Shown: positions 1-33,518 of the stretch, one piece after another
How the letters are laid out: each line of letters starts with the position of its first letter
Position numbering within the stretch: position 1 is the first letter of the stretch
DNA from: Bacteroidota bacterium
GTDB taxonomy: Bacteria; Bacteroidota; Bacteroidia; UKL13-3
Direction of reading: 5' to 3'
DNA length: 33,518 bases
Assembly: GCA_027484685.1 (NCBI GenBank)
Contig: JAIXSO010000043.1
Coordinates: 1-33,518 of the forward strand
Position numbers and translations under genes: made by a program
The notes under the pieces: generated by a model
The model's database searches: none
What the model was told of the DNA's origin: nothing
The model's input: the letters and a program-made list of their open reading frames with translations, nothing else

Positions 1-10
1 AAGTTCCTTC

Positions 11-26
11 TTCCGCTTTGGCGGAA
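11..26. repeat. short inverted repeat at window edge
   Basis: TTCCGC, a 4-base loop TTTG, then GCGGAA form a small perfect stem. It lies in the first 90 bases, which otherwise hold no coding signal. Its CCGC/GCGG arms resemble those of the palindrome at 17016-17031. It may be the remnant of an intergenic repeat, but with the window cut here its full extent is unknown. Confidence 0.35.
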
Positions 27-93
27 TCAGGATGATGTTCCCGCACCGTTTAAGTGAACATTTTGTCAATTATTGAATCAAATAAAAATCCAG

Positions 94-134
94 AAAAAAA
101 GCCCAACTGAATTTATTTCGGTTGGGCTTTTTTG
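94..134 (-). terminator. Rho-independent terminator of ilvE (possibly bidirectional)
   Basis: A stem pairs AAAAAAGCCCAAC with GTTGGGCTTTTTT and extends inward through a G-U wobble to a 5-base loop near 112-116. It is flanked by A- and T-runs. It lies 18 bases after the ilvE stop on the minus strand, with T residues following the stem in that direction. The symmetric tracts could also stop transcription entering from the left. Confidence 0.85.
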
Positions 135-151
135 GTATTTAATAATTGTAA

Positions 152-1213
152 TTACAGTTTTGTAATCCAACCAAACTTATCTTCAATTTTTGATGTTTGA
201 ATTTCACCTAAAGTATTGTACAACCAATTAGAAACTTTTCTACCTTCGGCAGGCGGTAATTCTAAATTTTCACCTTTGTATGAAATGGTTTCAATTTTAG
301 CAATTAAAGCCGCAGTTCCTGTTCCAAATGCATCAAATAATTTACCTGCTCTTGCTGCAGTAGCTATCTCTTCAATATTTATATGGCGTTCTTCTACTTT
401 ATAATTAGCATCGCGCAATAATTTAATACAACTATCACGAGTAACACCTTTTAATATATTACCATCCAATGCAGGGGTTAAAACCGTATAATCATCTAAC
501 ACAAAAAACAAATTGGTTGTGCCTGATTCTTCTACATATTTGTGTTCACGGCCATCAGTCCAAATAATTTGGTCAAAACCTTCTTTTTTAGCTTCTAAAG
601 TTGGACGCATACTGATACCGTAGTTTCCGGCAGCTTTAGCAAAACCAGCCATACCATCAAAAGCACGGGTATATTTTTCTTCTACTTTTACTTTAATTGG
701 TTTAGGATAATAACTATTTACTGGGCAGCAAAAAATCATGAAACTATAGTTATTACTAGGTCGTACACCCACAAAATCATCGGTAGCAAACATAAAAGGG
801 CGCAAGTACAATGCACTTCCTATTTTAGTAGGAATCCAATCTTGATCCATTTTTACCAACTCCGATAAACCAGACATAAATAATTCTTCAGGAATAGCAG
901 GCATTCCCATTCTTTCTGCCGAAAGATTAAAACGCTCAAAATTGGCCAACGGACGGAAAAGTTGTGGTCTTCCGTTTTCATCTTTAAAAGCTTTCATACC
1001 CTCAAAAATGGCTTGTCCATAATGTAAACTAGATAAAGCAGGTGAAAAATTTATATTTCCGTAAGGTAAAATTTCGCCAGTTTTCCATGCACCGTCCTCA
1101 TAATCAACTCTAAACATATGGTCGGAAAAAATTTTTCCAAATTCAATGTTATTAAAATCACAAAGATTGATTCTTGATTGAGTGTTTTTGTTAATTTTGA
1201 TGCTTATTGTCAT
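152..1213 (-). CDS. ilvE: Branched-chain amino acid aminotransferase
   Basis: A PLP-dependent class IV aminotransferase that interconverts branched-chain amino acids and their 2-oxo acids with glutamate/2-oxoglutarate, the last step of Ile/Leu/Val synthesis, in the cytoplasm. At 353 residues it fits the longer, fold-type IV BCAT II-like group. Visible motifs are LHYGQAIFEGMKAF near residues 63-76, the segment FAKAAGNY containing the probable PLP lysine K193, and EESGTTNLFFV near 228-238, which contacts the cofactor phosphate. The ATG at 1211-1213 precedes a normal N-terminus. The gene is divergent from the 1233 gene with only 19 bases between start codons, so its promoter must overlap the neighbour's 5' end. 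A strong hairpin terminator follows. The family call is firm. Confidence 0.95.
   Translation of the reverse strand: MTISIKINKNTQSRINLCDFNNIEFGKIFSDHMFRVDYEDGAWKTGEILPYGNINFSPALSSLHYGQAIFEGMKAFKDENGRPQLFRPLANFERFNLSAERMGMPAIPEELFMSGLSELVKMDQDWIPTKIGSALYLRPFMFATDDFVGVRPSNNYSFMIFCCPVNSYYPKPIKVKVEEKYTRAFDGMAGFAKAAGNYGISMRPTLEAKKEGFDQIIWTDGREHKYVEESGTTNLFFVLDDYTVLTPALDGNILKGVTRDSCIKLLRDANYKVEERHINIEEIATAARAGKLFDAFGTGTAALIAKIETISYKGENLELPPAEGRKVSNWLYNTLGEIQTSKIEDKFGWITKL
1167..1199 (+). promoter_or_regulatory. candidate Bacteroidota promoter for the 1233 gene and rdgB
   Basis: TAATTTTG at 1192-1199 matches the phylum's -7 box TAnnTTTG, with a TTG at 1167-1169 spaced 22 bases upstream. It lies inside the 5' end of ilvE on the other strand, because only 19 bases separate the two start codons. 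The inferred transcript would start near 1206. In AT-rich DNA this match is suggestive, not proof. Confidence 0.4.
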
Positions 1214-1232
1214 CTGTAATTTAATTTAAAAA

Positions 1233-1703
1233 ATGAGTGAATTTTTAAAAGTTGAAAATCCATTTATCGAACCACTGTTCGATGAATTTTTCGCGGTCAA
1301 AGAAAAACAAAATTCTATACAATACAAGTTTACCGGAACCAACGAGCAACGCTTCGTTTTGTTGATAGATAAAGCGCTAAATGATAATGAAATGAATTTA
1401 CTGAGTAATATCATTCAAGCTGGTTTAAAGCTAAACCTATCTGAAATGGCACTTCTAAATATAGGTGAACAAGAATCTGGCGCCTCTATAAGCGATGTAA
1501 TTATAAGCTTAAAACCTTTAAAAATGATTATTTGGGGTTGTAACGAGTGGGTAAAAAAAGAAGGTTGGGGCATTCCTTTGCACCAAATTGCCAATGTGCG
1601 TAGTACAAAAATATTGAAGGCAGACGAATTAATTAATTACGAAAACAACAAAGATTTAAAGTTACAACTTTGGAACTTGGGTATTAAAAAAATGATTGGG
1701 TAA
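1233..1703 (+). CDS. Conserved-looking protein of unknown function, upstream of rdgB
   Basis: A 156-residue soluble protein with no signal peptide or membrane segment. It has alternating hydrophobic strands and helices, including RFVLLIDKALN near 41-51 and LKMIIWGCNEW near 95-105. It ends in a helix of the type often seen closing small alpha/beta proteins (LKLQLWNLGIKKMI). I do not recognise the family with confidence. The fold pattern vaguely recalls uracil-DNA glycosylase-like or DNA polymerase III psi-like proteins, but that is a weak guess. Its TAA shares one base with the rdgB ATG, so the two are almost certainly co-transcribed and translationally coupled, which hints at a role in nucleotide or DNA metabolism. 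Confidence 0.85.
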   Translation: MSEFLKVENPFIEPLFDEFFAVKEKQNSIQYKFTGTNEQRFVLLIDKALNDNEMNLLSNIIQAGLKLNLSEMALLNIGEQESGASISDVIISLKPLKMIIWGCNEWVKKEGWGIPLHQIANVRSTKILKADELINYENNKDLKLQLWNLGIKKMIG

Positions 1704-2281
1704 TGGAATTAATATTTGCAAGCCATAACGAAAATAAAGTAACCGAAATAGCCGCTTTAATTGGAAATAATTACCAAGTTAAATCGCTTTCAGCCATTGG
1801 TTTTAATACCGAAATAGAAGAAAATGGAAGCACTCTAACCGAAAATGCTTTGATAAAAGCCCGAACCATTTACCAAGCTACTCATAAAAATTGTTTTGCT
1901 GATGATACGGGCCTTTTGGTAGCAGCATTGAATAATGAACCAGGAGTTTACAGTGCACGCTATGCTGGCTTACAAAAAAATGCAAACGATAATGTGGATT
2001 TATTACTAAAAAACTTAACTCCTTTTGAAAACAAAAATGCTAATTTTAATACTGTAATAGCACTTATTTTAAATGGACAGGAATATCTTTTTGAAGGCAA
2101 TTTACATGGTAAAATAATACCCAATAAAATAGGAACAAATGGATTTGGTTACGACCCTATTTTTATACCCAACGGATATGATATTACTTTGGCGCAAATG
2201 GATTTACAAGAAAAAAATAAAATTAGCCATAGAGCACTTGCTTTTAAAAAAATGACTGATTTTTTGCATAACTTAAAATAA
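1703..2281 (+). CDS. rdgB: Non-canonical purine NTP pyrophosphatase (RdgB/HAM1)
   Basis: Hydrolyses dITP, XTP and similar deaminated purine nucleotides to the monophosphate plus pyrophosphate, keeping them out of DNA and RNA. All family signatures are visible. The N-terminal FASHNENKVTEI binds the substrate; GSTLTENALIKA follows near 42-53. FADDTGLLV carries the catalytic acidic pair D67/D68. GFGYDPIF near 147-154 and ISHRALAF near the C-terminus complete the base pocket. At 192 residues it has the usual length. Its ATG overlaps the stop of the upstream gene by one base (TAATG), so it is the second gene of a two-gene operon. Confidence 0.96.
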   Translation: MELIFASHNENKVTEIAALIGNNYQVKSLSAIGFNTEIEENGSTLTENALIKARTIYQATHKNCFADDTGLLVAALNNEPGVYSARYAGLQKNANDNVDLLLKNLTPFENKNANFNTVIALILNGQEYLFEGNLHGKIIPNKIGTNGFGYDPIFIPNGYDITLAQMDLQEKNKISHRALAFKKMTDFLHNLK

Positions 2282-2291
2282 TTTAAGTTAC

Positions 2292-2323
2292 TTGCCATTT
2301 ACCAAAAAATGTGTATATATTTG
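2292..2323 (+). promoter_or_regulatory. candidate Bacteroidota promoter for the LruC-domain gene
   Basis: TTG at 2292-2294, 21 bases, then TATATTTG at 2316-2323, an exact match to the TAnnTTTG -7 box with acceptable spacing. Initiation would fall near 2330 and leave a leader of about 90 bases before the ATG at 2422. It sits in the only non-coding gap upstream of this gene. Confidence 0.55.
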
Positions 2324-2421
2324 TTTTAGAAATTTTAAAGTTGTTTAAAAGTTATATTAAACATCTGCCCAATGAATAAAACGTTTCCTAAATTGCTAAC
2401 AAATAATTAATTGAACTAATT

Positions 2422-4458
2422 ATGAAATTATCGACTATAAAATTAAGCATAATTACGTTATTAACTGTAGCGGTTTTCATCATAACATCTTGTAAAAGAG
2501 AAGTTTCTGACGAAAACATACCAAATACTAATACTGGTACCAACCTTCAAGATTTAACCATTCCAAATGGTTTTAATTACCAAACTACGCGAATTAATAA
2601 TGTAAAAATTCAGGTATTAGATGCTGAAGGCAATGTTTATAACAACTCCATAGTCTATATTATGGATAATAGTTTTGAACTTGGTGGGCGCATTTTAGCT
2701 AAAGGTGTAACCGATGAAAATGGTATTTGGGAAACCTTGGTTGAAGTTCCCCTATCGCTGGAGTACTTGGTGTTAAATACTACCGCCATTAATGTGCCGC
2801 AAGATGTAATGGTAAACAATTACCCTAATATTAACACCACTTTAGGCGGACCTAATTTTAACCCTAAAACTGTAACTAACCCCGTTTTACGAAAAGGAAA
2901 TTTCGGAAAATTACCAGGCAAAATTTCAACAAGATTAGGCACTTGGAATGTAAGCACCGGAAAACCAAACTATTTGCAACCAGTAAATGATGTAGTTTCA
3001 ACCACTTTTTTAAACAATATAAATACTTTTTTACCTAGCAGAGTTAGTTTACTTACCCGTTATCCCAACTTGTTAGATGATAATTTTTATAGAAGAAATA
3101 TTATAACAACCGGCCTTTGCGATGTATATATTACTTTTGTTAAAGAAGGTGCAGGCCAACGCAATGTTATGTTTTATTATACTTATAATATTAACAACCC
3201 ACCTACTTCTGTTGCAGCAATAGATTCATTGATAATCATATATCCAAACACTTCCTTTACTGGTTCGGGTGGCGATTTAGCAACAGGTAACAAAGTAAAA
3301 ATTGGTACTTTCGGTAAAGATACGGTAATAGCATTTGGTATAATAGCCGATGGTTATGATAACACCACAGGTAATATTTTACCTTTAGGCTCTCGCTTTG
3401 TGTTTTATGGCAACAAAGAATTTAATCCCGAAATTAGCGATCAATACCGCCAACATTTGGTTTTTGTTTATGAACCATCAACCCAACGTTTTGTATTGGG
3501 TTTTGAAGATGTAAACCGTAACCCAACTGGAACAAGCGATAACGATTTTGAAGATGTGGTTTACTACGCCACTGTAAATAATATTAGCAATGTTAGTTTT
3601 GATAAAATTGCCAATATTCCAGGAACCACCGATACTGATGGTGATGGTGTAGATGATGTAAACGATGATTACCCAACTGATCCATCAAAAGCATTTAACA
3701 ATTATTTTCCATCTGCCAATAAAACTGCCACTGTAGCTTACGAAGATTTGTGGTATTTTAGAGGCGATTACGACATGAACGATGTGGTAATGGATATGCG
3801 CACCAATGCCATTACCAACTCAAGCAATAAACTAGTACGTTTTGAGGCAAAATATTGCTTACGTGCATCGGGCGGAAGTTTAAAAACAGCCTTTGCTATT
3901 CAGTACCCAATAGCTAGAACTAAAATAGCTAATTTAGTTGGTGGAACAATTGAAGGCGATAAAACAAATGCCACCATTAGACTTTATGATGACGTGAGAC
4001 AAAACCAACAAACATGGAATACCGTTCCAAATGTAGGTTATAACGATTCGGTTAATTTTAACCTATCGTTTGATGTAACAGCCTTGGTTGATATTGCAGA
4101 TTTTGGTATTAGCTTACACGACCCATTTATTTGGATTAATGAATCAGGCAAAGGCCGAAACTACGAAATTCATTTACCAGGAAAAAATCCCACATCAACT
4201 GCTACTTATCCATTATTAGGTTTAGGCGATGATGATACCCAACTATTAGGTACTAAAAAATATTTAAGCAAAAACAACTTGCCTTGGGCTATTGCTATTC
4301 CTGAAAGGTTTGATTACCCTTATGAGCAACAAAATATTACACAAGCTTATTTAAACTTTGCCACTTGGGCACAATCAGGCGGTGCTAACTTTAAAGATTG
4401 GTATTTAAATACTTCGGGTTACCGCAATAATTCGAAAATTTACGTTAAACCTCAATAA
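2422..4458 (+). CDS. LruC-domain (DUF4114/DUF4842-like) lipoprotein
   Basis: A 678-residue envelope lipoprotein. The N-terminus is a lipoprotein signal with lipobox ITSC and the lipidated cysteine at residue 24, followed by KRE, a charged start compatible with outer-membrane or surface sorting. A DUF4114-like segment around 290-390 contains FEDVNR and DNDFEDV. Next comes a calcium-type aspartate motif (DTDGDGVDDVNDDYP, about 403-417) and the LruC C-terminal region, with YEDLWYFRGDYDMNDVV near 445. An early carboxypeptidase-regulatory or Ig-like module probably lies at 50-130. The family is known from Leptospira LruC and many Bacteroidota, but its biochemical role is unclear. It is monocistronic, with its own promoter and a strong terminator. 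Confidence 0.88.
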   Translation: MKLSTIKLSIITLLTVAVFIITSCKREVSDENIPNTNTGTNLQDLTIPNGFNYQTTRINNVKIQVLDAEGNVYNNSIVYIMDNSFELGGRILAKGVTDENGIWETLVEVPLSLEYLVLNTTAINVPQDVMVNNYPNINTTLGGPNFNPKTVTNPVLRKGNFGKLPGKISTRLGTWNVSTGKPNYLQPVNDVVSTTFLNNINTFLPSRVSLLTRYPNLLDDNFYRRNIITTGLCDVYITFVKEGAGQRNVMFYYTYNINNPPTSVAAIDSLIIIYPNTSFTGSGGDLATGNKVKIGTFGKDTVIAFGIIADGYDNTTGNILPLGSRFVFYGNKEFNPEISDQYRQHLVFVYEPSTQRFVLGFEDVNRNPTGTSDNDFEDVVYYATVNNISNVSFDKIANIPGTTDTDGDGVDDVNDDYPTDPSKAFNNYFPSANKTATVAYEDLWYFRGDYDMNDVVMDMRTNAITNSSNKLVRFEAKYCLRASGGSLKTAFAIQYPIARTKIANLVGGTIEGDKTNATIRLYDDVRQNQQTWNTVPNVGYNDSVNFNLSFDVTALVDIADFGISLHDPFIWINESGKGRNYEIHLPGKNPTSTATYPLLGLGDDDTQLLGTKKYLSKNNLPWAIAIPERFDYPYEQQNITQAYLNFATWAQSGGANFKDWYLNTSGYRNNSKIYVKPQ

Positions 4459-4460
4459 TA

Positions 4461-4500
4461 AAAAAACGCCATTTACTATTAAAGCAAATGGCGTTTTTTT
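4461..4500. terminator. bidirectional Rho-independent terminator
   Basis: AAAAAACGCCATTT, an 11-base loop, then AAATGGCGTTTTTTT. The 14-bp stem with A- and T-tracts on both sides lies between the stop of the plus-strand LruC-domain gene (4458) and the stop of the minus-strand DUF4296 gene (4520), so it serves both convergent genes. Confidence 0.92.
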
Positions 4501-4519
4501 TGCATAAAATTCAAAAATC

Positions 4520-4870
4520 TTATTTTTTTTCTAACCTCATTTTGGTTAAATTATTTAAAACATCGGCATATACACTATCTAAATCTGCGGGTTCTTGTAA
4601 GTAAAAATCGTAATTATCAGTAAACTGTTTTTCTGTTATATTGTGTTTTTTATAAACAAAATCGTAATGCCAAAGCATTGATTTGTTTAAACTATCACTA
4701 ATTAATCCAATTTGGTTTACACCTGCTTCTGCTATTTGAATATCGGTTAAAATATCGCCCATTTTTTTACGGTCAAAAAATGGGTCAGGTTTTAAATTAT
4801 TATTTTGATTACAACCAATTGTTGTAATAACTAATGCAATTAATGCATATTTGTAAACTGATTTTATCAT
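4520..4870 (-). CDS. DUF4296-type small lipoprotein
   Basis: A 116-residue putative lipoprotein. The start is taken at ATG 4868-4870, giving a clean signal peptide that ends ITTIGC, with the lipidated cysteine at residue 20. A longer in-frame reading from 4951 would add 27 residues that are the antisense of yggS and bury the signal, so it was not used. After the cysteine come KPDPFFDRKKMGDILTDI and IAEAGV, the pattern of DUF4296 proteins (DKM..IL.DI.LAEA), then a helical region with FTDNYDFYL. The function is unknown. The start codon is one base away from the divergent yggS ATG, so each gene's control region lies inside the other. Confidence 0.85.
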   Translation of the reverse strand: MIKSVYKYALIALVITTIGCNQNNNLKPDPFFDRKKMGDILTDIQIAEAGVNQIGLISDSLNKSMLWHYDFVYKKHNITEKQFTDNYDFYLQEPADLDSVYADVLNNLTKMRLEKK

Positions 4871-4871
4871 A

Positions 4872-5534
4872 ATGAGTATAGCTGCAAATATTGAAAAAAT
4901 AAAACAAGAACTAAGCCAAAATGTAAAATTAATTGCTGTAAGCAAAACCAAACCGGTGGAAACCCTTATGGAAGCTTACCATGCAGGGCAAAAAGTTTTT
5001 GGAGAAAACAAGGTACAAGAGTTGGTAAGCAAGTACGAACAAATGCCAAAAGACATAGAATGGCACATGATTGGACATTTGCAAAGCAATAAAGTAAAAT
5101 ATATTTCCACTTTTGTTTACCTCATACATTCGGTAGATAGCGAAAATTTATTGGCTGAAATAAATAAACAAGCTGCCAAGTTAAACAAAGTTCAAAAAGT
5201 GCTTTTACAAATTAGTATAGCCGATGAAGAAACAAAATTTGGTTTTGAGCAAGAAGAACTTTTAAAGGTAATTGACAAATATTTAAACAATGAGTTTGAA
5301 AATGTGGAAGTTATAGGACTTATGGGAATGGCAACTTTTACCGATAACCAAGAACAAATAGCCACTGAATTTGCTGGCTTAAAAAAATTATTTGATGAAA
5401 TAAAGTCAGATTATTTAAATAACCAAGAATCGTTTAACCAAATTTCGATGGGAATGAGTGGCGATTACCAAATAGCTATAGCCAATGGCAGCACCATGAT
5501 TAGGGTTGGTAGCAGCATTTTTGGAGGAAGGTGA
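4872..5534 (+). CDS. yggS: YggS/PROSC-family PLP homeostasis protein
   Basis: A single-domain alanine-racemase-fold protein that binds pyridoxal phosphate and maintains PLP and amino-acid balance; no catalytic activity is established for the family. The PLP lysine is K25 in IAVSKTKP. Other signatures are FGENKVQEL near 39-47, WHMIGHLQSNKVKYI near 64-78, IHSVDS near 84-89, and the C-terminal SMGMSGDYQIAIANGSTMIRVGS segment that binds the phosphate. At 220 residues it has the normal length. The ATG at 4872 gives the standard family N-terminus. It is divergent from the DUF4296 lipoprotein gene with one base between start codons. Confidence 0.95.
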   Translation: MSIAANIEKIKQELSQNVKLIAVSKTKPVETLMEAYHAGQKVFGENKVQELVSKYEQMPKDIEWHMIGHLQSNKVKYISTFVYLIHSVDSENLLAEINKQAAKLNKVQKVLLQISIADEETKFGFEQEELLKVIDKYLNNEFENVEVIGLMGMATFTDNQEQIATEFAGLKKLFDEIKSDYLNNQESFNQISMGMSGDYQIAIANGSTMIRVGSSIFGGR

Positions 5535-5537
5535 TTT

Positions 5538-5728
5538 GTGATCTGTGATTTTTGATTTTTGAGTTGTGAAATGGGAGTTGGGAAATGAGAGTTGTGAGAT
5601 GAGAAGTGAGAGATGAGAAATGAGAGTTGGGAAATGAATTTAAAAGAAATATAAAAACTAAATCACGCAATGCGTGAAAAAACTAAGTACTAAAAACTAA
5701 GTACTAAGAACTATTAACTAAGAACTAA
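5538..5728. repeat. degenerate word-repeat spacer, two different word families
   Basis: The spacer between yggS and the radical SAM gene contains no ORF. Its left part (about 5538-5638) strings together variants of TGAGA, GAGTTGGGAAATGA and TGTGATTT. Its right part (about 5680-5728) repeats AACTAAGTACTA and its variants. Between them sits the small inverted repeat at 5663-5677. The words vary by one or two bases and spacing is irregular, unlike a CRISPR array or a clean satellite. Confidence 0.75.
5663..5677. repeat. inverted repeat TCACGC-AAT-GCGTGA
   Basis: A 6-bp perfect stem with a 3-base loop. The same arms with a different loop (CTT) occur at 17102-17116. The feature lies inside a word-repeat spacer and is followed by A residues, not a T-tract, so it does not look like a terminator on the plus strand. 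Confidence 0.6.
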
Positions 5729-5732
5729 ATAA

Positions 5733-7406
5733 ATGCGTGTATTACTAACTACATTAAATGCCAAATATATACATATTAATCTAGCCATTAGATTATTATA
5801 TGAACTTAACAAAAAAGACCACGAAGGACTCGAATGGAAAGAGTTTACCATTAAAGAACCTAAAGATGGTGTGGCTGATTTTTGTAAAGACTTTGATGTA
5901 GTGGCATTTAGCTGTTATATTTGGAATATTACACAAACTTTGGCGGTAGCGCGATTAATCAAAACGCTTAATCCAAATACTAAAATACTATTGGGCGGTC
6001 CCGAAGTGAGTTATGAATACAATGATTTAATTACACTTCCTGAGGTTGATTATATAATCACGGGCGAAGGTGAAACTCCTTTTAAAGCATTCTTAGATTC
6101 ATTTCCAAACATAGAAAATGTGCCCAATTTGGTGTTTGAAAAAGAGGGAAAAGTAAAGGAAAACTTGCCTGCACCTATGTTTGATTTGATTCATTACACC
6201 AACTTTAATCCATATATAAACGATAAACCCGAAGACCTTTACAATAAAGTTTGTTATGTAGAAACCAGCAGGGGTTGCCCGTATAAGTGCGAGTTTTGTT
6301 TGGCTAGTTTAGATAATAAAGTTCGTACTTTGCCCATAGCCGATATAAAAGCCAATTTGCTTTATTTAATGCAACATGGCAGAGTTATTAAGTTTTTAGA
6401 CAGGACTTTCAATGTGAAAAAGGATTTCACCATTGATATGTTTGAGTTTATTTTGGCTAACCATAGACCCGAAAACGTATTCCAATTCGAGATTACTGCC
6501 GATATAGTTCATCCGGATATTGTGGCTTTCATTCAGGAAAAAGTACCCAAAGGATTATTTAGGTTTGAGATTGGCATACAAACAGTTAACCAACAAGCTA
6601 ATTTACAAGTTAGTAGAAAACAAAATTTTGATAAAACAAGTGCTGTTATTAAAAAATTAGATAACAAAATAGAAATGCACTTGGATTTAATAGTTGGCTT
6701 GCCTTTAGACTATTGGAACGATATAAAATACAGCATTGAAGAGGTTTTTAAATTGTTTCCACCTGAACTTCAATTGGGCTTTTTAAAGTTTTTAAAAGGC
6801 ACGCCCATGCGCCATAAATACAAGGAACACGATTACGAATTTGATCCACTTCCACCCTATCAAATTATTAAAAGCAAGTATTTAACCGAGGATGAATTGA
6901 CTAAAATAACTATTTTAGAAGAAGCCTTAGAAATTTATTGGAACAAAAAACGTGCTTCACATACGTTAAAATATGTAGCGCTAAATTATAGTATTTTTGA
7001 CTTTTTATTAGGCTTAGGAACCCTTTTTATTAGTAAAAGTAATTTCCACAAACACTCGTTAACCGATATTTACCAAATTATTGATGAATATGTAAAAACT
7101 AATTTTGCTAACGATACAATCCTTCATGAATTAATAGCTATTGATTATTATTTGCAGCCAAATATTAAACCTAAAACCCAATTTTTAGAAGAAATAGACC
7201 GTTCAGAAAAAACGGCTATCATAAACCAATTAAAGTTAAATCACCACAAATACCGTTTTATAATGGTGCCAATTAGTTTTGATTTTGAAGTTTGGCAACA
7301 AACCGAAAAAATAACATTCACAAACACAACTATTATTTTTCAGTACAATGGAGTTACCAAGGCTGAGGTAATTACTATAGAAAGTTCAAAGCAATTAGCA
7401 GTTTAA
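5733..7406 (+). CDS. B12-binding-domain radical SAM protein with DUF4080-like C-terminus
   Basis: A 557-residue protein. Residues 1-130 form a cobalamin-binding-like Rossmann domain (TTLNAKYIHINLAIRLLYEL, then ILLGGPEVSY near 86-95 and ITGEGE near 109-114). The radical SAM core follows, with the 4Fe-4S motif C182-x3-C186-x2-C189 in SRGCPYKCEFCLASLD. The remaining 200 residues match the arrangement of DUF4080-type proteins. It should cleave S-adenosylmethionine reductively, but the substrate is unknown; relatives include methylthiotransferases and B12-dependent methylases. The stop overlaps the stop of the convergent lipoprotein gene (7403-7406). The upstream spacer consists of degenerate repeats and shows no clear promoter. 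Confidence 0.9.
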   Translation: MRVLLTTLNAKYIHINLAIRLLYELNKKDHEGLEWKEFTIKEPKDGVADFCKDFDVVAFSCYIWNITQTLAVARLIKTLNPNTKILLGGPEVSYEYNDLITLPEVDYIITGEGETPFKAFLDSFPNIENVPNLVFEKEGKVKENLPAPMFDLIHYTNFNPYINDKPEDLYNKVCYVETSRGCPYKCEFCLASLDNKVRTLPIADIKANLLYLMQHGRVIKFLDRTFNVKKDFTIDMFEFILANHRPENVFQFEITADIVHPDIVAFIQEKVPKGLFRFEIGIQTVNQQANLQVSRKQNFDKTSAVIKKLDNKIEMHLDLIVGLPLDYWNDIKYSIEEVFKLFPPELQLGFLKFLKGTPMRHKYKEHDYEFDPLPPYQIIKSKYLTEDELTKITILEEALEIYWNKKRASHTLKYVALNYSIFDFLLGLGTLFISKSNFHKHSLTDIYQIIDEYVKTNFANDTILHELIAIDYYLQPNIKPKTQFLEEIDRSEKTAIINQLKLNHHKYRFIMVPISFDFEVWQQTEKITFTNTTIIFQYNGVTKAEVITIESSKQLAV

Positions 7407-8026
7407 TCTGCTATAGTAAATTGTTTGTTTTCTGCAGTATAAACTTCACCATTCGATAATTTTATAATTGCTTTAAACTTAAGTTGTTTATTTATTTGAG
7501 GTGCTGTTTTGAGTGAAATTTCTAATCCTGTATTTTTTATAAATGAGGTATCAGTAGCTAAAAAGGTATTTAAATCTTGTTTGTTGTTATAAGTTATATT
7601 ATCAAACAAGTCATTAATGGTATCGTTTGCCAAATGGGTAGTATCAAAATCGTTTAAAGTAATAATGCTGAGGTTACTTATTTTTTCGTTTTTAGCTCCT
7701 AATCTGCCACTTTGTGAGCAAGTACAAGCGTTTAAAGTGCTGAAAAATGAAGTGCTATTTGAATGATTATGTGCTGCCAAATAATCTACCTTAAAGTTTA
7801 AGGCAATGTTTGACAAATTACTAAAACTAACCGTTTCGTTAACTAAAATTGGATCAGCACAGCAGGTTTCACGCTTTTTATAGGAAATAATTTCCAATCC
7901 ATTAATATCAAAATATTCGCCCAAAAAAGGACCACAGCCACAGTCACCAAAAGAACTTTCTTTACAATTTTGAAAAGAAAAACCTATTGAAAACAAAAAA
8001 AGGAAGGCTATTTTAGGAAAACGCAT
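7403..8026 (-). CDS. Cysteine-rich putative lipoprotein, unknown function
   Basis: A 207-residue protein with a hydrophobic signal (residues 5-18) and a possible lipidation cysteine at residue 21. The lipobox FQNC is atypical, but the following KESS resembles surface-export sequences of Bacteroidota lipoproteins. The mature N-terminal half is rich in cysteine: DCGCGP just after the signal, ETCCAD near 53-58, and ACTCS near 99-103. Two later segments look like beta strands. I do not recognise a family of known function. It lies 46 bases downstream of the DinB-like gene on the same strand, so the two could be co-transcribed, and its stop overlaps the stop of the convergent radical SAM gene. Confidence 0.8.
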   Translation of the reverse strand: MRFPKIAFLFLFSIGFSFQNCKESSFGDCGCGPFLGEYFDINGLEIISYKKRETCCADPILVNETVSFSNLSNIALNFKVDYLAAHNHSNSTSFFSTLNACTCSQSGRLGAKNEKISNLSIITLNDFDTTHLANDTINDLFDNITYNNKQDLNTFLATDTSFIKNTGLEISLKTAPQINKQLKFKAIIKLSNGEVYTAENKQFTIAD

Positions 8027-8072
8027 TTATCATTCAATTTATTAATTCAATAATAAATGCATTTTCAAATAA

Positions 8073-8591
8073 TTACAACAAATATTTCTTCTCAATTACG
8101 TTTCTGTGATGAATTTCGTGGCCTAAAAGCATGTAAGCAATGCTTCGCGGGCTACAAGGATTGTTATTAGCCATGCCCATATTATCCCAAGCCTTGGTAG
8201 AAATTGATTTTAAAACTTCAACTGTAGCACCTCTCACCATTGAAAACTCGCGCACCATATCCATAATATTACGTTTATCGGCCATGCTATTTTCAGCAAA
8301 AACATTTTCGTCAAATCCCGCTAAAGCTACTTCAGGATTACGAGCTATTGATAAAATTCGGTATTGAAAAATACGCTCACAATCAATTATATGTTGAAAA
8401 ACTTCTTTTACAGTCCATTTATTAGCTTCGTATTTATAAAGTAAAGTTTCTTCATCTAAACTAGTTAATAAATCAATGGTATCCATGCTTTCTTGATACA
8501 ATTCATTGTACAAATCATCTGTTTTCACAAGGTTAACATATTGAGCTATATAGGCAGAAAATAACGATAAATCGGGTTTTGAAATATTCAT
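8073..8591 (-). CDS. DinB/YfiT-like four-helix metal-binding protein
   Basis: A 172-residue protein of the DinB superfamily, four-helix bundles with a metal site of three histidines. The helix with WTVKEVFQHIIDCERIFQYR (about 58-77) supplies the first histidine (QHIID), and GHEIHHRNVIEKKYL at the C-terminus supplies the other two in an H-x3-H arrangement. Family members include thiol-dependent transferases and hydrolases, for example bacillithiol S-transferase BstA; the substrate here cannot be told from sequence. A TAGTTTTG box lies about 20 bases upstream of the start. The leader gap of about 200 bases is shared with the divergent rpsA gene. Confidence 0.88.
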   Translation of the reverse strand: MNISKPDLSLFSAYIAQYVNLVKTDDLYNELYQESMDTIDLLTSLDEETLLYKYEANKWTVKEVFQHIIDCERIFQYRILSIARNPEVALAGFDENVFAENSMADKRNIMDMVREFSMVRGATVEVLKSISTKAWDNMGMANNNPCSPRSIAYMLLGHEIHHRNVIEKKYLL

Positions 8592-8611
8592 ATTTATAAA
8601 ATTTTAGAATT

Positions 8612-8619
8612 CAAAACTA
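8612..8619 (-). promoter_or_regulatory. candidate -7 promoter box for the DinB-like gene
   Basis: On the minus strand this reads TAGTTTTG, an exact TAnnTTTG match, 20 bases before the ATG. No TTG at the usual -33 distance is visible, so the promoter call rests on the -7 box and its position alone. Confidence 0.4.
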
Positions 8620-8770
8620 AATTAATTTTATGGAATGTAATATCAGGCTTTTTCAAAACTTTTGTTATGTTTTTTTAAATATCACTTAAAAAGCTAATTA
8701 GCAGGCTTAAAATAATGAAATAAATGCAAAAAACATTTTGTTGTTCAATTAATTACAATTATTATTGCGG

Positions 8771-8803
8771 GCTTTTTTAAGCGAAAGGAGATCAAATAAA
8801 TTG
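8771..8803 (+). promoter_or_regulatory. rpsA ribosome-binding site: strong Shine-Dalgarno, TTG start and upstream hairpin
   Basis: AAAGGAG at 8784-8790 matches the anti-Shine-Dalgarno sequence over six contiguous bases (AAGGAG). It is followed by a 10-base spacer and TTG at 8801-8803. Directly upstream, GCTTTTTTAAGC (8771-8782) can form a small hairpin, or its CTTTT can pair with GAAAG (8783-8787) and partly mask the SD. Such a strong SD is exceptional in this window, where other genes show A-rich leaders only. Confidence 0.8.
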
Positions 8804-10594
8804 ACAAAAAACACAAACAACACAACTAACTTGCCAGATTTTGACTGGGAAATGGACAACGCTGGTTTTGGTGATTACAACCAAAACGAACGTGAGCAAA
8901 TGGCTGCTGCTTACGAAAAAACTCTTTCAGCCATCACGGAAAAAGAAATTGTAAAAGGTACAGTAGTAGGTTTTACAGACAAAGAAGTAGTATTAAACAT
9001 TGGATTTAAATCTGATGGTTTAGTAGCTAGAACAGAATTCAGAGATTTACCAGATTTAAAAGTTGGTGACGAGGTTGAAGTTTTGTTAGAAACAAAAGAA
9101 GATGCTTTGGGTCAATTAATTTTGAGTCGTAAAAAAGCAGTAAGTGAGCGTGCATGGGATAATATCATGAAAGCACACGAAAATGACGAAATTGTTAATG
9201 GTTACGTTAAAACTCGTACCAAAGGCGGTTTAGTAGTAGAGGTTTTAGGTATGGATACTTTCTTACCTGGTTCTCAAATTGATACTAAACCAATAAAAGA
9301 TTATGATGTTTATGTAGGACAAACAATGCCATTTAAAGTGGTTAAAGTTAACTCTATTTTCAAAAATGTAGTTATCTCACATAAAGTATTAATCGAAGAA
9401 GATATTGAAGCACAAAAATCTGACATTTTATCTAGATTAGAAAAAGGCCAAGTATTAGAAGGTACTGTTAAAAACATGACTTCATTTGGTGTGTTTATTG
9501 ATTTAGGTGGTGTTGATGGTTTATTACATATCACTGATATTTCTTGGGGCCGCGTAAATCATCCTGAAGAAGTATTACAATTAGATCAAAAAATTAACGT
9601 AGTAGTTGTTGATTTTGATGATGAGAAAAAACGTATTTCATTAGGCTTAAAACAATTACAAGCACATCCTTGGGATAGCTTAAACACTGAATTAGTAGTA
9701 GGTGGTAAAGTTACAGGTAAAATTGTAAACATAGCTGATTACGGTGCTTTCTTAGAAATTGCTCCTGGTGTTGAAGGTTTAATTCACGTAAGTGAAATGA
9801 GCTGGAGCCAACATTTACGTAACCCATCTGACTTTATGAAGATTGGTGACGAAATGGAAGCTGTTATTTTAACTCTTGAAAAAGAAGAGCGTAAAATGAG
9901 CTTAGGCATTAAACAATTAAAAACTGATCCTTGGGTTGATATTGCTAACAAATACCCTGTTGGTAGCAAACACAAAGGTATCGTTCGTAATATGACTAAC
10001 TACGGTTTATTCGTAGAATTAGAAGAAGGTGTTGATGGTTTAGTTCACGTAAGTGACTTAAGCTGGACCAAGAAAATCAAACATCCAAACGAGTTTGTGA
10101 AAAAAGACCAAGAATTAGACGTATTGGTGTTAGAAGTTGATAACGAAAACCATCGTTTAAGCTTAGGACACAAACAGTTAGATGAAAATCCTTGGGATGC
10201 ATTCGAAACTTTATTTGCTTTAGGTTCAGTTCATGAAGGTACTATTTTAAAAGTTGAAGAGAAAAGCGCTACCATTGCTTTACCTTACGGTGTAGAAGGT
10301 TATGCTCCAATTAAACAACTTTACAAAGAAGACAAGAAAACTGCTAAAGAAGACGAGGTTTTACAATTCCGTGTTACTGAGTTTAACAAAGAAAACAAAC
10401 GTATCGTTTTATCACACACTGCCGTTTGGAAAAACGATGTAGAAGTGAAACAGGTTGACGAAAGAAAATCGAAAAACGAAGAAAAAGAAAAAGCTACTAA
10501 AGCAGCTAAGAAAAACAACGATAGCAACGAAAAATCAACGTTTGCTGACGTAGAAGGTTTAGCGGCCTTAAAAGAACAATTAGAAAATAAATAG
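8801..10594 (+). CDS. rpsA: 30S ribosomal protein S1
   Basis: A 597-residue protein made of six S1 (OB-fold) RNA-binding domains. Their recognisable cores are KGTVVGFTDKEVVLNIGF, NGYVKTRTKGGLVVEVLG, EGTVKNMTSFGVFIDLGG, TGKIVNIADYGAFLEIAPG, KGIVRNMTNYGLFVELEEG and a diverged sixth near EGTILKVEEKSATIALPYG. Domains 3-5 end in the typical HITDISW, HVSEMSW and HVSDLSW. A lysine- and glutamate-rich tail follows. It binds mRNA on the small ribosomal subunit. The TTG at 8801 was chosen over the in-frame TTG at 8765 because a strong SD lies just before it and the acidic leader TNLPDFDWEMD then sits near the N-terminus. A good terminator follows. Confidence 0.95.
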   Translation: MTKNTNNTTNLPDFDWEMDNAGFGDYNQNEREQMAAAYEKTLSAITEKEIVKGTVVGFTDKEVVLNIGFKSDGLVARTEFRDLPDLKVGDEVEVLLETKEDALGQLILSRKKAVSERAWDNIMKAHENDEIVNGYVKTRTKGGLVVEVLGMDTFLPGSQIDTKPIKDYDVYVGQTMPFKVVKVNSIFKNVVISHKVLIEEDIEAQKSDILSRLEKGQVLEGTVKNMTSFGVFIDLGGVDGLLHITDISWGRVNHPEEVLQLDQKINVVVVDFDDEKKRISLGLKQLQAHPWDSLNTELVVGGKVTGKIVNIADYGAFLEIAPGVEGLIHVSEMSWSQHLRNPSDFMKIGDEMEAVILTLEKEERKMSLGIKQLKTDPWVDIANKYPVGSKHKGIVRNMTNYGLFVELEEGVDGLVHVSDLSWTKKIKHPNEFVKKDQELDVLVLEVDNENHRLSLGHKQLDENPWDAFETLFALGSVHEGTILKVEEKSATIALPYGVEGYAPIKQLYKEDKKTAKEDEVLQFRVTEFNKENKRIVLSHTAVWKNDVEVKQVDERKSKNEEKEKATKAAKKNNDSNEKSTFADVEGLAALKEQLENK

Positions 10595-10621
10595 TCTGAT
10601 TGTAGCTTTTAGCTAATATTT

Positions 10622-10658
10622 AAAAACCTGCTTAATTTAATTTAAGCAGGTTTTTTTT
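10622..10658 (+). terminator. Rho-independent terminator of rpsA
   Basis: AAAAACCTGCTTAA pairs perfectly with TTAAGCAGGTTTTT around a 6-base loop, followed by more T residues. It lies about 28 bases after the rpsA stop. It may also serve the convergent toxin-antitoxin operon, because the stem begins with an A-run. Confidence 0.9.
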
Positions 10659-10708
10659 ATGCAAAGAAATAATCGAGTTCGATAAACAATTATGCGTTAT
10701 TCGAAAAT

Positions 10709-11002
10709 TTATTTAATATATCTATTTAAAGGATGTTTTCCAGCATAAACTACTTTATAAACTACAATAGTCTTTCCTTCAATTTCATAAATTATATGGT
10801 AAGAAAATGGTCTTAAAAGAACTTGTCTAAAATCTTTGTATTTTTTTTGATGAATAAAGGGTTCTTTTTCCAATGATTCCAATTGCTTTTCCAAACAACT
10901 AATAAATCTCTGTCCTAAGTTTAATTAAACATTTTCGTAATATAAAATGGTTTCTAAAATATCGTCTTTAGCCGATTCCTTAATTACAATTTCAAAATTC
11001 AT
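10709..11002 (-). pseudogene. RelE/ParE-family toxin interrupted by one in-frame stop
   Basis: Read from the ATG at 11000-11002, the frame encodes MNFEIVIKESAKDDILETIL, then YYENV, then TAA (10925-10927). It continues in the same frame with LNLGQRF and about 70 further residues ending in AGKHPLNRYIK. Without the stop it would be a 97-codon toxin of ordinary length, with the family's N-terminal strand, YYE plus LG.RF helix region, and C-terminal FSYHIIYEIEG / IVVYKVVYAGKHP strands. A single base change, for example CAA to TAA at codon 26, explains the lesion; there is no frameshift. The ATG overlaps the antitoxin's 3' end by 11 bases, the normal operon layout. A short product from the TTG at 10894 would lack the first helix and is unlikely to be functional. 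Confidence 0.8.
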
Positions 11003-11237
11003 TTTTCAAACTATCCTTAGCTAGTTTCTTAACTTCTGCAAAAGAATACGACTTACTTTTACCTACTTGATGCAGCTGTTTTAATGAATCTAATTCTATT
11101 TGCAAATTACCATCTATTTCCAAACTAAACTCTTGCGATTTCTGACTTAGTAACAAGTTTATTGCTTTCAAGAATTCTGTATCATCAATAAGTTCAATGG
11201 CTTGATGCATTTTTTCTTTTAATAATATCGTATCCAT
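10992..11237 (-). CDS. Addiction-module antitoxin (PF09720-like)
   Basis: An 81-residue protein of the small Bacteroidota antitoxin type: a helical N-terminus (LLKEKMHQAIELIDDTEFLK), a central linker, and a C-terminal KSKSYSFAEVKKLAKDSL helix that normally wraps the partner toxin. It precedes and overlaps a RelE/ParE-like toxin frame that carries a nonsense codon. An exact TATATTTG box lies about 20 bases upstream of its ATG, so it is probably still transcribed. Assignment to the putative addiction module component family is by pattern. If the toxin is dead, this antitoxin has no local partner, though it could still neutralise a related toxin elsewhere. Confidence 0.8.
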   Translation of the reverse strand: MDTILLKEKMHQAIELIDDTEFLKAINLLLSQKSQEFSLEIDGNLQIELDSLKQLHQVGKSKSYSFAEVKKLAKDSLKNEF

Positions 11238-11255
11238 ATTTGTTTACCTTCTATA

Positions 11256-11263
11256 CAAATATA
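11256..11263 (-). promoter_or_regulatory. candidate -7 promoter box of the toxin-antitoxin operon
   Basis: On the minus strand this reads TATATTTG, an exact TAnnTTTG match ending 19 bases before the antitoxin ATG. The nearest upstream TTG is only 13 bases away, shorter than usual, so the -33 element is uncertain. The rest of the 275-base gap (11238-11512) holds no ORF or clear terminator. Confidence 0.45.
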
Positions 11264-11512
11264 TAAAACTTATTTTCAACTTAACATATGATCCATAAAA
11301 AAACTATTTAACTTAAAAAAGGTTAATTTGGGCTTATAGATTGGTTATTACTTCAACTTCATACAAACCAATAACTGATAACATAATCCTAATGCTTTAA
11401 GCATCTTCTTGGCTATCACTAATTACCCCCAGCGCAGCGGCATTTTTATCTTAAGTCCCCATCAATCTAATGATATATTTATGCCATAACAATCATTAGC
11501 ACAAGGTAGTCT

Positions 11513-12103
11513 TTATTTACTCCAATTGATATTCACCAATATTTCGTTTCTTCTATTTACTAATTGAAATGGCGGATTATAACCTAAATATGAAAAGTTA
11601 CCATAATAACTGATTTGTTTTTCAAGTAATTGCTTCTTTAGTTTTTCGGTGTACTCTTTTATTTTTGAATCGGAAGCAAACCCACTAAATTTAATAACAG
11701 CAACATAAACACTTTCGGTTTCCTTGATTGTAATAGTAGAATCGTTAGGATTGGGCAAATTTTTACTACTATAATTTTTGGGCATTACAAAACTCATGGT
11801 TGATTGTGTATCGTTTATGTCCATATAAACAGGAGCTGTCATGGCTATATTTTTATTTTCATTATTACCACCAAAAATATAATTAGCCAGTTTTCTAAAA
11901 CCTGAACTCCCTAAATCTTTGTAAGTTTTGGCATTTGAATTAATGGAAGCAATAGTAGCAGAAGGATAAAATCGCACTTCAAAACTATCGTAAACTTTTA
12001 TTACTTGGTAAGGTTGCTCTTCCACATTGGTTTTTGCAAAAGCTTTATAAGCAATAAATGCTACCATAATTAAAACCAATATTATACTAAAATATACTTT
12101 CAT
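11513..12103 (-). CDS. SOUL-family haem-binding protein
   Basis: A 196-residue protein with an N-terminal hydrophobic segment (about 4-22) that is either a signal peptide or a membrane anchor. The SOUL domain follows: YQVIKVYDSFEVRFYP near 32-47, FRKLANYIFGGNNENKNIAMTAPV near 69-92, MSFVMPKNY near 102-110, and the closing SYLGYNPPFQLVNRRNEI strand. The family name comes from vertebrate haem-binding proteins p22HBP and SOUL; bacterial members bind haem weakly and their role is not settled. It is the last of four same-strand genes (14668 to 11513), 82 bases after the EEP gene. A position outside the cytoplasmic membrane is inferred from the N-terminus. Confidence 0.9.
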   Translation of the reverse strand: MKVYFSIILVLIMVAFIAYKAFAKTNVEEQPYQVIKVYDSFEVRFYPSATIASINSNAKTYKDLGSSGFRKLANYIFGGNNENKNIAMTAPVYMDINDTQSTMSFVMPKNYSSKNLPNPNDSTITIKETESVYVAVIKFSGFASDSKIKEYTEKLKKQLLEKQISYYGNFSYLGYNPPFQLVNRRNEILVNINWSK

Positions 12104-12185
12104 ACGAAAAGCAACGTTTTAAAAATTATTTAGTTTTTTTATCAATCAATTGAAAATGAGTATCAATTTTTAAAGTGTAATTTTT

Positions 12186-13016
12186 TTAAAATTTTAATTG
12201 CGTAAGAACAGGCAAATGGTCAGATGGGTAATAAGTTCCATTATTATCGGTAATAATTTGATAGTTTATTTTTTCAAAATAATTGTTGAAGAAAACAAAA
12301 TCAATGCGTTTGCAAATACCTCCATTTACTTTAAAGCCAGTAAAAGTGCAGTTATCTTTTTGTTTTTTATAACTATCGGTAAATGGAATTATTTTATTTT
12401 TAGCAATTGTTTTATAAGCTTTACTGCATGGTTCACTGTTAAAATCGCCAGCTAAAACTATTGGCTTGTTGTTAGCCACTTCATTCATTTTAGCTAAAAT
12501 AAGTTTGGCGCTTTCTTTCCTTGCTTTTTTGCCAATATGGTCAAAATGGGTATTGAACACAAAAAACACTTTGTGAGTTATTTTATCTTCTAGCTGAGCC
12601 CAACTGCAAATACGAGTAATAGCTGCATCCCAACCTTTACTTGCTACCACATTAGGCGTTGGCGATAACCAAAATGTTCCTGATGAAACCAATTGATACA
12701 AACTGTTTTTATAAAAAATAGGCGAATATTCTCCTGCTTCTTTGCCATCATCTCGCCCAACGCCAACATAGCTATATTCTGGCAACATAGCTTTTAAATC
12801 AACCAACTGATTATGCAGCACTTCCTGAAAACACCAAATATTGGCATTGTATTGATTTAATAAAACACTAAATTTTTCTTTACGTAAAGGCCAAGCATTA
12901 ATGCCATCGGCTTGTGTATTTAAACGGATATTGTAAGTAATTAACTTAATTTCTTGTGCATTTATTTGGCATACAAACCAAATTAAAAACGCCAATAGGC
13001 CAATTCTTTTTTTCAT
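12186..13016 (-). CDS. Exported endonuclease/exonuclease/phosphatase (EEP) family protein
   Basis: A 276-residue metal-dependent phosphoesterase of the DNase I-like superfamily, with a cleavable signal peptide ending QINA (about residues 1-20). Active-site motifs appear in order: LITYNIRLN near 24-32, WCFQEV near 61-66 with the metal-binding glutamate, VFNTHFDHIG near 153-162, VLAGDFNSEP near 187-196, and the final SDHLPVLTQL with the catalytic Asp-His pair. Family members cleave nucleic acids, inositol phosphates or sphingomyelin, and the motifs do not identify the substrate. It lies 27 bases downstream of the cytochrome b5-like gene in a same-strand run that also contains a PhoD-type phosphatase, suggesting periplasmic or secreted phosphate scavenging. 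Confidence 0.92.
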   Translation of the reverse strand: MKKRIGLLAFLIWFVCQINAQEIKLITYNIRLNTQADGINAWPLRKEKFSVLLNQYNANIWCFQEVLHNQLVDLKAMLPEYSYVGVGRDDGKEAGEYSPIFYKNSLYQLVSSGTFWLSPTPNVVASKGWDAAITRICSWAQLEDKITHKVFFVFNTHFDHIGKKARKESAKLILAKMNEVANNKPIVLAGDFNSEPCSKAYKTIAKNKIIPFTDSYKKQKDNCTFTGFKVNGGICKRIDFVFFNNYFEKINYQIITDNNGTYYPSDHLPVLTQLKF

Positions 13017-13043
13017 AAAACGAATATTATTAGTTTAACAAAG

Positions 13044-13274
13044 TTAACTAACCAACTCTCCTATGCAATCAAATTTATCGAAAACAGTATCTAAATGAGG
13101 TGCATCGGCTAACTCAGGCGTTAAATCCTGACCCGCCCAATGCTCATAATGTTTGCCATTGCGCCAAAGTCGGCTTTTGGTTACATCGTAAATTTTACCT
13201 TTATACGCTACCCAAATTTCGTCTTTATCTTGCCCATTGCGCAAAGCCAATTGACTTTTGGTATAAGTTTGCAT
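13044..13274 (-). CDS. Small cytochrome b5-like haem-binding protein
   Basis: A 76-residue stand-alone cytochrome b5 domain with no signal peptide. It begins YTKSQLALRNGQDKDEIWVAY, then GKIYDVTKS near 26-34. The haem-ligand region NGKHYEHWAGQDLT (39-52) replaces the usual HPGG, and ADAPHLDTVF supplies the second candidate histidine, H60. This matches the compact predicted haem/steroid-binding subgroup found in prokaryotes, not the classical membrane-bound b5. It may carry electrons or bind haem or a sterol-like ligand. It lies 8 bases from the end of the PhoD-like gene and 27 from the start of the EEP gene, so it is almost certainly in the same transcript. Confidence 0.9.
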   Translation of the reverse strand: MQTYTKSQLALRNGQDKDEIWVAYKGKIYDVTKSRLWRNGKHYEHWAGQDLTPELADAPHLDTVFDKFDCIGELVS

Positions 13275-13282
13275 GTAAACTA

Positions 13283-14668
13283 TTATTTTGCTTTTAAAAC
13301 AGTTTCATTAATGGTATGTGTCCACTTTACAATGCCACCTTTATCGTAACAGGTAATTTGAACCGAACGGTTGCCACGAGCTCCAGAGATTTTGATACCA
13401 CAATAATTGTTTTCGGCTACTAAAGTATTTTGAACCCTGAATGGATTTTCAGCTTCCTTGGTTTTTAAAATATTACTTGGTCCAGCCGTTAAAGCTGAAC
13501 TTGTTAAATCGTACATAGGATAGCTACAAATATAATCAGGCTGCGAATTTGGTTCGTATTTTAACAACTCGGTATGATGTCTATCGCCAGTTAAAAACAT
13601 AACGCCACTTATTTTTTGCTCAGCAATAAATTTAATGATTTCAGCACGCTCACGTTTGTATAAGTTAAATGATTCTTTATTGGTTTCGGTATTTAAAAAC
13701 TGACCGCCAACCACTATAAACTTAAATGTGGCAGCACTGTGTTTCAATTTGTTTTTTAGCCAACTTAACTGTACTTCGCCTAATTGAGTTTTGGTTTTAT
13801 ACTTTTCTTCGTCTATATCGCTTTCATCTCTAAAAGTTCTATCATCCAACATAAAAAACTCAGCATCACTTTGTTTAAAGCTGAAGTAAATGCCTTTTCC
13901 GCCTTCGCCATAAGTTTTATTACCCCAATAATTCACAAAACATTCTTTGCTAACATCTTTTAAATCGAAAGTTTTGTTGGCATCGTTTTCACCAAAATCG
14001 TGGTCATCCCAAATGGCATAATTATTTTGACGGCTTAAAAACTTTTGTAAACTAACATCGCTGCGAGTATGTAAATAACGGTATTTAATGCCACTAGCAC
14101 TGCTAAAATCAGCCTCGCGGGTGTAAGTATTATCGCCAAGCCAAAGCATAAAATCAGCACGTTGTTCTGCCATTTTACTAAAAATATCGCTTACTTGTCC
14201 GTAAGGTTTTCCTGGTCTATCGTAAGCACTATCGTTAATATAAGTACACGAACCTACTAAAAAGTTCAAGTCAAAAGCATCTTCTTTACTCCATTCAGCC
14301 CAAGTTTTTTTAGTTTTAAAACGTAAATCGTAAGGAAAACTCACCAATTTTTTATCTAAATAAATTTCGTAAGTATAAGCTGTGTTTTGTTTTAAATCGG
14401 TTAACACAAACTTTGAAATCCAAGGTGCGCAAGGATTTTCGCTTTTATTAGTTAATGTCATTTCACCTTCTGATAAACCGTTAATTTCGGCATATTTTAA
14501 GGTTACAGTTTTATTACAACTGGTTTGAATCCAAACCAAACATTCGCGTTGCTCGGCATAACCTAACATAGGACCAGCAACAACTTTAGCAGCATTTACA
14601 CTTTTGGCTTGAGCAAATAAACCATTGCTTACTAATAAGCACAATACATATAAAACAAATTTTTTCAT
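13283..14668 (-). CDS. PhoD-like alkaline phosphatase (metallophosphatase superfamily)
   Basis: A 461-residue exported protein. Its signal peptide ends GLFAQA near residue 20, an N-terminal fibronectin-like PhoD domain follows to about 125, and then the calcineurin-like phosphoesterase domain. Metal-ligand motifs are LVGSCTYIND near 136, LWLGDNTYTR near 176-185, NNYAIWDDHDFGEND near 216-230, and FLTGDRHHTELL near 356-367. PhoD enzymes hydrolyse phosphomonoesters and diesters using iron and calcium; the substrate is undetermined here. It is the first gene of the 14668-11513 run. The dnaN terminator lies just upstream, so transcription should start in the short gap near 14669-14698, although I see no exact TAnnTTTG box there. 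Confidence 0.92.
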   Translation of the reverse strand: MKKFVLYVLCLLVSNGLFAQAKSVNAAKVVAGPMLGYAEQRECLVWIQTSCNKTVTLKYAEINGLSEGEMTLTNKSENPCAPWISKFVLTDLKQNTAYTYEIYLDKKLVSFPYDLRFKTKKTWAEWSKEDAFDLNFLVGSCTYINDSAYDRPGKPYGQVSDIFSKMAEQRADFMLWLGDNTYTREADFSSASGIKYRYLHTRSDVSLQKFLSRQNNYAIWDDHDFGENDANKTFDLKDVSKECFVNYWGNKTYGEGGKGIYFSFKQSDAEFFMLDDRTFRDESDIDEEKYKTKTQLGEVQLSWLKNKLKHSAATFKFIVVGGQFLNTETNKESFNLYKRERAEIIKFIAEQKISGVMFLTGDRHHTELLKYEPNSQPDYICSYPMYDLTSSALTAGPSNILKTKEAENPFRVQNTLVAENNYCGIKISGARGNRSVQITCYDKGGIVKWTHTINETVLKAK

Positions 14669-14697
14669 GGTTATAAAATTTGGAGTAGTTTTTACAC

Positions 14698-14735
14698 AAA
14701 AAGAGCTTCCACAATTGCGTATGGAAGCTCTTTTA
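14698..14735 (-). terminator. Rho-independent terminator of dnaN
   Basis: AAAAGAGCTTCCA pairs with TGGAAGCTCTTTT around a 10-base loop. On the minus strand the stem is followed by TTTTTG. It lies about 20 bases beyond the dnaN stop and separates dnaN from the PhoD-like gene downstream on the same strand. Confidence 0.88.
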
Positions 14736-14754
14736 AAATATTTAATTAAATTGA

Positions 14755-15876
14755 TTAATAATTGTTCAACATCATAGGCATTACCAACATCAAAATGTCT
14801 TCGCCATCTTCGCTTTCGGCTGGAGAAATAACACCTGCTCTGTTTGGTTGACTCATTTCTAAAGTCATATTGCTTGCTTCAATGGCACCAATAATTTCGC
14901 CTAAATATTTTGAGTTGAATCCTATTTCTAAATCTTCGCCTTCGTAGTTAGCAGCCAATTTTTCAACACCTTCGTTTTCGTAATCAATATCTTCTGAACT
15001 AATGGTTAACTCGCTGCCTACAAATTTTAAACGAATTTGGTAAGTAGTTTTGTTCGAAGTAATTGAAATACGTTTAACAGCCGATTGGAATTCACCTTTA
15101 TCAATTGTTAATTTATTAGGATTTTCAACAGGAATAACTGCTTTGTAATCAGGGTATTTTTCGTCAATTAAACGACAGATTAAACTGAAATCGCTAAATG
15201 AGAAAAACGCATTTGATTTATTGAAATTAACTTTTACTTCGCTCAAATCAGCCGGTAACGAGTTTTTTAACAAGTTCAATGCTTTTTTAGGCATAATAAA
15301 ACTTTCTTCTACACCTGGTCTAACATCGGTGCGGGTATAACGTACCAAGCGGTTAGCATCAGTAGCTACAAAAGTGATGCTTTTTTCAAATAATTGAACA
15401 TAAACACCTGTTAAGTTTAAACGTAATTCATCGTTACTGGTAGCAAATACAGTTTTGGTAATTGCTTTTTGTAACACTCGGCTAGGAATGGTAAAAGTTT
15501 GATCGCTATCTACCTCAGGGTTTTTAGGAAACTCTTCGCCATTTTGAACTGTTAATTTAAATTTACCAGTAGCGTATTTAATTTCCATAGAGCCTTTTTC
15601 TAAATTAATAGAAAAAGCCAAAGGTTGATCAGGCAATTGTTTTAACAATTCGATAGTAGTTTTTGAAGGAACCGCTACAGAAATTTCCTCACTGGCATCA
15701 ACTTTAATGCTGGTGGTCATGGTGGTTTCTAAATCGGTAGATGAAATGGTTAAGTTTCCATCTTTTATATCAAATAAAAAATTATTCAATATTGGGATAA
15801 TTGGTTTGGCCACAATTACTCCATCAATCATTGATAAATGCTTTAAAAGCGTGCTACTATTTACTATAAATTTCAT
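14755..15876 (-). CDS. dnaN: DNA polymerase III beta subunit (sliding clamp)
   Basis: A 373-residue clamp subunit. Two copies form a ring around DNA that tethers the replicative polymerase and other client proteins. The standard N-terminus MKFIVNSSTLLKHLSMIDGV, three clamp sub-domains of about 120 residues each, the middle-domain patterns GVYVQ and VATDANRLVRYTR (about 167-183), and the C-terminal MLVMPMMLNNY are all present; the end of the protein helps form the client-binding pocket. The length is normal. It is not next to dnaA or recF here. A good promoter lies just upstream with a very short leader, and a terminator follows, so it appears to be monocistronic. Confidence 0.97.
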   Translation of the reverse strand: MKFIVNSSTLLKHLSMIDGVIVAKPIIPILNNFLFDIKDGNLTISSTDLETTMTTSIKVDASEEISVAVPSKTTIELLKQLPDQPLAFSINLEKGSMEIKYATGKFKLTVQNGEEFPKNPEVDSDQTFTIPSRVLQKAITKTVFATSNDELRLNLTGVYVQLFEKSITFVATDANRLVRYTRTDVRPGVEESFIMPKKALNLLKNSLPADLSEVKVNFNKSNAFFSFSDFSLICRLIDEKYPDYKAVIPVENPNKLTIDKGEFQSAVKRISITSNKTTYQIRLKFVGSELTISSEDIDYENEGVEKLAANYEGEDLEIGFNSKYLGEIIGAIEASNMTLEMSQPNRAGVISPAESEDGEDILMLVMPMMLNNY

Positions 15877-15892
15877 ACTTTTCGTAAAGGTT

Positions 15893-15921
15893 CAAATTTA
15901 TGTTAGCAAGCCATGTTACAA
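15893..15921 (-). promoter_or_regulatory. Bacteroidota-type promoter of dnaN
   Basis: Read on the minus strand: TTG (15921-15919), an 18-base spacer, then TAAATTTG (15900-15893), matching the TTG / TAnnTTTG consensus with good spacing. The start of transcription would fall near 15886, about 10 bases before the ATG. This is the best promoter match in the window. Confidence 0.65.
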
Positions 15922-15947
15922 AACACAAGTTATGCACAAAGTTAGTC

Positions 15948-16045
15948 GAATTGTTGAGTGGTTGGATGGTTTATTGGTTGAATTGTTAGATGGTTGAATT
16001 GTTACATTGTTACATTGTTGATCTGGTTTATTGGTTGGATGGTCA
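15948..16045. repeat. degenerate word-repeat spacer (ATTGTTGAATTGTTG type)
   Basis: Short words GTTGAATTGTT, GGTTGGATGGTT, GGTTTATTGGTTG and TTACATTGTTACATTG follow one another with one- or two-base differences and no fixed period. The stretch lies in the 310-base gap between dnaN and the EEP gene at 16187. The remainder (16046-16186) is AT-rich and holds no ORF. No hairpin or promoter consensus stands out within the repeat. Confidence 0.75.
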
Positions 16046-16186
16046 GAATGTGATGCGATTTGGTTATAAACTATCTTAATCTGCTTACCTTTTCAAGATT
16101 GATTTATAATTTGCTCAAGGAACTAACTCTAAACTTTTTTTTAAGTATATTTATTATAATAATTGTAAAAGTCTAAACCAGAATAA

Positions 16187-16897
16187 ATGAAATTAATTAC
16201 TTGGAATTGTCAAGGTAGATTTAGAAATAAATTCAATTCTATTTTGACTCAACTGCCTGATATTTTAGTTGTTCAAGAGTGCGAACATTTAGATAAATTA
16301 TTGAGTTTTACAAATGATAATGCTAAAGATTTTTTATGGTTTGGTCATAATAAAAACAAAGGTGTTGGTGTGTTTTCATTAGGGAATTATCAGTTTAAAT
16401 TATTAAAGGAATACAACCCTGATTTTAAAACGATAGTTCCAATTCTAGTTTCTGATAAACAAACCGATTTTATGCTTTATGCAATTTGTGCAAACAATCC
16501 AAGTGATAAGAATAATCAGTACATTGAACAGGTTTGGAAAGCTATTAATTATTACGATGAATTACTTCAAAATAATATTCCTTCAATTCTAATTGGTGAT
16601 TTTAATAGCAACAAAATTTGGGATAGAAAAAGTAGAATTGGAAATCACTCAGATGTAGTGAGTTTTCTAGAAAAAAAAGAAATACAAAGTTCTTATCATC
16701 ATCATTTTACAGAAGAACAAGGTAAGGAAAGTCAACCGACTTTTTATCTTTACAGACATCAAAACAAACCATACCATATTGATTACTGTTTTGCTTCGAA
16801 AGAGTTTATTAATAAAATTGAAAGTGTTAGTGTTGGAAAATATGAAGAATGGATTTCACTAAGTGACCATATGCCTATCACAATAGTATTTAAATAA
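16187..16897 (+). CDS. Cytoplasmic EEP (endonuclease/exonuclease/phosphatase) family protein
   Basis: A 236-residue DNase I-fold metal-dependent phosphoesterase with no signal peptide. Active-site motifs in order: LITWNCQGRF at 3-12, DILVVQECEHLD near 25-36 with the metal-binding glutamate, SILIGDFNSNKIWD near 134-147, and LSDHMPITIVF at the C-terminus with the Asp-His pair. PYHIDYCFAS near 195 is the matching penultimate motif. It could be a nuclease or a phosphodiesterase. It is only distantly similar to the exported EEP at 12186 and lies alone between two repeat-rich spacers, so it may be a mobile or recently gained gene. No exact promoter box was found. Confidence 0.88.
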   Translation: MKLITWNCQGRFRNKFNSILTQLPDILVVQECEHLDKLLSFTNDNAKDFLWFGHNKNKGVGVFSLGNYQFKLLKEYNPDFKTIVPILVSDKQTDFMLYAICANNPSDKNNQYIEQVWKAINYYDELLQNNIPSILIGDFNSNKIWDRKSRIGNHSDVVSFLEKKEIQSSYHHHFTEEQGKESQPTFYLYRHQNKPYHIDYCFASKEFINKIESVSVGKYEEWISLSDHMPITIVFK

Positions 16898-17015
16898 AAA
16901 ATTAGAGAAATTAAGCATAATAAGAGTAAAAAATTACTTCAATCATGCTTCATATAATTGTCCTTTCGTACTCAAGAAAGATTCTAATAGCTAAGTTGGT
17001 TGCCATACCAAGAAT

Positions 17016-17031
17016 ACCGCTTAAGCGGTAC
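17016..17031. repeat. perfect 16-bp palindrome TACCGCTTAAGCGGTA
   Basis: A perfect even palindrome with no loop bases. Its core CGCTTAAGCG differs by one inserted A from the core CGCTTAAAGCG of the 33-bp palindromes that flank the RAYT gene at 21349 and 22049. No T-tract follows, so it is not an intrinsic terminator. Confidence 0.75.
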
Positions 17032-17101
17032 TACGGAATGACTTGAGTTTTATTAGAATTTCTGCGAAAATCTGCGCAATCAGCGGGAAACATTACTTCG
17101 C

Positions 17102-17116
17102 TCACGCCTTGCGTGA
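17102..17116. repeat. inverted repeat TCACGC-CTT-GCGTGA
   Basis: It has the same 6-bp arms as the element at 5663-5677 with a different 3-base loop. It sits in the mosaic spacer downstream of the PaaI-like gene. Confidence 0.6.
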
Positions 17117-17174
17117 TTACTTCGAACTTCGCACTTTTTTGACTGCACTTCGGCTTCGCTCAGTGCCCAAAAAA

Positions 17175-17609
17175 CTAAAAAACTTTTTTTCCGCTGCTTA
17201 CTAGGTTGGAGGTAGCTTTTACCAGTAGTTTGTTGCGTTTATAAATATAACCTTCAATGTTAATTACACTTATTCCTTTGCGAATAACTTTGGCTTCTAC
17301 AGTAATTTCATCGCCTGCTAAAGCAAACGACAAAAAATCTAAATTAAGGCTTACGGTAGAAAAAAAAACTTCGTTTCCAAGGCTATAAACGGTCATTCCC
17401 ATTACATCGTCAATTAAAGTAGCGGCCATGCCACCGTGCAAGGTTTTGGCTGGATTTAACCAAGTGTCTAACACCTTAAATGTAATTTTTAAATGACCTT
17501 CTTCTGCATAAATTAACGTGCCATCTATCCATCGGCTAACTGCTCCAAGGCCTTCATCGTTGGTACTTTTACCAATACATTTTTTTAAGTTTGCTAAATT
17601 TTTATTCAT
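17175..17609 (-). CDS. PaaI-like hotdog-fold acyl-CoA thioesterase
   Basis: A single hotdog domain of about 144 residues, likely hydrolysing an aromatic or medium-chain acyl-CoA. The signature NPAKTLHGGMAATLIDDVMGM has the family's HGG turn and the following acidic residue on the hotdog helix; later strands are FFSTVSLNLDFLSFA and AKVIRKGISVINIEGYIY. The ATG at 17609 is preferred because it leaves 7 bases after the Ppx/GppA stop (17617) and gives a usual N-terminus. An in-frame ATG at 17633 would overlap that gene by 17 bases and add eight residues. Either way the two genes form one transcript. Confidence 0.9.
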   Translation of the reverse strand: MNKNLANLKKCIGKSTNDEGLGAVSRWIDGTLIYAEEGHLKITFKVLDTWLNPAKTLHGGMAATLIDDVMGMTVYSLGNEVFFSTVSLNLDFLSFALAGDEITVEAKVIRKGISVINIEGYIYKRNKLLVKATSNLVSSGKKVF

Positions 17610-17616
17610 GCTTAGT

Positions 17617-18492
17617 TTAGCAAAATTTATCATAAAGTTCTAGTAAAATGCCATCTTTTAAACCTGCATTTGGAGCATGAATTTTTTCAATATTACACCA
17701 ATTTAAAATACGTAAGTAAATATCGGCCGAAACATCAATAATATCAGCCCTATCAGGATTGAGTTTTAAATTATCCATGCGTTCCATGATACTCATTTTA
17801 CTCACTTTTCTATGAAAATCTTTTAATTGTTCGCGGGTGAAATATTCAGGATTGGCAGGGTTTAACATCACCGAAATTTTATTAATAGTTCCGCTAGTAA
17901 CAACTGCCTCTAAATCGGGTATTTCATCCGTTTTGTGTTTTACCCAACTTTCGATGGTAGCCCAAGTTTTTTCATTAACAGCGCCATCAACCATGCGAAC
18001 AGTACCAATATTAAAGCTAGCCGAATTAATAGTTTTTCCATTTTTAATTACTGCCAATTCTGTACTTCCACCGCCTACATCAATGGTTAAATAATTGGTA
18101 TTGGGTTTAAAATATTCTTTAATAGAACGCAAAATAATTTCGCTTTCGCGCACACCCGAAATGATATTGATTTTTAAGCCACATTTATCACAAATTTTAT
18201 CTGCAATTTTTTGTCCATTTTCGGCTTCACGCATGGCACTTGTGGCGCAAGCCATGTAATGATCTACCTCAAAAGAATCTAACAAAAGTTTAAAAGCATG
18301 CATGGCTTGTTTAAAAATTTTTCGTTTGCTTTTGCTAATCCATTGTTTTTTAAAGGCATCATCGCCCAAACGAATAGGAACACGCACAAACTCAACTTTT
18401 TTAAATATGTCTTTATCGTTAGGGTTTTCGTTTACACGAACTATTTGTAATCTAACGGCATTAGAACCAATATCAATAGCGGCTAATTTCAT
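17617..18492 (-). CDS. Ppx/GppA-family phosphatase
   Basis: A 291-residue actin-fold phosphatase of the exopolyphosphatase/guanosine pentaphosphate phosphohydrolase family. The N-terminal MKLAAIDIGSNAVRLQIVRV is the first phosphate-binding loop, and YLTIDVGGGSTELAVI near 134-149 is the second. SATSAMREAENG near 84-95 and SGVRESEII near 110-118 are also typical. It lacks the long C-terminal HD-like domain of E. coli Ppx, so it is the short form common in Bacteroidota. It would degrade inorganic polyphosphate or pppGpp; the sequence does not separate the two. It is followed closely by the PaaI-like gene. Confidence 0.93.
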   Translation of the reverse strand: MKLAAIDIGSNAVRLQIVRVNENPNDKDIFKKVEFVRVPIRLGDDAFKKQWISKSKRKIFKQAMHAFKLLLDSFEVDHYMACATSAMREAENGQKIADKICDKCGLKINIISGVRESEIILRSIKEYFKPNTNYLTIDVGGGSTELAVIKNGKTINSASFNIGTVRMVDGAVNEKTWATIESWVKHKTDEIPDLEAVVTSGTINKISVMLNPANPEYFTREQLKDFHRKVSKMSIMERMDNLKLNPDRADIIDVSADIYLRILNWCNIEKIHAPNAGLKDGILLELYDKFC

Positions 18493-18496
18493 TTTT

Positions 18497-18580
18497 TGTG
18501 ATTGAAGGATTAGAATCCCGATTTATCGGGAGAAAGATTAAAAGATTGGAAAATTAGAAAATTGAATTGCTGAATAAGTA
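18497..18580. repeat. degenerate word-repeat spacer with a small palindrome
   Basis: Between the Ppx/GppA start and the enoyl-CoA gene's stop, the words GATTGAAGGATTAGAA, AGATTAAAAGATTGG and AAAATTAGAAAATTGAA repeat with variations. Inside is TCCCGAT-TT-ATCGGGA (18516-18531), a 7-bp perfect inverted repeat. There is no T-tract following it on the minus strand, so it does not clearly end the upstream transcript. Confidence 0.55.
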
Positions 18581-18595
18581 TATCATATTCAATTT

Positions 18596-19378
18596 CTACT
18601 CTCCAGTAAATACAGGTTTTCTTTTTTCAATAAATGCTTTTACACCTTCTTTATTATCTTTACTACGGCCTGCTATTTCTTGGCAATAAGCCTCATATTC
18701 AAGCATGGTATCTAAGTCGCTTTGGAACGATTTATTCAACATTTTTTTCATTAAACCAATAGCTTTGGTAGGAGCATTGGCATAATAATCTGTCAGTTTT
18801 TTAACTTCTTCATCTAACTCTTCGGGTTTGCAAACACGGTTTACCATTCCCCAATCAAAAGCTTGTTGGGCACTTACTTTACTGGCCATAGTACTTAATT
18901 CAAAAGCACGAGCCGAACCAACCAAACGAGGTAAGAAATACGATGAACCTGAATCTAACACTAAACCTACATTGATAAATACTTCAATTAACGAAGCATT
19001 TTCGCTAGCTACAATCATATCGCTAGCTAAAGCTAACGAACAACCTGCACCCGCAGCTACACCATTTAACCTGCAAATAACAGGAATTGGTAAATTACGA
19101 ATGGCTTTTATCATGGGGTTATAACGTTTGTCAATACTTTCGCGTAAACTACGGTTTTCGGCACCAGCTATCGATTTTAAATCTTGACCACTGCAAAAAG
19201 CTTTGCCTGCACCTGTTAAAACCAAAACACGAATGGTTTTATCTTTAGCACATTTTTTCAAAGCATCAATTACATCAAAACTTTGTTGTTCGTTAAACGC
19301 ATTGAAAACATCTGGTCTATTGAGTGTTAAGGTAGCCACTCCATTATTAACCTCAAATAAAATTGTTTCGTAACTCAT
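18596..19378 (-). CDS. PaaG-like enoyl-CoA hydratase/isomerase
   Basis: A 260-residue crotonase-fold enzyme. The oxyanion-hole motifs are FCSGQDLKSI near 61-70 and NGVAAGAGCSLALASD at 105-120. The segment VFINVGLVLDSGSSYFLPRL (133-152) carries an aspartate, D142, at the PaaG catalytic position, while the crotonase glutamates are absent. That favours ring 1,2-epoxyphenylacetyl-CoA isomerase or a related double-bond isomerase over a classical enoyl-CoA hydratase. The other phenylacetate genes are not in the window, so the pathway is an inference. The upstream gap contains the CAGTCAGTT-type motif at 19444-19460. Confidence 0.85.
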   Translation of the reverse strand: MSYETILFEVNNGVATLTLNRPDVFNAFNEQQSFDVIDALKKCAKDKTIRVLVLTGAGKAFCSGQDLKSIAGAENRSLRESIDKRYNPMIKAIRNLPIPVICRLNGVAAGAGCSLALASDMIVASENASLIEVFINVGLVLDSGSSYFLPRLVGSARAFELSTMASKVSAQQAFDWGMVNRVCKPEELDEEVKKLTDYYANAPTKAIGLMKKMLNKSFQSDLDTMLEYEAYCQEIAGRSKDNKEGVKAFIEKRKPVFTGE

Positions 19379-19443
19379 GGTTCAATGCTAATAAATTTTA
19401 GGCTAAAATTTTATGATTTAATTAAAATAATTATTTTTTAACT

Positions 19444-19460
19444 ATCAGTCAGTTGGATAG
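19444..19460. promoter_or_regulatory. possible shared regulatory motif upstream of the PaaG-like gene
   Basis: ATCAGTCAGTTGGATAG on the plus strand. A second copy with two differences, in the opposite orientation, lies at 24887-24903. Read towards its downstream gene, each copy gives C(A/T)ATC(C/T)AACTGACTGAT, at about 66 bases before the PaaG-like ATG here. The AACT..AGTT arms in this copy make it operator-like. No regulator is identified. Confidence 0.3.
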
Positions 19461-19498
19461 GATAAATCATTTATAAAATTAAAAGGTGAAAATAGCTT

Positions 19499-20419
19499 CT
19501 AATATTTTTGAGTTATTGTAAAATATATTAGTTCTTCACCATGCAAACTATACCTTTTCTGTCTATGAATAATTAATTTTATCAAGCTATCATTGGAGAT
19601 AAAACTTAATAGACATTCGTTACAGTCATAATTTGTCAAATAGTTTTTATGTACAAATAGCAGTTTTAAAATCTCTTTTTTTACAGTTTCAAAATCAGTT
19701 TTATCGAAAGTACAAACGTATTCTGAATCGCAGGGACTATTTATGTGTTTAGTTTTTATTAGTTCTTCATATCCATCATCTAATAATTCGTAACTATAAT
19801 ATTTTTTCGAAATCAAACTGTCTTTTTCATCGTAAAAGTAAAGGGTTGAGTCCATATTATCTACTTCTTTCATTATTCTGTTCCTCTTATCAAAAAAAAT
19901 CAATTTTCTAAATTCAATAAGATTAGTACTAAATGCATCACCACTAAAACACGTTTGAATCCTTATTTTCCCTTCACTTGTTAAGCTATCTTTGTAGTAA
20001 AAACAAGCTTCAGAACCTGTTCTATGTGTTGAATCCTCTAAATATTCTTCTCTTTTATGGTAAATCACGTTGTTTAAACTATCAACTTGTGTTTCATAAA
20101 TAAATCTCAATTTTCCATTATCAAAATGTTTTGAAAAACTATATCCATTGTAAATTTTTGAGTAGTTTATGATTGTATAATTTTCTTTTCTGATATTACT
20201 ATATTTAATTTCTTTCACAATAGTTTTTTGAAAATTAGAAAGTGTAACAACACTATCAATCAAAAAAAGGTTTGAACTATCTTTGAACTTAAATGCAAAT
20301 TGATACCCCTTTGTCAGTTCTGCTAGTAATACTTTTTTACCTTCTACCTCAAAAAAGGTTTGTCCCAACAGATTTGTAATGGAAATCAACAATAATAATT
20401 TGGTAAAAATAATTTTCAT
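19499..20419 (-). CDS. Exported protein of unknown function
   Basis: A 306-residue protein with a clear signal peptide (hydrophobic LLLLISITNLLG, probable cleavage before QTFFEVEGKK). The mature part is rich in aromatic and charged residues and in short strand-turn units such as YHKREEYLED, LIFFDKRNRIMKEVDNM and LYFYDEKDSLISKKYY. These loosely recall YD- or MORN-like antitoxin-type repeats but do not match a family I can name. It starts 14 bases after the Fic gene's stop on the same strand, so it is probably translated from the same mRNA. Confidence 0.75.
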   Translation of the reverse strand: MKIIFTKLLLLISITNLLGQTFFEVEGKKVLLAELTKGYQFAFKFKDSSNLFLIDSVVTLSNFQKTIVKEIKYSNIRKENYTIINYSKIYNGYSFSKHFDNGKLRFIYETQVDSLNNVIYHKREEYLEDSTHRTGSEACFYYKDSLTSEGKIRIQTCFSGDAFSTNLIEFRKLIFFDKRNRIMKEVDNMDSTLYFYDEKDSLISKKYYSYELLDDGYEELIKTKHINSPCDSEYVCTFDKTDFETVKKEILKLLFVHKNYLTNYDCNECLLSFISNDSLIKLIIHRQKRYSLHGEELIYFTITQKY

Positions 20420-20433
20420 TTATTAAGTAGTTT

Positions 20434-21207
20434 TTATAAAATGGATTCCGCAAGCATGCTTAAAAAAGGAATTGATTTTGAGTAATCCAATTCATGGTAT
20501 TCAATACCGAGTATCCTTATATTATTGTAATAGGCTTGATGATTTTGGTAGTAGTATTTTTCACTTTGAACAAACCAAGCTTTTTCTCCTAATTTCTGAG
20601 CCAAAAACCATTTTTCTAATAACCTAGCTGTTCTTCCATTTCCATCATTCCAAGGATGTATTTTTACAAACACCAAATGAATCATTGCAGCATAATAAAA
20701 TGTTTCTTCAATAGAAGTTTCCTTATTTAAAAGCAATTCTAAATCAGCATAAAATTTTCCCATTTCTATTGGAACATATTGGGGTAAAGTTGCCACATAT
20801 TCAATTTTACCATCATCGCTGGCTACATACATATTTTGAGTTCTGTATGTTCCTTGATATGATTTTGGTAAAATGTTCTTGGTCAATAATTGATGAACAA
20901 TAGTTACATTTTTTTGATTGAATAAATTGGTTTTTGCAAATGCATACGCATTGTATAAATCATCAATTTTTTTAGTGTAATCAGGCAAAAAAGCAATGCC
21001 ATCTCTTTTATGTTTGATATAGCTATCTAATTCAATGTTTTCACCTTCTATTTTACTACTAAATACTGAAGCTACAGAGGTATAAAAACTAAAAGTATCG
21101 GTTGATAATTCCGCATCTTTGAGCAAATCAAACTGCAATTTCAAGTTATTAGGGAACTTGAGCAAGTAGTTGTCAAATAATTGGGATTGGATGATTTGCA
21201 GTTTCAT
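20434..21207 (-). CDS. Fic-domain protein (probable AMP transferase)
   Basis: A 257-residue Fic protein. The catalytic loop is HPWNDGNGRTAR at 184-195, with the base histidine H184 and the conserved GNGR that binds phosphates. The matching inhibitory motif S-x-x-x-E-G lies near the N-terminus in FSSKIEGEN (50-57), where E54 would hold back the active-site arginine, so it is a self-inhibited class II Fic. The target is unknown; such enzymes usually transfer AMP to a hydroxyl side chain. The start ATG is preceded by an AT-rich gap without an exact promoter box. The unknown exported gene follows 14 bases later. Confidence 0.93.
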   Translation of the reverse strand: MKLQIIQSQLFDNYLLKFPNNLKLQFDLLKDAELSTDTFSFYTSVASVFSSKIEGENIELDSYIKHKRDGIAFLPDYTKKIDDLYNAYAFAKTNLFNQKNVTIVHQLLTKNILPKSYQGTYRTQNMYVASDDGKIEYVATLPQYVPIEMGKFYADLELLLNKETSIEETFYYAAMIHLVFVKIHPWNDGNGRTARLLEKWFLAQKLGEKAWFVQSEKYYYQNHQAYYNNIRILGIEYHELDYSKSIPFLSMLAESIL

Positions 21208-21348
21208 AAACTTATATATTTCTATTACATACTAAAAATCATATATTTAGATTTAAACTTGTTGTAGTAATATTTAGTTCAAGTTTAAATAATTTATGGA
21301 TAAAATCTATGGTTTTTATAGAAATAAATATTTTTCATTACGAGTCAA

Positions 21349-21381
21349 ACCGATGCCATCGCTTAAAGCGATGGCATCGGT
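21349..21381. repeat. REP-like palindrome, downstream copy
   Basis: Arms ACCGATGCCATCGCTT and AAGCGATGGCATCGGT are perfect reverse complements around a single central A. As single-stranded DNA it would fold into a hairpin of about 13 bp with a small AT-rich loop. No T-run follows, so it is not a terminator. Confidence 0.9.
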
Positions 21382-21408
21382 GGAGCAAGCAAAAGCATAA
21401 GAGAAAAT

Positions 21409-22023
21409 CTAAAACTCTACAATATACTTACTAATTTCATTGTCAAAATTGGTTATTCCATGAAAATTTTGATATGCTTCTTTACTTCCAAACCAATTAA
21501 TTACTTCGTTTCTTTCTAATTTTGTAGGATTAGTCACCAAATGACTATGATAACTTGAATATGGATAATCTCTAAAATCAGATACAAAACCATGTTTCTG
21601 TGGATTATGATGAATATACCTAACTAAACTTGAAAAATACACTTCATTATCTACACAAATACGGTGAAATGGTTCTTCAAAAAGACCTCCTGTTCTACCG
21701 TATTGCTTATTTATGGCTTGCGCATAACTTTTAAATAAACTTGCAAAAGCATTGCTTACAATCCAAGATATAGATTTTGACTCATGTTTTCCAATTAAAA
21801 AACTTCTAATTTCTTCTTCTGATTTTACTTTTATTAATAAATGAAAATGATTTTTGAGCAAACAATAACTATAAGTGTTGATAAAGGGATAAATGTAGTG
21901 GCCATATTTCATTAAGAAATAAGTGTAATTACGCTCTTCAATAAAAATATTTTGGCCATTTATTCCTCTATTATAAATATGGTAAAACTTATTTGTTTCT
22001 AAGGAGGTTTTTCTTGTTTCCAC
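21409..22023 (-). CDS. REP-associated tyrosine transposase (RAYT), Y1/HUH family
   Basis: A 204-residue single-strand DNA transposase. It opens with the family pattern FYHIYNRGINGQNIF (13-27). The metal-binding HUH motif is H59-F60-H61 in LLKNHFHLLIKV. RTGGLFEEPFHR near 110-121 is the conserved GxFExxFxR-type block. The candidate catalytic tyrosine is Y136 in LVRYIHHNPQKHGFV. These proteins cut REP hairpin DNA through a 5'-phosphotyrosine link. Two perfect palindromes bracket the gene and are its likely substrates. The length and all key residues look intact, so it may be active. Confidence 0.93.
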   Translation of the reverse strand: METRKTSLETNKFYHIYNRGINGQNIFIEERNYTYFLMKYGHYIYPFINTYSYCLLKNHFHLLIKVKSEEEIRSFLIGKHESKSISWIVSNAFASLFKSYAQAINKQYGRTGGLFEEPFHRICVDNEVYFSSLVRYIHHNPQKHGFVSDFRDYPYSSYHSHLVTNPTKLERNEVINWFGSKEAYQNFHGITNFDNEISKYIVEF

Positions 22024-22048
22024 TGATATTTATTTTCTTAATATTTTT

Positions 22049-22081
22049 ACCGATGCCATCGCTTAAAGCGATGGCATCGGT
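22049..22081. repeat. REP-like palindrome, upstream copy
   Basis: Identical over all 33 bases to the copy at 21349-21381. It lies 25 bases upstream of the RAYT ATG, so the gene's promoter or leader must overlap it. Because the element is fully palindromic, its orientation cannot be told. Confidence 0.9.
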
Positions 22082-22169
22082 TTGTTGCAATACAAGGATA
22101 AAATTAATTTATTAAAATGCCTATTGTTATTCTATATCTATTATAATTGTAGGCAATTTTTGAAAAAAT

Positions 22170-23438
22170 CTGAAACCATTTTTTACATATTTATTTGTTT
22201 TGTTTTGCTGTGCAATAAATGCGCAAAACTTAATTCCTAACCCCGGTTACGAGGAGCGGCAAAAAGATGGTACTCCAAAGTATTGGACCCAACCCAAAGG
22301 CGATTTTTACCATTACGAACACCAATTGGTTGATACCAATGGAATTGAAATCTCGAATTACTTACATGGGCTTTGTACCATAATGCCATTGCCAAGCGAA
22401 TACCTTTGTGTAAAGCTTAAAAAGCCTGTGGTGGTTGGAAAAACTTATCATTTTAAAGTAAAAACTTATGTAAAAGACGAAACTTGGAATAGAATTGAAA
22501 GGCTAGGTCATTTTGAAATAGCAGTTTTACCTTATTACGAAAAAGTAACTCCAGTAAGGATTAGGATAAAAGCCACACCTTTGGCTAAATTTGCTATTGA
22601 TTCAAACCCAGAACGTGAGCGTCCATTTTGGCAATACCACTATTTAACTTTTACAGCCAATAGCAGTGGCGATTATTTATATTTAGGCAGGTTTCATAGT
22701 GACTCTACCTACAGTTTATACGATAGTTTGGTAAGTATAAAAGAGCGGTTGATTAAAGAGCGTGACGCACAAATACTGTATCTGCGTGATAGTTTTAGTA
22801 AATTAAAAGTAGATATTCCTGATTTAGGCGATAGCAAAAAAGCAATCAAAAAGCAAAAACAATTGATGTTTAACTTTATGAATACGGCCAGAAAAGAGTT
22901 AAACTTAATGGTTTCGGAAGTTCAAAACAATACCAATAACTTGCTCGATTCGGTTAACCAAATTTACTTAGACCCATTTTATTTTCATGTGCGTTTGTAT
23001 TACGATGACTTATGTTTAGCCGAAGTAAGAACTGATAATACCTGCGATTGTAAAGACACCATGTATGTTTACAAACCTAAATTTGAAGTTGGGAAAACTT
23101 ACAGCTTACGCAACATCAATTTTGATTTAGATAAATATGTTTTGCTGCCACAATCGTATATAGAATTGGATAATTTACTAAATGTTTTACGCGAATACCC
23201 CAAAATGGTAATTAAAATAATGGGCCATACCGATAGCCAAAATTCGGATGCTTATAATATTACTTTATCTAACAACAGGGCCATGGCGTGTGTTAAATAT
23301 TTAATAAAACATGGAATTGATGCCAAAAGATTAAGCTGGCAAGGTTATGGCGAACGTGTGCCAATAGCTACCAACAATACTGAAGAAGGCAAAGCCGCAA
23401 ATAGACGCGTGGAGTTTTTGGTTTTGAAAGTGGAATAA
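22170..23438 (+). CDS. OmpA-family outer-membrane/peptidoglycan-binding protein
   Basis: About 422 residues. A signal peptide (KPFFTYLFVLFCCAINA, then QNLIPNPGYEE) leads into an N-terminal domain with PKYWTQPKGDFYHYEH, a helical, possibly coiled-coil middle (around 190-260), and a C-terminal OmpA domain. That domain runs from INFDLDKYVLLPQSYIELD through IKIMGHTDSQ to RLSWQGYGERVP and AANRRVEF, the normal peptidoglycan-binding pattern. The signal peptide has no ATG in frame. The candidate start is CTG at 22170; TTG at 22200 would delete half the signal. The TTG at 22160 reads the wrong frame unless one A of the six-A run is removed. The start is therefore uncertain, but the domain call is firm. 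Confidence 0.85.
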   Translation: MKPFFTYLFVLFCCAINAQNLIPNPGYEERQKDGTPKYWTQPKGDFYHYEHQLVDTNGIEISNYLHGLCTIMPLPSEYLCVKLKKPVVVGKTYHFKVKTYVKDETWNRIERLGHFEIAVLPYYEKVTPVRIRIKATPLAKFAIDSNPERERPFWQYHYLTFTANSSGDYLYLGRFHSDSTYSLYDSLVSIKERLIKERDAQILYLRDSFSKLKVDIPDLGDSKKAIKKQKQLMFNFMNTARKELNLMVSEVQNNTNNLLDSVNQIYLDPFYFHVRLYYDDLCLAEVRTDNTCDCKDTMYVYKPKFEVGKTYSLRNINFDLDKYVLLPQSYIELDNLLNVLREYPKMVIKIMGHTDSQNSDAYNITLSNNRAMACVKYLIKHGIDAKRLSWQGYGERVPIATNNTEEGKAANRRVEFLVLKVE

Positions 23439-23530
23439 AGGCCACTGGCGGCTGGCTAAGTATGTATATTAAAATTTAAATTACAATAAGCTATCAGCTA
23501 GAGGCCAGATGCTAGCTGCCAGAAGCCCTT
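23439..23530. repeat. degenerate word-repeat spacer (GGCTGGCTA / AGCTATCAGCTAGA type)
   Basis: Right after the OmpA-family stop the words GCCACTGGCGGCTGGCTAAG and, after an AT-rich break, AAGCTATCAGCTAGAGGCCA and GATGCTAGCTGCCAGAAGCC appear. They share exact 8- to 10-base words (GCTGGCTA, AAGCTATCAG) with the spacer around 28610-28745. There is no ORF here and no terminator was seen. Confidence 0.65.
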
Positions 23531-23597
23531 AAAGAACCTTTTATCAAAAATACTTTGTAATTGGATTTATAATGTTCATTTTTGAAAATCAAATTAC

Positions 23598-24854
23598 ATG
23601 AAAAACCTCCAAATAATTTTTACTCAAATAAAAGAAAGTGCCATTTCTGCGCTTCATACCATGTATGTAAATAAGGTAAGAACGCTACTTTCTACTTTGG
23701 GTATTACTATTGGTATTTTTTGTATCATAGCAGTATTAGCAGTGGTGGAAAGTTTTGAAAATAATTTGCACCAAAGTGTAGAAAGTTTAGGAAATGATGT
23801 AATTTTTATTGAAAAAATGCCTTGGACTTTTGGACCAGGCTACAAATGGTGGAAATACATTAGCAGACCCAATGCCTCGATTGATGAATTAAAAAACATT
23901 GAACAAAAATCAGAATTATCTGATGCACAAATGCTAACCATTTCCATTAGTGGTAAAACCATAAAAAATGGCTCTAACAGCGCCACAGGAACCGATATTC
24001 AAGGGGTTACACACGACTTTTACTTAGTGCGCAATTTCAATTTATACCAAGGCCGTTATTTTACCGAAAATGAATCGGAAAACGGGAGTATGATTTGTAT
24101 TATTGGTTATAATTTAGCAGAAACGCTTTTCCCCAATACCAATCCTATAAATAAAAGCATCAAAATATCAGGTATAAAATTTAATATTATTGGCGTATTT
24201 GCCAAAGAGGGTGAAAGTTTAATAGGCAATAGTTTAGATAATGTAACCATTATTCCGGTAAATGCTGCTGCTAGGTTTGTGCGTATTAATAGCGATGATG
24301 CACAAAGCAAAATACATGTAAAAGCAGGTTTGGCGGGTGTGCCCGCTTTGGAACAAGAGTTAAATGGCATTATGCGTAGCAAGCGCAAATTACGCCCCGG
24401 ACAAGAAGAAAATTTTGCCTTGAATAAAATTACTTTAATTACCCAACAGCTAGATAAAACGTTTGTAACTGTAAATATAGCAGGCTGGATTATTGGGCTT
24501 TTTGCCATGCTAGTTGGAGGTTTTGGAATAGCCAATATTATGTTTGTGAGTGTAAAAGAACGTACTAACCAAATTGGTATTCAAAAAAGTTTAGGTGCTA
24601 AAAATTATTTTATATTGATTGAATTTTTAATAGAGGCTGTAATACTTTGCCTTTTGGGCTGCGCCATTGGTTTACTATTGGTTTGGGGTATAATAGCCAT
24701 TTTAGGAGCTGCTTTCGATGTTACCTTTTTCTTAAGCATTAAAAATGTAGTAATTGGCCTATTTACCAGTATTTGTATTGGTGTAATTTCAGGCTTTTTA
24801 CCAGCATTGAGTGCAAGCAAACTGAACCCTGTTGATGCAATAAGGAGTAAATAA
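23598..24854 (+). CDS. MacB/FtsX-like ABC transporter permease
   Basis: A 418-residue permease with the MacB layout. One N-terminal membrane helix (LSTLGITIGIFCIIAVLAVV, about 32-51) is followed by a large periplasmic MacB_PCD domain (about 60-285), then three C-terminal helices forming the FtsX domain (IAGWIIGLFAMLVGGFGIAN near 296-315, a helix near 340-372, and a last helix near 382-404). It contains the coupling motif VKERTNQIGIQKSLGAK and ends ALSASKLNPVDAIRS, which is very typical. The ATPase partner and membrane-fusion protein are not adjacent. Likely roles are efflux or lipoprotein/envelope mechanotransmission. No exact TAnnTTTG box was found upstream. Confidence 0.93.
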   Translation: MKNLQIIFTQIKESAISALHTMYVNKVRTLLSTLGITIGIFCIIAVLAVVESFENNLHQSVESLGNDVIFIEKMPWTFGPGYKWWKYISRPNASIDELKNIEQKSELSDAQMLTISISGKTIKNGSNSATGTDIQGVTHDFYLVRNFNLYQGRYFTENESENGSMICIIGYNLAETLFPNTNPINKSIKISGIKFNIIGVFAKEGESLIGNSLDNVTIIPVNAAARFVRINSDDAQSKIHVKAGLAGVPALEQELNGIMRSKRKLRPGQEENFALNKITLITQQLDKTFVTVNIAGWIIGLFAMLVGGFGIANIMFVSVKERTNQIGIQKSLGAKNYFILIEFLIEAVILCLLGCAIGLLLVWGIIAILGAAFDVTFFLSIKNVVIGLFTSICIGVISGFLPALSASKLNPVDAIRSK

Positions 24855-24886
24855 GTTTACACTTTTCTATGCTTTTCATTCTAAAT

Positions 24887-24903
24887 CAATCTAACTGACT
24901 GAT
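24887..24903. promoter_or_regulatory. second copy of the ATCAGTCAGTT-type motif
   Basis: On the minus strand this reads ATCAGTCAGTTAGATTG, 15 of 17 bases identical to 19444-19460. It lies in the gap after the permease gene, about 140 bases before the ATG of the T9SS protein, in the same orientation relative to that gene as the first copy is to the PaaG-like gene. Confidence 0.3.
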
Positions 24904-25016
24904 TTTATTATTTTAATATACATTTACTGTTAAGGGTATTTTTATTAAATTTTTCTATAATAATTGATAATCCTGCAAATTTTTTCTTCCTTTACATTAG
25001 CTTAATGTGAAATACT

Positions 25017-25024
25017 TACATTTG
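25017..25024 (+). promoter_or_regulatory. candidate -7 promoter box of the T9SS repeat protein
   Basis: TACATTTG is an exact TAnnTTTG match 18 bases before the ATG at 25043. It overlaps the longer GTG-started reading frame from 25007, which supports the ATG at 25043 as the true start. A clear TTG at -33 is missing. Confidence 0.45.
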
Positions 25025-25042
25025 CCCGCTTTATTCAAATTT

Positions 25043-27823
25043 ATGTTTAAAAACTTTTATATATTAATAGTAATCTTATTGTTAACCAGTAATACTTATG
25101 CTCAAACTTGCCCAGGAGGCAGTAGCAGCGGACCATTGCCAACCAAATGTTTTGAAATAGAAAGTATTTTGGCTGATGCCTGCGGCCCAGTAGAAGGCCA
25201 AGATGAAATGGTAAGATTAAGAATAGGCCCAAACGCCATAGCGCTAAATTCAATAAATACAGTTGTTTGGCAAACAGTAAATACATGGTTAGGGTTTTGT
25301 AGCTTTAATGCATCGCAATTAAACAAAATTAATACCATGAATAATAGCATTACTGCTGCTGGTAACTGTGGAAGATTTATTCCGGTTAACCCAGGTGGAA
25401 CCATTCCTGCTTATGCTAAAGTATTGTTTTTAACAAGTTTAGATTTTAGTGCAACTGCTCACGATTTTTCAGGATTAACAGATACTTTATATGTTATAGC
25501 TCAATGTTCAGGAAATACTGGAGGACATTTTACCAACTCAGGAAATGCAACCAGAACCTTAATTATTAGAACTGCTACATGCGGAGATACAGTAACTTGG
25601 AACTCAGCCAACTTAACTGGTGGCGATGGTGCTACCATTAATTTTACATTTTCGGGCACACCAAGTTATGTAAATTATGGCTGTACATTACCGGTAACTC
25701 CTTTTAGCTGCGATGCAGGAACCACCAACCCCAATTATTGCAATGGAGTAACAGTTCCTTTATCGGGCGCGGCCACTGGAACAAATTGTTATGTATGGCA
25801 AGCAGCCGATACCACCACAGGTTCATTTACTGATAGCACCAACTTAATTACAGGATTTACCATTAAACCCGGCTATATAGGAACTATAAAATTATATTTA
25901 AGAGCTAGGGCCAATTGCAGTACTAAACGAGATTCTGTAATATTTAACGCAACTGGAGCAATTGGAACTTTGTTTGCAGGTAATGATACCACAATGTGTA
26001 ATGCCAATACTTTTACAGCCAATGCAAGCAGCACTGCCACAGGTACTTATGCTTGGACAGAAAATGGAGCAGGCTCGTTTGCAAATGTAAATATATTAAA
26101 TCCAACCTACACCCCTACTGCGGCTGATACTGGTGCTGTTTTGATGGTAGTAACACAGACTACTGCTTGTGGTGCTTTAAAAGATACAGTAATAGTAAAT
26201 TTTACACGCAAAACAAGCCCCAATTTTACTTTGAGCGATAGCAATTTTTGTTATAATAATGTACCTATTAATATTACTGCTACGCCAACTGTAGCTGGTG
26301 GGGTGTTTAGTAGTAATATTGGTAGTTTTGCTGCTAATGTACATACTTTTAATGCAGTAGGTAATTTTATAATAAAGTATAAAATAGGAACTGGTGCTTG
26401 CGCTGATTCGTTAACTAAACCTATCAATTCGTATGCTCATGCAAACCCAACATTTAGTTTAAGTGATACCATGGTTTGTAAAAACAGCCCATTAGTAACA
26501 TTAACCCCAATACAAACTGGAGGAGTGTTTAGTGGAATAAGATTAATTGGCAATCAATTTACTCCAGACACCGTTGGAATATTTGCCATGAAATATAGAA
26601 TTACAAATGGTTTATGCATAGATTCATTGATAAAAAATATTACTGTAAATGATAAACCAGACCCTGCATTTACAAGTCCTAAAGCTTTATTTTGTTTAAA
26701 CGAAGCTGCCGTTACATTAACACCAACCAATGCTGGTGGGGTATTTAGTGGACCTAATTTAGTAGGTAATATATTTACTCCTGCTAGCGTTGGCCTATTA
26801 ACTATAAAATACAAAATATCAACTGCATTTTGTGCAGACTCTACCACAATAAATTTAACGGTAGTGGCTAAACCTGATTCAGAGTTTACCTTAAGTGACA
26901 CCTTGGTATGTGTAGGAAGTGGCAATATAACTTTAACTCCAACACAAACTGGTGGAATATTTTATGGAACAGATGTAAGTGGACAACAATTTACGCCCAA
27001 TACAACGGGAACATTTTTTATAAAATATGTGATTAATAATACCAATTGCCAAGATTCGACAGAGAAAAAAGTAACGGTGTTAGATAAAGTAGATGCATCA
27101 TTTACTACATCAGATTCAGTATTTTGTATTAACGATAATATAGCCTCATTTACGCCAACACAAACTGGTGGTATATTTAGTGGAACCAATGTAATAGGCC
27201 AAACTTTTAGACCAATAAGTGTTGGTTCGTTTACAGTTAAGCATTTAATGGCCAATCAAGCTTGTGCAGATAGTGCTTTTAGAACTATGCAAGTATTTGA
27301 TAAACCTATTGCCGATTTTACATTTTCACCAAATAACCCAACCATAGAAGACACTGTTCAATTTACATTTACTGGCAGCAATGCCACCGGTTGGTTGTGG
27401 CGTTTTGGCGATGCCAATAACACAACTAGTATTTTAAAAGATCCAAAATTTTTGTTTCCTGATGCAAAAGTGTATAATACTAATTTGGTAGTAACAAATG
27501 ATGCAGGTTGCACCGATTCTATATCAAAAACAATTCCTATTTTATTAAAAGAAAGTATATACTTACCAAATGTATTTACGCCTCAAAACGATGGCACCAA
27601 TGATTATTTTACCATTAAATCAACAGGCATCAATATTTTTAGTATGAAAATATATAACCGTTGGGGAGGTTTAATATATGAAACCAATCAATTAGCCCCA
27701 GGTTGGGATGGCACATACGATGGAAATCCTTGTCCGGTAGGCGTTTATTTTTATATGATTACTGCTATATCAAATAATAAAAAAACTTATAACTTAAACG
27801 GAACGGTAACTTTGTTGAGGTAA
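25043..27823 (+). CDS. Large surface protein with 72-residue repeats and T9SS type B (gliding motility-associated) C-terminal domain
   Basis: A protein of about 926 residues. A signal peptide ends TSNTYA before QTCPGG. A cysteine-containing N-terminal region (to about 230) includes a DACGPVEGQDEMVR segment. Ig-like modules come next. Then there is one longer unit (76 residues, 26216-26443) and four units of exactly 72 residues (216 bases each, 26444-27307), with recurring FT.SD..VC, LTPTQTGGIFSG and FTP...GTF.IKY...N..C.DS patterns. A PKD-like domain (WLWRFGDANN) follows. The C-terminal domain (IYLPNVFTPQNDGTNDYF to the end) is the CHU_C/TIGR04131-like signal for type IX secretion and surface anchoring. 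The ATG at 25043 was chosen over GTG 25007 because it begins the signal peptide and is preceded by a promoter box. Binding target unknown; adhesion is plausible. Confidence 0.9.
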   Translation: MFKNFYILIVILLLTSNTYAQTCPGGSSSGPLPTKCFEIESILADACGPVEGQDEMVRLRIGPNAIALNSINTVVWQTVNTWLGFCSFNASQLNKINTMNNSITAAGNCGRFIPVNPGGTIPAYAKVLFLTSLDFSATAHDFSGLTDTLYVIAQCSGNTGGHFTNSGNATRTLIIRTATCGDTVTWNSANLTGGDGATINFTFSGTPSYVNYGCTLPVTPFSCDAGTTNPNYCNGVTVPLSGAATGTNCYVWQAADTTTGSFTDSTNLITGFTIKPGYIGTIKLYLRARANCSTKRDSVIFNATGAIGTLFAGNDTTMCNANTFTANASSTATGTYAWTENGAGSFANVNILNPTYTPTAADTGAVLMVVTQTTACGALKDTVIVNFTRKTSPNFTLSDSNFCYNNVPINITATPTVAGGVFSSNIGSFAANVHTFNAVGNFIIKYKIGTGACADSLTKPINSYAHANPTFSLSDTMVCKNSPLVTLTPIQTGGVFSGIRLIGNQFTPDTVGIFAMKYRITNGLCIDSLIKNITVNDKPDPAFTSPKALFCLNEAAVTLTPTNAGGVFSGPNLVGNIFTPASVGLLTIKYKISTAFCADSTTINLTVVAKPDSEFTLSDTLVCVGSGNITLTPTQTGGIFYGTDVSGQQFTPNTTGTFFIKYVINNTNCQDSTEKKVTVLDKVDASFTTSDSVFCINDNIASFTPTQTGGIFSGTNVIGQTFRPISVGSFTVKHLMANQACADSAFRTMQVFDKPIADFTFSPNNPTIEDTVQFTFTGSNATGWLWRFGDANNTTSILKDPKFLFPDAKVYNTNLVVTNDAGCTDSISKTIPILLKESIYLPNVFTPQNDGTNDYFTIKSTGINIFSMKIYNRWGGLIYETNQLAPGWDGTYDGNPCPVGVYFYMITAISNNKKTYNLNGTVTLLR
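26444..27307 (+). repeat. four tandem 216-bp coding repeats
   Basis: Unit starts fall at 26444, 26660, 26876 and 27092, each exactly 216 bases apart, and the last ends at 27307. The units encode 72-residue Ig-like modules that are diverged in sequence but identical in length. A related 228-base unit precedes them (26216-26443). Confidence 0.85.
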
Positions 27824-27887
27824 AATTATTCATAAATATTTACCTTAATTTTATAAAAAAAAAGATACATTCGTTTTTTTTAAGACT

Positions 27888-28622
27888 ATGAAAGTATCAC
27901 GTAAATCGTTTGTAAAATCAGCTGCATTATTAGCTGGTGCCACTATATTAAATTCAGAAAAAACCGAAGCTAAAATTAACTATATTTTAGCTAAAATGGA
28001 TAAAGACTTTGCTTTACCTCCATTAGGTTATAACTACGATGCTTTGGAGCCATTTATTGATAAACAAACCATGGAAATTCATTACACCAAGCACCACCAA
28101 GCTTATGTAAATAAACTGAATGAGGCCAAGGCTAAAATAGAAAAATGGAATTTTAAAAATTTAGAGGATGTATTGGCCAACATCAATACTATTCCAAAAG
28201 ATTTACAAGCTGCAGTGCGCAATAATGCAGGTGGACATTTTAACCATACTTTATTTTGGAGTTTACTAAAAACCAATACACAACCAAGTGAAAAAACTTT
28301 AAAAGTAATCAACCAAAATTTTGAAAGTTTAGATAATTTTAAACAACAATTTACCAAAGCTGCTATGGGCACTTTTGGTAGCGGTTGGGCTTGGTTAATT
28401 AAGCAAGATGGTAAACTTAAAATAATAAATACGCCAAACCAAGATAACCCACTGATGAAAGGTATTGTTAAAGAATTAGGTACACCCATTATAGCATTAG
28501 ATGTGTGGGAACATGCCTACTACTTAAAATACCAAAACAAACGTGCTGACTATGTTACCGCATTTTGGAGTGTATTGAATTGGGATAAGGTGGAGGAGTT
28601 ATTGATTGCCTCTAGCAACTAG
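27888..28622 (+). CDS. Exported Fe/Mn superoxide dismutase
   Basis: Converts superoxide to oxygen and hydrogen peroxide. The 244-residue protein has the metal ligands H65 (MEIHYTKHH), H120 (GGHFNHTLFW), D205 and H209 (LDVWEHAYY), plus GTFGSGWAWLI typical of the iron/manganese fold. Unlike ordinary cytoplasmic forms it carries about 35 extra N-terminal residues, RKSFVKSAALLAGA, which look like a signal sequence. This predicts a periplasmic or secreted location; only one arginine is present, so Tat export is not certain. Metal preference cannot be told. The last codons and stop lie inside the GCTAG-type word repeat. A near-promoter TACATTCG (one mismatch) lies about 27 bases upstream. Confidence 0.93.
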   Translation: MKVSRKSFVKSAALLAGATILNSEKTEAKINYILAKMDKDFALPPLGYNYDALEPFIDKQTMEIHYTKHHQAYVNKLNEAKAKIEKWNFKNLEDVLANINTIPKDLQAAVRNNAGGHFNHTLFWSLLKTNTQPSEKTLKVINQNFESLDNFKQQFTKAAMGTFGSGWAWLIKQDGKLKIINTPNQDNPLMKGIVKELGTPIIALDVWEHAYYLKYQNKRADYVTAFWSVLNWDKVEELLIASSN

Positions 28623-28745
28623 CTGCTGGCTACTAGCTAAAAAAATGTTGATTAATAATATAAGTATAAATTTAAAATGATTGAAAGGCCGGAAGCTAGA
28701 AGCTATCAGGATAGCTATCGGGAGCCAGGAGCGACAGCTCAAGCC
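28610..28745. repeat. degenerate word-repeat stretch overlapping the SOD stop and the WbqC start
   Basis: Words of the GCTAG family (CTAGCAACTAGCTGCTGGC, TACTAGCTAA) span the SOD stop at 28620-28622. After an AT-rich gap they resume (GGAAGCTAGAAGCTATCAGG, ATAGCTATCGGGAGCCAGGA) inside the first codons of the WbqC reading frame. Exact words AAGCTATCAG and GCTGGCTA are shared with 23439-23530. Confidence 0.65.
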
Positions 28746-29366
28746 ATATTACCCAGCACTTATTTGCCTAACTTGGTTTACATAAAACATTTGTTAACTG
28801 CTGAAGAAGTATTAATAGAAAAACACCAAAACTATGTTAAACAGACATATAGCAACAGGTGTAAAATATTAAGTGCAAACGGAATTCAGGTATTGAGTAT
28901 TCCAACAATTAAGTTGCATAATGAAAAACAACCTATTGGTTTGGTAAAAATAAATTACGAAGAAGATTGGCAAAAACAGCATTGGTTGGCTTTTCAAAGT
29001 GCTTATGGAAAATCGGCTTTTTGGTTTTATTACAAAGATTATTTTGAAACATTTTACCTTAAAAAAAAATATGAATACTTATTTGAATTTAATATGGATT
29101 TGTTAAAATTAGTAATCAAATTACTAAAGGTAGAAAAACAAGTAAGTAGCACCGATGCCTTTAGACCAGAATATAATAATGCATTGGATTTAAGAAATTA
29201 CTTTGATGCTAAAAACCGAAATAAGGCTGAATTAAATGAAGCTGAAAAACTAAAAAAATACTTACAAGTATTTACTGAAAAGTATCCTTTTCAGGCAAAT
29301 TTATCTATACTTGATTTATTGATGAATCAAGGACCATTAAGCAAAAACTATTTACTAAATGATTAA
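28677..29366 (+). CDS. wbqC: WbqC-family protein
   Basis: A 229-residue WbqC-like protein, a family often found near surface polysaccharide genes and thought to act in glycan or amino-sugar metabolism; the reaction is not established. Family features begin at about residue 23 (AILPSTYLPNLVYIKHLL) and continue with QNYVKQTYSNRCKILSANG near 46-64, LSIPTIKL near 69-76, and QKHWLAFQSAYGKSAFWFYYKDYF-like sequence near 99-122. The first 22 residues do not look like the family and are encoded by a GCTAG-type word repeat, so they may be an addition. The only in-frame ATG is at 28677. The last eight bases overlap mnmH/selU, indicating coupled translation. Confidence 0.85.
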   Translation: MIERPEARSYQDSYREPGATAQAILPSTYLPNLVYIKHLLTAEEVLIEKHQNYVKQTYSNRCKILSANGIQVLSIPTIKLHNEKQPIGLVKINYEEDWQKQHWLAFQSAYGKSAFWFYYKDYFETFYLKKKYEYLFEFNMDLLKLVIKLLKVEKQVSSTDAFRPEYNNALDLRNYFDAKNRNKAELNEAEKLKKYLQVFTEKYPFQANLSILDLLMNQGPLSKNYLLND

Positions 29367-30354
29367 GGTAATATCGTCTGTTACCGAGGTTTTTGCGCTG
29401 CAAGAACATATTCCATTAATTGATGTTAGGGCTCCAATTGAGTATAACCAAGGCCACATTCCTAATGCTATCAATTTACCGATTTTAGATAACGAAAACC
29501 GAAAATTGGTAGGTACTTGCTATAAACAAAATGGACACGAAGCTGCTTTAATTTTAGGTTATAAATTGGTTGGGCCTCAGTTTTATTTATTTGTAAAACA
29601 AGCTTATAAATTATTTCCAAATAAAAAGATAATCATCAACTGTTACAGAGGTGGATTGCGCAGCCGAATTATGGCTAACTTATTAAGTACCGCAGGTTTT
29701 GAGGTTTATTTGCTGCAAGGCGGTTATAAAAAATTTAGGCATTGGGTATTAAATATACTCGCTGAAAATTATCAATTCAATGTGTTGGGAGGTTATACTG
29801 GCAGTGGTAAAACTGTTATTTTAAAAGAGTTAGCAGCTAAAAATATACAAGTATTAGATTTAGAAGGATTGGCCAATCACCGAGGTTCTGCTTTTGGAAA
29901 TTTGGGTATGCCTGAGCAACCTACTAACGAAATGTTTGAAAACTTAATTGCGGTGCAATTGCAAAAATTTGATGCAAAAAAAACTATTTGGGTAGAAGAT
30001 GAAAGTAGTTTAATAGGCCGCTGCAAAGTTCCCAAACCCATACACGAAAACATACGAAAAAGTACGCTTTATTTTTTAGAAATTGATTTAGAAAAACGTA
30101 TTGAAAATATAGTGAATGAATACGGTCAATTTGATAAAGCTATTTTACAACAAGCTACTCAAAAGCTATACAAACGTTTAGGTGATTTACGCACCCGCGA
30201 AGCCATACAATTATTAGATGAAAACAACTTTGCTGATTGGGCAAAAGCCATGTTAATATACTACGATAAAACTTATTTATTTGGCGTTTCCAAACGCGAA
30301 CCTCAATTAATAAAAAAAATAGATGTGGATTTTATTGAACAATTAAAGAAGTAA
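29359..30354 (+). CDS. mnmH: tRNA 2-selenouridine synthase (MnmH/SelU)
   Basis: Replaces the sulfur of 2-thiouridine at the wobble position of some tRNAs with selenium, via a geranylated intermediate, using selenophosphate. The 331-residue protein has an N-terminal rhodanese domain with IDVRAPIEYNQGHIPNAINL and catalytic C95 in NCYRGGLRSR. A P-loop domain follows (GGYTGSGKT, 144-152) with LDLEGLANHRGSAFG near 166-180 and WVEDESSLIGRC near 210-221. The ATG overlaps the end of wbqC by eight bases. No selenophosphate synthase (selD) lies in the window. It has normal length and all key residues. Confidence 0.95.
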   Translation: MIKVISSVTEVFALQEHIPLIDVRAPIEYNQGHIPNAINLPILDNENRKLVGTCYKQNGHEAALILGYKLVGPQFYLFVKQAYKLFPNKKIIINCYRGGLRSRIMANLLSTAGFEVYLLQGGYKKFRHWVLNILAENYQFNVLGGYTGSGKTVILKELAAKNIQVLDLEGLANHRGSAFGNLGMPEQPTNEMFENLIAVQLQKFDAKKTIWVEDESSLIGRCKVPKPIHENIRKSTLYFLEIDLEKRIENIVNEYGQFDKAILQQATQKLYKRLGDLRTREAIQLLDENNFADWAKAMLIYYDKTYLFGVSKREPQLIKKIDVDFIEQLKK

Positions 30355-30432
30355 ATTTTTTCTTAATAAAGCAATAGTATTTAATTAATAAGATTGTTTG
30401 TCTTATTATTGTATACCAATTGTTTACTTAAT

Positions 30433-33400
30433 ATGAAAAAACTTATTTACTTAATAATTATTGTTTGCCTTCTAATAGTTTCAAAAACTACTAATGCAAC
30501 GCACATATCAGGATGCGATATTAGTTATGCTTGTACTAGCACCCCCAATGTTTATAAAGTAACCATGAAAATTTACAGGGATTGCTCGGGAATTCCGATG
30601 TGTTCAGGTTGCTCAAACCCAATTCCAAATGGAACTGTTTCCGGATGTACAACGGCCTCAGCAGGTATTTCTACCACTATAACTGGAGCAACCGGCACTT
30701 TTACTGGCGTTAATTATGGTACTTTTACCTTAAATGCAGTGGCTGCAAGTAGTGGCAAAGACATAGTTCAAACTTGTGCAGGTGTAAACACCATTTGTAC
30801 TAATTGTAATACCAGGACAGCAGGCACTTATAGCCCAGGAATAGAGATGTATACATTTGAAGGCAATGTAAATTTATCATCCATTCCTTCGGCATGTTGC
30901 AAGGTGGCATTAGGTGCAAGCTCTTGCTGCCGAACTGGTGCTTTAACTACGGTGGTTCCTGGTAATTTTTACACCGAAGCTATTTTAGATAAATGCCAAA
31001 CTACATGTAATTCTGCTCCTTTATTTACCAATGAAGCCAAAATACAGCTTTGCGCGGGTGTAGATGTGGTTTATAATTTAGGGGCTATTGATCCTGATGG
31101 AGATTCGTTAAGTTATGAGTTTGCACCTTCATTACAGGCTGCCAATACCAATGCTAGTTATGTATTACCTTACAGTCCAAGTTTTCCATTTCCATATTTT
31201 GGCCCCCCTATCAGTCCGCCTTATCCTGCAGGATTAAGAATAGACCCTACAACAGGTAATATCACGTTTAGACCTTTAGGTGTATTTTTATCTAACTTGG
31301 TGATTGGGGTAACTCAATGGAAATTGGTGAGTGGTGTTTGGACCAATGTAGGTTATACTAGGCGCGATGTACAATTTCAAACTACGATATGCACCTCAAA
31401 TAGGGCGCCAATAGTAAAAATTTATAAAAACGGCATTAGGCATTTAAATAATAACAACTTTAAAATAATTGCAGGACAGCCTTTTTGTTTGGATATAGTA
31501 TGCGAAGACCAACAAGATGCTACTACTAGCCCACCTATTAATGCTGATACTACCAATTTAACATGGAATAATCCCGGAATTTTTGATCTTTCTATGAGCA
31601 ATGCTACATTTACAAGCAATTATATTTTGGCACAAAGAAGTATTAATGGACCAAAGGCTGATAGCTTCAAATTTTGTTGGACCCCTCCTATAAATGCAAT
31701 TAGAAAATCAACTCATTTTTTCACAGTAAATGGTTCTGACAAATACTGCCCTGTTAAAACAGAAATTGTTTCAGGAATTAGCTTAGAAGTTAGCGATAGA
31801 CTTATTATTATTGATAGCACAGTTACAAAGAGAACATTTTGTAATGATAGAATAACCAATACCAATTTAAAATATCAAATAAATGGTGTAAATCTATTAG
31901 CTAATAATAGCTTTACTGTTCAACTATCTGACTCGTTTGGTTCATTTGACAATGCAACTATTATTGGAAGCAAACTCAGTGTTGACACAGCAGGCTTAAT
32001 TGCAGTTACTATTCCTGCTAATTTACCATTAAATAAAAATTATAGAATTCGTGTAAATTGTAGTTCTGATACTAGTTTTAAAGGTATTGATTTATCTATC
32101 AGCATGGTAAACGGATTTGCTAAACCAACTATTACCACTGACAAAGATTCTATGTGCTACGGATTGTTCGCTTCTTTTCAAGCATCTCCTACCAATAACA
32201 ACTACTCGTATAAATGGTTAAATAACAATCAAGTAATAACAAATACCAGTGCCAACTTTATGACCATTAATGGAGGAAACTACCGAGTAATTGTTTCTAA
32301 TTCAGGTTGTACAGATACCTCATTGGTAAAAACTATAACTGTTCTGCCAGCACCTGTTCCAGGGTTTCTTTTAAATGCTTTATGTTCTTCACCATTTCCT
32401 GTCAATATTACTAATTCATCAAGCATAACAAGTGGCACGATGAGTTATAAATGGACTTTTAGTGATAATACTACCTCTACAGACATATCGCCTAGTAAAA
32501 TATTTAACGATTCAGTTGTTCTCCTAATAAAGCTTGTAGTTACATCCGATTTAAATTGTAAAGATTCTATAATCAGAGAAACATTAATTAATAAAACGCC
32601 AACTGCTAACTTCACCATTAACGATACTTTACAATGTATTACAGGCAACAAATTTGATTTTACCAATACAAGCATAGCAACTGGCAGATCTTATGCTTGG
32701 CTTTTTGGAGATAATTCTTCCTCTGCCAATGTTAATCCTTCAAAAACTTACACCAATGCAGGTAACTATTTAGTTAAGTTAACTGCTATTTCAAATGGTT
32801 GCCTTGATACCATTATTAAACCCATTACAGTTATTGCTAAAGCTACCAATGTTGATTTTTCGGTAAACCAAATGAGCCAATGTTTGCGTGGAAACAATTT
32901 TGTGTATACCAATAATAGTACTCCTAATAATACTACCTTAAGTTATTTATGGACTTTTGATAATTTTATAACTTCCACTTTACGCAATCCTGCAAATTTT
33001 TCAACTAGTAAAGTGGGTGTAATTCCTATTAGTTTGGTAGTAATTGCTAATGGAAAATGTATTGATACCATTGCTAAAAATATTACGGTAATGGCAAACC
33101 CAACCATAGGTAATATTTTAGGAAATGTCAATCCTAACAGCAGTGTGATTCCTTTTACGTATTCTGTATTAAACCAAGCTAATACTACTTACAATTGGAC
33201 TACAACCAATGCCAACATTCAGTCAGGGCAAGGAACCAATCAAATCAGTGTTTTGTTTACCAATGCTGGCAATGCTAAAATTGCAGCTCAAATTACTGAT
33301 AATAATAGTTGTACAGATTCTACTTCCTTAAATTTAGCAGTTACAGTTGGCCTAAATGAATTGAGTTTAGAAAATGATTTAAAAATATTTCCAAATCCTA

Positions 33401-33518
33401 CTAAATCAACACTTACCATAACCAATAAAACCAATTTATTAGGCAAAAAATATGTTATTACCAACTTAATTGGACAAACCGTTCTTTCTGGTAAACTCAA
33501 TTTGGATGAAACCATAAT
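30433..33518 (+). CDS. Large T9SS-exported surface protein with PKD domains, 3' end cut by the window
   Basis: An open frame from ATG 30433 to the window edge (1,028 codons plus two bases). The frame checks at several points and no stop was found. A signal peptide ends KTTNA, followed by THISGCDISYACTS, the opening typical of many Bacteroidota cell-surface proteins, and a cysteine-rich region to about 220. DPDGDSLSYEF and LRIDPTTGNITFRP near 220-275 mark a cadherin/Ig-like module. At least three PKD-like domains follow (YKWTFSDNTT, YAWLFGDNSS, YLWTFDNF). Near the edge LKIFPNPT and GKKYVITNLIGQTVLSGKL match a T9SS type A sorting domain, so only a few codons are missing. Likely an adhesin; ligand unknown. 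Confidence 0.88.
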   Translation, partial: MKKLIYLIIIVCLLIVSKTTNATHISGCDISYACTSTPNVYKVTMKIYRDCSGIPMCSGCSNPIPNGTVSGCTTASAGISTTITGATGTFTGVNYGTFTLNAVAASSGKDIVQTCAGVNTICTNCNTRTAGTYSPGIEMYTFEGNVNLSSIPSACCKVALGASSCCRTGALTTVVPGNFYTEAILDKCQTTCNSAPLFTNEAKIQLCAGVDVVYNLGAIDPDGDSLSYEFAPSLQAANTNASYVLPYSPSFPFPYFGPPISPPYPAGLRIDPTTGNITFRPLGVFLSNLVIGVTQWKLVSGVWTNVGYTRRDVQFQTTICTSNRAPIVKIYKNGIRHLNNNNFKIIAGQPFCLDIVCEDQQDATTSPPINADTTNLTWNNPGIFDLSMSNATFTSNYILAQRSINGPKADSFKFCWTPPINAIRKSTHFFTVNGSDKYCPVKTEIVSGISLEVSDRLIIIDSTVTKRTFCNDRITNTNLKYQINGVNLLANNSFTVQLSDSFGSFDNATIIGSKLSVDTAGLIAVTIPANLPLNKNYRIRVNCSSDTSFKGIDLSISMVNGFAKPTITTDKDSMCYGLFASFQASPTNNNYSYKWLNNNQVITNTSANFMTINGGNYRVIVSNSGCTDTSLVKTITVLPAPVPGFLLNALCSSPFPVNITNSSSITSGTMSYKWTFSDNTTSTDISPSKIFNDSVVLLIKLVVTSDLNCKDSIIRETLINKTPTANFTINDTLQCITGNKFDFTNTSIATGRSYAWLFGDNSSSANVNPSKTYTNAGNYLVKLTAISNGCLDTIIKPITVIAKATNVDFSVNQMSQCLRGNNFVYTNNSTPNNTTLSYLWTFDNFITSTLRNPANFSTSKVGVIPISLVVIANGKCIDTIAKNITVMANPTIGNILGNVNPNSSVIPFTYSVLNQANTTYNWTTTNANIQSGQGTNQISVLFTNAGNAKIAAQITDNNSCTDSTSLNLAVTVGLNELSLENDLKIFPNPTKSTLTITNKTNLLGKKYVITNLIGQTVLSGKLNLDETI

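What the first reader, a model, noticed from the sequence alone, without database searches (positions are those of the whole stretch)
21349..22081. RAYT transposase bracketed symmetrically by two identical perfect 33-bp palindromes
Two 33-bp sequences are identical at every base, are exactly 700 bp apart, and lie 25-27 bases outside the ends of an apparently intact HUH transposase gene. Each is a perfect 16-bp inverted repeat around one central base. REP sequences next to RAYTs are usually imperfect and carry a GTAG-like tetranucleotide on one side. Here there is no asymmetry and no shared flank, so how the enzyme chooses a strand and a cut site is unclear. This is either a recently active REP/RAYT pair or an IS200-like minimal element with palindromic ends.
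Basis: partly seen in the sequence, partly recalled or inferred. Interest (0 to 1): 0.7.

Follow-up and report, generated by a model that had tools for sequence, protein, structure and literature searches.

The report
Transposase-linked 33-bp nested palindromes
A small DNA-cutting enzyme gene sits between two copies of a 33-letter palindrome; many relatives of the gene carry their own versions, in which each half of the palindrome is itself a small palindrome, a design that would let both DNA strands look alike to the enzyme.

Summary
The 33-mer occurs 10 times in the genome, 8 times perfectly. The gene (21409-22023, minus strand) encodes a RAYT-like HUH/Y1 enzyme; its best structural match is the E. 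coli RAYT bound to a REP hairpin. It is no IS: one copy plus a 54% paralog. Of 84 clade genes with full flanks, 42 have palindromes on both sides and 29 the same one on both sides, against 2 and 0 of 103 neighbouring ORFs; 17 of 84 have none outside. Sequences differ between genes but a grammar holds: 15-nt unit, 3 nt, 15-nt unit. Each unit is a near-palindrome centred on its 8th base (z 11.4 over 39 families, no other centre), so the halves are inverted and direct repeats at once. 38 of 132 genes carry a palindrome inside the open frame; 20 of 31 testable ones match their own flanks. The GTAG-reading residues of E. coli RAYT are replaced. The closest description, subclass 2.4 of Quentin et al. 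2018, has in-gene REPs but uses W and GTAG; this genome also holds such a gene. Verdict: a new variant of the REP/RAYT kind. Cleavage and mobility are inferred; some copies look kept as 3'-end hairpins.

The parts
21349..21381 (.). 33-bp palindrome, copy 1 (downstream of the RAYT gene); units 21349-21363 and 21367-21381, spacer 21364-21366
   Evidence: unit borders from the family rule
22049..22081 (.). 33-bp palindrome, copy 2 (upstream of the RAYT gene); units 22049-22063 and 22067-22081, spacer 22064-22066; homology to sister genome G003 resumes at 22079, at its outer edge
21409..22023 (-). RAYT-like HUH/Y1 enzyme, 204 aa, GTG start; NHFH (58), F115 at the place of a GTAG-contacting W, YIHHNP (136)
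   Evidence: NF047646, 55.4 bits, below its cut-off of 80; 4er8, E 1.2e-5; model, pLDDT 91.2; 4er8_A, E 3.6e-8
19470..22081 (.). segment (306-aa ORF, Fic protein, RAYT, both palindromes) missing between the hydratase and OmpA-like genes in sister genome G003; left edge approximate
20434..21207 (-). Fic/DOC-family protein next to the RAYT; part of the variable segment, not shown to belong to the RAYT system

Best explanation
The window holds one RAYT gene with its cognate repeat. The repeat is a compact fused pair of REP-like units: a 15-nt near-palindromic unit, 3 nt, and the same unit again. Because each unit is nearly self-complementary, the two halves of the 33-mer are inverted repeats and also direct repeats at a period of 18 (both shown). 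By analogy with E. coli TnpAREP and IS608 the HUH/Tyr enzyme would bind the unit(s), nick next to the repeat and rejoin, spreading copies (inferred). The guide is unlikely to be GTAG: none is present and the five E. coli contact residues are replaced. The commonest border bases, A-R before and Y-T after each unit, are the best candidates for guide and cut dinucleotide (inferred). Some copies near stop codons appear to be kept as 3'-end hairpins (inferred from their position and from compensatory changes at orthologous sites).
For: Linkage: both flanks 42 of 84 and same sequence on both sides 29 of 84, against 2 and 0 of 103 neighbouring ORFs. Copies elsewhere: 10 in the genome. Nested symmetry: 65.4% of unit pairs complementary against 34.3% shuffled, z 11.4, centre 8 only; z 7.1-9.0 with 13-24 more strictly separated families, while 6 palindromes of W-type loci and 10 far from the genes give -0.1 and 1.6 at that centre. 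Direct repeat at shift 18: 64.4% against 40.3%, z 15.0. In-gene copies: 38 of 132 genes, 34 of 39 such palindromes between HUH and Tyr; 20 of 31 match their own flanks at 75% or more against 44 of 930 cross pairs, 0 of 200 permutations as good. Fold. Contact residues: with PMC6006769 section 12.
Against: No movement was seen: no clean 33-bp empty/filled pair was found at the three genes compared. 17 of 84 clade genes have no flank palindrome at my threshold and 25 have one side only (from the counts). The unit pairing is imperfect: 8 of 39 families have all five inner pairs. The 15-nt units fold weakly alone (-1.6 and -2.2 kcal/mol) against -19.1 for the 33-mer, so the units may be read as duplex, or as the symmetric stem of one long hairpin. 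11 of 31 in-gene palindromes do not match their flanks at 75%, and the window's gene has none. Ten copies are few for REPs, which the abstract of PMC2817692 (search listing) puts at usually over 100.
Confidence: 0.6

Rival explanations
1. The 33-mers are transcription terminators or 3' mRNA hairpins, and the two in the window merely insulate the gene; the enzyme has nothing to do with them.
For: Five of the ten genome copies lie 18-64 nt after a stop codon. After the 265-aa gene, where G000 and G003 have such a palindrome, G009, G004, G001, G002, G008 and G007 have one ordinary terminator-like hairpin and G005 another; the G003 copy after the 1138-aa gene is followed by six T; compensatory changes occur there. 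After the 1862-aa gene G009 has a palindrome of another family.
Against: The scan finds no terminator at either window copy. Terminators do not explain copies inside the enzyme's own reading frame and their match to the flanks, the shared sequence on both sides in 29 of 84 against 0 of 103, or the dyad at position 8.
Confidence: 0.15
2. The 33-mers are double-stranded binding sites (two symmetric half-sites) through which the enzyme or a linked regulator controls its own gene; no transposition.
For: A nested dyad is what a dimer on duplex DNA would select; the units fold weakly as single strands; sites flank the gene.
Against: Downstream and in-gene copies and copies beside unrelated genes are odd for an operator; Pfam shows no HTH domain in the protein, and the HUH and Tyr residues are kept in 129 of 130 aligned clade proteins.
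Confidence: 0.15
3. A minimal IS200-like insertion sequence whose ends are the two palindromes (21349-22081).
For: Symmetric bracketing; homology to the sister genome resumes at the outer edge of the right palindrome.
Against: No second copy of the element in the genome: only a 54% paralog with other palindromes, and two matches at 27-29%; Tyr motif Y---NP, not Y---Q (PMC6006769); the missing segment begins about 1.9 kb beyond the left palindrome.
Confidence: 0.06

Closest known systems
TnpAREP/RAYT subclass 2.4 (= RAYT group 4), Quentin et al. 2018, PMC6006769 (abstract and outline, sections 12 and 15, passages seen)
   Same: REPs flank the gene, some are symmetric 'double foot' elements, and REPs are inserted in frame between the HUH and Tyr motifs; Bacteroidetes and various other phyla
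   Different: 2.4 is listed with W-Q, YIxNNP and GT[AG]G...C[TC]AC feet. Here F-E, YIHHNP and no GTAG. A gene with all the listed 2.4 motifs and GTAGAGACG...CGTCTCTAC inside it lies in the same genome (L017:7395-7961) and falls elsewhere in the tree
TIRYT/TIRtrons, Di Nocera et al. 2013, PMC3733652 (abstract and outline, section 16, passages seen); 20 of 26 are placed in subclass 2.1 by PMC6006769
   Same: RAYT-like genes flanked by non-GTAG repeats, some partly or wholly self-complementary, some repeated in the genome; subclass 2.1 is listed with F-Q as one form of the W motif
   Different: Many of their repeats share GGGGWSAS; no nested 15-3-15 grammar and no in-gene copy in the parts I read. 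Quentin et al. report no REP-like sequences near 2.1 genes
REPINs (inverted REP pairs), PMC3116915 (search listing with start of abstract only; rest recalled)
   Same: Two REP-like units in inverted orientation act as one element
   Different: Here the units are 3 nt apart, nearly self-complementary, and lack GTAG
Rickettsia palindromic elements inside genes (recalled; one background passage of PMC3733652 mentions small repeats in frame in genes)
   Same: Palindromic repeats in frame inside protein genes
   Different: Recalled as longer and not tied to a RAYT; here the host gene is the enzyme itself

Membership tests
RAYT / TnpAREP (class 2 TnpAY1) | HUH motif and Tyr motif Y---NP | tested here: met
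   NHFH, YIHHNP; H, H and Y kept in 129 of 130 aligned clade proteins
RAYT / TnpAREP (class 2 TnpAY1) | Fold of the solved RAYT | tested here: met
   4er8_A best match of the model, E 3.6e-8, TM 0.59/0.72; by sequence E 1.2e-5
RAYT / TnpAREP (class 2 TnpAY1) | Low copy number, copies not near-identical | tested here: met
   one gene plus a 54% paralog and two matches at 27-29%
RAYT / TnpAREP (class 2 TnpAY1) | Flanked by palindromes that recur in the genome | tested here: met
   10 copies
RAYT / TnpAREP (class 2 TnpAY1) | GT[AG]G foot on the REP and its reader residues | tested here: not met
   no GTAG in the 33-mer; W94, Q95, E100, H101, R104 align with F, E, R, I, D. PMC6006769 also lists subclasses with other structures (2.6, class 3), so this excludes the canonical type, not the kind
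RAYT / TnpAREP (class 2 TnpAY1) | Cleaves its REP as single-stranded DNA | not testable with these tools
   needs the protein
Subclass 2.4 | W-Q motif, YIxNNP, GT[AG]G REP | tested here: not met
   F-E, YIHHNP, no GTAG; falls apart from 2.4-like genes in the tree
Subclass 2.4 | REP in frame inside the gene between HUH and Tyr | tested here: not met
   not in the window's gene; an in-gene palindrome is present in 38 of 132 clade genes
Subclass 2.6 | NH[LIV]H, W-Q, YIH[QN]NP | tested here: not met
   NHFH, F-E, YIHHNP
Subclass 2.1 / TIRYT | NH[YF]H, F-Q, Y[IV]HLNP, C-terminal domain | tested here: inconclusive
   NHFH and F fit; E not Q, H not L; Pfam shows no C-terminal domain; eight F-bearing, 2.1-like genes are the sister group with support 0.73 only; no reference sequences at hand
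IS200/IS605 | Y---Q motif, many near-identical copies, often tnpB | tested here: not met
   Y---NP, no near-identical copy, neighbours are Fic and OmpA-like genes
Intrinsic terminator | G+C-rich hairpin followed by a T run | tested here: not met
   neither window copy passes the scan; one orthologous copy in G003 has six T after it

The most novel reading that the evidence does not exclude
A clade of RAYTs across phyla has replaced the GTAG-guided, one-sided REP by a strand-symmetric mobile unit of typically 33 bp, inverted and direct repeat at once, so that either strand is a substrate; and the enzyme keeps rewriting the copies around and inside its own gene, so that they stay alike within a locus while differing between loci, nearly always in one reading frame (30 of 34 in-gene copies in one codon phase, 9 of 11 non-redundant ones).
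Probability: 0.3. Interest if true: 0.75.

Novelty: new variant of a known kind. Interest (0 to 1): 0.55.

Why it matters
How RAYTs recognise and spread REPs has been worked out for a few GTAG systems. A clade that keeps the catalytic residues, lacks the GTAG reader and has a fully symmetric repeat is a natural experiment on what the guide and the strand asymmetry are for. Its sequence rule (15-3-15, dyad at base 8, A-R...Y-T borders) makes cognate sites predictable in other genomes and gives defined DNA substrates for binding and cleavage tests.

Tried and rejected
IS200-like element: disfavoured on copy number and Tyr motif. Chance: rejected. Pure terminators: kept as a rival. Membership of subclass 2.4 or 2.6: rejected on motifs and tree. 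A guide/cut rule by cross-pairing of positions 20 and 32 (mirror of 14 and 2): looked at through the pair 2-14, 17 of 39 against 14.4 expected, so no support. Clean empty sites of the 33-mer: sought at three genes in the genus and not found; sites were kept, held by another hairpin, or too different. Edges of the variable segment: the right one falls at the palindrome's outer edge, the left one at no palindrome that I noticed, and the alignment there is A+T-rich and loose; G006 has other DNA upstream of the OmpA-like gene, and the G004 and G007 loci gave no match upstream of it. Literature: searches listed no paper that, from title and start of abstract, describes these 33-mers; the library lacks most subscription papers, one paper asked for by DOI (I believe Bertels et al. 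2017) is not held, and supplements could not be read. The Acaryochloris hit was a CRISPR repeat.

Limits. Thresholds for calling palindromes were my own. Homologues were drawn by similarity to the window's protein. In one search I used 29 of the 30 loci (L051 left out) plus the window and the paralog. In one search, 145 of 154 genes had full flanks and 9 were left out of the counts; one gene enters twice (L035 and L115 are the same record in two collections), and near-identical genes of related genomes count singly. In one search the 34 even-length palindromes of 199 were left out of the position tests; searches use 39 of the 45 non-redundant odd ones (score 12 or more). Shuffles ignore relatedness; one search repeats the test with more strictly separated families, and there one control (10 distant palindromes) reached z 2.8 at another centre (11). 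Its controls are small. Codon-phase counts are affected by shared descent.

Full report
WHAT IS THERE. The gene is RAYT-like: NCBIfam REP_Tyr_transpos at 55.4 bits (below its cut-off of 80), Pfam Y1_Tnp at E 0.0039 (below its cut-off), one solved relative by sequence, the E. coli RAYT 4er8 (E 1.2e-5), and a confident model (pLDDT 91.2, 24 sequences) whose best solved match is the same 4er8 (E 3.6e-8), followed by IS608, IS200 and ISDra2 transposases.

COPIES. In the whole genome (4.53 Mb, 72 contigs) the 33-mer has 10 places with up to 3 mismatches: 8 perfect, one with one mismatch, one whose two mismatches compensate each other. None of the ten is spanned by an ORF of 80 aa or more; five lie 18-64 nt after a stop codon (window copy 1, L013:5863, L014:3770, L017:4994, L018:5009), the others farther from genes or, as window copy 2, upstream of one. 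Within the genus 7 of 9 other genomes have it, of the rest of the family 1 of 25, of the rest of the class 0 of 23. The enzyme's own genome holds, at E 0.001, the gene itself, a paralog of 54% identity and two matches of 27-29%; the paralog has other palindromes around it. That argues against an insertion sequence.

THE GENERAL RULE. A family profile found 154 genes in the fetched loci. With 300-nt flanks (145 genes), genes scoring 200 bits or more: upstream palindrome 53 of 84, downstream 56, both 42 (so 17 with neither), same sequence on both sides 29, inside the gene 38. At 150-200 bits: 10, 14, 8, 5 and 4 of 31. At 100-150 bits: 5, 8, 4, 1 and 0 of 13. Below 100 bits: 7, 1, 1, 0 and 1 of 17. 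Control, 103 neighbouring ORFs: 10, 13, 2, 0 and 4. The palindrome's sequence changes from gene to gene but its length is often the same: 96 of 199 are exactly 33, and 21 of 39 non-redundant families.

NESTED SYMMETRY. Reduced to 39 non-redundant families, the 16-nt arms were tested for self-complementarity about every centre. One stands out, base 8: 65.4% of pairs complementary against 34.3% after shuffling (z 11.4); the others lie between -2.4 and 1.4. 8 of 39 families have all five inner pairs (3-13 to 7-9), so the unit symmetry is strong but imperfect. With 24, 15 and 13 more strictly separated families z is 9.0, 7.1 and 7.8. Palindromes of W-type loci (6 families) and palindromes more than 800 nt from the genes (10) give z -0.1 and 1.6 at that centre; the latter reach 2.8 at centre 11. 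These controls are small. Equivalently, the first 15 bases repeat directly at a shift of 18 (64.4% against 40.3%, z 15.0; no other shift above 1.2). The element is thus unit(15)-3-unit(15), each unit mostly A-R-[11]-Y-T; A1, T15, A19 and T33 are the most constant bases (36, 39, 40 and 36 of 45). Full four-fold sets (positions i, 16-i, 18+i, 34-i) hold in 25, 25, 29, 33 and 22 of 39 families for i = 3 to 7. In the window the units are ACCGATGCCATCGCT and AGCGATGGCATCGGT. As bare single strands the 33-mer forms one long hairpin (-19.1 kcal/mol) and the units are weak (-1.6, -2.2). So the nested dyad is a sign of recognition, not of a preferred free fold: two mini-hairpins, two half-sites on duplex, or a long stem with a two-fold axis would all fit.

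COPIES INSIDE THE GENE. 38 of 132 genes (130 bits or more, 150 aa or more) have a palindrome inside the open frame; 34 of 39 such palindromes lie between the HUH and Tyr motifs, centred 11-45 residues after HUH, where the alignment has a variable gap. Where a gene has inner and outer palindromes (31 genes), the inner one matches its own flanks at 75% or more in 20 of 31, against 44 of 930 cross pairs; means 0.75 and 0.49, 0 of 200 permutations as good. 30 of 34 in-gene copies are in the same codon phase, 9 of 11 non-redundant ones (simulation from open frames: 0 and 302 of 20000); relatedness was not corrected beyond that. The window's own gene has no inner copy.

GUIDE. PMC6006769 (section 12) lists W94, Q95, E100, H101 and R104 as GTAG contacts of the E. 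coli enzyme. In the alignment these face F115, E116, R121, I122 and D125. In 130 aligned clade proteins the W position is F in 116, I 7, V 3, W 2, L 1, Y 1; in 62 rows from other RAYT types it is W in 60 and F in 2 (a few genes enter twice). In a tree of 183 sequences the clade holding the window's gene has support 1.00; its sister group, eight F-bearing 2.1-like genes, joins with 0.73; the W types fall outside. For known systems, passages of PMC8266576 say that E. coli TnpAREP cuts at CT dinucleotides beside the REP and that GTAG acts as guide; whether Y-T at the border plays that part here is a guess.

SAME GENOME, OTHER KIND. At C60 the same genome has a gene that fits subclass 2.4 of Quentin et al. 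in the listed motifs (NHIH, W-Q, YIINNP) and carries the double-foot REP GTAGAGACGTATAATTATACGTCTCTAC inside it (L017:7395-7961). In-gene insertion is thus known from 2.4 (PMC6006769 sections 12 and 15) and is found here again in a clade without W and GTAG.

HISTORY OF SITES. After the 1138-aa gene the palindrome is present in G000, G003, G006, G002 and G001; G003 has a compensated change at positions 8/26, G002 and G001 at 3/31, while G000, G006 and G001 also have one unpaired or wobble change each. G004 and G008 keep only AACCGATGC; G005 has another hairpin; G009 has none in the 190 nt read, though a copy lies about 0.7 kb downstream on the same contig. After the 265-aa gene G000 has a 33-mer and G003 a diverged one, G006 none, and the other seven genomes have terminator-like hairpins. 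After the 1862-aa gene G000, G003 and G006 have it, G009 a palindrome of the ACTTTGACAAAGT family, G005 and G004 none; four genomes lack the gene match. These sites look like interchangeable 3' hairpins, some long kept. The RAYT segment is missing in G003, where the hydratase gene adjoins the OmpA-like gene, and so in G002, G001, G009, G008 and G005; G006 has other DNA there. Homology with G003 resumes at 22079, the outer edge of the right palindrome; the left edge is near 19470.

READING. Shown: the gene kind, the copies, the linkage across phyla (as labelled), the nested grammar, the in-gene copies and their frequent match to the flanks, the loss of the GTAG reader. Inferred: that the enzyme recognises the units, cuts at the borders, needs no strand choice, and spreads the element. 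Not shown: any movement. The kind is known (REP/RAYT); the repeat grammar was not met in the papers listed by searches, within a library that lacks much of the field.

Noticed in passing
L017:7395-7961 (own genome, contig C60): A subclass-2.4-type RAYT with a GTAG double-foot REP in frame inside it, in the same genome as the F-type gene.
   Followed up: partly
window 19470-22081: About 2.6 kb (306-aa ORF, Fic protein, RAYT) present here and missing between the same neighbours in G003; in five further relatives the hydratase gene also lies beside the OmpA-like gene.
   Followed up: partly
L030 4599-5258 and 6153-6809: A contig labelled Armatimonadota with two F-type RAYTs about 900 bp apart, each with its own palindrome (AGACCGACTCGG... 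and AGACCGCTGCGG...) outside and inside the gene.
   Followed up: no
L292-L295 and L218-L227: The same place after a stop codon is held in different species by different palindrome families or by an ordinary terminator-like hairpin.
   Followed up: partly
L138, L141, L142, L151, L154, L155, L157, L158: A group that lost the F residue (W, Y, V or I instead) mostly lacks palindromes; overall 9 of 14 non-F genes had none against 19 of 116 F genes.
   Followed up: no
L029 (labelled Thioploca) and L090-L092: A sulfur-bacterium contig and the window's genus share nearly the same 33-mer (AGACCTGACAGG...), with genes that are not sisters in the tree; transfer or a shared favoured sequence.
   Followed up: no
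L233 and L234, after the stop of the 1138-aa gene: Only the first bases of the 33-mer remain (AACCGATGC), followed by another palindromic repeat (AGACGTTTAATTAAACGTCT): a decayed or replaced copy.
   Followed up: no
L060:1501-1533: In another genus of the family the 33-mer sits inside a longer inverted repeat (cgactttt ... aaaagtcg).
   Followed up: no
L019 (contig C52) and L054, L055: Clusters of two or more palindrome families (ACTTTGTCAAAGT..., ACCGATGCC..., AGACCTGAAAGG...) near one another, as in BIMEs.
   Followed up: no
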